64,000 nt of DNA from Adineta ricciae (taxonomy: Eukaryota > Rotifera > Eurotatoria > Adinetida > Adinetidae): positions 20,374-84,373 of the forward strand of contig CAJNOJ010000320.1 in assembly GCA_905250025.1 (NCBI GenBank), read 5' to 3'. Below the pieces are notes generated by a model, which did not search any database, was not told the DNA's origin, and saw only the letters and a program-made list of their open reading frames with translations. This document shows, in pieces, positions 1-64,000 of this stretch (position 1 is the first letter of the stretch; each line of letters opens with the position of its first letter). The translations under genes were made by a program, and so were the position numbers.

Positions 1-4
1 TTAG

Positions 5-211
5 GTTGAAAGTGATGCGTTATTGTCCTGCCGAGATTTAATCGTTCGTCTGTCACCATCATATAAAGTTGTTCGATTGGAATTAGCAGATCTTGCTTTT
101 ATCTCCCGTGCTTATAATCCTTCCAGTTCATTGAAACCATTGATTACTATACCTGGTCGACCAACCTACGCCGATGTTGTTTGTGGTCGTGTTGCCTCTG
201 CTGCCCAATAA
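5..211 (+). CDS. 3' terminal exon of an unrecognised protein
   Basis: An open frame enters from the left edge, apparently behind a splice acceptor (TTAG at 1-4), and ends at TAA 209-211. It encodes about 68 residues ending in a hydrophobic/Pro-rich tail (PLITIPGRPTYADVV). Codon use looks like real coding sequence and the stop is followed by a GT microsatellite, as in a 3' UTR. I do not recognise the family; the rest of the gene lies outside the window. Confidence 0.4.
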   Translation, partial: VESDALLSCRDLIVRLSPSYKVVRLELADLAFISRAYNPSSSLKPLITIPGRPTYADVVCGRVASAAQ

Positions 212-2105
212 GTGTGTGTGTGTGTGTGTCCTTTTTATTTTCTTTTCAAACAGTTTCATGTGAGCATTGAGAACAAACAGGAAATCAATGTGGATGGTTA
301 AGTCAAAAAGAAACAAACACAAATCAACATTTTATCTTTCTCTCTCTCTTCTTCTTCTTCTTCGTATTTTTTTGCTTAACCCACACTTGACGTCGTATGT
401 CTGATATTATCATGTATGTATACATATATAAAAATCTATTCTCCATCTAATTTTTGATCTCTTATCGCGTTTTCTCCATCACCGTTGCTGAGAGAGAATC
501 AAACATCTTTGTAAATTGAGCAGAATATAAAAGAGAATGCATTCCATCTTGTCTCGATCAGCAAGTAAGTGACACAATCTTGTCTGTCCTTTCGAAAAAC
601 AAAATTTTCATGGAGAATGGATTTAATTCATTTATCTCTATTTTGTCTTCTATGTCCACATCACAGTCTAAGAAATCTTTATTTTTCTCTTTCTCGTTTT
701 TCCTCTATGTATAAAATCAATTCAATGTATTTATTATCCTCTGTATTTTCTTTGTGCTTCTATTCTGTAAATAGAGAAGATCTCATTATATTCTTACGTT
801 CATTTTTCTTTACTTTTTATTTTATTGTAATATTTATCACTAGAATCCTTGTTTCTTTCTCCATCCTCTCCGCCTTTTCTCTCTCTCTCTCTCTCTCCTT
901 AGAATTTCTATCCCGTACAGAGACAAAGAAGAAACGAAAAAGAACTATAAATAAATCGATATGTAGATACACAAAAATAGACGCATTCTTGTGCTCATAT
1001 GCAAAACTTCAATCGAGGTGAAATCATCGAAATGATAAGACAATAGAAAGTCATTGATTGCGATGATATAAATCGATGAAAAAAATCAAGGTTAACTTGG
1101 TGATTTATTTCGGGTATGATGCAAAGAAAGAGAGAGAGAAAAAACTAAGTGAACGACGAGTGCGTACATAAAAACAAGAAAAAAGTCAATAGAATTGTAC
1201 TAACATATACAAAATTTGAAATCGATACGATTTATCATTGAAATAACACATGTCAAGTTTCTCGTATTCTTGCTTTGTAATCTAATATTGTGTTCATGGA
1301 CAAATATCATATGAGCATTTGATAGATTGTATACAGAATATCTAAATAATATGACTGTATATGTGAATAATATATTAATTACATATTTTCCAAAGAAAAA
1401 AAGGTGACGTTAATAAAAAAAAAAAGTTTTTGTAGACTCGATTCTTTATATCTACGTTTCTTCCTCGCTAAAAATCATATTTTTCTGCTCGTTGGTTGAT
1501 CGAGTTTGACATTTTCTTTGATTCATGGTAAACATATATTGATGATGGTTTATCTTCGTATGAAGTGAATACGTTTTTTCGAATAATTTATCAGATTCAT
1601 TAAAATACTTTCTATTTTGTGACGCCTATTAAGGAAATGATGTGAAAAAATGAAATATAAGCCAAGAAGGAGAATAACAACTTTCTCACGCCACCGATTT
1701 GACATAATGTTCAAGAATACTTGAAATAGTTAGAAAGGAAAAAACACGTATGACGTCAATGGATTTGTTTCGCTTTGAAGAAGCTCTTTTCAAATTATTC
1801 TCGACAAGAATAGAAACCGACATCGATAATAACATGTTTTATCGCGAAATAAACATAAATACGTGGATAGCCTTGAAGAATAAAGAGAAACACAAGTATT
1901 CTATTACAGAACTTTCCAGCTGATAAGAAATTAGAGAGGGTAGTTGGCCTATAAGGTCAATAACCACATCGTTTTTATCTCTTTTACAATCAGCTGTGTA
2001 TATTTGTCTTTCTTACCTAGACGAATTTCTCTTTTTATTTATTATCAAGGACATATGTATCGAAACCAAGTGACATCTTTTGTTTTTCGTGATTGACCAC
2101 TAACC
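212..2105. other. Gene-free stretch with microsatellites
   Basis: No supported gene. It contains a (GT)n run at 212-229, CT/CTT runs near 335-363 and a (CT)n run near 880-898. The 150-aa frame at 569-1021 is Ser/Phe/Leu-rich low-complexity translation of pyrimidine-rich DNA and is not counted as a gene. Part is probably 3' UTR of the preceding gene and promoter of the next. Confidence 0.5.
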
Positions 2106-2636
2106 ATGCAATCTGTTCGTTCTCATTTTCTTGAAAATAAACTTGAAAAAATGTTCTCTAGTTTGTCTTCTTGTCGACCGAGTATTTTGTTAGCATCTGT
2201 TCTACGTTCACCAACAACTCGTTCGATAAGTAAAAGATCCGATGAAGATGCCGAATCTCAACAGCGTTTGTCCGTAACGAAAAAAATGCGCTTGTTAGGA
2301 TTACAAAGTAATCAAGCACGGAAAGCATTGTCGATTTACGATGATTATGTACATCGTCAGAAGAAACTACCGGATTTACGTATGTTCGCTGTGGCAATTA
2401 ACTGTGCGATGATTGCGGAAGATTTAGCGAAAGGTTGTGAAATTCATCAATTTATCGAAAAGGACTTTCCACATTTAAAAGATAATTTGATGCTGAAACA
2501 ACAGCTACGTTATTTTTATATAAAATGTAACGATCAACAATCAGCTGATAAACTTTTTCAACAAACATCAACGAAACCGCAAGAAAGTCAAAACACGATA
2601 TCGCAGGATTTGGGTGTGACTAATAAAAAACAATGA
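2106..2636 (+). CDS. Small PPR-like protein, possibly mitochondrial
   Basis: Single-exon 176-aa frame. From Met16 the N-terminus is rich in Ser/Arg/Leu and free of acidic residues until about residue 45, which fits a mitochondrial targeting peptide. Residues ~60-155 are helical and read like two or three pentatricopeptide-type helix pairs: the stretch around INCAMIAEDLAKGCEIHQFI resembles the plant-type PPR pattern, followed by a second unit ending in CNDQQSADKLF. PPR proteins bind organellar RNA. Short intronless PPR-like genes would be unusual for an animal and could reflect transfer, but family assignment rests on pattern alone. An alternative is another alpha-solenoid (TPR-like) protein. 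Two in-frame ATGs (2106, 2151) could serve as start. Confidence 0.5.
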   Translation: MQSVRSHFLENKLEKMFSSLSSCRPSILLASVLRSPTTRSISKRSDEDAESQQRLSVTKKMRLLGLQSNQARKALSIYDDYVHRQKKLPDLRMFAVAINCAMIAEDLAKGCEIHQFIEKDFPHLKDNLMLKQQLRYFYIKCNDQQSADKLFQQTSTKPQESQNTISQDLGVTNKKQ

Positions 2637-3309
2637 AAAAGCGTATCTAAGTCTTGTCAAATAAATATCTAATGCGTGCTATTTCTGTTGTATTGTATGA
2701 GCAAAGATTTATGTTTCTATAGAATTGTGAATCATCGGTTCGTAAGGTAAAAGAGTGTTGTATGTCGCATTCTCCTTATCTCGGGCAAAAAGTACTTTTG
2801 CATGCAAAATATTTTTCAACCAATCATCAAAATACAGCCAGTAACGCTTTTTTAATGGATATTTCATAAAGAGACAAAATGGGCAATATCAAACCTAAAC
2901 AAATCAATTACTTAAGAAATATGAAAGGAAATGAATGTTAGATAAGTAGTTTAATGCATTCGAGGTATTATGAATATGATGACGCTGTATGCTCGAGATT
3001 TCAGTAAGACATTGATAGTTTTGTCGATCGTATTCAGTTTCCTAGGCCTAATATCAAAATTACGATTGTCAAGTCGTTGGCTTTTATTGGAAATTCTTGA
3101 TGAAATTGAGACTAATCAGGGTGTATGCATAGATGTTTATTCAAAAAGAAAACAATCTTTGTTAAATCCTTTTTGTACACAACTAATAATTCGTAAACAC
3201 AAAAGACGTGACGCAAAATTTAAAAAGCGTTGTTGATTTTGAACATCAAATAACTGTAATGAAACACTTTCGTGATATTAAATCGAATACAAGTCTATGG
3301 TAAAGCGTC
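2637..3309. other. Gene-free stretch
   Basis: Includes an 88-aa frame (2970-3236, +) with no similarity I recognise and no splice or family support; not called. AATAAATA at about 2661 could be the poly(A) signal of the PPR-like gene. Confidence 0.4.
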
Positions 3310-3960
3310 TTATCGTTTTAGCTGTCTGTTTCCCGATGCCGATCTTTCCTTTAAATCTGTAATTGGTTGCAAGTGGAGTGGTTTCCATCTGAAGAACCAA
3401 CTAATTTGATAGTCACTGTGTGTCGAATATTTCGTAATAATCTGTGTCGATGTCTGAAATAGAGGTTGGTAGTTACTGTATAAATGAAAATACTTGGTAC
3501 TTACTAGAATGGCATTTGTTATAGGAATATCGGGCAATGTCATTTTTGAGTTTTCTTTTACATATACTCGGATCTTTTCCAAAGAATAATTCGTTCGAAG
3601 AAAAGAATATAGACCTTTTTTTCACAGTTGTTCTTACATCGCTTCCTTAATCCTACGTAAAAACTCCTTCTCTGTTATTCCTTGTGCAATTGTATTGATT
3701 TTAACTTGCCGACTGTCAGACTCGTATACTTCATCTGTTTCTTTATTGTTTTCTTCCCTCGCTTCCAAAGGAAAGTCTGCATCGTCTCGCCCATACGCAT
3801 TCTTTGGGATGTGTTTCTCGTTAGAACGTTGAGTTTGAGTTTGTTTCGCTTCACTGGTAAATAAGGCATCTTTATGATATTGCCTGAGAAATTGTATCTC
3901 ATGCATAGCTGCTGCAATTGTGGTAATTTTTGTTCCATGTTTGCAGCTGTCTGTTACCTT
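3310..3960 (-). CDS. Tentative spliced gene, function unknown
   Basis: Two minus-strand frames look coding. The downstream one (3310-~3582) contains a clear intron of about 51 bp (donor GTAAGTACC, acceptor CTATTTCAG) whose removal joins LPDIPITNAIL to TSTQIITKYST in frame, and ends in stop at 3310. The upstream one (3634-3906 and beyond) is acidic/Lys-rich and could join through an intron with donor GTAGGATT and acceptor near 3623, giving EKEFLRLYSFLRTNYSLEKI across the junction. The 5' end is not resolved. I do not recognise the family. The exon joins are inference; transcript data would decide. Confidence 0.35.
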
Positions 3961-4103
3961 AATTGTTGTCCATCACATCCGGTTTGATGAACAAATAAAT
4001 TAAATAAACAATTGAAACTAGAAAAGATAAAACACAAGAAGTGGTTTCCTTTGATGTGCCATAAATTTTCATACTCTGAAGTATTTTGTAGACTGTCTCC
4101 ATT

Positions 4104-4249
4104 TCAAGTCGTCCAATGGCCTATGCCACTTGGTGTTGGTGTGTCTGGTGGAATATAAACTAATTCGATTGCAGGTTGAGTTGTATTATTACCAATGACT
4201 TGTTCGACATACCCATTTTTATGCAATATTATAGTTCGTCTGTCGATCA
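4104..4249 (-). pseudogene. Possible OTU-like protease tail fragment
   Basis: After a possible acceptor (CTAAAG) at 4250 a short exon encodes a segment ending PAIELVYIPP, a Pro-rich loop, then GIGHWTT and a stop. The pattern beta-strand, Pro-rich loop, Gly-His-aromatic resembles the catalytic-His end of OTU-type cysteine proteases, which in rotifers are often carried by mobile elements. The rest of a protease domain (Asp/Cys block) was not found nearby. It lies just downstream of the HEXXH gene and might instead be an alternative end of that transcript. Confidence 0.25.
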
Positions 4250-4483
4250 CTTTAGATATGAGGGTAAGAGTGGAAATGTGGGATAAGTTAAGGAATTCTA
4301 TATGATGTAAATAGTTTGTTAAATCGAAGCACAGAAAGTTTTCGAGTACATGTACAATACAAAAATCCAATGGCGAGGTTCGGCACAATATCACCATGAA
4401 TAGATTGATGTAGAAGAAGAGTGTTTTTGAAAACACTAGCAGAGTGAATGATTTCCCATTGGAGACATATATATGTGACTCCT

Positions 4484-5520
4484 TTATGCTTTCCACATAA
4501 TCACTCGATCGCGTTCTTGTCCATTCGCATCTAACAATGGCTGATCATCGTCATTTTCGTCGTCATCATCGATCATTCCATCCGGACCCCATCCGCATGT
4601 AGTTGATGGAGTTTCATTCATTCGTGTTATCCTTGGTGTTGTTCGATCCCTATAACACACAAACAAATGGGGTCTTTCCAAAGAAAAAAAAACTTTTCTC
4701 CTTACTTTGATTGGCGTTTTCTTTTCCGAGGAACTGCTGTCGACGAGAGAACTTGGGTTAATATCATTGGTATTGATTCAATCACAGCCAAGTTGAGTTT
4801 CTTGAAATATAATAAATAATCGGTTGTTATTTCTTGTTTATTTCTTCTTTCTCTAAGAATGACGTGATTGATCTTGAAAACATTCTTTTCTACGCCTGAG
4901 TAATCACCAACCGCGTCGACCACTGAGCCGAAAAAATGTCTTTCGATGGCATCACCAGCTTCTCCAGTCAGTGCATGGGTGGCTGGTGAAGAAAATCGTT
5001 CATCATAATCGCCAGATGGCATCTGACGACCCATTTCCGCAAGACAAGCATGAGCAATTTCATGAAGTAATTTGGCATAGAAGAAAAAAACTAAACGGGA
5101 ATAGATTTCGCTATCATTCTCATTGATATCGATTGATCCATCGATAAGAGATTTGTCCATCGTAATTCTATCGAATGACGAACGATGTCGATGACCAAGA
5201 GTAAATGTCGACCAGTTATCGGCAAATGAATCGATTTTCAAGCGAATATTTTGAAGAACTGTACATTGATGTCGGTAAATTGTGCGAATATGTTTGAGAG
5301 ATTCACTTAGATCAAATAATGGCTCATTGCGAAGAGATTGAACACACGTTTGCGCGAATTTTACCGAAAGATTAGGATTAGCTATCGTGATTTCGATCAT
5401 TCGAAGAGCTTGAATGAAAGATGAAGACTTCAACAGTTGAGTATCAATTCGATGTTGCTGAAAATATCGAAATTGTAAGTCCATATTAGATGCGATTTCT
5501 GAAACAGAAATATCAAACAT
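4484..5520 (-). CDS. HEXXH-motif protein, putative zincin-like
   Basis: Two exons, 5520-4706 and 4649-4484, joined across a 56-bp intron (GTAAGG...TTATAG), giving 326 aa. Residues 153-157 are HEIAH, the HEXXH zinc-binding motif, in a hydrophobic helix (AKLLHEIAHACL). About 30 residues later comes GEAGDAIERHFFG, where a Glu (E187 or E193) could be a third ligand as in gluzincins. A Lys/Arg cluster (RKRKRQSK) sits at the splice junction and a very acidic tail (DDDDENDDD) follows. No signal peptide is visible. The start at 5520 is the first ATG; an additional 5' exon is possible. The exact family is not recognised, so protease activity is inference from the motif. Confidence 0.65.
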
Positions 5521-6775
5521 TGAACGAGGAAGATACTTTCTCCGATGATGAAGAACAATTTTTTTGTAATTCTCGGTGTCAACAATACGAGATTGATGAG
5601 AAACTGAAAATGTTGTTCATTAACAAAGAATATGTTCTGTTTGTATTTGTCAAAGAGGCATTGTCTACAATGTAGACTCTACATATCTAATCAATTCTGT
5701 GACGTGATAGGCAGTTAAAATGAGTTGAGTGAACTCAGATCTCGATAGATGTCTCCCTCAGTGAATACTGATTTTACCCTGATATATCGTTAAACGAAAT
5801 TTTTCACCATATACACTTCTTCTATCAATATTGTCCAAATCAAATAAACAAGTAGAATAAGTTGACATTTTTTAGATTGGAAAAGCCCAGAACTCATGTT
5901 TATAAACGATACAAAACAATTTCAACGCAACTACTAAAATATCATCATTTTCTATATAGTAAAAACCCATATTGCGATTAATTCGATTGAAAAGTTATGA
6001 AAATTTTCCACTAATCTTTCCTTGAGATGTTATATTCGCGATACTGGTTATCCATATCTCAACCTGCTGGAATGGAAGCTAATAATGTAAAGAGATGATC
6101 GAAGATTATCATAATGTCACTGTTTGTCAGGCTCGTTGGCAATGGAATATGTGCAATATGCAATCATTGTTTGTCATTGGATCAATGATTACAAGCGACC
6201 GTGTTTGAAGTGTATCAATAAAATAGTTATGCATCTTTTTCTTGTCAAGTTATCTATTCATAGTGTTAACATCAAAGCGATTTCGATAGGTTTTCTGCTG
6301 ATGAAATGAAAATTATTTCGGCCAACAATCGTTGTCAACATTGCGAAGATTTCCATTTAGAGTCGTGTTTTCGATAAATTGTACTTCGTCCTATGTTTTT
6401 CAAATACAATCTCGCAATTGAACTTTTATCACATTTGCACTATATCCCATGGAAGAAATATTATATTTCTTTGCTTATTATTTTCTGACTTTTTCTTTCG
6501 TGTCATTGTTTAATCATGTAGAATTGATGTTTTTTTTCACTCTGTACAAAATATTATCAAAAAAGAGAAAAGAAGCGCAGTACACCTCGACGAGTTGAAT
6601 AGAAGGAAAAAATGTTTAAAATACACACATACACTTATTGAGAGAGAACACACATGAAGAAAAAGAAAGGGTCTCATGACTAGTCATATTTATAGAAAGA
6701 AGGAAAAGAATAAACATAGATGGGACGGACTAAACAGCACCTGTTCGAATAGAGATACAAGATGTCAATAAAGTT
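5521..6775. other. Intergenic stretch, no gene seen
   Basis: About 1.25 kb between two minus-strand genes. The only frames are two 61-aa plus-strand ones (5490-5675, 6124-6309) without family resemblance or splice context. Part must hold the promoter of the HEXXH gene and the 3' UTR of RB1CC1. Confidence 0.5.
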
Positions 6776-9700
6776 TCAGTTCAATGATGAAGATGTTAAT
6801 GATGGTTTCCATGGTTTAACACGAACTCGATAAAATTTTGTACCTAATGGTACATTAAAACGATTATTTGGTTTCTTTGCTTGACAATATTCTTTATCTG
6901 TTACTTGACCAAGTAATGGTGTAGTTGTTGGATTGAAATTATTATTTGCTCCAAACAAAGCTGAGTTGATCATTGATGTATTGATTAATGGTGCAACAGA
7001 TGATGTGCTATTCTCAGTAGATATCGTATCGATAACACTTGTTGTATTAGTTGGTTGTTTCGATTGAATATTAAACAGCTCATAACAGTCTGAATGAATG
7101 AAATGAAGTGTCGGTAAATAAGTGTAGATCATGTAATGTTGATAGGTTGTATCAAAGTAAATGATCACATGATCAGATCGATTAACAGTGAAGAACGAAA
7201 TTGGTGTTGCTTGTGGTGATGAATGTGTTGAAAGACGCGACATAGGTGAGATACTTGGTGGTGAATTGAGAATTGATGATGAAACAGGAAGTGGAGTTTG
7301 TGGTGATAAAGGTGCTGCCATTTGATTTGGTGGCGAAGCAGCAAATGGTGTATATAATTCCACAGCAGTACTTGATTCATTTGGAGATGATTTGAAACAT
7401 GTATCTATTAGAATATTATTCACCGCTGCGCATGTTTTTGGTGACGATGCTGCAGTACCAGCAGCCAACATACTTTGAGCAATAAACGTACTTGGCATCG
7501 ATATTGGTTCACTACGTCGAAGAAATGCTTGCCTTGTCGTCACCATTGTTGTCGTTGTTTCATCAGGTGTAGCATGTTCATCCTCTTTATTGATTACTTG
7601 TTCATCGTCAGTTGTCGATGATGTGATCATTGAATTTGCAACTGACGGCATCATTGGTGGTGGTGTTGACGAGAGTGTATAAAGATTTTGTAAGTTTTTA
7701 ATACATTCTTTTAATTTAACAATTTTCAAACGTTTATCAGCTAATTGTTGTTCTAACTGACCAATTTGTTTCTTTTGTCCACCAGTGGCATTTTGAACAG
7801 CACGTTGGATTGCTAAATTGAATTGTATTTGTTGATCTTTTGTTATCGAACGACGCATAATTGCATCATCGGGATGATCATCGGACGTTGTTTGTGTAGT
7901 TTGATCACAGTAGTCAATCTGATTTGTTTCTGTTGATTGATCTTGATTAGAGAATATAATCATACTGGTTTGTTGATCGAGTTTTGGTTGTTCATCTGTT
8001 TGAATTTCCATAGTTGTTGTCGAAACTTGTTTCTTTTCATGTTCAGTTTTGATTTGATTAACAGTTTCTTGATGTTCACTACGAAGTTTTTCTAATTCGA
8101 ATTCATAATCTGATTGTAATGCTTTGACAATTTGTGATGTTTCGATATCAGAAGTACGTCGAAATTCTTCGAAAACTTTCTCAAGTGCTGCATATTTCGT
8201 CGTTAATTCTTGTTTAACTTGCTCACTTACATCATACTGAATTTTTAATGTTTCATTATCTTGAATAAGATTAGTAACTTCTGTTCGTAATAGTTCGATT
8301 TGTTCTTGATGTGCTTGATTAGATTGTTGAAGACTTGTTATCACTTTTGAGATTGTTTCATGATAGTTCAATATTAACTCATGTTGATTTGTTTTTGTTT
8401 GCTCATATTGCGTTTTCAATTCGAGAAATTCTTGTACAATGGCACGCGTGTATTCACTGTCGGTTTGTTGCGACGCACAAGGACGTGATGGAGGTGAAAC
8501 AGCCATTTCAGTGGATGTATAAACTGTTTCCAAACTGCATTGAATATAATCATCATCTTCTTCATTGTTACTCGTGACATTCGTTGATGATGGGGAAGTT
8601 TCTGAGACTGGTTCTATAGAAGAAAAGCTTTCATTTGTGGAACTGATTGTGCGTGACAAACCTTTTTCCATGGGTGTTTCTTCATTTGTTTGAGGAAGAG
8701 TGTCATTCTGAATGGTTTGAGTCATCATTTGTTCCGATGATGATCCAACATCGGATGATGATTGGGATCGAACAACTGTTGATCGACTACTACTGTTGGT
8801 TGGAGATGGAAGCTGCTTTGTTGTATCACCAGGAATGGCTGCAGATGTTGAAGGAATAAACACTGAAAGGGGTACTGTAGTTGGAGTTTGTTTGTCATCA
8901 ATAAATATATCAGTACAACGAATTAACGAAGCGAGATCGAGGGAAGGATCATTAATCGATAGTTCGCTAAATAATTAAACAAAATCAGTATTAATTCTAT
9001 GATGAAACGAAGATTGTACTTCGATGTTCGTTGTTTTATCTCAGGAAATTTCTCGAATAGTTCATCAAGTTCGGATAGAGTTATTTCTGGTAGATTTGTA
9101 TCCAATAATGACAATGGTTCTTTCTATAAAAGAAATGAAGTTTTCAAAGAAAAAACGCAGAAGATGATCTTACGATAAAGAATGTTGGTGTTATTTTAAG
9201 ACCTGGTAAGAGATTGAAAAGAAAATGTGGTTCTAAAAGAAAATGAAATGATTATAATGACGATTTGGAGAATTTTCACAAGAATGTCTTACCATACTGC
9301 TTAATAAATTGTTCTCTTTTAGAAACTTCTCCACTATGAATACTTTTGGATTCACGATGAATTGTTACGGAAAACTGAAAAAGAAATTCTTTCGACTTTT
9401 ATCAATTCACATTTAAACAACGAACTTGATTAAAAATATTGGAATATTCTTTTCGACGAATACATTCATATAAAAACGAATAATAAAGATGTGGCGCTTG
9501 ATTCAATTGACGTAGAAATCCCATTGTTTTTCTCGTTCGACTTAGTTTATGAATATACAGCGATTGTTTCGCATCATAATCAACCAAATGTCGTTGAAGA
9601 AGCATCATGTTTCTATGAAAAAGAGAGATTAAATCAAATTTGGGAACATCATGTACGAGTATCGTCATACTTAAATCTTCGGTGTAATTGATCGATAATG

Positions 9701-11007
9701 TCCTGTTTGGATCTGCGAATTTTTTTCTCAATTTCAATCAGTTTATTGTGTTTTGTTGCAATTTCATGTAAATTCTTCGAATGAATACCTGATATGTCTC
9801 GGATTAATCCCAATTCTTTTTGATTTGCGACATTTGAACTGAATTTTTGTCGTTGACTAACAAAATACTAGAACCAGCAAACCATATGATCAAAATCGTC
9901 AACAAATTTCTTCTTTTTACCTCCGCGTAATCTTTCTGTTCATGTTGCAATTGTTTCGCGCTAATTAATTCATTTTGTAAAAGTGCATATCGTTCTTCGA
10001 TTCCGACCATATGCTTCAATTCAGGATTGGTGATTTTTTTCGATAAATCCTCGATCTCATCATTCATGGATTTAAACAATTCATCCGTACACTAAATCGT
10101 ATTCATGAAAATATCATTTTCTCAATCAAATTTCCTCTACCTCTTCGATAGTATGTGTACATCCAATGATAACATCATCAATTTTCATGTTAGCTAACTG
10201 AACAACAAAGGAAAAGTTATCGCAATGTGAAAACCTCCTTGGAAATTACTTGAGCAGTGATCCATTGGAATAAAGACATTTCTTCTGTTATTTCATCTTC
10301 ACTCTCAGCTTGTGGAAGAACTGTGGTACTCGTAGTTGCAGATGAACTGATTGATGATGATGAGGTTGAAGTGGAAACAGTTGACTTGTTGTAAATTCCA
10401 GTTGAATTGCCGATCAGAGCGATTAATTTACTTGGAAGTTTCAAATCATGAAGAATTTCAATTGCATTTGGGAGACTAAAAAATTAATTTCGATGAGTTT
10501 ATGTTCAAGATTGAACAAGATATATAAACCTTTGAAACAGTTCTAAATACGATGGTCTCTCGGATAGATAAGCTTGATAAGAACGATCAAACGAATTTCG
10601 ATTAAGTAGAAAACTCCTAAAAATGCACGTATGCGAATAACACAAAGAAAAACAAGGACATGAAAACAAACGAGAGTGTATCCTCGATATTCGCAATCAC
10701 TGCCATCCATCCTTGATATTGTGCTTGTTGTTCACGAATCAATTTTTCGCAGTTCTGAACAATTCTTGTTGCGTATCGATTATAATCCTAAACAATAACT
10801 TTCAAATGCTGAAAATTTCCCGAGCAAGATCATTACTTGTGCGATATTCGTTCGTTGAACAATTGTTTCATAAGTTGGCGGCATATCTAACCATTTCTTA
10901 ACTGTTGGATCATCTACTAATGTCATACTATTCGACGTTAATAATATGGACATTGGTCGTGATTTTTCTAAATGGGATTTATCCAAAAGATAAATGGGAT
11001 TTTCTTC
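6776..11007 (-). CDS. rb1cc1: RB1CC1/FIP200 autophagy scaffold, 5' truncated
   Basis: RB1CC1 (FIP200, ATG11/ATG17-like) scaffolds the ULK1 autophagy-initiation complex in animal cells. About a dozen short exons read from 11007 to a large last exon. The first visible exon starts EENPIYLLDK, matching the linker after the N-terminal ubiquitin-like domain, and continues into the ATG17-like helical region (QYQGWMAVIANIED, then SLFQWITAQ, then LPEITLSELDELF). The last exon (~8860-6776) carries a Ser/Thr-rich linker, a long coiled coil and the C-terminal claw domain: DHVIIYFDTTYQHYMIYTYL, FIHSDC, then DKEYCQAKKPNNRF, VPLGTKFYRVRVKPW. Introns are 53-58 bp with good phases; for example a 53-bp intron joins QRTSN to ELSINDP. 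The ubiquitin-like N-terminus (about 80-100 residues) is missing because the gene runs into the N at 11031. The central coiled coil is much shorter than in vertebrates. Confidence 0.93.
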
Positions 11008-11030
11008 CTAAAAGAATTGTCTTTCAGATT

Positions 11031-11031
11031 N
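11031..11031. other. Single-N assembly join
   Basis: The N interrupts the RB1CC1 gene in an intron upstream of its first visible exon. The 121 bases to its right (11032-11152) are identical to 18904-19024 and differ at the next base (T at 11153 versus C at 19025). This is a contig boundary, not a real adjacent sequence. Confidence 0.85.
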
Positions 11032-11638
11032 GAGAAAAATTCAATGAAAAAGAATTATTATTTGGTTAGACGTACCAGCATGTCGAGCAGCTTTCAAGGC
11101 TTCGTTAGCTAAAATAAACATTTTGATGAGGAAAAGATGGGAACAGAGTGAATAAACCTTTATCACGAGTTAATTCGAAAGTTTGTTGAGCTCAATTAAA
11201 CGTTCATACTAATATTAGCATCGAAACCAAGTCAGGTATCTAATTATTACCTGAAGCTTTGACATCATGAGCTACTTTTGCTAATTTTTCTTTGACTACA
11301 ATATCAAACTTATCAGTTGATATATAAATAACTCTGAAATTACTCAGCAACATCAGCACATTCATCGGCAAGTCTACTTCCAGCTTTATCGTTTACATAT
11401 TCAACATCTCCAGCAACTCTCGGTGAAAGCAGCATCTTTAACCCAGAATGATCTATATGCATGATGAAAATTGAAATGAAAACGCCAATAAATAAAATTG
11501 TACCATTTCAATAACTTTATCTTTCCGATCAGCAGGAGTAGCAGCTTCAACAACTTGTTGAGTTGCTGACTTCTCAGCAAATGTCACCGTGATAAACAGA
11601 GCAATGCAAATAAGTGAAAAGAACTTGTTGAGTGTCAT
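11032..11638 (-). pseudogene. Degenerate LEA gene copy
   Basis: Reads from ATG at 11638 (MTLNKFFSLICIALFITVTFA, a signal peptide almost the same as in the LEA gene at 19889), with a first exon matching that gene. The second exon is shortened and frame-shifted, with stops shortly after VKDAAF. Later exons matching the LEA gene's small exons follow (around 11310-11270, 11200-11160, 11125-11085). Several internal exons of the intact gene are absent. The copy is cut at 11031 by an assembly gap. The final 121 bp are identical to the intact gene while the rest is clearly diverged, so that part may belong to either locus. Confidence 0.7.
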
Positions 11639-12302
11639 ATTTAGAAATTGGTATAATCTAAACATAAAGAAGTGAGCAAATGTAATTCAATGAACGAGAA
11701 ACGGATATAATCATCGAAGTAAAATATTATTATGTATGAAATGAAAATAAAGGCAGAAATAGAGAGAAGAAAATGATGGTCTTTGCCATGCGTTATTAAA
11801 TAAGTGAATCGAATGTGATATGTGGTTGATATGCAGTTGTTAATAAATAATTACTAACGAATAAACATTGGATAGATATTAGTGTTGTATGCCAGTGTTT
11901 GGATTGGTGAAACAAGTTGAATTACTTGATTGTTTGACCGGTTATCTTTCACTGAATGTAGACAAAGAACGAAACGTCTGCGTCGTTCAATTGCTCTCAC
12001 GCTTCTAGTTCACAAATAGTCGGGAATCAAAAAATGTGTAGAAGAAATGTAAGATTCTGTTGATGATTTGTTTTATTAAAAATATTTTATTCAAACCAAA
12101 ATTTTCACAGTGATTGGCATTTTTCGATGAAGATTATCGTTTTAGACAATGAATCCCTTAACGATTTCTAGTCTAGAAAATCAAGGTCAAGTAGGAATTG
12201 TGAAAAAAAGTGTATGAGATCACGCGGTTAAAAGAACGATCAGGTTTTGTTAGAAATGACGTCTCTAATTTTACAATCATTTTTTAGGGAAACCAACTAC
12301 CC
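11639..12302. other. Gene-free stretch
   Basis: No supported coding sequence; probable former promoter of the LEA pseudogene and flanking DNA. Confidence 0.4.
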
Positions 12303-12476
12303 ATGGGAGATCCTCTTGCTCGATTACAACAAATAAATACGAATCAGGCAATAGCTATCATGGAACTTCAAGATCAGTAAGCGGATTTATTGGATGAAAT
12401 TTCTATGATAAAGCAAGATGATACTGAATTAAAAGCAAAGATCACTGCTTTAATCGAGAAGAATGAAAACTACTAG
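12303..12476 (+). pseudogene. Stop-interrupted helical exon remnant
   Basis: ATG at 12303 opens a frame reading MGDPLARLQQINTNQAIAIM, then a TAA at 12378-12380, after which the same frame continues with a Leu/Asp/Lys-rich helical segment (ADLLDEISMIKQDDTELKAK) to TAG at 12474. The heptad-like pattern on both sides of the stop suggests one former coiled-coil exon. I do not recognise the parent gene. A further exon-like piece (GILGVIVGMQ) after an acceptor at ~12539 is broken by the mobile element at 12568. Confidence 0.4.
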
Positions 12477-12567
12477 TTATTTCTGTGTACGTTGATTTGT
12501 TCATAATAGTAATAACAGTAATTGAAAATTTTTTATAGGAATTTTGGGAGTCATTGTAGGAATGCAA

Positions 12568-12809
12568 CCCAGAACGATGGTTCCTGAAACAGGATTCCAT
12601 GAATTTCCGACAAAATCCCTGAGGAAACTTCGCCATTTCTGAGCAGAACCCGTCCGGAATCCGATGGAGAAATGCGGTAACCGTTTCCAGCTACCGGTTT
12701 TGAGATGTCTTGTCGGTTCCGGCACAAACCAGATAAATTCGGTCACGGTATTGGCTCATCCGGAATACCACGGAACCGGCCGTTTCCGTGCCGGATTGTT
12801 CGACCTGGG
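12568..12809. mobile_element. GC-rich CCCAG...ACCTGGG element, copy A
   Basis: A 242-bp island much richer in G+C than its surroundings, full of CCGG, TTCCGG and GGAACC words. It begins CCCAGAACGA and ends TTCGACCTGGG, so its ends are imperfect inverted repeats. The same style of sequence and ends occurs at 37747-38290 and 38619-38850. No coding capacity, so a non-autonomous element. Flanking target duplication is at most 2 bp (AA). Confidence 0.55.
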
Positions 12810-13237
12810 AAGTAGCAATATCCTTACCGACTTGGTTCAGCAAATAAAAACATTTCTGTTGTGTAAATTTAGCTTCAATTCTTTGTGTATTGTGAAGTCT
12901 TTTTCCAATGTGCTGAAATCGTGCGGATGTCAAAATTCGGTGAATAAATTGACATGTTACAATTGAATAGTTCTAAAAAATCAATCAAGTGAAATAGGAG
13001 AACCTTCAAATAAAAACTAAATTTTTTTCTATATCTGATTAAAAAAGAACTCTTTCTCGAATCTGTCAATTTATTTGGTTTTGAAAGCTTTGATTCATGG
13101 AGAATTTTTATCGAGTTTGGAAACTAAAGGCGAAATTTCGAGGAATTTGGCGGATATTGAAAACAGTTCTAAGAAAAGCATTCTTTGAAAATAAATACTA
13201 TTTATTGAATATTTCTTTTCAAGTTTAATACATTTCG

Positions 13238-13604
13238 ATGTTTATAGTCAATATTGCATTAAAATCTTTCGCGTCCGGTTCTTATGTTATTATTTATATC
13301 TACGCTAATGAAACATTTCCAACACAAGGTCGAAATACTGGTATGGGTGTCTGTTCGATGATAGCACGTATTGGTGCAATTATAGGAACATATTCGAATG
13401 ATCATTTAGTACGTCAATCAAACGAATTTAGTGTTTTGCATTAAACGATCGTTTTAGACACGAGCATGACAACATTCACCGATGGTTGTGTATGGAATTA
13501 CATCGATATTTGCGATGCTTTTGGCAACGATATTTCCTGAAACATTAGATAAACCATTACCTCAATCAATTGGAGATGTTGAACAAATGGAATTGGCTTG
13601 GTAA
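13238..13604 (+). pseudogene. SLC22-like transporter fragment with in-frame stop
   Basis: Two exons resemble the last membrane segments of SLC22 organic ion transporters: IIYIYANETFPTQGRNTGMG matches the family's YxAELFPTxxRNxGxG motif, followed by SMIARIGAIIGTY. An intron (GTACGT...GTTTTAG, 13407-13457) leads to an exon starting TRA, then TGA (13467-13469) where the family usually has an ordinary codon, then MVVYGITSIFAMLLATIFPE and ETLDKPLP, ending at TAA 13604. The N-terminal two thirds of a transporter (11-12 segments) is absent. A truncated pseudogene is the simplest reading. Confidence 0.65.
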
Positions 13605-14876
13605 AGATTTTGTTGGATGAGATATTGAAGATGAAGAAAGTGATTTTTGTTGTAGTTCAATTGGCCGAGCGAGAAAATATCGACATCGACCGACGAATGG
13701 TGTTAAGGAAGTTCATGAAGATATTTCGTCGGAAAAATATTTGAAAGACGATACTGACTTTTAAAGAAATTTCTCCGAACGATTTTTTCTGAAAAATATG
13801 AATAGAATTCAATAAATTAGTCGATGTATATGTCGTAGTACAGATCAAAATTCAGTTCCGTTTTAATTTGAACTAGCACAGATTAAAATTCTTTCAACTG
13901 CATGAAATTCTTTATTTCTTCTAACTAAATTCTCTTTTGATGAATATAAAATATTCTGCTCATCAATTTCCATTAAATTAAAATATTGAACTTATGACTA
14001 ATGTTCTAATGTAAAATACTTTCTTCATTATGTCAAAATAGATTTAAATGTTTTCTTGTTCAAGTTACTATTTAGACGGCCGAAATAAAGATCGATATAC
14101 CTGGAAGTTAATCTTCTAGCTTTATCATGCATAGACATTTCACCTTAAAAAATTTTAGTCTATCCTAGTTCGATTTCAAACTGAACTGGATTTTGATCTG
14201 TACTACAACATGTATATCGATTTGATACAAAAAATCGAAGATCTGTGAAAATAAAGATTCTTGAATGAAATAGTTTTGGTCAATAACAACTTGCAAAATG
14301 CGTTGTTTTTCGACGAAAACAAAAAAACTATTTTTTCCTCTCGACAGCGAGTACTATTTTAATCACCTCGATATCAATCTTGCTCCGCAAAACCGCCGTT
14401 CTGTCTCAAACGAAGACCTATACAACGTAAAGAACATTGGTATATTCCAAGCTATTAAAAACATACCTTAAAAATAACATAGACTTTCGACGATAAACTT
14501 TGTGTAAAGCTGGTAACAGAGATGAAGCTTACACAGTCCTTTAGAAATATTTGTTGAAGATTGGGACGTGGTAATTGAAAAGAAAAATAATTGACTGAGT
14601 TGGAAATTTTTGTCTGCAAGAAAAGCTAGTTGGAATGACTTGCTCTTTATCATTCCGAGAAAGTATCCAGTTTATTACTATAAATACAAACGGATTGTTT
14701 GGTATATTTATCACAAATCCCATCCAGAAGTTTCAATTACACTGATATTGTCTTACACGATCAAGGAATTGATCATATCGTCTTTCAACAACCTGCAACC
14801 AGATAAAAAAGTACGATAGATGATCTGATCTGATATCTAAAATTGATTTGATGTATTTTAGAATTTTTGATTCAAT
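13605..14876. other. Gene-free stretch
   Basis: AT-rich; only short unsupported frames on either strand. Likely contains decayed remains between the transporter fragment and the next gene. Confidence 0.4.
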
Positions 14877-16418
14877 ATGAGCGTAAGTTTAGCAGATTTT
14901 GCTTTGGATAATAATCTGTTCGATTTGTTTTATATAGAGTAACGGTAGCGATTGTCCTCCTGGTCAAATGGAAACACCGGTTGAGAAAAAGGTAGATTCA
15001 CCATCAAAGCGTTCAGTGAGTTTTGAACTTCTTTCATCGTCTTATTCGTTTTCATACGATTTTTTCAGTTCAATTTTTGTCATAATCATTCAACATCCAG
15101 TTTCAATCGGAATCCATTGACAAAATCATTCATATACGACTCAATGAACAACGATCTCAGCCATCGATTCATCTGAATGAACATTACCGAGGAGTTTCTC
15201 TACTACATTCTTTCGTACAAACGATCTTTTGTGAATAATTATACATTATTTCACTTGTATTATACACAAGAAATGCTTTTCTTCTCGCTTATCGATCTCG
15301 ACATTTTATTCAATAAATCGAATTCTCTACTCACAAAAGAAATTCAACTAAAAACCGATCTATAAACCACTCCGACATAATTCATACAAAGCCTAGATTT
15401 CATTTATGTAATTAGATTTCCATCATTTCCATCAAATTTTAGCTTATTGGACGATTCATCAAATCATTTTGATATTCCAGTGGACAAATTCATCACCATC
15501 ACAGCATTTGTTGATACAAAGTAAGGAATATGTTTACCAAAAGAATGTTCAGCCATTAAGATTTATAAGTAAACTATTCATTCATTATTGCAGTTCAATA
15601 CCTGAACACCTTCATCATTTAACCAAAACAATCTCTACTGAATTTATACGTGAATCTGATATAGATCAAGAAAATGGTGGAAAAAACATGTATGAACGAT
15701 AAATAAAACATTAAAATATTTGAAGTGAATTACCGTTCTAATTTTAGTATTGTTTATGAACCATCTACTTTACCTACCACATGTATAACGAGTTCCAATT
15801 GTTTGAATAATGTTCATCAGCAACAGCGTACAGTAGTAATAAATACCAGACAAGGTAATCAGTTGGTTTGCTTGATCATAATGATGTTAGGATTGCAACT
15901 GATGTTTTATTATTTAGAAAATAAAGAAAATCGATTTTGTCTTGATTTAATACCAACTGATGTTTCAAATTTAGTTCATCCATCAGACGTTTTACCAATT
16001 GATTCATTTGATTTAAAAGCAAATCGACAACAAACTAATCAAGTGAGCCCTTCAACTGCTGTTCGTTCGATTGTTACTGATCTGCTTCGTCAATATTCTT
16101 CTCATCCATCGTCACCATCAAAATCAAACAAACGAAAACGTAGTGAAGGTACATTTGGTGAAGAAATTACATCCAGTAACATGTTGAATGAATTAAAAGA
16201 CAAAGCATCTCAACAAAATCCATCTAAACGAATACGTAAGTCAAGAATTTTATATAAATATCACATCTATTTCTTGTCGCGATATTAACATCGGAAGAGC
16301 CAATACAAAAAAAAAAAGATTAGGAAAAGCAACAATTAAATCAATTACTTCATCTCAAGCAATACGTGCTATTTCAACTGTCCAAGCACCACCATCACCA
16401 GTTCTAATTGCAGATTAA
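14877..16418 (+). CDS. Unrecognised basic, probably nuclear protein (multi-exon)
   Basis: Exon 1 is only ATGAGC (14877-14882), followed by a GTAAGT intron; exon 2 (14938-15015) continues SNGSDCPPGQMETPVEKK, and exon 3 (from 15101) reads SIDKIIHIRLNEQRSQPSIH. Later exons: ~15443-15520 (HFDIPVDKFITITAFVDT), 15594-15681, then ~15732-16228 with a Ser/Pro/Lys-rich region and a bipartite-like KSNKRKRSE basic cluster, and a last exon ending LIAD at TAA 16418 after KKKRLGKATIKS. One join, between ~15210 and ~15443, could not be resolved. The basic clusters suggest a nuclear location. No known domain was recognised. A poly(A)-type AATAAA lies downstream (~16589). Confidence 0.5.
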
Positions 16419-18757
16419 TATTTGCTTAGTTACTACATTTGTAATTGTTTTTTTTACAACTTTAAGTATTTCACAATTCTTTTAACGTTTTTCATCATGT
16501 TTGTTTTTTTCTCAATTATCATTGTGTATTTCTAATACTTATTCTATTTGAAGAAGATGTTTTGCTTTTCATTTGAAAGATGTATGAAAATAAATCAATG
16601 AAACAAAAACTATTATTATCATTATTTTATTCAATCTGTACAATAATATTTCACGAAGCCAATTCAATTGTTTCAGTCTTCTTTCTCTAATGATAAGAGC
16701 GATCTCCTTGAAAAATTTTGTATACAGTATGAATTCTAAATAAGATGGTTGTTCACGTTCAAACACTGATTTTTATGCTTTTACACTAAAAGTATTCAAA
16801 TAGAAAAATCATCAAACAAGAAAAAACGATCTTTTCCTGTTTTAAATATCGCGATACAATTCCATGGAATAAAAAGCAAGAGGAAAGAGTCTAGAATAGC
16901 TAATCCTTGATAGATAGAATCCAATTAAACTGAAGAATATATTTGTTTTAAGATCAATGTGGTCTTCGACAGGGAAGAAGAAACTGATTACAGATAATAC
17001 AAAAAAATCAAAGTAATTTTACCCCACATCATTACCTTGATCATGATCGTATAAAAACAAAGAAGGAACATCTGATTTTTACTTGTCACCAATAGTTGAT
17101 TTTGTACCAGAGACCGTCACAAGACAGGGCGTTCTGCGGAACATGTGATAAAATTCGGAGACACATGTACATACTGTAAAACCTCTCTACAATGAATAAC
17201 ATCGTGTCCATTCAGAAAATGTGGAATAAGGTATAGTCGTTCACTAAGTAGAAGTTTGCATTGATTGAACCAGGACGTAATTGCTATTGGTTATTGACAA
17301 CTAGTTATTATAAACAACTGATGACGAAACAGTAAATAAAGCGAAATCCACCTAAACTTTGGCAAGTTCATCACTATTCCTTCTAACTACTATAAGTATT
17401 TAGCTGTTTGTACGAAAACCATGGATCTGTATGTGCTTGACACGTTTCGAGTTGATACAGTGTTGACTACATGATTCAACGAGAAAATGTAGTTGTAATA
17501 AGTGAGAACCAGCTGTAGTACAAGCAATCATTAGATCATCTTCATTGCATGGATGAGCGTAAGTCTTTTTCAAATCATCACGTCTTCATCGTTTTATAAT
17601 TGCAAATGAATAAGTCCATTATTCTTTTATCTGTAACAAAAGACGGCGCTACCGATAATTCACTGCTCACCATTATTTCTTATCTGATGATATATAACTC
17701 ATCGAATAATTAATTTAGTACCAATTCAGAATACGCGTTGTTTTTTCTATTCTCCAGACACGCACACATATTTTCTTTTACCTGTTCACTATATAGAGGT
17801 TGCACACTAATAAAGTCCCTTCTGCATTTCATAATATTCGATACATATACTTCGCTTATCGTCTTTAAAATGACTACAACATTATTCTTCAATCCAGTTG
17901 CGAAGTGTAAGATCTACTGGTGTAGATTCTACATTCGAAGAAAAAGAGATCGATAGTACATTTCTGCATATATTCATATTTCAATTTTCCAAAGAGGCAA
18001 AAGTAAAAGATGAATAAGGAATAGTTTTCGTTTATATAAAAGCGATGACCATTTCAATCGAATAAACTGGGTATATCTTATTGCAGATCGTTTCCTCTTT
18101 ATGTCTTATTGTAGAGACAAAATCAACCGTAATCAATAGAAAACGTGTTCACATAAAAGTAGTGAATGAAACGAAACTTGATATGCTCCAATTGCATCTA
18201 TCGTACTGTTGCGTACCATCAATTTAATCTTGACAATACCTTGCGCAGAGGCGCAGGAAGGAGAGAGAACATCGGTGCCATCTAATGATCATCTATGCAT
18301 CATATTATTCAAAACTTGCACTTCTTGTGAAAGAAAAATCTCTTCTTACATTATTCTTTTTCATTTATATATCGAAAAATCTGATAATAACGCGAATATT
18401 TGTTATTTCGAACATGTGATGCAAAACCGCGTGATTTTTCCTTTCCTTTCTTGTCATTATTAGACACCAGTTTAGCGTCTCGATCACGGATAAGATTGCA
18501 CTTTGGAATTACATTTCCTATGGAATATATTTTCATTTACTAGTGATATCAAATGAAAAATACACCGAGAAAATCAATACAAATTCATTGGTCCTGTACA
18601 TGGAGCGAGATTAAAATACACAAAGTAAAAAAATCATGACATTGCTTGAATAAATACGACTAGTTGTTACGATCGAAAGTGAGTATCACGAGAAAACAAA
18701 ATGAATATGAGTTGCTAGGCTAGATAGTTGCGAGAAAACAAAGAGAGTTTTGTTGAC
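16419..18757. other. Long gene-free stretch
   Basis: About 2.3 kb with only short frames (60-84 aa) lacking family resemblance or splice structure. It separates a plus-strand gene end from the 3' end of the LEA gene. I see no RNA gene or repeat in it. Confidence 0.45.
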
Positions 18758-19889
18758 TTAGAGATCAGCATTTCTTTTAGCTTTTTGTGCTTTTTCACTA
18801 GTTTCTTCGGCGGTTTCTTTCGCTTTCTTTGATGCTTGTTTTCTTGATTCTTGAACGTATTCGGTGGCGGAATCAACTGCATCAGCTCCTACAAGACATT
18901 TTCGAGAAAAATTCAATGAAAAAGAATTATTATTTGGTTAGACGTACCAGCATGTCGAGCAGCTTTCAAGGCTTCGTTAGCTAAAATAAACATTTTGATG
19001 AGGAAAAGATGGGAACAGAGTGAACAAACCTTTATCACGAGTTAATTCAACGGTTTGTTCAGCTAAAATTCCATATAAACAATCGATAATCAACATAGCA
19101 GAAAAGTTATTTATTTACGTAATTTTTTAGCTCGTTGAACTCCATCAGCACCATATTCAAGCGCAGCTTCATAGGCATCAGCACCTAAATAGAACAAGAA
19201 TTGAGAAAAAGCAAACGGACCAGTTGACTTCTTCCCTACCTGATTTCTGAGCTGCTTTGAGTGCTTCATTAGCTGAAAATGAGAAAAAAGAAAATAAATA
19301 TTTTCTCACTTTGAAAATCTCACCTTTATCTTTTCCAACTTCGAATGCTTGTTCACCTAATTTTTGACCTTGTTTCATACCTTCTTGCGCATATTCTTGA
19401 CCAGTTTTAGCAGCATCATTCGCAAATTGTTGTGCTAAATGAAATTTCATAGAAAAAATCGAATCCAAACATTTGTCCGATTATTACCGGAAGCTTTGAC
19501 ATCATCAGCTACTTTTCCTAATTTTTCTTTTGCTAGAATACGAAACTTATCAGTAGACATATCAATACATCTTAAATTACTCACCAACATCAGCATATTC
19601 ACCGGCGAGTTTACTTCCAGCTTCATAGGCTTGTCCAGCTTTATCTTTCACGTATTCAGCACCTTCAGCAACTTTTGGTGACGCAGCATCATATGCTGCA
19701 CTGGCTGCATCTTTAACCTACAACAATATTTATATGCCATAAAGACTGAAATGAATAGTATTGTACCTTTTCAACAACTTTGTCCTTTAAATCAGCAGCA
19801 GCATCAACAGCTTGTTCAGTTGCCGATTTTTTTGCGAATGTTGCCGAGATAAAGAGAGCAATACAAATAAGCGAGAAGAATTTGTTCAT
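18758..19889 (-). CDS. LEA protein with ER signal and C-terminal NADL
   Basis: Late embryogenesis abundant (group 3 type) protein; such proteins protect membranes and proteins during drying. Start ATG 19889, stop TAA 18758, about 235 aa in roughly ten exons. Residues 1-19 form a signal peptide (MNKFFSLICIALFISATFA). The mature part is Ala/Lys/Glu/Asp-rich amphipathic helix built of 11-residue units, without Cys, Trp or Pro clusters. It ends KAKRNADL; the last four residues resemble an ER-retention signal. Bdelloid LEA proteins with an ER signal and a KDEL-like tail are known from Adineta ricciae, so an ER/extracellular role is likely. Three internal exons are exactly 33 nt and each encode one 11-mer (ANEALKAAQKS, AEQTVELTRDK, ANEALKAARHA), all in phase 1. 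The gene diverges from the secreted-protein gene at 20744. Confidence 0.85.
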
Positions 19890-20743
19890 GATTAAGTTTT
19901 AAAATGAATAAATCTGAATGAAAGAAGCAAACAAATGTAGTAACGCGGTGAAAACACGTCACCAAGTGTCCGAGTAAATTGTATTAAAAAAAGCGTAAAG
20001 AAAATAATGTCGCCGTGTTGATCACGTGTTGCCAACTAACTGAATAGATCGTGATGTTTCAGCTCGGTTTATTGAGTGCAATTGAATTGATAAAGGCTAA
20101 GTGATGTGCTGAACCAATCATCAATATTTGTCTATAGATGTCGCGTTTCGTAATAAACTGATTTTACTTGGATCGCTTTTAGTATTTTCAAATAAGTCAT
20201 TTTGCTACCATAATATGTTGTGCTTTTCGAAAATGCTAACCATTTTCACCTATCAAGCCGAAAAACTTCGCCCAACGGTCAGTAAGTTGAACTGTGTGCA
20301 TTACGAAAATGGAAAACTTGGAAGAACGAAGAAGGGTAAGGATGTGGGTATGAATTCAATTATTAATCCCTAGGCGATGTATCGGATTCGATTGTGCACT
20401 AATATTCGTTCACATAAAAATTAAATGAATACATTATCAACTCTGAAAATGTTGTACGCAGGATCATAGCTCTATCATTCAGGAAGTGATCATAAAGCCA
20501 TAAATTATGTATTGAATTTATTTTGTGAAAATATAAACAATACCGAATAGTAGCATTATCAAAGTATCGCGTCCTTTTGAAATGGGAAGTGATACAATAC
20601 GATTGAAGGAAGAAAATATAATGACTTCCTCAGTTGAAAAGATTAGAACTGTGCCATAAGTGAAATCACATGGGTATAAATAAGACAGTAGCATCGTCTC
20701 TATATTCATTTTCGTCCTGGTCATATTATAGAACAAAAAAACG
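19890..20743. promoter_or_regulatory. Shared upstream region of two divergent genes
   Basis: About 850 bp between the LEA start (minus) and the small secreted-protein start (plus). No gene is supported; an 81-aa frame at 20128-20373 has no family resemblance. It must hold both promoters. I could not identify specific stress elements with confidence. Confidence 0.35.
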
Positions 20744-21288
20744 ATGACTAATTCATTGTATATTCTAACAATTACTATCATGCTGCTTCAAATTAGCTAC
20801 AATCTAAGTTTACCAGTTGAATTTGGTAGTAGAAATAGTCCTTGGTTACAAAATCAGCAGCAAACATTGGGTTGGTCTCGGTAGGTGTACATAAGTTGAT
20901 GACTTTTATACATTGGGTTTTTATTGTTTTATATATAGGAATTTACCAGAACCCCAGTGGACATTTAGTGGATCATACATAAACAATGATGGTTTTCGTT
21001 TCAATCCGGAATATTACGATACTAGTCGCTTTTCCGTAGCTCCTCGTATCGATTATGATTGGGATCGAGGAGTGACAGGAGGTGGTATTCGACTTGGATA
21101 TCGATTTCGAAGAAGTGCTGATGAACAAAACGAGTTAGCTCAACAAGTAAGTTTATTAAATTAGTGAATGGGCCATCGAGCATGCTTTGTGGACTATGAT
21201 TGTGCTATAATCATAAATTATTTTTGCATTGTAGAATGTTGATTTAATTTACGATGGAAATGATGGTGATGCACCGGTTGTCAATTGA
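20744..21288 (+). CDS. Small secreted protein, family unknown
   Basis: Three exons (20744-20880, 20939-21146, 21235-21288) with introns of 58 and 88 bp give 132 aa; phases 2 and 0 fit exactly. The N-terminus (MTNSLYILTITIMLLQISYN) is a signal peptide. The mature protein is rich in Tyr, Arg, Asn and Gly, with PRIDYDWDRGVTGGGIRLGY at its core, and an acidic end (DGNDGDAPVVN). No Cys in the mature chain, no recognised domain. It shares its upstream region with the LEA gene. Confidence 0.65.
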
Positions 21289-21631
21289 AAAAATCAAATA
21301 GTAATGCGCTTAATCCCGAATCCTTCCACCGTAGCCCGCGATTTCTATTGTACCCTGCATCGAATTATTGCCTGTAGCAGATGATATTCTAACAAAATTT
21401 TCTTTAAAATAAAATTTGCAGTGCGTCAATGTTACCACAGAACAACAACAGAGTCAATTTTTTCTTACATTTCTTCGTGCAATTGAAAAACCGTGATAGA
21501 TTTCTGTGTCTTTTGAATAGAATTTGACTGCATGAATACGATAGTTATTTGATAGTAAGAATAACAGACGATCGTCATCGGCAAGGAAGCTGCTATCACA
21601 TTCTTGCATAGTTGTTCAATTCATTGCATTG

Positions 21632-21796
21632 ATGTTAGTGTCACTACTTCTCACAACTGTTGCTATAGATTTTCCGATGAATTATGCCAGAACTAATGCT
21701 AACAACGGACCTGCTGGTGCTATGTTTTCTGTCGTATATAACACGATGAGTTTATTTGTTCAAATATGTTTCTCTGTCCTCCGACAACATCTGTGA
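21632..21796 (+). CDS. Possible 54-aa secreted peptide
   Basis: ATG 21632 opens MLVSLLLTTVAIDFPMNYAR, a signal-like start, followed by a Gly/Ala/Asn stretch and a hydrophobic end, stop TGA 21794-21796. There is no family resemblance and no splice evidence; chance is possible in this region. The remaining sequence from 21289 to 22403 shows no gene. Confidence 0.2.
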   Translation: MLVSLLLTTVAIDFPMNYARTNANNGPAGAMFSVVYNTMSLFVQICFSVLRQHL

Positions 21797-22403
21797 TCTA
21801 TTTTCTGCCAGTGCTATAGGTGATATATTACGTCGTACTCATTCGCACAACCGTACTCCAACAATCAATACTTGACGATCGTAAATTGATCACTTGTAGA
21901 GAAAAAGACAATATGGGAAGTATTAGGTTACGAATTGCAGATATTCTGTTAATAGTTCATATTTTCTATGAAAATATTTTCAAGAATTTACTTTGTTATC
22001 ATTCGATGAACTAAAACCTCTGAATGTAGAATACTCATCTAACTGGAGGCGAGGAGCGTGACGGTATGAGTTTATGCAGGAATACGATCACTTATTCTAC
22101 CTATTGACAATCTCGATCAGATCTTTTCAACAAAGATTTGGTACATAATGAAAATACTTCCACGTCGTCGTTTTGAATTTATAGACTATGATAATTCATG
22201 AATTATTGTAACGAAAGACTGATGGAAAAATACACAAGATTTTCTACATATAAATAGAAAGAGAAGTTGGTTTTTGTATTTTTGAATATAGAACTACTGA
22301 AATCGTATCAACGAGATTTGTATTATGTAGTCTATTAAAGACTTTTGAGCTTAAACGCCGTCTATTGATATACGCATAGGAAAGTATAATTCATACATAA
22401 TAT

Positions 22404-25400
22404 TTATTTGCTTTTACATATAAGCTTGTGCTTATATAATTTCCAGTCATTAATTTGACATTCTTTCGAACAATAACGAGCTCGTTGACATTTGCCACAA
22501 AGCTTTGATGCATCCGCTTCGCAACAATATCGACACATATTCACTATCCGTTCAGAGTCACTTTGCATGACAATAGAAGCCACATCATCAACACGAATTG
22601 ATGGTTTCATGTCGCCAGTTCCTATTCGTAAGTATGGATTGATAATGTGCATTTTACTTCCAATAGTATACAATTTGCGTGTTAAATATTCACCTTGTTC
22701 TTTGGGAAAATTATATATGAGCATTCGCTCACAATCGAAATTTTCATCTTCAATTACCAGATGAACTGATGGTTCCCATGAGTATGTTTCATCAATGATG
22801 GTGCCTGAAAGTACGTATCCTTTATAAACTCGATCTTTCGTTGGATCTAATTCTCTTAATGTAATTGGTTTTAATCCGATTAATGATTTTGATGTTTGCT
22901 GTTTAACTCGAGGTCCAATAGAAGTGGAAGCAACTATTTGACCTAACGTATGTTTTTCGTCCAATGCTTGGCCTTCCCACATACGATGCTTTGTAATAAC
23001 TTCAACTCTATGAGAATCAGTAAGATGTTGTTTACGATTATTTTCGGAATCTGGTTCTATATTTGAGAAGAATTCACTATCAAACATAGGTTTCAAGTAG
23101 TCCAGATTGCCTGATTGATAAGGCAAGAAGCATGGTAATTGTGATTTCTCTGCCTCTTTACCTTTTGCATATAGTTTTCTTACCTGAGGCACCGCAGCTT
23201 CAATCGTATCACGTAGTATATAACAGATAGCCGTTTCGTAATATGCATCGGGAATTTTGCGATGATCGTTTGGAGCAATATTGATGAATGTTTGATAAGC
23301 GTTGATTGCCTCGTCGTAATCGATATACAGGTGCCGCAACAAAACAGCTTTGTGGTATAAAAGTTCGTAATTGTTTGGCTCGATCTCAAGTCCTTTATTA
23401 ATATCATACAAACCGACGTGATATCGACGCAAGAATCCATTCAGCGCTCCGCTCATCAAATAGAAACAGACTGATTTCGGATACTTTTCTTTGCACAAAG
23501 CAAGAAATTCATTAACTAATTCATATGAATTGAAATTTAGTGCTATGTAGCATATACGGACATCTTCATCGAGCTGTGAGACATCAGAATTTGATTTTTC
23601 AGTACACAGACAAAGTGTTCGATTAACTAATTGAAGAACTCTCTGTTGCATTTGACATGGAATTTGCGCGACAATAGTTTCAATACGATAACATTGTGAA
23701 AGTTCATGAATAAACGTCTGTTCTTCTTTTTGTGATAAATTATCAAACGATAAGAGTATATTTAGCGCCTGCATGAAATGTTCCAGAGCATTACAAAGGT
23801 GTTTAGCGGTTTTGGAACCACGTTTCGCATATTCACATAGCATTTCATAATCTTGCAAGTATGAATGTTCAGAGGTTGTCGAGGCAACATATTCAGTTTT
23901 GTACAAACGCCAGAAATAGTCAAATGAACTAGATATCATCAGATCATTCAGTGAAGATTGACTTATAGATCGTTGTTTATCTTCTATTTGTTTTGCGAAC
24001 TGATCACGATTGTTTTGAGCCTCAAGATTACCTGCTTCACATGCACGATCATGCCAAATCTTTGCCATTTGAAAATTGTTTTTATACAAGAAAAGTCCTG
24101 CTAAACTCTCCATACCAACAGGGTCTCCCCTTTTTGCTGCCAACTCGATTAGTTGCATACCTTTGTCAAGATCTCTCTCGACTACATAACCTCTCAAATA
24201 CATTGTACCTAAATTGTTGGCAGCCATAGCACTTCCGTGGTCAGATGCACGTTGATACCAATACAAAGCTACTCCTGGATCTTTGCGAACACTGATACCT
24301 TCGAAGTATCTGACACCTAACGCATGTTCAGATTCGGCTACACCAACATTTGGAAGCTGTGGATAAAGAGGATGTTTTGGTGGTTGAGATGCTGCTTGTT
24401 CAAGCAGCTTGAGAGCTATTTGATGGTCTTTCTTCACACCTAAGCCACGATCTCTCAACTTAGCCAAATTGTACATTCCTTCGGCATTACCCTGATCTGC
24501 TGCTTTGCCAAAATACTCAGCAGCTTTTTCATAGTTCTGTTGAACACCTATGTCTCCACACTCATATTGATGTCCCTTAAATACGTCCGCTTTTGATGGA
24601 TCTATTTCCATTAAAAATTCATCATATTTTCGTAACTTTTCTGCATCAAGACCAGATTTTTCTTGTCGTTCCTTCAAAACTTCAGGAATTGACTTTATAT
24701 TCTGTCTTGGGTCGACATAGTCGTTTCGTGACTGTCTATGTAATGTGATACGACTTTCATCCAATGGTTCCTGAATCTCTTTTCTTGTAGGATCAAGTGC
24801 AAATGCTCGTTCAAACGAATTGATTGCTTTTTCATGTTCATCCAAAGCGGCATGAACTTTTCCAACACGAACATGTGCTTTCCACCATGTTGGCCATAGT
24901 TTCCTTGCCTGTTTAGCATCTTGCAATGCCAGATATCGTTCATCTTTGGCGTCAAGCGATTCTGATATATTGTAAAACTTTTCCTGTTGTTCATGCAATA
25001 ATAAACGACTTGCTGCCATATTCGAAAAAAGCATGGCACGATCATGACTCGATACACCTGGTAAAACTGTTGCTTTGGTAAAGAATCCAATGGCTTCAGA
25101 ATACTTTCCATCTGTATGAGCTTGTACACCCAGAGACTTTAAACGTAATGCTTCATTTCTATTTTCTTCATTTATTGACTCTGTAGACGAGTCAAACACA
25201 CTATCATCTTTTAGTTTATCTAATTCGACATCAATATCACCGAATTCAATCAGAATAGCTGCTAAATTATTCCACACTTGATTGAATTCTACATTATGAA
25301 CAGACTTTGCGTTATGAGCTAATTCATTTCGATATTCCCTTATTTTTTGTATGGATTTATCTTCTTGATCAAGTTGTTGTATTTCATTTGTGGTTAATGT

Positions 25401-25694
25401 TTTTGGGCGTTCAATAAATAACAGCAGAGAAGTTAGAACTGATATATCCCATTGCTCTGAATCTCCGTTAGAAACAGCTGTCTTCTGTACGGGCGTTAAA
25501 CTAATGCTTTTCTTATTTTTCAGGACGACGTTAGTCAGATAATTGCTTCCAGATGTTGGCGAATCATCCCACACCTGTCCATTGTTGTATAATGAATAAC
25601 GATTTTTAAATAAATTACGAAGTGAAACACGTGACCGCCCAATTAATAAATCTATTTTAAAATAGTTACGAACTTCAGATGATGTATTGGCCAT
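22404..25694 (-). CDS. HEPN-TPR-Sel1-MYND protein, single exon
   Basis: Intronless 1096-aa frame in a genome where most genes are intron-rich. Residues ~15-160 resemble the DZIP3-like HEPN domain; YRNELAHN (RNELAH at 122-127) is the R-x4-H motif of HEPN ribonucleases. Residues ~185-320 hold TPR-like helix pairs (RLKSLGVQAHTDGKYSEAIG, AHVRVGKVHAALDEHEKAIN). Residues ~375-570 hold Sel1-like repeats (AAEYFGKAADQGNAEGMYNL and several more). More TPR-like helices follow (~740-830). The C-terminus is a MYND zinc finger (CRYCCEADASKLCGKCQRAR, then YCSKECQ, H and C near 1090). MYND and TPR parts mediate protein contacts; HEPN domains often bind or cut RNA. The combination suggests a scaffold or an RNA-targeting immune-type protein, which is inference. 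Confidence 0.85.
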   Translation of the reverse strand: MANTSSEVRNYFKIDLLIGRSRVSLRNLFKNRYSLYNNGQVWDDSPTSGSNYLTNVVLKNKKSISLTPVQKTAVSNGDSEQWDISVLTSLLLFIERPKTLTTNEIQQLDQEDKSIQKIREYRNELAHNAKSVHNVEFNQVWNNLAAILIEFGDIDVELDKLKDDSVFDSSTESINEENRNEALRLKSLGVQAHTDGKYSEAIGFFTKATVLPGVSSHDRAMLFSNMAASRLLLHEQQEKFYNISESLDAKDERYLALQDAKQARKLWPTWWKAHVRVGKVHAALDEHEKAINSFERAFALDPTRKEIQEPLDESRITLHRQSRNDYVDPRQNIKSIPEVLKERQEKSGLDAEKLRKYDEFLMEIDPSKADVFKGHQYECGDIGVQQNYEKAAEYFGKAADQGNAEGMYNLAKLRDRGLGVKKDHQIALKLLEQAASQPPKHPLYPQLPNVGVAESEHALGVRYFEGISVRKDPGVALYWYQRASDHGSAMAANNLGTMYLRGYVVERDLDKGMQLIELAAKRGDPVGMESLAGLFLYKNNFQMAKIWHDRACEAGNLEAQNNRDQFAKQIEDKQRSISQSSLNDLMISSSFDYFWRLYKTEYVASTTSEHSYLQDYEMLCEYAKRGSKTAKHLCNALEHFMQALNILLSFDNLSQKEEQTFIHELSQCYRIETIVAQIPCQMQQRVLQLVNRTLCLCTEKSNSDVSQLDEDVRICYIALNFNSYELVNEFLALCKEKYPKSVCFYLMSGALNGFLRRYHVGLYDINKGLEIEPNNYELLYHKAVLLRHLYIDYDEAINAYQTFINIAPNDHRKIPDAYYETAICYILRDTIEAAVPQVRKLYAKGKEAEKSQLPCFLPYQSGNLDYLKPMFDSEFFSNIEPDSENNRKQHLTDSHRVEVITKHRMWEGQALDEKHTLGQIVASTSIGPRVKQQTSKSLIGLKPITLRELDPTKDRVYKGYVLSGTIIDETYSWEPSVHLVIEDENFDCERMLIYNFPKEQGEYLTRKLYTIGSKMHIINPYLRIGTGDMKPSIRVDDVASIVMQSDSERIVNMCRYCCEADASKLCGKCQRARYCSKECQINDWKLYKHKLICKSK

Positions 25695-26776
25695 ATTAGA
25701 ACTACTTGAATAGCAACGCAGTTTTTTCTAATGAAATAACAATGCTTGTTGAATAATTTACAGACGTTGATTTATTTGATGTGATAATCGAAAGTGTTTT
25801 CATATATTTCTCTATGTATTGTGGTAAAAAGAATTGTTGATAAAGTTTCACCCACTATGGGCACAGCATATATTTACTTTCTTCTTATTCTTCTGCTTCT
25901 CAAAAGAACATAACGAAACAAAAAAAACATTACTACGTTGAGTATCCTAGGCATATATGAAGAGAATTTCTTTTTGTTTTCGTTTCTTTTTACAGATGAA
26001 ATCTGCAGCAACGGCAAACCGTCAGAAACCCTATGATTCACATCGTCCTTGAAAAGTACCTATATTGTCTATAGCCTTGCATTCGTGAGAGACTCGTTTT
26101 TTAACCATCTAATGTGAAACTTGTAACATTTATTGTTAAAGAGTGTGTGGACTTGGGTAACTCGTCTTTGTCCACATTTCACTTTCATGTATAACTTCTC
26201 TAATGTTATTGATGTCTTCACTTTATATTAATATTAACTAGTATAAACAATGAAGAGATTTTTGTATAGAAAACATACATGATCATAGACCTTCCACTTC
26301 GCAAATAATCCAAGAATCGAAAAGTATGGAAAAGAGGGTGTGAGGTGAAGAATTTTATGATTGGAATCGATAGAGCATATTGAGTTCTACTTGAAACCAG
26401 CATGATAAGAGTTGGAACGCATATCTGTACGAATGAATCCTTAAAAAGCTCGAATCAGGCGCTAGGATATCTCACGCCTCGAAGACTTATATATTTGGTA
26501 AAAGAACTAAATTTATATTAATAAAAGTATGCAATAAGACACCATGTTAGTTTATCTCAATTACTGTTTTGTTTTATTTTTCTTGTATAAGTCACTAAAA
26601 TTTGTGTTTTTTGATAACGTGAATGGACACAATCATTTTGAAAAAGAAATGAGTGAGAACAAAAAAGGAACGAAAAAGAATGTCAAATAAAAACGAAAAA
26701 GAAGAATAAGTTAAAAGTAGCACCGACAACAACGAAAAAGAAAAGGAAGAAATACTTGCGAATAGATATGCGATTA
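25695..26776. other. Gene-free stretch
   Basis: About 1.1 kb upstream of the HEPN-MYND gene and downstream of the myosin end. Only short frames without support. Confidence 0.45.
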
Positions 26777-26938
26777 TTAAACAAGTGAAAGAAAGTCAAG
26801 GTGAAGTTCATGAGGAATGTCAATTTGATCAAGTGAAACAGTCGATGGAACATACGGATAGACCAGTGGAAATGTGTAGCCTAAATCAAAATTCTCTTGT
26901 TGCTCATATTCAATTCGTGTTCGATCAGTTGTTGAACC
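26777..26938 (-). CDS. Extreme C-terminus of class V myosin
   Basis: An open frame of 53 codons entering from the N at 26939 and ending at stop 26777-26779. The segment YTFPLVYPYVPSTVSLDQID followed by IPHELHLDFLSLV aligns by eye with the last residues of vertebrate MYO5A ([20 protein letters not shown]... region), the end of the cargo-binding DIL (globular tail) domain. The core of the DIL domain, roughly 300 residues, is missing between this exon and the next myosin sequence at 26940, so the N stands for lost sequence of unknown length. Confidence 0.75.
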   Translation of the reverse strand, partial: GSTTDRTRIEYEQQENFDLGYTFPLVYPYVPSTVSLDQIDIPHELHLDFLSLV

Positions 26939-26939
26939 N
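26939..26939. other. Single-N assembly join
   Basis: Separates the myosin C-terminal exon from myosin copy 1. The 121 bases to the right (26940-27060) are identical to 31192-31312 and differ at the next base (C at 27061 versus T at 31313). Confidence 0.85.
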
Positions 26940-29900
26940 AAATAGATACCAAGAACAACTGCATCGGTAATCCGTTCCGTTTCCTGAGGATTACATTTTA
27001 TCATTCCACTAAAGTGTCTGATGCTTTGACGACGTAGATCAACATTTCCTGGAACATTCGCTGGCCCTGTTGTGGTTGTTAATGACATAGAATTGGAAAT
27101 ATCATTGTGACCATTGAGTTGACCCATTCCGTTCATTGATCCATTTTGAAGAACTTGCTCCCAAGAGACATTTCCCGCAGAAAAGCTCTTATTAACAAGT
27201 TTGATAACGCGTCGTAATTTTCGGATCTCGGCGTGATTCGTTTGAATTTGTTGATGAAGTTCCTAAACATTTGCATAGAAATCAGTTGTTGAGCAAATTA
27301 ACTTACCAGATTTTCGTTAATAACATTGGCGATTTGTTGTTTCATTGCATCGTCCACCGTATTTTCGTCAATTGATTTACATAGCTCTAGATTTTCTGCT
27401 TCGACTTGTGCCAAACGTTCGTGTGTTCGTTCGTATTCTCGCTGATATGATGCTCGACATTGTTCCAGTTCAAGTTCCAACATTCTGAATAAAATTCTCT
27501 TTTTCAAAGAAAAATGTCTTTTTAAGTCAATTTTACTTATTGATTTGTTTTTGACTTTGATATGCTTGTTCAATGGCGTCACTTGCAATCACATCATCGG
27601 ATTCATTCTCATGTTGCATAACTCGTTCTTGTAATTTCGATTTCATTTCAATTTGCTCACGACGACGATGTTCTAATTCCGCATTTAATGCATCGAATTG
27701 TGCTAAAAAGAAAACAATTAAGCAGATGATTTGAATAAAAAATGAAACTTACCAAGTAATTGTTCTTTCGCTGCTATTTCATCGCCCTTCAAAACTTCTT
27801 CTCTCAACGCTTTCAAATCAGTTCTTAATTTATCCATTTCTAATTCATCTAAATGCCACGATGAATTCTTTTTCATTGTGCTTAGTTTCGATGAATTTGT
27901 CACTCCTTTATCCAATTCTTCATTCATTGTTTTGTTTTCTTGTTCAAGTTGTCTTAAACGTCGTTGAAGGCGAAGGAGAAGTCCACCACCAGGAGCAGTA
28001 CCGGCTTCGACAAGTTCATCGAGTGGTTCATTCGTATGCGTTGTTGTTAAATGACGTTGATGAGTATTGATCGTCGACGAAAGAAGAGGAGGAGGACGAC
28101 GAGGAGTTAAACCATCACTCGTCAACGGTGCTTGATCCTAATACAAAAGTCAATACATTCATTCTCATCATCAATTAATCGATTAACCCACATAACTTAA
28201 ATTACGACATACATCGCAAAAAAACCACATGATCACTCGAATGTCGTTTTACATGAACAAAGAAAACATTTTTTTATTCCCTCTGGTTCTGATTGCCTGC
28301 TAGGAAATATTAATCTTAAATCCCGATGGTTGAAAGTTTCCGAAACGACTAATCTTCTTTTGTTGAAAATGAGAATATTTACCGGTAAATCATCAAGATC
28401 AAGTGTGTCCATAAATTTCGAATCCCAAGTCATATTCGAGTCCGATGGTGCTGATTTGACTTTGTGAAGATTTTCATTCTGTAATTCACTTTGTAGATTG
28501 TCGCATTTTTGTTCCAATCGATGCATTTCAATCACTAAGCGTTGTCTTTGTTGTCGTTCAGCTGTTAATTCTTCTTCTAATTGTTTCATACGAATGGCGG
28601 ATGAATCTTGTGTGGACAAATCTCCGCGTAATTGTTCTTCTAATTTTTTAATTTCGTTGTCTTTTTGTTCAACGTCATTTTCTAATTGAGCAATTAGATC
28701 GGTGTTTTTAGAAATGATTTCATCTTTTGATTGTTTGGTTTGAAGTAGATCTGCACGTATCGATGCATTTTCGGTTTTTAATCGTTCGTTTTCTAATCGA
28801 AGTCTAAGAAGAAACGAATTGTTTTAGGAGGTAAAAAGAAAATTTATCGTCTTACTGTTGAAGTTCTTCTTCAAGAATGGCTTGTTTCTTCAGATTTTGT
28901 TTCAATTCTTTATTATTGACTTTTAATTGGTCAAAATCTTTTTTGAAATTTTCTAATTCTTGTTCTTTATTAACCAACCGTTCATTATCTCGTTTTTGTT
29001 CGTCAATTTTATGTTGAAGTGAAATAATTTTATTTTCTAAACCTTTATTCAATTGTCGTTGATGTTCGATCGAACGTTGTTCAACTCGAAGTTTTTTGAC
29101 TTCGAGACAAGCTTCACGTCGACGTTGATGAGATTGTAAAAGAACAATTCCGCGTTGAAATGTGATAAATCTTCTTCGAGCAATCCACATACGTACAGAT
29201 GATTGAAGAGCCAGAACACTTCGTTCCAACATTCGTTGCTGAAGATTTTTTCGAACTAAATAACCTCGACAATAAGATTGAATGTCAATAAGAACTGTTC
29301 GGAGATTTTCAAAACGACGATGAACTAATTGTCGACGCCATAACGATTGAAATAATATTACAGCATGTGTACGACGAATATTTTCTGCATGTTTTTGTGC
29401 TAAATACCGTCTCGCTAAACATTGCAATGCCAGAGTCGTACGTCGGATTTTCAAGTAGCGTTTTCGTGCATAATAAGCTCTGTAAGTAGTTTGAATTTTG
29501 ATGATACAAGCACGAAGTTTTTCGGAACGTAATTTTTCGAGATAAGCAACTTGTCCTGCACGGAAGAAGATCTTTGTATTTCCAAATTGATATTTATCCG
29601 GATCGGAAATTAAGTTTTTTAGAATATTTTCACATGTTCGACGATGATTCGTTCGATCGATCAACGCTGAACGTGTTAATAACCGATAACGCACAAAAAA
29701 ATCGTGATAACTCCAACGTGATGGATAACCAGCAGCGCTGATACGAACCGTTTCCAAAACACCACAAGCACGCAATTGTTGCACTGCACGACGAGGTTCA
29801 AATCTGTAAAGAAAAGTTATTAAAAGAATTTCGAAATCCGATGAGCAAACTTGATCAGGTTTTGAAGGACAAACGACTTACGTGAATGAAGCTTTGGCGT

Positions 29901-31113
29901 CATTGGGTTTGATGCAACGAACGTAATGAGGTTCGGTCGAATTCAATGCTAACATTAAACTTGTTAAAGATTCACGAAACTATTAGAAAAGAAAAAGATT
30001 TTGTTTAGTTGAATCTTTCCAAGAATAACAAAAGGATAAGTGTGCTTAGAACACCAAACAAAAGATATGCTTTTCAAGGAATGACAAAGAGAGTAGAAAT
30101 ATCACAAAAACCAACCTGTGAACCAAGTGAATAGCGCTGCAAAGATTATTTCTATTGATAAAAATCTCGTTCCTACAAAAACCGTTATTTACCTGCGATC
30201 CAACGGTTTTCTTTCTTTGTGCTTGAACTTTGGAAGCTGCTTGTAATGTTCCGGTTTTCTGTACTTGATACGATTTCACTGATGTCGAACCTTTTACTCC
30301 ATCATCTTCTTCCAAGAATAATTGAACAACAAACTCCAACTAAAAACATCTTTCTTCGAATAAACACTTCTTTCCAAACGAGAAACTTACTTCACTTTCT
30401 TTCAACATTTTCAATTGATCTTCCAAAACTGTGTCTCGATTTTTCTCTAAAAATCCATCGATTGAATATTCCACTTTCTCGGCAAAATGATTGATGATAA
30501 ATGTCGAATTTGCTGCTAGTTTTTTCGTTAAAAAATCCGGATGTTTGCCATGTTGACTCACTAATTTCCTATGCCAGTTTTCGTCTGAACCTTTGGGCAT
30601 CTACGAAGAGAAAATCTTTTCTTTCTTTCAAACAAAAATTCTCAAACAAACTTTGCATTCTTCATCTAGCAAGTCTAAAATTCCTAGTTTATTTTCAATC
30701 AGATCAATACACGGTTGATTATCATAAAATTGAATAAATGACCAAGTAATTTCTTCTTTCATATATTCTTCTTGTTCAAGTTTAAAAACGTGCTAAAATC
30801 AGTAAGGAAATTCATGTTTTTCAACCGAAATAAGTTTTCTTACTTGACAAAACTGCTGTTGTAGTTTTTCATTCGCGTAATTTATACAAAATTGTTCAAA
30901 GCTATTGATTTCAAATGTTTCGAAGCTAAACGACAGCAGAAACTTTTGAAGAGAAGCTCCAAACAAAGGCTAAACTTACCCGTAAATGTCTAAAACTCCA
31001 ATAAAGGACTGTCGTTGTCCCACATATTCTAAAGATTTATTTATTTCATTCACAATCCATCCGAACAACTGCGAATAGATATGTTTCGCCAGCGCATCTC
31101 GAGCAAACAGTGC
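26940..31113 (-). CDS. myo5: Class V myosin heavy chain, partial copy 1
   Basis: Actin-based cargo motor. The first visible exon (31113, after acceptor TTGAAAG) encodes [20 protein letters not shown], about residue 380 of a class V motor; the N-terminal half of the motor, including the P-loop, is missing beyond the N at 31140. Then come [24 protein letters not shown], the conserved [20 protein letters not shown] with [28 protein letters not shown], six IQ motifs (~29540-29080), and a coiled coil starting [19 protein letters not shown] as in MYO5A. The coiled coil ends near [18 protein letters not shown] just before the DIL domain, where the sequence stops at 26939. Introns are short with consistent phases. 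A 21-nt exon at 30116-30136 is described separately. Copy 2 is about 97-98% identical by eye. Confidence 0.9.
30116..30136 (-). other. 21-nt microexon in myosin copy 1
   Basis: Flanked by acceptor TTTGCAG and donor GTTGG; encodes RYSLGSQ in phase 0. It lies between the exon ending KKTVGSQ and the one starting FRESL. Vertebrate MYO5A reads directly from TVGHQ to FRNSL here, so the microexon adds seven residues ending in a repeat of GSQ. The same exon occurs at 34346-34366 in copy 2. Confidence 0.6.
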
Positions 31114-31139
31114 CTTTCAAAAAGAAATTCATGAAAATC

Positions 31140-31140
31140 N
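31140..31140. other. Single-N assembly join
   Basis: Lies between the motor-domain intron of copy 1 and an intron after the coiled coil of copy 2, that is, between opposite ends of the same gene. No biological sequence links the two sides. Confidence 0.8.
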
Positions 31141-34100
31141 TTAATTCTACATACAATAAAACTCATTCTATAGCAATCAAAACAAAGCAAAAAATAGATA
31201 CCAAGAACAACTGCATCGGTAATCCGTTCCGTTTCCTGAGGATTACATTTTATCATTCCACTAAAGTGTCTGATGCTTTGACGACGTAGATCAACATTTC
31301 CTGGAACATTCGTTGGCCCAGTTGTGGTTGTTAGTAACATAGAATTGGAAATATCATTGTGACCATTGAGTTGACCCATTCCGTTCATTGATCCATTTTG
31401 AAGAACTTGCTCCCAGGAGACATTTCCTGCAGAAAAGCTCTTATTGACAAGTTTGATAACGCGTCGTAATTTTCGGATCTCGGCGTGATTCGTTTGAATT
31501 TGTTGGTGAAGTTCCTAAACATTTGCATAGAAATCAGCTGTTGAGCAAAGTAACTTACCAGATTTTCGTTAATAACATTGGCGATCTGTTGTTTCATCGC
31601 ATCATCCACCGTATTTTCGTCAATTGATTTACATAACTCTAGATTTTCTGCTTCGACTTGTGCCAGACGTTCGTGTGTTCGTTCGTATTCTCGCTGATAT
31701 GATGCTCGACATTGTTCAAGTTCAAGTTCCAACATTCTGAATAAAATTCTCTTTTCCAAAGAAAATTTTCTTTTTAAGTCAATTTTACTTATTGATTTGT
31801 TTTTGACTTTGATACGCTTGTTCAATGGCGTCACTTGCAATCACATCGTCGGATTCATTCTCATGTTGCATAACTCGTTCTTGTAATTTCGATTTCATTT
31901 CAATTTGCTCACGACGACGATGTTCTAATTCCGCATTTAATGCATCGAATTGTGCTAAAAAGAAAGCAATTAAGCAGAGGATTTGAATAAAAAAATGAAA
32001 TTTACCAAGTAATTGTTCTTTCGCTGCTATTTCATCGCCTTTCAAAACTTCTTCTCTCAACGCTTTCAAATCAGTTCTTAATTTATCCACTTCTAATTCA
32101 TCTAAATGCCACGATGAATTCTTTTTCATTGTGCTTAGTTTCGATGAATTTGTCACTCCTTTATCCAATTCTTCATTCATCGTTTTGTTTTCTTGTTCAA
32201 GTTGTCTTAAACGCCGTTGAAGGCGAAGGAGAAGACCACCACCAGGAACAGTACCGGCTTCGACAAGTTCATCGAGTGGTTCATTCGTATGTGTTGTTGT
32301 TAAATGACGTTGATGAGTATTGATCGTCGACGAAAGAAGAGGAGGAGGACGACGAGGAGTTAAACCATCAGTCGTCAACGGTGCTTGATCCTAATACAAA
32401 AGTCAATACATTCATTCTCATCATCAATTAATCGATTAACCCACATAACTTAAATTACGACATACATCACAAAAAAACCACATGATCACTCGAATGTCGT
32501 TTTACATGAGCAAAGAAAGCATTTTTTTTATTCCCTCTGGTTCTGATTGCCTGCTAGGAAATATTAATCTTAAATCCCGATGGTTGAAAGTTTCCGAAAC
32601 GACTAATCTTCTTTTGTTGAAAATGAGAATATTTACCGGTAAATCATCAAGATCAAGTGTGTCCATAAATTTCGAATCCCAAGTCATATTCGAGTCCGAC
32701 GGTCCTGATTTGACTTTGTGAAGATTTTCATTCTGTAATTCACTTTGTAGATTATCGCACTTTTGTTCCAATCGATGCATTTCAATGACTAAGCGTTGTC
32801 TTTGTTGTCGTTCAGCTGTTAATTCTTCTTCTAATTGTTTCATACGAATGGCGGATGAATCTTGTGTGGACAAATCTCCGCGTAATTGTTCTTCTAATTT
32901 TTTTATTTCTTTTGTTTTTTGTTCAACGTCGTTTTCTAATTGGGCGATTAGATCGGTGTTTTTAGAAATGATTTCATCTTTTGATTGTTTAGTTTGAAGT
33001 AGATCTGCACGTATCGACGCATTTTCGGTTTTTAATCGTTCGTTTTCTAATCGAAGTCTAAGAAGAAACGAATTGTTTTAGGAAGTAAAAAGAAAATCTC
33101 TCGTCCTACTGTTGAAGTTCTTCTTCAAGAATGGTTTGTTTCTTCAGATTTTGTTTCAATTCTTTATTATTGACTTTTAATTGGTCAAAATCTTTTTTAA
33201 AATTTTCTAATTCTTGTTCTTTATTAACCAGCCGTTCATTGTCTCGTTTTTGCTCGTCAATTTTATGTTGAAGTGAAATAATTTTATTTTCTAAACCTTT
33301 ATTCAATTGTCGTTGATGTTCGATCGAACGTTGTTCGACTCGAAGTTTTTTTACTTCGAGACAAGCTTCACGTCGACGTTGATGAGATTGTAAAAGAACA
33401 ATACCGCGTTGAAATGTGATAAATCTTCTTCGAGCAATCCACATACGTACAGATGATTGAAGAGCCAGAACACTTCGTTCCAACATTCGTTGCTGAAGAT
33501 TTTTTCGAACTAAATAACCTCGACAATATGATTGAATGTCAATAAGAACTGTTCGGAGATTTTCAAAACGACGATGAGCTAATTGTCGACGCCATAACGA
33601 TTGAAATAATATTACAGCATGTGTACGACGAATATTTTCTGCATGTTTTTGAGCTAAATACCGTCTCGCTAAACATTGTAATGCCAGAGTCGTACGTCGG
33701 ATTTTCAAGTAGCGTTTTCGTGCATAATAAGCTCGGTAAGTAGTTTGAATTTTGATGATACAAGCACGAAGTTTTTCGGAACGTAATTTTTCGAGATAAG
33801 CAACTTGTCCTGCACGAAAGAAAATCTTCGTATTTCCAAATTGATATTTATCCGGATCGGAAATTAAGTTTTTCAGAATATTTTCACATGTTCGACGATG
33901 ATTCGTTCGATCGATCAACGCTGAACGTGTTAATAACCGATAACGCACAAAAAAATCGTGATAACTCCAACGTGATGGATAACCGGCAGCGCTGATTCGA
34001 ACCGTTTCCAAAACACCACAAGCACGCAATTGTTGCACTGCACGACGAGGTTCAAATCTGTAAGAAAAAATTATTAGAAGAATTTCGAAATCCGATGGAT

Positions 34101-35343
34101 AAACGACTTACGTGAATGAAGCTTTGGCGTCATTGGGTTTGATGCAACGAACGTAATGAGGTTCGGTCGAATTCAATGCTGACATTAAACTTGTTAAAGA
34201 TTCACGAAACTATTAGAAAAGAAAAAGATTTTGTTTAGTTGAATTTTTCCAAGAAAAACAAAAGGATAAGTGTGCTTAGAACACCAAACAAAAGATATGC
34301 TTTTCAAGGAATGACAAAGAGAGTAGAAATATCACAAAAACCAACCTGTGAACCAAGTGAATAGCGCTGCAAAGATTATTTCTATCGATAAAAATCTCGT
34401 TCCTACAAAAACCGTTATTTACCTGCGATCCAACGGTTTTCTTTCTTTGTGCTTGAACTTTGGAAGCTGCTTGTAACGTTCCGGTTTTCTGCACTTGATA
34501 CGATTTCGCTGATGTCGAACCTTTTACTCCATCATCTTCTTCCAAGAATAATTGAACAACAAACTCCAACTAAAAACATCTTTCTTCGAATAAACACTTC
34601 TTCCCAAACGAGAAACTTACTTCACTTTCTTTCAACATTTTCAATTGATCTTCCAAAACTGTGTCTCGATTTTTCTCTAAAAATCCATCGATTGAATATT
34701 CCACTTTCTCAGCAAAATGATTGATGATAAACGTCGAATTTGCTGCTAGTTTTTTCGTTAAAAAATCCGGATGTTTGCCATGTTGACTCACTAATTTCCT
34801 ATGCCAGTTTTCGTCTGATCCTTTGGGCATCTGCGAAGAAAAAATCTTTTCTTTCTTTCAAACAAAAATTCTCAAACAAACTTTGCATTCTTCATCCAAC
34901 AAGTCTAAAATTCCTAGTTTATTTTCGATCAGATCAATGCACGGTTGATTATCATAAAATTGAATAAATGACCAAGTAATTTCTTCTTTCATATATTCTT
35001 CTTGTTCAAGTTTAAAAACGTGCTAAAACCAGTAACGAAATTCATGTTTTTCAACCGAAATAAGTTTTCTTACTTGACAAAACTGCTGTTGTAGCTTTTC
35101 ATTCGCGTAATTTATACAAAATTGTTCAAAGCTATTGATTTCAAATGTTTCGAAACTAAACGACAGCAGAAACTTTTGAAGAGAAGTTCCAAACAAAGAC
35201 TAAACTTACCCGTAAATGTCTAAAACTCCAATAAAGGACTGTCGTTGTCCCACATATTCTAAAGATTTATTTATTTCATTCACAATCCATCCGAACAACT
35301 GCGAATAGATATGTTTCGCCAGTGCATCTCGAGCAAACAGTGC
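31141..35343 (-). CDS. myo5: Class V myosin heavy chain, partial copy 2
   Basis: Same content and exon layout as copy 1: first visible exon at 35343 ([18 protein letters not shown]), motor C-terminal half, IQ region (~33770-33330), coiled coil, ending at ITDAVVLG with an intron donor GTATCTATT at ~31202. Differences from copy 1 are scattered single bases, many silent (for example APSD versus GPSD near 28455/32700, NDVEQ versus TKEIK-type changes near 32905), plus small intron indels such as a missing ~19 bp near 34100. Both reading frames remain open, which argues for two functional alleles or recent duplicates rather than decay. Motor N-terminus and DIL domain are missing here too. Confidence 0.9.
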
Positions 35344-35420
35344 CTTTCAAAAAGAAATTCATGAAAATCATTCATTCTTCGAACAATCTTTACTTGATTT
35401 AGATTTAATGTTGTATTAAC

Positions 35421-35421
35421 N
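35421..35421. other. Single-N assembly join
   Basis: To its right, 35422-35542 (121 bases) is identical to 41369-41489 inside NOM1 and differs at the next base (A versus G). Confidence 0.85.
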
Positions 35422-35542
35422 TTCAACTAGAAAGGTTCGTGCGGATGGTGTTAATTCGACGAAGTTGAAGTTCTTGAAAAGAAAGTATCATCATTTCATA
35501 TGTTCTGACAAGAAATTCAAACATACTTTAAATATGTTCAAC
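35422..35542 (-). pseudogene. 121-bp fragment identical to NOM1
   Basis: Encodes the NOM1 piece ELTPSARTFLVE on the minus strand and then stops at the N. Beyond 35542 the similarity to NOM1 is lost within about 15 bases. The exact 121-base length equals the overlap at two other joins, so this is probably an assembler overlap and not a gene duplicate. Confidence 0.7.
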
Positions 35543-35688
35543 ATAATCGATTTTGACATTGCATCGTTGACATATTTTGAGATAAATCAATAGTTGAATG
35601 CACAGTGAAATAGCAAAGATCAAGTGAAAACAATAAACGAATAAAATTTAAGGAAAATTGTAGAAGATCATTCCGTATTGGTTATGCT

Positions 35689-38572
35689 TCATTCTGATCG
35701 TCTGTGGAAATTGTGTTCATCGTCATCTTCTTCACCGGTGTCATCTTCGACAAGCATTAACCAATCAAAAAATTCCTTTACCGATTGGCATATCTGATTG
35801 TAATCATTTGATTCTTCTCCATTCACATTTTGAAACCATTCCAAAAACGCCCTATCGCTTACGCAATCTTCGTCATAGAACAAATCAAATAATGAACGAG
35901 CCATTTCTACAAATAGAAGAAAACGACAAATATGCAACATTTCAATTAAACTAATCTGATAGCAACTCACTTGGTGGGTGCTTTAATTTGATAACAAACG
36001 TTTGTATACCATTAATAGCTTGAACTTCTTTTTCTTTATCGTGATCAATAACAGATTTTAAAATATGGGCTCTTTGTTGTGCAGCTGATTGGTCTATTAT
36101 TGGATTATTTGACTCATGAACAGCGATGCACGACTCCAAATATGATAATACAATGTTGTGAATGTAATATTTATCCGATGGATTCATTTTCTAAAAGAAA
36201 CAAAGCCGTATGTTTTATTTCAGAGTCATTGCTCTGGAATTGAGCGCAAAGTTGAAACATTTTTCTTGATCTGATTCGTATGACTGATTCAAACTACATC
36301 TTCAACCATCAAAAAAAAGGAAAACTGATCAAAGTTCAGTGAAATAGTTTGAGGATCAACTCGAGAAGATTATTTTCTGTAGTATACAATTATTTGTGAA
36401 AACATAGAAGTAACGCTAAACGAAGCGAGTTTATTAACTATAATCCGAAAGGAAATTATCTTGAAGTTTCGAATGACGATATATCGACCTCTACTAACGC
36501 TCTTGACTGTCTCAATTGGTCTAATGAAATCTGTATTGATATCGGCTCATCTGTCTATTTCAATAGTCAACTTGAGTTAGAACACAATGCACATACTTCT
36601 TGAATATATCGATGAATGTCTTTCGTCTGTGCAGTCGAATCCACATGTTGTTCAGTAATCGTACGAAATAAATTAATCAAATTAACATCTGCGGAAGCTG
36701 AGTTTGTTGCGAAGGAAAATGTTGATGAGTGTGATACAGCAAGAAGTTGTGTAGCCGATGCTAAGGATTGGACTGTTTCATTGTCTTCGGATGTTGTTGG
36801 ATTCAATAACCAATCATAACTGGATAAAAATGGTTAATCAATCATGGCAGGTTTCAACAAGTCGTCGAATGTTAAGCCAGAAGATTTCCATAAACAAATA
36901 ACTTTTGATTTTGACTAAAGATAGAAACAAAAGAGATTTCATTACATATGAATTTTCAATCAATGTACAAATTAATCTCTCTCTTATTTTTTGACATAAC
37001 TTTACTTCTGTATAGAGTACTTACTGAAACATTTCGAGCACTTCTAATGATGCAGCCTATTATTTCTTTGGAATCTTCCGGAGATACTTTCTTCATAAGC
37101 TTCTTTAGTATCAGGATGTTTGTTGCTAAAGGTGCTTCGTCGATGACAATGAACATGCCAAGTAGTTCGCCCATATGCTGCCAAACAGGCCCCGAAAAAC
37201 GATCGAGTATTTCAAATAGGGATGATATTCTAAACAAAAAACAGCTATCAGAGGATGAAGCAAATGAGACGAACGACGTACCCATCAGCAATATGATCAA
37301 TGCTTAAGATCTGCTCTTTCCGAGCTAAATCTAATAAATGTCCCACAATAACCGCTATTTGTGGTTTCAATTGTAAAACATGCGTTATCAATTCACCGAC
37401 GAGTATTGTTCGATTGAGAAGAATAACACTTGATAAATCTTCAACAGCTACCTAAACAATCGAAAGGAAATTCAAAAATGTTGCAATAGGATATGCTCAT
37501 ACTAACTTGGAGGCGATCACTGTTGTTTCCATGTGTCGAACTTTCACCATAGTGTTTAACGAATGTATAGATAAATTGGGTTGCTGTCAGTGAACGTACG
37601 GATGGTGTTTCAGGTGCGACTGGATTAATTTCTAACCAGTTTTTTATCTTTTCACGATTATATGCATCCAATAAAATATCTAACAAACTGTTGACATATA
37701 ATCGACAATTATTTACGGCTTCGTCATTCAATCCAAATTCTTGCTGCCCAGGTCGAAGAATCCGGCCCGGAACTGACTAGTTCCAGGACCTTCCGGGGAT
37801 TTCATGGAAGCAGTATTCCGGCTACCGAATCCTTTCATCGCATTTAAAAGGTTTTATCGGCAACTAGGGAGAACCCGCCATAACCATTAGTCGGATACGG
37901 TTACCGGTTCCTTCAGTGGGATTCCGAGTATTTTCTCGTGGTTTCCAGCGCGGATACTATAAATATCCTGCGGGTTTTCACGGGAAATAAGCGGAATACT
38001 GCTTCCAGGAACGATCGTCCTGGGTGTTTCGATCTGGCATAGTTGAACGAGCTAAAGCAGTGTAAAGCCAAAATTCGATGGAACGGCCTTTTTTCATTAT
38101 TAAACTTTAATAATGACCCGTGGATACCCAAGTCGATCATTCCGGCGACTGGATCCGTTGAAATCTGAGTCGGTTCCGGTACAGCTCTTCTCGATTCCAG
38201 CAAGTTCCTTGCCACCGGATTCCGGCGGTAAGGAAATGGTCGGAAAACGAACCTAACCGGCCGGAACCGACCGTGTCATAATAACCTGGGCTGGATACTA
38301 CCAAATGTACGACCACATGCTGATGAGATGGCTCGTGACATAATTTTCTTGTTTATAAAAAAAATTCGTAACTGACCACGTTTTTCAATGATAGTTAAAT
38401 CTCGTCTGTCGAAAGCCAGTTCAATTTCCTTGACCAGTCGTAAGCTATTTCTGGGATTGCCAATATCCGATGGATTCAAACCAAAGCTTTTTAAACCATT
38501 AGGTTGATGTTTCGGGTAGATATGAGCTGTGGCGATTTGGATCGTTTGCTTGTCGGTTAAACCTAATACCAT
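35689..38572 (-). CDS. eIF4G-family C-terminal region (MA3 and W2-like)
   Basis: Several exons on the minus strand. 37731-37508 and 37440-37280 encode helices of an MA3-like HEAT domain (SLTATQFIYTFVKHYGES; ILLNRTILVGELITHVLQL; FEILDRFSGPVWQHMGELLG; TNILILKKLMKKVSPED). 36834-36580 reads YDWLLNPTTSEDNETV onward. 36187-35970 and 35904-35689 form a W2-type end: LKSVIDHDKEKEVQAINGIQ, then SLFDLFYDEDCVSDRAFLEW and a terminal acidic EEDDDE, as in eIF4G/DAP5 proteins (translation-initiation scaffolds that bind eIF4A or eIF2-type factors). Upstream exon 38572-38291 (SDIGNPRNSLRLVKEIELAF) would be continuous with the 37731 exon but for the mobile element at 37747-38290. Exact 5' end and some joins unresolved; the N-terminal MIF4G domain was not found. 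Confidence 0.6.
37747..38290. mobile_element. GC-rich CCCAGGT...ACCTGGG element, copy B, in an exon
   Basis: A 544-bp GC-rich block beginning CCCAGGTCGA and ending AATAACCTGGG (7-bp perfect inverted ends). It is flanked by CTG on both sides (TTGCTG / CTGGAT), a 3-bp target duplication. Removing the block plus one CTG on the minus strand joins TTTGGTAGTATCCAG to CAAGAATTTGG and gives a continuous frame (RTFGSIQ-QEFGLNDEAVNN). Its right 180 bp closely match copy C. No coding capacity. Confidence 0.7.
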
Positions 38573-38618
38573 ACATCGATTTCATTTGAGATCATAAAAG
38601 TTCATCACCGATTCCCTA

Positions 38619-38850
38619 CCCAGGTCGATCATTCCGGCACAGTTTTCGCCGATTCCAGCAAGTTCCGGCAGATTCCTTGCCGCCAGAATTGGACAGGAAA
38701 TATCCGATCAGTTCCTGACCGTTTCCAGCTCGAAGTTTGCAGGAAACGGCCGGGAAATGACTGGAACCTACGTTTGAACTTCCGGCGGCAAGGAAATGGT
38801 CGGAAAACCAACCTAACCAGCCGGAACCGACCGTGCCATAATAACCTGAG
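38619..38850. mobile_element. GC-rich CCCAGGT-ended element, copy C
   Basis: A 232-bp block beginning CCCAGGTCGATCATTCCGGC and ending CCATAATAACCTGAG, sharing with copy B the internal words GATTCCAGCAAGTTCC, AAGGAAATGGTCGGAAAAC and GCCGGAACCGACCGTG. It lies just upstream of the exon starting at 38572. No clear target duplication is visible. Confidence 0.65.
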
Positions 38851-39485
38851 TCATTATTTGCCCGAACAAGATTTAAATAAACTAAATCTAGAAAGAACAC
38901 GAATCATGCCTTCTAAGAACGATCAAATGAATCATAAAAAGTTTCAGGAAAATATTTTTGAGGTGCAAATAACAACAATTACATAACAAGATGATAATGA
39001 AAGAAAAGAATTGCCGTAGTATGTTTACGAAAGTCAGCACGCATGTAACTAATCTTCTTCGTAGCAGAGAGTAATGGGAAATGGAAGCCATATCATATGA
39101 TAAAAAGAACGATTGATTTTGTCGTTTTCATGTCATCATAAAGATTTATTACGACTCTCCAATTCACATGCAGATGCATTTGACCACACCAATAATTTGC
39201 TGTTTGTTTCATAATTGATACAGCATCGGTAGTACTTTCATTGATATAAGCCACTGTTTAAAATCCTCTTGATGTTTAATCTAGTCTTAAGGGTTGCAAT
39301 AATGATAATGGATTTTGCGCATAAATTGATTTTTAATCATTTAATTTGTGTCCTTTCTCAGAAAAAGATTTCGGCACAGACGTGTTCTTTTTCATGTACC
39401 AACGATTGCTCTCCGCTCTGGTTTGATGGGCACCGTCTACACTAAACAAAAAAAAACGTTTATCTCATTGTTTTTATTGAAGTAA
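38851..39485. other. Gene-free stretch
   Basis: Lies between the eIF4G-like gene's apparent 5' side and the next minus-strand gene end. A short exon-like piece (FLDLVYLNLVRAN, minus strand, ~38895-38851) abuts copy C and could be a 5' exon broken by it. Nothing else is supported. Confidence 0.35.
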
Positions 39486-40360
39486 CTAACAAAACAATGA
39501 GAACCAAGTAAATGGTGGAACTAGTATTGTTGCGCCATCAATACGATTTTCACTTGGAGCAGTCACTACAAAATGAAACTCATGCTGACCTCGCTCTATG
39601 ACAAAAGTTAGATGAACCTTTAACAACTTCTCATCAAATCGACCAGAATAACCAACACTTAGAACAGAAAAACTCCATGAAAGTATTACTTATCTAAAAA
39701 AATCCTACTTTCACAGGTAGACTTGGTGCTAACACTTTCCGTTCACTTTGCGTTTCCTCGGATAAATTATCAATACTTCGTACTCGTAGGATCACATACA
39801 ACTGAGTCAACAAAGTCTTACTTCAGAAAAGAAATTTGCTTCTCTAATCCTTTACCTTGGTTCCATCGTTCAGCAAACACGTACATTCTAGGATAAAAAG
39901 AAATCTTTGTTTATTAAATAAATCCCTACAATCAAACTTTTAAACAGCTTGTCTTATTGCATTATCCTCCATCCACTATCGATGCTATCAAATCATGCGA
40001 TATCAACAAAACCTAGTACAGTGTTCATTATGTATTCCACAGAATATACAAATTTCGCGACGAAAATGTACAATACCGAATGCATACACTCAAACCATCA
40101 CTTTCTTTTCTCTTTGGAGAAAAAAAGGGAAACCTTAAGCATTAGATTAATCTATCTTTCACCGAATGCTCAGAGATGGAAATAAGCTATCAACACCACC
40201 ACGACAACAACATAAATCAGCACACTATTGTCAAACATACCTTTGTATACAATTCTCGAACAGACATTCTTCACTCCACGACTTTAAGCACAATCCGATT
40301 GACAAATCAGTACCATCAAACACGAATGGATATTCTAATCTAGAAAAGAATTTACTATTT
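39486..40360 (-). CDS. Unrecognised spliced gene
   Basis: Minus-strand exons with consistent phases: ~40353-40248 (LEYPFVFDGTDLSIGLCLKS, ending in donor GTATGTTTG), ~39890-39859 (CTCLLNDGTK), then LYVILRVRSIDNLSEETQSE (~39810-39715), and a last exon reading SVGYSGRFDEKLLKVHLTFV, then PSENRIDGATILVPPFTWFS and stop at 39486. Between the last two exons the frame is not cleanly joined: only a ~15-bp gap (GTAGGATTTTTTTAG) separates PSLPVK from VILSWSFS, too short for an intron, so a base error or small deletion is possible. I do not recognise the family. Confidence 0.4.
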
Positions 40361-40458
40361 TTTCTTCCTGAATACAAAATCCTATTCATATAAACACTAT
40401 CTGACAATTGTTTATTCGAAGAATATATCACACACATCTGGAGAGATGCACAGTTAGT

Positions 40459-41145
40459 CTATCGCTTTCGCTTTCTGTTCATTCCACCATTGAGAACATT
40501 CGTTAGATCAGTTGTCATTCCTTGAATTTTCGGTGGTAACATTTGTTTGGTTTCATTGTTCACCAGTCGATCATAGTCTCGAAATGCTGCTTGTCCCAAC
40601 ATCAGCAAGATCTTCTCTTGTCTTTCGAATTTTCCAGTTTGTTGTTTCATACTTTCGTGATGATGATGATCACTCAACAAGATCAAATGAAAAGAAGCAT
40701 CCATGATCGAACGAAAGCGTTGTTGATATGTTTGTAACAATGTCATCGCAACTTGTCGTTTCTCATCAAAGTTCAGCTCGAGTAAATGACGTCCTTGTCG
40801 ATAGAAATGAGATGCTTGCTTGGCTAGATCAACGACCGATGCATCAGCTGCAAAAATCTGCCGTTGAATTCGTGAATAGATCAACGGAAGTTCAGGTAAC
40901 GATGCGAATCGTGTTTTGCAATTGCAGATCGAATAGATCATCCAGTAGGGAAGTTCGAGTTTGGTGTTGGCTGTCAATGATGAGAAGTTCTGTTCATCAG
41001 CATGATCTTTTTTCTCATCGTTCAACGTTGCTGTTGCTGATGAAGATTCGAGAAAGCCCAATTTTGGAATATCGACGAGTAGTTGACAGCGAATCCGTTC
41101 TTGCGTTGACAGAATATCGTCGATGGAAAAGTAATCTTCGTACAT
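40459..41145 (-). CDS. gins3: GINS complex subunit 3 (Psf3)
   Basis: Single-exon 228-aa frame. GINS is part of the CMG replicative helicase (Cdc45-MCM-GINS). The N-terminus YEDYFSIDDILSTQERIRC matches Psf3 (SLDDILMSHEKLP in human), followed by PKLGFLE, the TKLELPYWM motif (human SKLELPLWL), LPLIYSRIQRQIFAADASVV (human LPKIYQEGWRTVFSADPNVV), HFYRQGRHLL and LLQTYQQRFRSIMDAS. The C-terminus ends in NRKRKR, a nuclear signal like human YKKRK. Length is close to the family's (about 216). It starts 25 bp after the NOM1 stop on the same strand, with a splice acceptor TGTTTTAG directly against the ATG, pointing to an operon with trans-splicing. Confidence 0.93.
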   Translation of the reverse strand: MYEDYFSIDDILSTQERIRCQLLVDIPKLGFLESSSATATLNDEKKDHADEQNFSSLTANTKLELPYWMIYSICNCKTRFASLPELPLIYSRIQRQIFAADASVVDLAKQASHFYRQGRHLLELNFDEKRQVAMTLLQTYQQRFRSIMDASFHLILLSDHHHHESMKQQTGKFERQEKILLMLGQAAFRDYDRLVNNETKQMLPPKIQGMTTDLTNVLNGGMNRKRKR

Positions 41146-41170
41146 CTAAAACACAGTAACAAAACAAGTT
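41146..41170 (-). promoter_or_regulatory. Candidate trans-splice acceptor between NOM1 and GINS3
   Basis: Reading the minus strand from the NOM1 stop: a T-rich tract (TTTTGTTACTGTGTTTTAG) ends in AG immediately before the GINS3 ATG (AG at 41147-41146). There is no room for a promoter. Spliced-leader trans-splicing is established in bdelloid rotifers, so this is best read as the outron acceptor of a downstream operon gene. Confidence 0.6.
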
Positions 41171-44100
41171 TTATTCATCGGACAACTGATTGATGGCAAT
41201 CTGACAACGACGATGAACTAAATCGGAGAAGTTGGACTTTTTCAAGATGAAATGAGAGAGAAACAATCGAAAGGCTTCTTTAACAAATTTATAATTTTGT
41301 GTTGATGAAAACTGAAAAATGTTCTTCAACGATGCATCGTCGGTGTTTTCGAAGAGTTTGACAAACAATTCAACTAGAAAGGTTCGTGCGGATGGTGTTA
41401 ATTCGACGAAGTTGAAGTTCTTGAAAAGAAAGTATCATCATTTCATATGTTCTGACAAGAAATTCAAACATACTTTAAATATGTTCAACGTAATCGATTT
41501 TGATACTAATAATTGTGATAATGCTGTGCCAAAGTTTGCTAACTGTTGATCACTCAGTAATGAAAGGTCTTTAAATCGATCCCATGTATGATATTGCAAG
41601 GAAATCTAAAGAATTCCATTAAGAAAAAAGTACGCAAAACGTAATGTTTACTTGAAATCGACGATCATACGCGCAAAATCGTTGGAGAATTAATGTATAA
41701 TATGGATTATACGTTTTTTCATGTAAACAACAATGAACCGTCACCTGAATTGAAAGTGAAAATTCATGAAATACTTCTGAAAGCAAAAAATTCTACTTAC
41801 ATGAATGATTTCTCGTTCTTGTACTTTATTCAAATTCAGTTTATGAAGTTTTTCGACAGCATCATCACAATCCTATGAAAATGAAAAAAAATCTCAACAT
41901 CATGTTCTTTAGTATTCTCACTGGAGCAAAAATCTCTTCTCTAGTTTCATAGGAATAGAATCAAGGACAAATTCCACACACTCGCTTTTAATAGAAAAAG
42001 AAGTAAATCCCGAATACTTATTTCTCTCTGTGGATGTATAATCACAAGGAAAAAAACAAAAAAGACCGTTGTTTCCTTTCCCTATTTCATATTTCTACTT
42101 ATTATCTACTTTGTGTTTATTTGATCATTAGTTTATGTGTTCTCCTTCCTTTATCAATATAACAAGCGCATTAGTTTTTAACGCTTATTCACTCTCTTTC
42201 CATCTTCCGTTTCACATATCGAGTATTCTGTCAGCATGACAAACTAACTCATATTTTCTTTTTCAAAACTACCACGCCCAATAACATATTGTTTTCTAAA
42301 TGACGTATATCGAATGTTTGTGAAGTGCACAATCATCGATGAATCATATTTTCTCTTGTTGTAATAAAGATTGTCGGTTTACCTCACTGGTTAATAAAGT
42401 TCCAAAGATGAATCGTCTAATATCGGTGTTCATATGTTGTTGTTTAGCTAGTTTACGAATTTTCTCGTTAAACAATTCTTCTCCTTTATTCTTCTTCCTC
42501 TTTTCATTGTCTGGAATATTTTGTTTTTGCCACGCTGAACCGACAATCCACCATCGTCCTTGTTCTTTTGCATTTAGAAAATCCTCCAAACCAACATTTA
42601 ACATATTTGCTTGTTGTACAGTTTTATCTTTGACTAAATTTCGATAAACTTTTCTTAATCGATCAATTCGATCAGGTTCGAAACCACCGGGTAGTTTTCT
42701 CACATCGTTGTTTTTCAAACTTTTTATCGTATCCATCATAAATTCTAATCGTTTCGATGATGAGGAAATCAACGTTGACGACGAACACTTCGTTCGTAAT
42801 TCTTGAAGAAAATTTTTCAATTGTAATGGATCATCCTTACGTAAAACGAATCCAGTTGTTTTTAATAGAAGAAGAATTAATTCTAAACGTTTTTCATTGA
42901 TTTGTTCAACATTTAATAAATACCGAGCAAGATCAAAGAGAATTTTTCCATTTGTCATGTAAAATGCGTAAGTATATGAAAAGAATCGGATTAAATTATC
43001 AGTGATTTTAATTGATACATCATCATTGATATGTTCGATGAAAAGTTGGACGAAATTTTCGAGTAAATACGATCCGATTTCTAAACCAACATTTGCATGA
43101 AGAAGACAGGCAAATAACGCATATTCAGCAAGGAAATTTTCACCAGTCAGGGACTGAGATGATACGAGACTGTCGTGATATAATTGATATAAAGATGTAT
43201 TCATCGATGCACGAGATTGAGAACGATAAAGTGTTTCGATTTCAATTAAAATTGAAGATAAATTCTTTTCACTTAAACGATTTAATTGACCTTGAAGACG
43301 ACGTTTTAATTCTATCAATGAATTCTCTTCAGATGAATTTAATTTTTGACGCAGAGCAGGAGGAATATACGTTGAACCTAAAATATATTCCAAAAGAAAA
43401 TTATTCACTGAATTTATAATGAAATTTCAAGTACCACAATGATTATATACAAAAAATGACGAGAGGAGAATCAATAATGTTTACTATTGCGGAAAGAATT
43501 CAATGTGTGGTTCTATTCTCAAATTTAATGCATTCTTATATCTGCGTTTTGACTTACTTGAATTACTTTTAACAACATTGCCCTTCGCATCAACTGTTCG
43601 TCCATAAATATCTTCTTTTAAGGTGAATGTCTCCTCCTCCTTATTGGAATCATCATCATCATCTTCTTCTTCTTCATCGAAACCATTATCTTGTCCTTCG
43701 TCGTCAGAATCTTCTTCTTCTTCTTCTTCATCGTAGTCCATTGAATCTTCATCATCAATCATTTCTCTTTGAACATCTTCGTTAAACTTGACTAATGATG
43801 TTTTTTTCTTCTTAGTTTTCTCTTCTAATTTTTCTTTTTCATTGGCCAATTTCACTCTTTCTTTTTGTTTTTTCGCCAACCATTGTTGATCTTCATCTTC
43901 TTCATCATACCACGCGTTTCCTTCTCCATCTCCTGCAAATCGAATAATAAAAAACGATTATTTTAATGAAAACGACTTACCTTCAGTTTGCATAATTTCC
44001 TTTCTTTTATCTCTATCACAGAAGTCCAGAAGGAAATCGAGTCCATCATCGATAAAACCACGTAAATAAGTTTTCCGATCGGATTTAATTCCTAGAAGTT

Positions 44101-44176
44101 TTTCTAATTTTTTTATATTTCCATCTTCAACTTCGTTATCTTCGATTAAATTTCTTCGATGATGCTCTTTCGCTGC
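41171..44176 (-). CDS. nom1: NOM1 nucleolar MIF4G-domain protein, 5' truncated
   Basis: NOM1 (yeast Sgd1) acts in nucleolar small-subunit ribosome biogenesis and binds eIF4A-type helicases and PP1. Exons: 44176-43982 (KLLGIKSDRKTYLRGFIDDG), ~43932-43555 (coiled, then an acidic block DYDEEEEEEDSDDEG, and DIYGRTVDAKGNVV), 43390-42381 (TYIPPALRQ, the MIF4G domain with LKRRLQGQLNRLSEKNL, LILLLLKTTGFVLRKDDPL, GRWWIVGSAW, MNTDIRRFIFGTLL), then after the largest intron (~500 bp) 41878-41806 (KVQEREIIH), ~41700 (LQRFCAYDRRFQ) and the MA3 end (QYHTWDRFKDL; FRLFLSHFILKKSNF) to stop 41171. Matches human NOM1 throughout. The 5' end is lost at the N at 44231. First gene of a likely two-gene operon with GINS3. 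Confidence 0.93.
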
Positions 44177-44230
44177 CTAAATAAAGTCATAAACAAAAGA
44201 CTTCAAATGAATTGTCGATTTCACCTCTTC

Positions 44231-44231
44231 A
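44231..44231. other. Single-N assembly join
   Basis: Interrupts the NOM1 gene in the intron upstream of its first visible exon. The sequence to the right shows no NOM1 similarity, so the real 5' end of NOM1 is elsewhere. I found no second copy of the following 121 bases inside this window. Confidence 0.75.
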
Positions 44232-45246
44232 NATCAATGATAGGATAGTTTTAATATCAAATGATACGTTGTGATTAAGAATAATACAATAATTCTGCAA
44301 ATTAGATAAGAACTATTGAGCAATTTGACATATGTTAATAACAAAAATCATTTCTGCCAGTTTCTAAACGAGAACATCGAATGCGATTTGCTGTACCTTA
44401 AGAAATTAGCGCCCTCTGTCATTGTCGTCAGTGTATATTATCAATGTGAAATCCAAGTAGGAGACAAAAAAGAAATAATCATCAAAACGAAGTTTGATTA
44501 AATACTTGGCTTTTTCTTTTGAGGTATTCGTAGATAGTACTATGATAGGAGTATTATGCAAAACATATTTTGTGAAGTAAAAATTACTACATCAGTGTTC
44601 AGTATTTCTTGTTTTGGGAATATAGACATCTGCGTGCATCATTTTATTTGCAGTTGGGGATGAATACGTACCGTTCATTTGATTTATTTTGTCGTTTAGC
44701 AAAGCAAATTTGACAAGAAAAAGGCAACTGTGTGATATTAATAAGACTGAAAGATGGTGTGAACTTCATTTGAAACTTCGTTTTTTTTCTCATAAAACAA
44801 ATCCAATCTTAGCCGATGCAGATCAATTTCGATTTTATTACGACGACGAAGAAGAAAAGCGTCCAGGGAAAGAAAATGACGACCTATATATGTATTAAAC
44901 ATACGTGTATGCGTAATAGTCGCCGGTACATCGATCACGCACCTAGACAGAAAACAGAAAGACAAAAAGAAGACATAAGAAGATAGTCACGAACAAATGC
45001 TGTATGTGCTAGTGTTGGTATGACGAACTTCTCGCATAATCATGACGAAACCTTATAAATCCAAGACCACAAGGGTCACAAAGATCACTACTATATCTAT
45101 ACTATACATTATTGAAATCGTCAACAAAAAATGTTGATTATATGATTTGATATGCAATCTTTTACAAAATAATTCAGATTTAAAATAAATGATTTTGTTA
45201 CAAAATCATCTTCCCCATTATATGATTCTAGACTCATTCATCGCAG
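44232..45246. other. Gene-free stretch
   Basis: Two short plus-strand frames (44316-44501, 44689-44898) without family resemblance. Nothing else seen. Confidence 0.4.
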
Positions 45247-45669
45247 ATTTCAAATTCGACATGTAAATCGTAAAAGTTGTTCTGTACTTTGCCTCAAGGA
45301 TAGAGCTGACCATTGTATGATGGAATGGTGGCATAATTCAAATCTACGAGTACAGCATAAGTGTTTTTTTCGGCTATACTGCAAACGCGTTTATACTAAA
45401 AAAGAAGTCACATGGGAAAGATTTGCTCCAAATAACATTGCCATTTGAAGAGGAAACATATTTGCGAATGTTCATGTCCAACAGCAATAGATAAACAAAT
45501 TGCTAAAAATATTCCGACAACTTTTGAATTAATGTCACGTGTACATGTACATAAACAATATGCACCAATACTACCTGAAAACAATTCATATTACTCAGCA
45601 TTACCTTTTATTCCGGTACATTTTATTGAATATGAACGAGATGAATCAGATTTCAGAAGACAATTGTAA
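45247..45669 (+). pseudogene. Cys/His-rich protein remnant
   Basis: After an acceptor-like CATCGCAG (45246) a 66-codon frame reads FQIRHVNRKSCSVLCLKDRA, DHCMMEWWHNSNLRVQHKC, FFRLYCKRVYTKKEVTWERF and stops at TGA 45446. A shifted frame then continues with ICECSCPTAIDKQIAKN and VHVHKQYAPILPENNSYY to stop 45669. The spacing of Cys/His residues suggests a small metal-binding domain. No intron explains the shift, so a frameshifted pseudogene is likely. The family is not recognised. Confidence 0.35.
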
Positions 45670-47483
45670 ATGAGTATGATGAAATGAGCAGTTTTTCTGC
45701 TCATACATCGGCCTTTACAAATGTGACGCGATGACGTTTTGTCCACAATCTTTTTTATATTCCTCAAAAGATAGAGCATTGAGAGTTTCGGTTCTTTTAT
45801 CAAATGATGCTTCTCTGGGCCCTTTGACTATCCCTGAAAACTTCAGTTCATTTGGCTTAGTTGTTCGAAAACTATGGTAATTATACAGCGCGAAACGCGA
45901 TGATGGAATTGAGACAACAAATTGAGGGTGATCTGTTCACTGTTCATTTTTCTGCAAAAGATTAATTTATTGAGAGAAATGTTTCAGAGACATTTGGTAG
46001 TCGACAGTTTGTACTATCCAAAGAAAAGAGAAAAAAATTCAAATTCACGTACAGTTTGTATTAGAGACCTGTTTTATCAATGTAACGCGGTGATGCTCTC
46101 GCAGCACGATGACGTTTTCATACCTTCTTACACAGATTTCTCCATCAAAGTAAGTTCCAATCACAAAACCAAGTTCATATTCAATATCAGCCTCCAAAGC
46201 TACATCAACTCCGTAGAGTTATAGGGCAAAATATAAAACTCGAGCTTTTGGTCAATTTTTGACCAACAATTATGCTGAAATTTCGAAAAAACTTAATTCT
46301 CATATTCTCCAATATAATACAATGAATTCGACGTGGTTTCTTTAGCTGATCTCGAATCTGGACTTCATTTTATGATATGAACATTCTTTTGTCAAGAAAA
46401 TCGCGGAATACCTATATGAGAAATGAAGAATAGACGTAAAGGTGTCATCGTGTTACATAAAGCCACCATAAGAAGAATTTTTTTCGGACAAAAGCACATG
46501 AATTAGATAGCACATGAAAATCTAACTTTAGGTATCCTGTTTTTATCATACGTTGTTAGCGCCAACGGGTTGGAAAAAAAAAGATATCCATTTTTTCGTT
46601 ACACGATGACGTTATAAATTTCACAGCTTTGGCTAAGCTCGCTATCAAAAAGTATAGCACATAGAAAAGTTGTTCTCCTACTAAAAGCTACTCCTGGTAT
46701 CATAGACTTAATTAGTCTTTATCAGTCCTGTATATATCAAACTGGTGGAATACACGAGTGGATGGTTACAAGGCTTAAAATAGAAGAATTTTCACTGTCT
46801 TCCATTGACATCTTTGTTACCAATAATCGTATCTTATTTAAAGCATTTGTTTATAGAACAAAATATGATTTCATACACATTCGACTATGCTCTGTAGGAT
46901 GACGAACGCCAAATTTCAAAGTGACGATTTTGAACTCCTGGTCATTGAGTTGTCACGTTACATGGAAAGGCCGACATGTCATCTTTATTTATCGAAATGA
47001 TAACAATTAAAAAAGTATCAAATTCAGCTGATGTGTTGAAATTAATATATCTTCTTGTATGTTTATGAATTGTTTCGATGAACATTTTTCTCTCTTATGA
47101 TCATCACAATCCCAGTTCACCGCAAATTTGAAACAAGCGTGATCGTAATTTGGAATTGAATACAGATAACTTTTCCTTTACTACATTGATCCTATCAATG
47201 GGACATTTATCAGTAACGAAGAGGAATGAAAAGTCTCAACTTACTTTTGTTCATCCATGAAATCATTGTAGTTGATAGCAAATATTCTTGAATCCGTATC
47301 TGTACTAGACTATATATATTACAAAAAAAGAAGATTTATAATGATACAAATCAAATAGACTTACTTCAAATACGACTTTGATCATTCCGTCTTCAAAAAA
47401 AGCGCTGTATTGATATCAACACCTTTGTAGATGTAATTTATTTTGACGACATTCTTTATGTCACGAAAAAATCAGTAGTGTCA
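45670..47483. other. Gene-poor stretch with a recurring motif
   Basis: No supported gene. The word CGATGACGTT recurs at about 45731, 46109 and 46606 with similar flanks (ACGATGACGTTNTNA), and related ACGCG(A/G)TGATG words occur at ~45896 and ~46085, hinting at diverged repeat units. A 100-aa frame at 45922-46224 shows no recognised domain. Confidence 0.35.
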
Positions 47484-47565
47484 AACTCGAAACTTGAATT
47501 CAAGTATTCAACTTTCTCTTCGAGTATTCAATTATTGGAGTGACCCAGCATTCGATTTTTGGGTA

Positions 47566-47700
47566 CGAGCGCTCAGAAGGCCTTTGGCCCTCTTCGCTAC
47601 CGATCTGTTTAGCCGAGCGCTCAGAAGGCCTTTGGCCCTCTTCGCTACCGATCTGTTTAGCCGAGCGCTCAGAAGGCCTCCGGCCGCCTTCGCTATCTAC
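47566..47700. repeat. 48-bp GC-rich tandem repeat, ~2.8 copies
   Basis: Units start at 47566, 47614 and 47662 with CGAGCGCTCAGAAGGCC. Units 1 and 2 are identical; unit 3 diverges (CCGGCCGCC replaces TTTGGCCCTC) and is shortened. Each unit holds the palindromes GAGCGCTC and GGCCTTTGGCC. Confidence 0.8.
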
Positions 47701-47744
47701 TTCCTCCATCTACGGGATCACCTCTCCTGTTGCTCAATTACACA

Positions 47745-48256
47745 CACTCTAAAAAAAATTAGTGCTTTGCTGAACCCTCAAAAAAAGTTCCGTGGTTACG
47801 AAAAAGTCTTCAGACAGGTTCACGATTACAAAAACGCAATAAAAATTTCTAGGGAACCATTAAAGGATCTTCCCGTGTATCGGAGGGAAGAACCTTCTAC
47901 TGCTAAACCTTGTTTTAAGTTCAGCATACCAAAAGCAGGTTCCGTAGCAAAATGCAAAACTTAAGGGGTTTCATATCAAACTATACAAGGACATTCAGGT
48001 TCGGTACGAAACTATTATATTTTCCTAAAGAACTCTGAAAGTTTGGTATTATGCTACGGAACCTGTTTTCGGTATGCTGAACTTAAAAAAAGGTTTAGCA
48101 GTAGAAGGTTCTTCCCTCCGATACACGGGAAGATCCTTTAATGGTTCCCTAGAAATTTTTATTGCGTTTTTGTAATCGTGAACCTGTCTGAAGACTTTTT
48201 CGTAACCACGGAACTTTTTTTGAGGGTTCAGCAAAGCACTAATTTTTTTTAGAGTG
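47745..48256. repeat. Inverted repeat, 205-bp arms, 102-bp spacer
   Basis: Left arm 47745-47949 and right arm 48052-48256 are reverse complements with about three mismatches. Both arms start CACTCTAAAAAAAATTAGTG at the outer edge and end at TCCGTAGCA inside. A transcript through it would fold into a near-perfect 205-bp hairpin. Both arms happen to be open in one frame over their length. Confidence 0.85.
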
Positions 48257-48930
48257 CAGCATGCAGCCAGGCAGCGCGTGGCATAGTGTTCGGCGAGAAA
48301 GTAGATCTCAACTTTGCTTGAGTCACAGGACATGGCGTCGAACACGTGCCGACGTCAGCTATTACAAGTAGTAAAGGCACAGCGACCAGAGAAGCGTTTT
48401 TCTCCACACATACATATAGACGAAGAACACAGCGAAATGCAGCATCCCTATCCATCGGACATTAGGGTTTCTGTCACAAAACCTTCTTGTATTCTATTTA
48501 ACACTAACCCAACTTTTCATGCAAATGAGTCAGAGAGCTCCGCTAAATATTTTTACCTACGCTTTCTGGCAAATACCATCTAACTTACCCCTATGTACAC
48601 CATACCTACTCAACACCCTCCCCCACACCCTCACTCAGATTATACCCCCTATCACCCTCCCCATCCAACATCCACACCCCCAAGAATACTCGAATTCAAG
48701 TTTCGAGTTATACATGTATGCTGAATTCACGAACAGAATCGTTCAATGTTAGCGATTCTATTCGTTAACTCTTTTTTATTTTTTCAGTCTGGGTGGGCTA
48801 TAATCACATCCGACCATAGAAAAAAGCGATCATTGTTTTCATTGACGACTAAGGTCATATACAAACAATTGATATGCACACAATATAAATGATCTCAATT
48901 CAGAATAAATCAATAGTGGTGAGTATAGTA

Positions 48931-50627
48931 ATGACACATTCAATGGCTCATTTGAACAATTTACCTGATGAAATTCTCGCGATCATTTTCAAAAATTTGT
49001 CTAATGATGAAGTACTTTTTTCTTTGATAAATGTTAATAAAAGGCTCAATACATTTGTACATGATTCAACTTTTACAAGTCGTTTAAAATTGATGAGACG
49101 TTCCTTCGATAATTCTATTCAATCATTATCTATTACAATACTTGATCGTTTCATTTCACAAATTTTACCATCGATTCATCATAAAATCCAATGGCTCGAC
49201 ATTGAATCATCAAGTATAGAACGTGTTCTTTCTCGAAATTATCCTAATCTTTATGGCCGGACTTGGCTTATTTAATCTTGAAAAAGAAAAAGCGAAACAT
49301 TTGTTTACTAGTATGAGATTTTAGTTGGATTCTCATTATTCCGTATTTGTATATTTAGATGAAACTAATCTGACAGATTTATTTCGAAATCAAATTACAT
49401 CACTTACTATTCATATTCGTAGAATTAAGAAAGAACCTACAACAACAAAGGAAATCACGATTATATTTACAGACATCTTTACTATGTTTACCAATCTGAA
49501 GTATTTAAACTTCAAGCCATTTTCAAATTTTACTCAATACTTATCATTTGAGACTTTATCTCCCATTATTAATTGTCCAACTATCGTCGAATTACATGTT
49601 AATGTGAAATCTTTCTTCGATTGTCTTTATCTACTTGACGGACGTTTACCTCAACTTCGAGTATTTCATGTTGATATTTCTTGGTTTGGTCATTCTCAAC
49701 ATGAAATAGTCAATAACATGGTAGGTCATTGTTATTTATATCTTATTGATTTGAATAGAATTATTCTTCTAGGAAAACTTACCTAATTTAGAATGTTTTT
49801 CATTAAATTGTAATCAAGATTCAAGTGCATATGATGAATTAGTTATTCCATTGTTGCATCGAATGTTAAATTTAAAAAGACTTCATTTATATCTTGTAAT
49901 TAATTATAAAAATATGTTTATTGATGGAGATAATTTGAAAACAAATATTCTTAATCGAATGGTACAACTAAATCAATTTACATTTAGCATTCGATCAAGT
50001 CTTTGGCTTACGAATCAAACCAAGTTCATATCCAATGAAGATATTCAACATACATTCGAATATTTTTCAACCAATCAAATTATTTCTTATGTTGATTATT
50101 TTCACAAGTTGGGACGAGGCGAATGTCATATTTATTCTTATCCTTATAAAGAAAACGAATATCATAGAATAACGAATAATTTTCCAGGTGGAATATTCAA
50201 ATACGTTCGTGAAATATCCTTATTTGATGAACGGCCTTTTGAACATGAGTTTTTCTTTCAAATTTCTCAATCGTTTCCATTGATAGAAAAATTAACTGTG
50301 AATAATGAAAAAGTACAAAACAATAAAAGTGACAATTTATCAATTATTGAATATCCACGTCTTTCTTATCTTGATCTTCTTGAAGTTCATGAAGATTACG
50401 TCAAGCAGTTTCTTATAGATACAAACAGCTGTTTACCAAACAATGTTGCTCTTATTGTCGATTATGAAATACTGAAGAAAGCAACAGAAAATTTCACACG
50501 GCAAACAACTCGAAATTGTTCAAAACTATGTCGTTTAGCTATACTTTGTGAATATGAAGTTACTGACGATCTTAGTCAATACTTTCCCCAGGCAAAAATC
50601 ACATATAGTTATGAATATTTTAAATAA
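48931..50627 (+). pseudogene. F-box protein gene with one frameshift
   Basis: N-terminal F-box: MAHLNNLPDEILAIIFKNLS followed by NDEVLFSLINVNKRLNTFV, the substrate-adaptor motif of SCF ubiquitin ligases, in the form common in bdelloid genomes. Exons 48931-49310, 49359-49720 and 49773-50627 join across 48- and 52-bp introns in correct phase; the C-terminal ~500 residues are LRR-like (LKYLNF, IVELHV, LKRLHLYL, LSYLDLLE). At 49255-49260 the sequence TATGGCCGGACTTGG shifts frame: the upstream frame stops at 49275, while the downstream frame continues GLFNLEKEKAKHLFT. Deleting four bases (CCGG or equivalent) would give NLYGLGLFNLEK. Either a recent pseudogene or a sequence error, since everything else is intact. 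Start could be 48889, 48931 or 48943. Confidence 0.65.
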
Positions 50628-52725
50628 AACATGTTTAATAGCAGATCAGATGGCATTGCTTACAAAGGATTTTTGAGATGTATTTTTTCATCTTCGTGCT
50701 AACTGTACTCAATTTTTCAGTATTCTACTAAAATCGATTTCTCATCAAGTCGTTTCCGACAAAATGTAAAAGAACGACTGTTCGGAGAACAATGGATGAA
50801 TACAATCCTTCTAAATACTAAGATCCGATGACTTGATTTTTAAAATCTTCTTGTATTCCAGTCTTCTTTATGTTGTCGCGCGAGAAAATCTCTTTGAATA
50901 ATCCTGAGTGATGAGTTTTCACATGTTTGACAACTAAGTGGCAATTTCATCGCAATCGATAATATCGAGTCGCATATCCATACCGAATGTGTCATGAAGA
51001 TCAGTAGTGAAGCAGTGGATGATTCTCAGACATCTTCTGTAAAAACCATCTATTCGTTGCTTAGCAGTACAAGACAGTTGGGGGTTGAAAATATTTCTGT
51101 CCTTCTTGTTGAAATGGCATACGCGTGAGCTATGACATACGTAACAAAATTTAAAATATGTACTTTTTTTGTTTCAAAACAAACTAAAGTTTAAGGATAG
51201 AGCTGTTTGTTGTCCAAATTTCGAATTCATCACAAATATACGGAATATTCTCTACTCTTCATCAAATTATGTTATTCACTCAAAGTCTATTACTCCGTAA
51301 TAATCTTATATTAATTATCGGCATTGTGTTTATCTGAGCGATAAAAATACTCAAACGAGTAATTGTTAAGCTATAAAAAAAAGTCCTATTCGAGTAAGTT
51401 TTTCATATGAAATATGTGACAAATTATTCATTAGGTAGTAATATTAATTTAACAGTTTAGCAATAAGAAGTAGAAGGACTCCCGTTTTTATTTCTGCTGC
51501 TGGACACAAGAAAACTGATGGCAATGAGCAGATAATATACTATTGTACAAACAACGCTTTTCTTACTGTCGATGATCTGCATCTTTTCCTTTTTGATCCG
51601 ATTTCCACGTTTTTTTGCTTTTGGTGAAGATTTGGTATATTTCAGTCGGATAGACAAGTGCGCGTTGCTGTTCTTTATTCTTTGGATGAGGGTGAAAAAA
51701 TCGATTATAAAGAGAGAATTCCGTCTTATCGATCACTATTCAATGTATCTCTTTCTCTAAGTGAACAAAGTTTATATATACACATCAACAGAATAGAAAT
51801 TTTCAAAGATGATAAGGAAAAAACTCAGTGATAAAAGGGTTTGAGCGAGTCAATACCCTAAGATGCGAAAAAGGGCGAAAAGAAGATATATCTAAACACA
51901 CCTAGATATACGATATGAAGTATACACCATTCTAATTAATTTATATACCAATGAATCTTCTTTATTCATCCGCCCAAAAGGCATCGGTTCCAATGTGCGA
52001 GAACGAGCTGATTGCCTTAAAAGAATTCGAGCTCAGAAGTGTTCGAATCAATAAAAGAACGTAATAAATATATTCTAAAGTCAATTGACGTTGACATGTA
52101 TATTTTCATCGCAATATATCTCACTTTGCCATTAATGTTGTATTACAGAAATATATGTTTTGAAAGATCTTCTTAATGTGATTAAAGAAAATAATAAAAG
52201 AACAGGTTATTTCGTCTCTCATTCTGATTAACGATCAACCGACATTAGCTCATTTTCTTCCTATATATAGATTGTCTGTGAAATACTTCTACACCAGCAT
52301 TTGATTTGATCAGTAAAACAAAACGAGTATGTTTTTGTTAGACACTCGACTTTAATTCTTGTGCTCCTAAATTGTTTCTTTGAAAACAATTTTCGTTTTG
52401 ATCTTCAGTGTGAGGATGATTGTAATGGTATTCGAAATACTTTTGAAATCTCGTACGTTTGATCCAACAGAGTGATCAAGCAAACCATGTAATTTCTTTG
52501 ATTTGCTATCGCTAACCTTGATGGTAAAAAATATACTGTTGATATCTAATTTCCATCAAGCTCATCTATTGAAAATAATAGCAATGAATGAATGAATGCG
52601 AAATGATTTTATTATGACATTTACATAGTTCAGAACGATTACAAAAGAACGTTAACTATCGTAAAATGCTTATCGAGTAACATGTAGTTGAGCAATATCT
52701 CATTACCATCGGATTCATCAACTTC
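50628..52725. other. Long gene-free stretch
   Basis: About 2.1 kb. The only notable frame is a 66-aa minus-strand one (51657-51457) with a hydrophobic stretch (VVCTIVYYLLIAISFLVSSS) but no family resemblance. It holds the 3' ends of two convergent genes. Confidence 0.45.
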
Positions 52726-53446
52726 TCAATGTGAACCACCATATCCTGGATAGCCACCGTACGGATTAGCAGCGAACGCAACTGGTGCACCATAGGGTGT
52801 CGGCATGCGTGCACCGTAAGGCATAGCTCCAGGTATACCATATGGACTAGGCATAGGCGCACCATATGGCATGCCTCCGGCTCCAACATATGGCCCAGGC
52901 ATAGGAACACCGAACGGAGATCCAGCAGGTACGCTATACGGACCAGGCATGGGTGCACCGTATGGACCTGGTCTTGGTGCACCATATAGAGCACCAGTGG
53001 GTGGACCATACGAACCAGGTCCATATGGACCACCGAATCCTTGAGGTGCACCGTATGGCATATTTCCTGGTCCGCCATAAGGACCAGGAGCATGTTCTAC
53101 TGGTTCAACTGGTTTTGTTTCTTGACTGCCATATACTCCTGGTCCGTTATGATGTGCATGACTATTGCTATGTCCAGCATGCTTCGCATGATCACCGTGT
53201 GAACCAGCAGAGCCGCTTGATCCATGACTACCATGCGATCCAGCTATATATAAAAGAATAGAACAGAATACAAGTTGATTTTTTCATTTGTTGACGCCAT
53301 TTTGCGTGAAAATTAAGTAATAACCTCTCTAGTAGATTACCTGAATGTTGGTGCTGATGACTGTGTTGTCCATGACCATGTCCATGACCATGACCATGAC
53401 CGTGCCCATGTTGTCCATGGCTGTGTTGTGGTTGTTGACTAGACAT
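52726..53446 (-). CDS. His/Gly-rich and Pro/Tyr/Gly-repeat protein
   Basis: Two exons, 53446-53341 and 53243-52726, joined in phase 1 across a 97-bp intron, giving 207 aa. Exon 1 encodes MSSQQPQHSHGQHGHGHGHG and more HG/HQ repeats. Exon 2 starts GSHGSHGSSGSAGSHGDHAK, then has about ten repeats of the form MPYGAP / GPYGxPxP, ending PYGGYPGYGGSH. No signal peptide or membrane segment. His-Gly repeats commonly bind metal ions; Pro/Tyr/Gly repeats are disordered and seen in annexin N-termini, RNA-binding and phase-separating proteins. Function unknown. Tandem coding repeats make length variation between alleles likely. Confidence 0.75.
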
Positions 53447-53988
53447 TTTTTTAGACGTTCTAGTGTTTCAATATGTCTGTCCCGATAATCGATTTGCTGA
53501 TTGACGATCGACGTGTATTTAAATGTTGTTACTTAAACGAATTATTCACATTCACAATAACATGGGAACAAATACATTCTTCTTTTCTAATCGAGCATGG
53601 AACGAAAATTTAACAACACTGATTGCTCCGTCTTTCTGTATCCTGATTCTTTTTCTCCGATTGGCAGTGAAACTCAATGTTTTCTTTAGTTTTAAATTAT
53701 TGCGACGTACTTTGCATCTCATTTGTTCACATTGGCATCGAAATCAGCAGTATTTGTCTACTTTCAAGATTATTTTTGCAACATGTTTTACTCTCTAGAA
53801 GAAAACATGACAACGTCAAAATACGTTCGTTCACATGATAAAAATTTTTATTCTTTCAAAGAAAAATACTTTTAACGACAAACATGTCAAACAAAAACTG
53901 TTTCAACCACGAAAAGAACAGTCTGTTTACGCAAATAGATCTAGAAAAACGAAGACACGCAGTACACTCCTATGTTAAATATTTTATT
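53447..53988. other. Intergenic stretch
   Basis: Contains the upstream region of the His/Gly-rich gene and the 3' flank of the next minus-strand gene. No supported gene; a 91-aa plus-strand frame (53523-53798) has no resemblance to a family. Confidence 0.4.
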
Positions 53989-55989
53989 TTATTCTGAATG
54001 ATTTGTGTTTTGCCACCAATGCAATTTTGGAAGATCTTGTGGCTCACCATCGATCATTCGAATCATTATTGCACAACAGATGATATTCTCCTGAATACAT
54101 TCTTGTGAAGCTTGATTCAATGGTAGAATCCATTCGAGTTGATCATTCGAAAAGTTTTCATCGATTTGTTTCGTTTTTGCACTTGGTTGAAGTAAGATTT
54201 CCGATGTTGGTTTGTTGAAGACATCCGGATTCACTCGACATTGAAAAACTAATTGATAATATTGATTTGCCATGTTTCTCCACATATGAGTGTATTTCGG
54301 ATGAGCACAATATTCGATACTTGGTGAAAAATGAATATTTTGTCGATTTCGTGAAATATTCGATCGTTGAGTTGACACACGCATTGCGGTCGTTAAGATA
54401 AATGGAGCATAGAAACCTCGACAACCATGGTAAACAATCGGCCATTTCGTTTCGACCTGAGAATTGGAGTGAACTGATTGAATAGAAAAACGTTTCCAAC
54501 CTAAATGATCGAATAGAGTTGCGTTTTTCGAAGAAAAAGAAAGCGTGTAAACAACCTTCCGGACAAAGAGAATCGTTATCACTCAGAGCAATCAGGTCAA
54601 GCAAAATATTTTCAACAGATTTATTTATAAATGGTGCGTCCGATTTGTAATTGATGAGACGTTTTTCAATAGATAAACAATATTGCCCAAAGCTAATGGA
54701 CTGTACTTGACAATCCAATCTCTGGGTAGAGTTTTCAACAGCTTGAACAATCCTTAATGATTCTCTGGAATTGTTCAATTGTTGACTAATCATTTGATGA
54801 TAAGTTGGATGAATAGCGATGTAAAGAATAGTACTTCCTTGTTCGACACGTTCGATTGTGAATGTTTCATCAGGTAAATTGAGGAATTGAGAAAGATTTA
54901 AACAAAATTGTTGTTGAATTGAATGTTTGTTTAGAGTCCATCTTGTGTAATTATCTTCGAGGCGAATAATCAATGAATTATCTAGAAGAATTATTGAAAA
55001 TTATGAAAGGAAAATTTTTGAATTTTACTTTCTGCTTCATTGTTTCTGTCCATTAGAATTGGCAAAACGCGATTTTGATGAAATATTTTTCTAAATTTTT
55101 TATTCAATTGAAATTCATTTGTTGTATTTACACATAATTGACCAAGAGCATTGATTAATTCAAAAATTCTTCTTTGTTGTTCAGCCAGTTGTTCTTCGAA
55201 CTCTTCTTCTATTCGGCGGATTAAATATTCTTCTCGATTAAATCTCCTTACACATCGATTTTCCACGTACGACTGAACAAACTGCAAAGAAGTTGTTGAA
55301 TCAGTCATTCGATAAAGTGAATCCAGAATTTGTTTGCTCAAGATCGAATCTTCATCCATTTGATGGATAAATTGACTAATAAGTTTGTAACGTGCGTTCC
55401 AAAGACTCACACATTCGTTGATTGTTTGCATAAGAAAAGTTTGAGCAGAGAAAACGCTTAAATCTCCTAATTCATTAAATTTTCCGACCATTCGATTGAG
55501 CTCATTAGCATATCCGTAATGTTGTCTCAGCCATTGAACAATTCGATTGCGATGGTCGTGATAGTTGTTGGAATCGATGATGTTAAATAAATGAGTTAAT
55601 TCACTGTCGATTTGTGCGATTTGTTGACGAATTTTTGTGATTGCAGCACGTATTTCTTCGCTATCTTCTCGATTTTCGTTTCGTGTCGATGATACTTGAA
55701 CGATAGTTTCGACGTCATTACGAATAAGTTGAAGCGCATGAAAGAATTCTTCTTCGATTATCTGACGTGTTTTGTTGATTTTCGAGTTATTTTCGTCAAG
55801 ATCTTGAGAAAATTGTTTGGCCAACAACGTTTCTTGTTGATGTTTAAGATCATTGTCATGCTGCGAAGTTTCCGCATCGTATGTTCGTTTCCTTTCAAGA
55901 TTTCGTTCGATTTGAGTAAGTTTTTTCAGACTATCCGATAATTGATCATCTGCAAAGCGTTTTAGACAAAAATCTAAATTTCCATCCAT
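53989..55989 (-). CDS. Coiled-coil protein with ART/PARP-like C-terminal motif
   Basis: Three exons (55989-55029, 54981-54556, 54500-53989) with 47- and 55-bp introns and matching phases give 632 aa. Residues 1-320 are largely helical/coiled coil (DDQLSDSLKKLTQIERNLER; EEYLIRRIEEEFEEQLAEQQ). Residues ~320-460 form a middle domain (RWTLNKHSIQQQFCLNLSQF). The C-terminal ~170 residues begin GWKRFSIQ and contain WPIVYHGCRGFYAPFIL, FSPSIEYCAHPKYTHMWRN and YYQLVFQCRVNPD. The order His-Gly after a Tyr, then Ser-Pro-Ser-Ile-x-Tyr, then a beta-strand, recalls the fold of ADP-ribosyltransferases (PARP-like), but a catalytic Glu could not be assigned. Related uncharacterised proteins seem to be common in bdelloids; that is recollection, not a search result. 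Confidence 0.6.
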
Positions 55990-56392
55990 GAATAACAGAA
56001 CAATTCTCCGCGAAAGACGGTTATTTGCACAACGACAGAGTTTGAAGAAGTGTCTGTTAAATGAAGTAATTCACTCGTATCTGTCGGGGGTGTTTTTGTT
56101 TTATCTTTATATGAAAGAATGTAAAAAATGTTTGGATTTAAGTAAATAAATATGCTTTATAGGTAACGCAAAAAAATTAGGACACTAATTTATTAAGTCA
56201 AAATGATATGCGCCGTTTTTGTTCGTTCGATGGATTAATTTGAAGAAAACTTCGTTTGTTTCAAAAGAAGATGTTGAAAAACAATGTAGTCTCGTTTGCT
56301 GAGTTATAAAACATCATAAACCACGTCAAAGATTGTTAAGATATAAATCATATGTAACGATAACGATGATGGTTGTTTTGAATGTTTGATAC
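55990..56392. other. Intergenic stretch
   Basis: Promoter side of the coiled-coil gene and 3' flank of the receptor gene. No gene seen. Confidence 0.4.
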
Positions 56393-57340
56393 TCACGATG
56401 CAATTTGAAGTGTATTTCTTTTAGTTGGAAAAAGAAATTGTGGGAAAATTCTTCGAAAATTTCTTTCCCAGCAGATCATTATCATAAATTCTTGTCGAAA
56501 TTCATCGAATGTAATGAGAAAAAGTGGAAACGACAAAATATGATAAGTAAAAAGCATTGCGTCCAATGCGAGAAGGACATTTTCATCGATTGAATTAACG
56601 AAAAATGCAAAACCGATCGTTGCCGGAATTGTCATTATCATAAAAAGAAACGTCGTTATTATTGATGTGATCGACACAGTTCGATGATGAATACGTGAAT
56701 TCTGAAGTGTAGTTTGTTGTCGTATACGAATCAATCGATAAATCACTCCACTATTCAAAGTAATCATTAAAACAAACGGAACGCAATTATACATAACTAA
56801 ATTCACCCAATCCCATATCGGAGTGATTTGATATGATCTAGCGTTGACATTAATCAATCCATCTACTTCGTAATAACATGCCAATACTGGAAGATGAATA
56901 TTAAGTAAAACAAAAAAACTGATAACACACGAAATCATAATCAGAGCATTTCTCGATCGGCTGAACCAAGTTCGATGTAGACGAGTTAATGATACATATC
57001 GATCAAGGGATATTAAAACTCTTAACCAAGCTGATGTTTGAGGAGTGAAGTAATTAAGAAACCAAGCGAATTTACATGAAGCAGTTGTGACTGTGTAAAG
57101 AGTGAAACCGTAGATTGGTTTGGTATAATGATCGAAATTCCATCCGAATAACATAAAAACGTCAATGATAACAAATGTTCGTATGTAGATCAAGGCCGGT
57201 CGTTCTTTTAGATTAAGAAATTTTGGACGACAAAGAATAAAAAATGTTAAAACATTTAAAAGAGTACCGATGAACATTAAACTTAGAGAATAGTACGCAA
57301 TTAGAAGTGAAGATATATTTGCTTTCGTGCTATTTGTCAT
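56393..57340 (-). CDS. Rhodopsin-like GPCR, divergent (bdelloid type)
   Basis: Single exon, 315 aa from ATG 57340. Seven hydrophobic segments are visible. N-terminal glycosylation sites NST (3) and NIS (8). TM1 carries GTLLNVLTF (Asn30), the TM3 disulphide Cys is C89, and the end of TM3 is ISLDRYVSL with an intact DRY (113-115). Loop 2 has a Cys (ACYYEVDG). TM6 (ITTFLFMIMTIPATIGFAFF) lacks the CWxP motif and TM7 (YHILSFPLFLITFDEFRQEF) lacks NPxxY. This pattern fits an expanded invertebrate peptide-receptor-like group. The ligand cannot be told. A single-exon structure is usual for such expanded receptor families. Confidence 0.8.
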   Translation of the reverse strand: MTNSTKANISSLLIAYYSLSLMFIGTLLNVLTFFILCRPKFLNLKERPALIYIRTFVIIDVFMLFGWNFDHYTKPIYGFTLYTVTTASCKFAWFLNYFTPQTSAWLRVLISLDRYVSLTRLHRTWFSRSRNALIMISCVISFFVLLNIHLPVLACYYEVDGLINVNARSYQITPIWDWVNLVMYNCVPFVLMITLNSGVIYRLIRIRQQTTLQNSRIHHRTVSITSIITTFLFMIMTIPATIGFAFFVNSIDENVLLALDAMLFTYHILSFPLFLITFDEFRQEFMIMICWERNFRRIFPQFLFPTKRNTLQIAS

Positions 57341-58000
57341 GATGACTTGAAGCAACTAGCAAATGTTGAAAGATTTCTAAAAAAAACCATGTGGGCGAGA
57401 AACAACCTGATTAATTATTACGAGAAGGAAAGTCGTGCTGTAATCAGATCGGGAATCTACCGAATTAATAGATTAATCAGTGCTCTTTTCCAAGAAGGGA
57501 ATGCTTTGTCGTTGAAATGTGTATTCTTTCTTCCTATTGAATTACAATTTACTTCTCTTATAGGTAAATATATCGTATGAACGTAATCCAAGGACATAGG
57601 GACAAGAAGAATTTTACTAGTAAATTATCAACAGATATTCCAATAGTACTCCATGTACGTAACAAAAATCTGCTGTTTTTTCTCATAATGCTTATGAAAA
57701 ACATACAACGATTCATTGAACTATGATCGATTTTGTTCTCATTCAATGTAATCTTACTATTTAAAGTTATGACATGTGGTTCATCGTTTGGTTATCTTTT
57801 TCAAGGATGACGTGTTACCATGATGAAACAACACGTATGACTAGTTCCACGACTTTTAAACCCTTTCCAATACCTTTGCGGACAGAAATTCTTTCCGTTC
57901 GTACTCTTATCATTATTGACATCCGTATAAATATGGAGAACACAGCGGTAGAAGCAATTTTCGTTCTTTTTTTCTTTGCTTTCTATTGTCAATACACACC
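57341..58000. other. Shared region between divergent GPCR and P450 genes
   Basis: 660 bp between head-to-head starts. Contains promoters for both genes; no gene is supported. Confidence 0.4.
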
Positions 58001-59709
58001 ATGTGGTCTATTCTATTGACGTCTGCCATATTATTGTACTTCATATACCGTTTACTGAAATTTTGGATTTTCGATCCCAAACGAATCCATGATGATTTAG
58101 CATCCCAGGGTATTCCAGGTCAATATATTCCAATTTTTGGAGAAATTCTTAGTATTCGTCGTGCTGCGGAAAGAGGCGACCCACTTTCTCATTTACGATT
58201 ATTACGAGAAAAATACGGTCCATATTATCGGTCTTCATTCGGTCCAATTGCTCGTTTATCAACGAGTGATCCCGGATTAATCCAAGGTATATTGAAAAGC
58301 AATGCGCGTTGTTATCACAAATCAAACCTGATGCAAATGATCTTGGGCACATTGCTAGGCCACGATAGTCTTTTAATGGCAGAAGATAATGTTCACAGTC
58401 AACATCGCCGTTTGATCGCGCCTGTTTTTCAACATCAAAATATCAATTCAATGATTTCGTTAATGATCGAAAAAACATCGAACTATATCGAAAAATGGCA
58501 GAATAATCTACGAGAAACTGCTCCGAAAGATTTTGTAGTGGACATGCACGCTGAAATGGCACGCTTAACATTGGATATTGTCACGGGATGTGTATTCGGT
58601 GATGGATTAATGGGAAATAATCACGCACGAAAGATCATCTATGACAATGTCACAACAACACTAGCAGATGTTGAAAAACGAATACATAACATGATTGCGA
58701 TCATACCGATTGTTAATCGCTTACCTTTACCAAGTAAACAGCGGATTGATAAGTCGAAACGCGATGTTCGAATTGTTATTCAACAAATTATTGATGACAG
58801 AAAACAAGGTTTAACCAAATCTTCTTGTAAAGGTTGAAGTTCCACATTTTCTTATCGAAATATGCGAATTATTGTTTCATTTAGGACCTGATCTTCTTGA
58901 TTTGATCTTAGCAGCACGTGATGACGATAAAATAAGTAAATTTACCGACAAAGAAATCTACGAAGAAACTCTCACCTTCAGTAAATCATTCACATTTGAA
59001 GAAAACTTTCGATCAAAATATCTTTAGTCATTGCTGGCCATGAGACAACATCGAATCTGATGGTTTGGACATTTTACAACTTAGCGAACAATCCCGATGT
59101 GTATCAACGATTAGAAAGTGAAATCGATTCAGTATTGGATGAAAATGAAGAGATCTCGATTTCTACACTTTCACTGTTGACGTACACAGAAGCTGTTTTG
59201 AAAGAATCTCTTCGATTACATCAACCTGTGCCGACACTTGTTCGAAAAGTAGTAGAAGATAACACATTGACTGCCAGTGATGGAAAGCAAATTCATATCA
59301 AGAAGGGTACCGATATTCTTATCGATATATACGGTCTTCATCAGTAAGAATAGAAAGGCGGAGATTTCATTTTCATATCTGTCGCTTTCTGTAAAAAGCT
59401 CGGAATTGTATTGGTCGGAGCCAATGAAATTCGATCCATCAAGATTCACTGGACGTCATGCGGATACACTTCTACCGTTTTCTGCTGGGCCTCGTTCATG
59501 TATTGGCCAAAATTTCGCCATGTTAGAAGCAAAAGTAATGTTGGCGATGCTCGTAAAACATTTTCATTTCGAACTCGTACCGGGACAAAAGCACGTTCCG
59601 GAAATTGTAATTACAATGAGGTAAATTCATCATTTGACTCATTAGTAAATGATTCATTGATTTTTATAGGCCGAAATATGGTATGTGGACAAAATTATCA
59701 TTACGATGA
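58001..59709 (+). CDS. Cytochrome P450 monooxygenase
   Basis: Five exons (58001-58832, 58885-58980, 59028-59343, 59399-59620, 59670-59709) with 47-55-bp introns give a complete 501-aa protein; all phases agree. N-terminal membrane anchor (WSILLTSAILLYFIYRLLKF), a Gly/Pro hinge (GIPGQYIPIFGE), helix C (HRRLIAPVF), helix I AGHETTS (312-318), helix K ExxR (E369, R372 in KESLRLHQPVP), the PERF-region (FDPSRF) and the haem loop PFSAGPRSCIGQNFA with Cys449 as haem ligand. All hallmark residues are present, so it should be an active ER-bound mono-oxygenase. General appearance fits animal CYP clan 3/4 enzymes; subfamily and substrate cannot be assigned. AATAAA at about 59768 is a likely poly(A) signal. 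Confidence 0.95.
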
Positions 59710-59924
59710 TAACGATCAACTATAAACATTGAATTTTCTATGCCAAAGTTTTTGAAACGTGTTAACTAATAAATCTTTTTCATTGAAACGCTTGAAGGCA
59801 GGGTGGGCGTTCGCATTGACTTCGAGCGATATCTAGTGAATATAGATGTGGATAGTTCAACCGATGAAGAAAGACATTTGAGAAAACGAACGAAACATTT
59901 CGCGTTTTACATTGTGGAGGAAAT

Positions 59925-62900
59925 ATGAGCAAATCTTCATCAGATGAAACTCCTGACTTGTCACTCGAAGAAGAAACATTAGATTCTTATTCATTAGTTT
60001 TCGATAAAGTCAAACAGAACTTCTCCACCAGTTCAGAAGTTTCATTCGCGAAACATATTTTGTCGCCGATTGATCAGAACCAAACGATCATCAAAGAAAC
60101 AGCACCAAAATTCAATCCATTTCTCTTATTATTCGTACAAGATGACGAAGTCTTAAATTCAGTAAGGCTGACATTCTTCCAAACGAGATCAATCTTATCT
60201 TTACTAATTCAGAATGAAATCAATCATATTCCATCATTGAATATCAAATCAAACGGTAAACACACAAAACACATTCGCTCATGATTGGATTGCTATTTCG
60301 TTTTTCAGAACACGTGAGTATTGGACAAGGTCTATTAGTCGAAGAATCAATAGCTGTTTTTGATCAAGATCAAATAAAAAGGTAAAGCAGAAATGACGTC
60401 CTAAGCATTTCTCTTCCGCGAATAATTTTGTATTTTTTTCCTTTCTGTCGATCGATTGGACATCATCTGTACTTGCTTTTCTCGTTGTAAATTGCTTCGC
60501 TATGCCCTCGCGCTCCCATTCGCATGATATAATTTCCCTTCTCTTTTTTCTTCTCGTCATTTTTCTCTCTCGGTTTGTCGTCGTTGTACATCCATTCATA
60601 TAGACGCGAACATTTATATATATATATATATACGCGCAGACACAAACATTCAAAACATTCATACTAACTGTATGTGTGTGAACTCGCCTCGTCAGTATAT
60701 CTTGTGATTATTTCTTCTTATCGTCGAACGAGAATATTTCTTTCGTATGAGAATGATTATTTGAATTTGAAGAAATGTTGAAACATATTGGTCATTCCCA
60801 ACACGCTAAGCTTCATACATTCGAAGATTTTTATCGCGATAGTTCGAAACCTATTAAAACACGTTTGCCAACAAATGAGTCAACATCAACAAATAATTGT
60901 TCTCCAACATCTCCATGTTCACCCAACAGCAATTCATATACATTTTACAATATTTTCTCAGATTTCAAGACAACAATGACACCGGATGTCGTACCTGAAG
61001 AAGATGAAGAAACAGAAGAAGAAGAAAATAAAAGCTCTCCTCCACCATCAACTCCTCCATCAGCTGTTTTCTATCTCGAAGATGATCATCCCCATCATTC
61101 TCAACCCTCCTCCTCATCGTCTCCACATTGGCCATCGTTAATTCTCAATCGTTTTCGTCATGCCAATCATCATCATGGAATAATCAAGCAAAATTCAGTT
61201 AACGAAAATCAAATGAGCGTAACCAAATTACGCAAAACAGATTCAATCGATTCTTCATTTCCTAAGCATCGTTTTCTCAAACGTTCACAAACTATCAATC
61301 ATACGGATAGTTTAGCCGATAAAAAATGCACAAACGATGATTTCCCTGAACTGTCTTTACCAACGCAGAACAATATCGTGAAAAAACATCGCTCATTTGT
61401 TTCTATGTTGCATCTCTTTCACCATCAACATCAAACATCAGCATCGAAAAAACACCCCGATCGATCGAATTCAACTGGAACGCTTGATATAGAAAAAGTG
61501 GCTGTTAATTCCAATGATTTTTCACAATCAAAAGTCGTTAAACAAAAAACTCTCCTATCAACAAGTTTTGACGAACACAATTCTCCAGTGAAAAAGTCGC
61601 CTTCGACACCAATTTTACCCAAGTTAGCCTCGTTCTTTCACCGCCATCATCTCTCTGAACAACATAAATATCGCGTGGGAAATCTGAAAGCACGTCTTCA
61701 TCATCGACGAAATTCTCCTCCATTGACAAATACAGCACCGAAATTTCAATGTCAAATATCCAATGAATTGATAGAAGAAATCAAGAAATTAGAAGATGAA
61801 CAATGCATCGATCAAGATTACATGCAGTATCCACGTCCTGCGAAACCGGTGGTTATGAAACGTGTTCATACATGGCATAATTCATTTGACTTACGACCAG
61901 TCGATCAGTGCCTTGAATATTAATTTTCTTTTCTCTTTTTTTTGTGCCTTTCTCGTGCATGTGTTTAAATTTAATAATATAAAAATACGAATCTTTTCTC
62001 TATGTAGAAACTCGTTAAAATCTCAACGAACGATTCGCAAAAGTGACGAGGAAAATGATGAAGCGTTTGAGAAATGTAACTGATCTGGTTTTTTTTTTCA
62101 AGGAATTGCTTGGATTTTGATTTGATTATTGAATAGTTTTACAAGAACATCGAACATCGAAGAAGGAAGAAAAATCACCGGTTGCAGAGAAACGAAGAAA
62201 ACGAAATAGGTGTTGTTTGATTACAAGATTTTCTATAGGCTTATTGACAAATTTGTTTTTAGTTTGAAAAATTTTATTTGTGATTCATCATCTTCATCGG
62301 AAGAAGAAGAAGAAGATCCAACTGGGTTTTATCGGAAAGTAAATCGAATCATCGACAAAGATTTATCATGGAGACAGTGAGATTCATTATAAAAGGATTA
62401 ATATCATTCAAAGATTTGTCTTTTGTTAGAGAGGATGATTACGAAACTTCAGACGGATCATCAGCTTCTTCATCCTCTTCCTCCTCCTCCTCCTACGACG
62501 ACGAAGAAGATGATGAAGAAGAAAATGAAATTCGATCACGAAAAACCAAGAAAATTGCGGTAACTTTTCTTGAATCACTTTCAAATTATGTTCCATTTGA
62601 AGACAAACATACCGATGCGAAACAGTACGTTCTGCTCTCTCTTTTCCTACAAAGATTTGTTTTCTCTTCTGTAGATATTTTACTAAAACAGGTTTTAAAA
62701 ACAAAAACAAACGTCAAGAATTAGCTGATAAATTGTTTTCCATGTTCGACCGAGATGTTTTCTCGTCCAAAGTAAAGAAAAAGCAACTCTTCTATCAAAA
62801 CTCAATCCAACAAATCCGATTTAGTTGTCAGAGAACGTAACGACTGTCTGGAGTGGTCGTTTGACAGCAACAGCTGGTCACTGTACAACTCGACGCACAT

Positions 62901-63544
62901 CTCAAACAGCGATTATTACACTTTCAAACAAAGTTTGTGATTCGCCTGGTATGTTAATCAAGTGGAAAATTCTCTCGTAATGATTTTATTTAGAACGTTG
63001 TCGCGATACACTTTTGCATGAAATGTGCCATGCAGCAGTTTCTCTCATCGATGGGAAAATGAACGAAGGGCACGGACCGTTATGGCGAAAATGGACTCGC
63101 AAAGCTGAACAACATTATCCTTATTTACCAGCGATATCAGTGAAACATACATACGATATCGCTTATAAGTTTGTCTATCGATGTACCAAATGCCAATATG
63201 AGTGAGAAAATTGAAAATGGAACAATCGTTTTGATGGATGTCTTTCTTTCTTCAGAGTTCAACGTCATTCGAAATCACTTGATATCGAAATGGATTTTTG
63301 TGGAAAATGTATGGGAAAATTTGAATTATTGGTCAATAATACAAAGACGAACGAAGTGCAAACACCAAAGAAAACTTTAACTCGATATAATTTGTTTATT
63401 AAAGAACATTTTCAAACAATGAAACAAGCACAGCCACATTTATCTACCCCACAATTAATGAAACATCTAAGTCAAGAATATAAAAAATCTTTACAACAAC
63501 AACCTGAAATTGATTTACCAGACTTTGAAAAATTGAAAATCTAA
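59925..63544 (+). CDS. gcna: GCNA, SprT-like protease for DNA-protein crosslinks
   Basis: GCNA (germ-cell nuclear acidic protein, ACRC) keeps germline genomes free of DNA-protein crosslinks. Eleven exons can be joined with consistent phases: 59925-60161, 60213-60255, 60309-60381, 62008-62075, 62137-62209, 62263-~62325, ~62430-62624, 62675-62771, 62825-62948, 62994-63201, 63256-63544, about 489 aa. The N-terminal half is acidic and Ser-rich (SSSSSEEEEEDPTG; a Ser run then YDDEEDDEEENE). The SprT domain has LLHEMCHAAVSLIDGKMNEG, with HEMCH (about 333-337) and His351 as zinc ligands and Glu334 as catalyst. A zinc ribbon follows (CTKC ... CGKC). The C-terminus has an HMG-like helix region (LTRYNLFIKEHFQTMKQAQP) as in vertebrate GCNA. 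Intron 3 is ~1.6 kb and contains another gene. The exon 6/7 join is uncertain. Confidence 0.88.
60613..60632 (+). promoter_or_regulatory. TA-repeat / TATA-like stretch before nested gene
   Basis: CATTTATATATATATATATACGCG lies about 140 bp upstream of the ATG at 60775, inside GCNA intron 3. It could serve as core promoter of the nested gene or be a simple microsatellite. Confidence 0.25.
60775..61923 (+). CDS. Ser/His/Pro-rich disordered protein nested in GCNA intron 3
   Basis: Single-exon 382-aa frame starting MLKHIGHSQHAKLHTFEDFY. It is rich in Ser, His, Pro and Lys with an acidic patch (EEDEETEEEE), poly-Ser and HH clusters (LHLFHHQHQTSAS, FFHRHHLSEQH), and several SP/TP sites in basic context (RKTDSIDSSF, RSQTINH, KKSPSTPILP), suggestive of phosphorylation-regulated scaffold. 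The end (ELIEEIKKLEDEQCIDQDYM ... RVHTWHNSFDLRP) is less repetitive and may be a conserved motif. No recognised domain. It lies between GCNA exons 3 and 4 on the same strand and cannot be spliced in frame to exon 3 through the acceptor just upstream. Confidence 0.7.
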   Translation: MLKHIGHSQHAKLHTFEDFYRDSSKPIKTRLPTNESTSTNNCSPTSPCSPNSNSYTFYNIFSDFKTTMTPDVVPEEDEETEEEENKSSPPPSTPPSAVFYLEDDHPHHSQPSSSSSPHWPSLILNRFRHANHHHGIIKQNSVNENQMSVTKLRKTDSIDSSFPKHRFLKRSQTINHTDSLADKKCTNDDFPELSLPTQNNIVKKHRSFVSMLHLFHHQHQTSASKKHPDRSNSTGTLDIEKVAVNSNDFSQSKVVKQKTLLSTSFDEHNSPVKKSPSTPILPKLASFFHRHHLSEQHKYRVGNLKARLHHRRNSPPLTNTAPKFQCQISNELIEEIKKLEDEQCIDQDYMQYPRPAKPVVMKRVHTWHNSFDLRPVDQCLEY

Positions 63545-63742
63545 TTTGTCTCTTAGAATGTAATAATTCTTCTTATGAAATTCAATAAAAGATCAAATTC
63601 AAACTCATACGATAGATGTCAGATGTCGAAGAAAAAGACAACGCATATAAAAAGTCTCATTGTCTTGACAACATGTGCAAGAATGTCTTTTGTTTTCTTT
63701 TCAATATCGATTGCACATTCTCGATTGTTTTTGTTTTTCAAC

Positions 63743-64000
63743 ATGTCTTTAGCAAGGAACAGACAGAGTCCACCGCCTGAGCAATTATGGAAATCTTGGG
63801 ATCGGAAAGCGCGCAAACAAGGCCTCCATGCAACGGTCTATTCAGCTGATGGATCACAATATAAAGGAGATTGGCAGAAAGATAAAAGACACGGTGAGAT
63901 TAGCGAGAAACGCCGAGAAATTCGTACTAAGTTTTCATTTCGCATAGAATAGGTAAAGGTGTTTATGTGTGGAAATCAACAGGAGACTTTTACGAGGGAG
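63743..64000 (+). CDS. morn3: MORN repeat-containing protein 3, 5' part
   Basis: Exon 1 63743-63893 (MSLARNRQSPPPEQLWKSWD, RKARKQGLHATVYSADGSQY, KGDWQKDKRH) then a 59-bp intron and exon 2 from 63953 (GKGVYVWKSTGDFYEG), running off the window. The LWKxWDRKA start and the first MORN repeat match human MORN3 (LWKGW DRKAQRNGLRSQVYAVNG). MORN3 is a testis/cilium-associated adaptor in vertebrates. The upstream in-frame extension (from 63575) is hydrophobic and unlike the family, so the start at 63743 is preferred. Confidence 0.88.

Follow-up and report, generated by a model that had tools for sequence, protein, structure and literature searches.

In fibrillar collagen genes, with their 54-bp exons, and in others of the kind, each exon comprises whole repeat units, the exons share an equal phase, and growth has been by tandem duplication. 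In the bdelloid Adineta ricciae, ArLEA1A and ArLEA1B are LEA proteins of LEA_4 type that derive from former alleles and are similar though diverged; the available portions of two reports describe for them a protective effect on proteins or an association with membranes (PMC2292704, PMC4326354). The C. elegans gene lea-1 encodes a group 3 LEA protein with many 11-mers and many known isoforms, and the available part of its description makes no mention of a one-motif-per-exon structure (PMC8670023). Introns of the bdelloid alpha-tubulin copy classes are short, most of them 42-70 nt, and intron sets differ between classes; the excerpt available of that account does not mention introns linked to repeats (PMC3464624). 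Neither the literature matches listed nor the available passages of the papers cited here describe exons of motif size in LEA genes of bdelloids, which is not proof of novelty (PMC8670023, PMC5916493, PMC4132023, PMC2292704, PMC4326354, PMC10809525, PMC3464624, PMC9031878).

We analyzed a 64,000-nt stretch of A. ricciae DNA, here called the window, which carries a LEA-like gene of nine coding exons on the minus strand (ATG at 19889, stop at 18758; product of 235 aa). Like lea-1 it is rich in 11-mers and, unlike lea-1 as far as the available description goes, it has exons that hold a single motif. The splice model is the longest among 4200 open models, with borders picked by eye and inferred from the DNA; GT-AG at every intron was imposed by the models, which allowed nothing else. 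Its exons are as follows.

19767..19889, minus strand: coding exon 1, 123 nt, with a signal-peptide-like N-terminus as judged by eye, MNKFFSLICIALFISATFA; 121/123 identical in the allele at C745
19585..19717, minus strand: coding exon 2, 133 nt, phase 0 to 1, several 11-mers uninterrupted by introns
19488..19532, minus strand: coding exon 3, 45 nt, phase 1-1, 15 residues; same length at C57 and C88
19324..19434, minus strand: coding exon 4, 111 nt, phase 1-1, 37 residues (4 + 33); same length at C57 and C88
19240..19272, minus strand: coding exon 5, 33 nt, phase 1-1, ANEALKAAQKS, the start of repeat copy 2; allele 33/33 identical
19119..19184, minus strand: coding exon 6, 66 nt, phase 1-1, GADAYEAALEY GADGVQRAKKL; same length at C57 and C88
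19030..19062, minus strand: coding exon 7, 33 nt, phase 1-1, PEQTVELTRDK, the end of repeat copy 2; allele 33/33 identical
18948..18980, minus strand: coding exon 8, 33 nt, phase 1-1, ANEALKAARHA, the start of repeat copy 3; allele 33/33 identical
18758..18888, minus strand: coding exon 9, 131 nt including the stop, C-terminus RNADL

The eight introns measure 49, 52, 53, 51, 55, 56, 49, and 59 nt. Intron 1 is in phase 0 and introns 2-8 are all in phase 1, which makes each of exons 3-8 symmetric; as had been claimed from the sequence alone, such exons could be removed without breaking the frame. Measured against the collagen rule, the shared phase is there (6 of the 7 internal exons are 1-1), whereas exons made of whole 33-nt multiples account for 4 of the 7. 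The sequence-only reading had described a gene built of 33-nt exons with others near multiples of that length. Three exons of 33 nt, in phase 1 at both ends and with one 11-mer each, are indeed present in both the splice model and the map of the allele, but "built of" was an overstatement: they are 3 of the 9 coding exons and supply 33 of the 235 residues, and exons 2 and 4 each hold several 11-mers with no introns between them. Among the supposed near multiples 66 is exact, while 111 (99 + 12) and 133 (132 + 1) are not multiples, and the 45-nt exon 3 was absent from that list. Two of the motifs it named, ANEALKAAQKS and ANEALKAARHA, were right; the third, given as AEQTVELTRDK, becomes PEQTVELTRDK once exon 7 is spliced. 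The codon that spans the exon 6/7 border is CCT (P), the A having come from taking the final G of the intron into the codon; at that residue A is found in the homeologs.

An allele of the gene at C745 is 96% identical in DNA and has the same nine exon lengths. Between the two, exons are identical at 695/708 positions and introns at 391/421 aligned positions; over the three exons of 33 nt the match is 99/99. C57 and C88 are a homeologous allele pair, the C57 protein being 70% identical to the window protein. Their exons, of which exon 1 was placed by hand in both models, measure 126, 520 or 652, 30, 45, 111, 33, 66, 33, 33, and 134 nt, so the exon-2 homologue is 520 nt in one and 652 nt in the other and is followed by a separate 30-nt exon. 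The block 45-111-33-66-33-33 is constant across the four intact copies, which are the two homeologs with two alleles apiece. Over exons 3-8 the window gene and C57 differ at 25, 15, and 41 of 107 sites at codon positions 1, 2, and 3, respectively, and their introns align with many gaps, with 32-36 identities in 58-72 columns (an alignment without a shuffle test). As in the bdelloid alpha-tubulins, in this family introns are short and intron sets differ. Such short introns, together with the pairing of alleles and of homeologs, are in keeping with a bdelloid genome.

We also built a small gene finder, trained on the introns of the window gene, so that its recovery of the window map is not independent; it returned the same map in the C745 allele, which is independent of training. 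C57, C152, and C44 were used in training as well, and C53 was left out. In a control, the gene strands at C57, C152, C44, and C53 scored 338-555 and the opposite strands at most 5.2, with a background of at most 58.6 over eight strand scans at four other places in the window. Loci of relatives were modelled on trimmed regions with a raised intron penalty; whole-locus runs chained spurious micro-exons. Together, the genomic comparisons confirmed that three one-motif 33-nt exons are really present in the window gene.

The mature window protein is hydrophilic (GRAVY -0.89), rich in Ala, Lys, and Glu (23.6, 14.8, and 10.6%), and free of Cys and Trp. Its hydrophobicity power at a period of 11/3 residues was 35.7, while 500 shuffles never exceeded 7.1, and the peak lay at 3.68; C57 and C53 likewise exceeded their shuffles at 11/3, whereas C44 did not (4.8 against a shuffle maximum of 6.9, peak 3.635). 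The protein thus has the traits of LEA group 3 (LEA_4): 11-residue periodicity, amphipathic-helix potential, a hydrophilic composition rich in Ala, Lys, and Glu, and no Cys or Trp. When we searched it against Pfam at E up to 10, LEA_4 (PF02987) was not among the 7 families returned, and the best row was Apolipoprotein at 20.5 bits against a cut-off of 90. C57, C44, and the second gene at C152 (gene B, below) had no match to LEA_4 when E was limited to 1, and C53 passed with 56.9 against the cut-off of 51.1. We call the window gene LEA-like because it has no Pfam LEA_4 match. A Pfam LEA_4 search of the gene's own genome returned nothing, and the controls were equally silent, so that result has no bearing on absence.

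The window gene appears, from its sequence, to be an intact gene for a LEA-like protein of group 3 type that would enter the secretory pathway, and RNADL may serve as an ER-retention-like tail. All 12 secretory-looking models (genes A and B described below, with the start of C61 gene A lying outside its model, C57/C88, C745, and the window gene) end in -DL or -EL (NADL, ATEL, VDL, LDL), as if they shared a loose ER-retention tail. C57 and C88, which are a pair as ArLEA1A and ArLEA1B are and whose C-terminus is ATEL, are candidates for the ArLEA1A and ArLEA1B genes, with the window gene as their homeolog. The tail of ArLEA1 is likewise ATEL. By likeness to ArLEA1A and ArLEA1B, the window protein may have a protective function.

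To place the 33-nt exons within the protein, the C-terminal part was compared with itself at offsets of 4-99 residues, and the scores were set against shuffles that keep the 11-residue register. In the window protein the best offset was 44 residues, with a score of 183 and 39/96 identities; none of 1000 shuffles reached 183 (mean 114.5, sd 14.4). The best offset in C57 was also 44, with a score of 145 that 58 of 1000 shuffles reached (mean 121.0), which is not significant alone (P 0.058). The two genes are homologous, so these are not two independent tests. The C-terminal super-repeat is thus 44 residues long (4 x 11; 132 nt). In its frame exon 8 takes the same repeat position as exon 5, with introns 4 and 7 coinciding and introns 5 and 8 coinciding. 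Exons 5, 6, and 7 make up one 132-nt unit, in which exon 7 is separate solely through intron 6. A further copy, the first, runs across exons 3 and 4 (ADDVKASAQQF ANDAAKTGQEY AQEGMKQGQKL GEQAFEVGKDK), starting with the last 7 residues of exon 3 and taking its remainder from exon 4; intron 3 misses the register of introns 5 and 8 by four residues. Counted modulo 33 nt, introns 4-8 of the window gene all share a single position, and the last five introns of C57 likewise share one.

If exons are taken as independent, the probability that at least 4 of 7 internal exons are 33-nt multiples is 2.7e-5, and that at least 4 of 6 in-frame exons are 11-codon multiples is 8.8e-4; that independence fails for both values if exon 8 copies exon 5. 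Once the duplication is granted, the coincidences left are that introns 5 and 6 share the register of intron 4, for which P is about 0.03, given that 11 of the 64 phase-1 sites available after a G fall in register. A pair among the three mini-exons, exons 5 and 8, probably goes back to duplication.

We next compared the exon maps of LEA-like relatives in the genome. The searches scored best candidates alone and revealed further LEA-like genes; among 14 models, C44 and C53 were found once each, without an allele. C20, C69, C61, and C152 each carry two distinct LEA-like genes, with gene A preceding gene B and the strand unchanged at all four places. The maps of the relatives are as follows.

Gene A at C20 and C69: exons of 114-109-127-71-153-137 nt
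Gene A at C152: exons of 114-55-127-104-141-137 nt (the C61 model is incomplete at its start)
Gene B at C20 and C69: exons of 214-131-199-17-164-92-99-146 nt
Gene B at C61 and C152: exons of 214-131-156-181-17-239-92-99-158 nt
C44: exons of 73-78-108-848-99-65-35-33-93-27-21-92 nt
C53: 26 exons

Internal exons that are multiples of 33 nt number 4/7 in the window gene and C745 and 4/8 in C57 and C88. The corresponding counts are 0/4 for gene A at C20, C69, and C152 (0/3 in the incomplete C61 model), 1/6 for gene B at C20 and C69 and 1/7 at C61 and C152, 2/10 for C44, and 0/24 for C53. Motif-sized exons mark the window gene and its homeologs, occur here and there in other genes, and do not characterize the family as a whole. 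A family-wide rule of 33-nt multiples is ruled out by gene A at 0/4 and C53 at 0/24.

Length differences among these genes fell both within exons and across introns. The alleles C57 and C88 encode 376 and 420 aa, and the 132-nt difference lies inside the 11-mer array of the intron-free exon 2. One exon of gene A differs by 33 nt (71 vs 104), and further in-exon differences are not multiples of 33 nt (55 vs 109, 141 vs 153, 164 vs 239, and 146 vs 158). Gene B at C61 and C152 has an extra symmetric exon of 156 nt (52 residues, no multiple of 11) that is absent at C20 and C69. At C152 the tail of this exon matches the end of the preceding exon at 74/90 nt and its head matches the start of the following exon at 49/66 nt, a pattern that would be expected of a duplication spanning one intron.

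C53 is a more striking relative than the window gene. At C53:50500-58500, minus strand, reverse-complement offsets 2506-5867, we modelled a 26-exon LEA gene encoding 582 aa, with nine tandem two-exon cassettes of 93+27 nt, all in phase 1-1. Two of the large exons are 60 nt, one 11-mer shorter than 93 nt, and one small exon is 30 nt. One 54-nt intron had been read through by the gene finder in a 174-nt exon, which we split by hand into 27+54+93, and GT-AG fits exactly. C44, a homologue of C53, has one 93-27 pair where C53 has nine cassettes. This contrast is the strongest and clearest case in the family of a length change across introns, which may be a gain in C53 or a loss in C44. The proposal that symmetric exons allow motifs to be gained or lost is thus borne out in relatives, by the cassettes of C53 and the 156-nt exon at C61 and C152, but not for the 33-nt exons of this gene, for which no gain or loss was seen among the four intact copies. 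The same sequence-only reading had held that related LEA genes without introns between the motifs would count against it; such genes were found as far as long stretches go, in exon 2 of C57 and C88 and in the 848-nt exon of C44. Overall, its interpretation is partly supported.

We consider it likely that the 33-nt exons are the trace of a 44-residue super-repeat that was tandemly copied together with its introns. Phase-1 introns would have sat at 11-mer borders inside the 132-nt unit, and tandem copying of unit and introns would have made exon 8 and introns 7 and 8 the counterparts of exon 5 and introns 4 and 5, with intron 6 splitting what is left of one unit, 99 nt, into 66 + 33. A duplication that preserves the frame and crosses an intron would force a new exon with equal end phases and the length of the unit. 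Since intron-spanning duplication yields the symmetric, "designed" look, that look needs no selection for skipping. The exon block would have been fixed since before the homeologs separated, and length changes in the family would continue through duplication or loss of repeat units, both inside exons and across introns.

The main rival is that introns were gained independently at a recurring site, similar K-A or x-G junctions (AAAG/C-like or CAG/G, with the slash marking the intron) giving each the same register and phase. Junctions are indeed G/C or G/G in 7 of the 8 window introns, and in C53 they repeat as GAAG/AAGT-like and AAAAG/CTG-like; the intron before the 30-nt exon of C57 and C88 is absent from the window gene, which shows that single introns are gained or lost. 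Nor is there clear shared descent among the introns. In C53 none was detected (intron similarity within position classes minus that between them was 0.008, permutation p 0.24), and for the introns flanking the extra exon of gene B similarity was marginal (P 0.12 at C61 and 0.04 at C152, single-base shuffles). The number of identical synonymous codons, compared with expectation, was 12 against 14.0 for the window copies and 12 against 10.9 for C57, and in C53 the values were 0.63 against 0.55 for the 93-nt exons and 0.66 against 0.66 for the 27-nt exons. Synonymous codons are therefore near saturation and the intron-similarity test is weak both ways; on these grounds intron similarity was set aside as proof of duplication. 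Against recurring insertion, introns 4-8 are all in register although only 11 of the 64 possible phase-1 sites after a G are, and the eighteen regularly alternating cassette introns of C53, against the few at the single pair of C44, would need many targeted insertions. We regard it as unlikely.

Retention of the symmetric mini-exons for regulated skipping, with an isoform ladder in 11-residue steps during drying, is less credible still. Exons 3-8 are all in phase 1-1, none would turn an 11/3 helix by more than 33 degrees, and several of the many lea-1 isoforms of C. elegans go up on desiccation, according to the available part of that report (PMC8670023), but the symmetry is already expected from duplication alone. 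That the map is an artefact, the short exons being spliced otherwise, or a chance coincidence, is very improbable. The borders considered do allow 4200 open models, and the map is known from DNA alone; on the other side stand the mini-exons that are fully identical in the allele, their equal lengths in diverged homeologs, the excess of changes at codon position 3, and the wide gap between gene-strand and other gene-finder scores.

Many of the unit lengths in the family, though not all, keep an 11/3 helix with its hydrophobic stripe close to register, and this register may be the property under selection. Exons 3-8 encode 15, 37, 11, 22, 11, and 11 residues, which correspond to shifts of 33, 33, 0, 0, 0, and 0 degrees. 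The exons of C53 shift the stripe by 164 degrees singly and by -33 degrees as a 40-residue pair. With a geometry of 100 degrees per residue some shifts worsen, the 37-residue exon 4 going to 100 degrees. The 10-residue exon of C57 and C88, at -98 degrees, is an exception to the register. A strict helix register for every exon is ruled out by that exon and by the 31-, 9-, and 20-residue exons of C53 taken singly.

A bolder possibility, which we hold to be doubtful, is that bdelloid LEA genes copy and drop cassettes sized by the turn of the amphipathic helix, and that the same exons can be skipped on drying. The 33-nt exons would be mobile one at a time, since a step of 11 residues leaves the stripe aligned, and the 93+27 exons of C53 would move as a pair only, because each alone flips the stripe by 164 degrees. 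Skipping of this kind could tune protein length on drying.

With duplication of the super-repeat as the preferred reading, the window gene offers a small, clear case in which a repeat protein and its introns may have grown together. The genome as a whole shows two routes side by side, repeat arrays within exons (C57/C88 and C44) and arrays of exon cassettes (C53). The exon map also gives exact isoform predictions for proteins of the drought-protection type.

The window carries a second, decayed copy of the gene about 7 kb from the intact one.

11032-11635, minus strand (also delimited as 11029-11635): decayed partial gene copy, the exon 1-3 region followed by the exon 7-8 region

In this copy the frame of the exon-2 region is broken and the exon 4-6 region is absent. 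A 167-nt stretch over exons 7-8 is 96% identical to the intact gene and the rest about 72%. The 96% stretch, which ends beside a single N at 11031, reflects either a recent conversion or an assembly join. Five single N bases occur in the window (11031, 26939, 31140, 35421, and 44232), possibly scaffold joins or polishing marks. Elsewhere in the window, the gene-finder control picked up a stretch on the minus strand at 27001-29955 that by eye resembles the end of a myosin motor plus a coiled coil.
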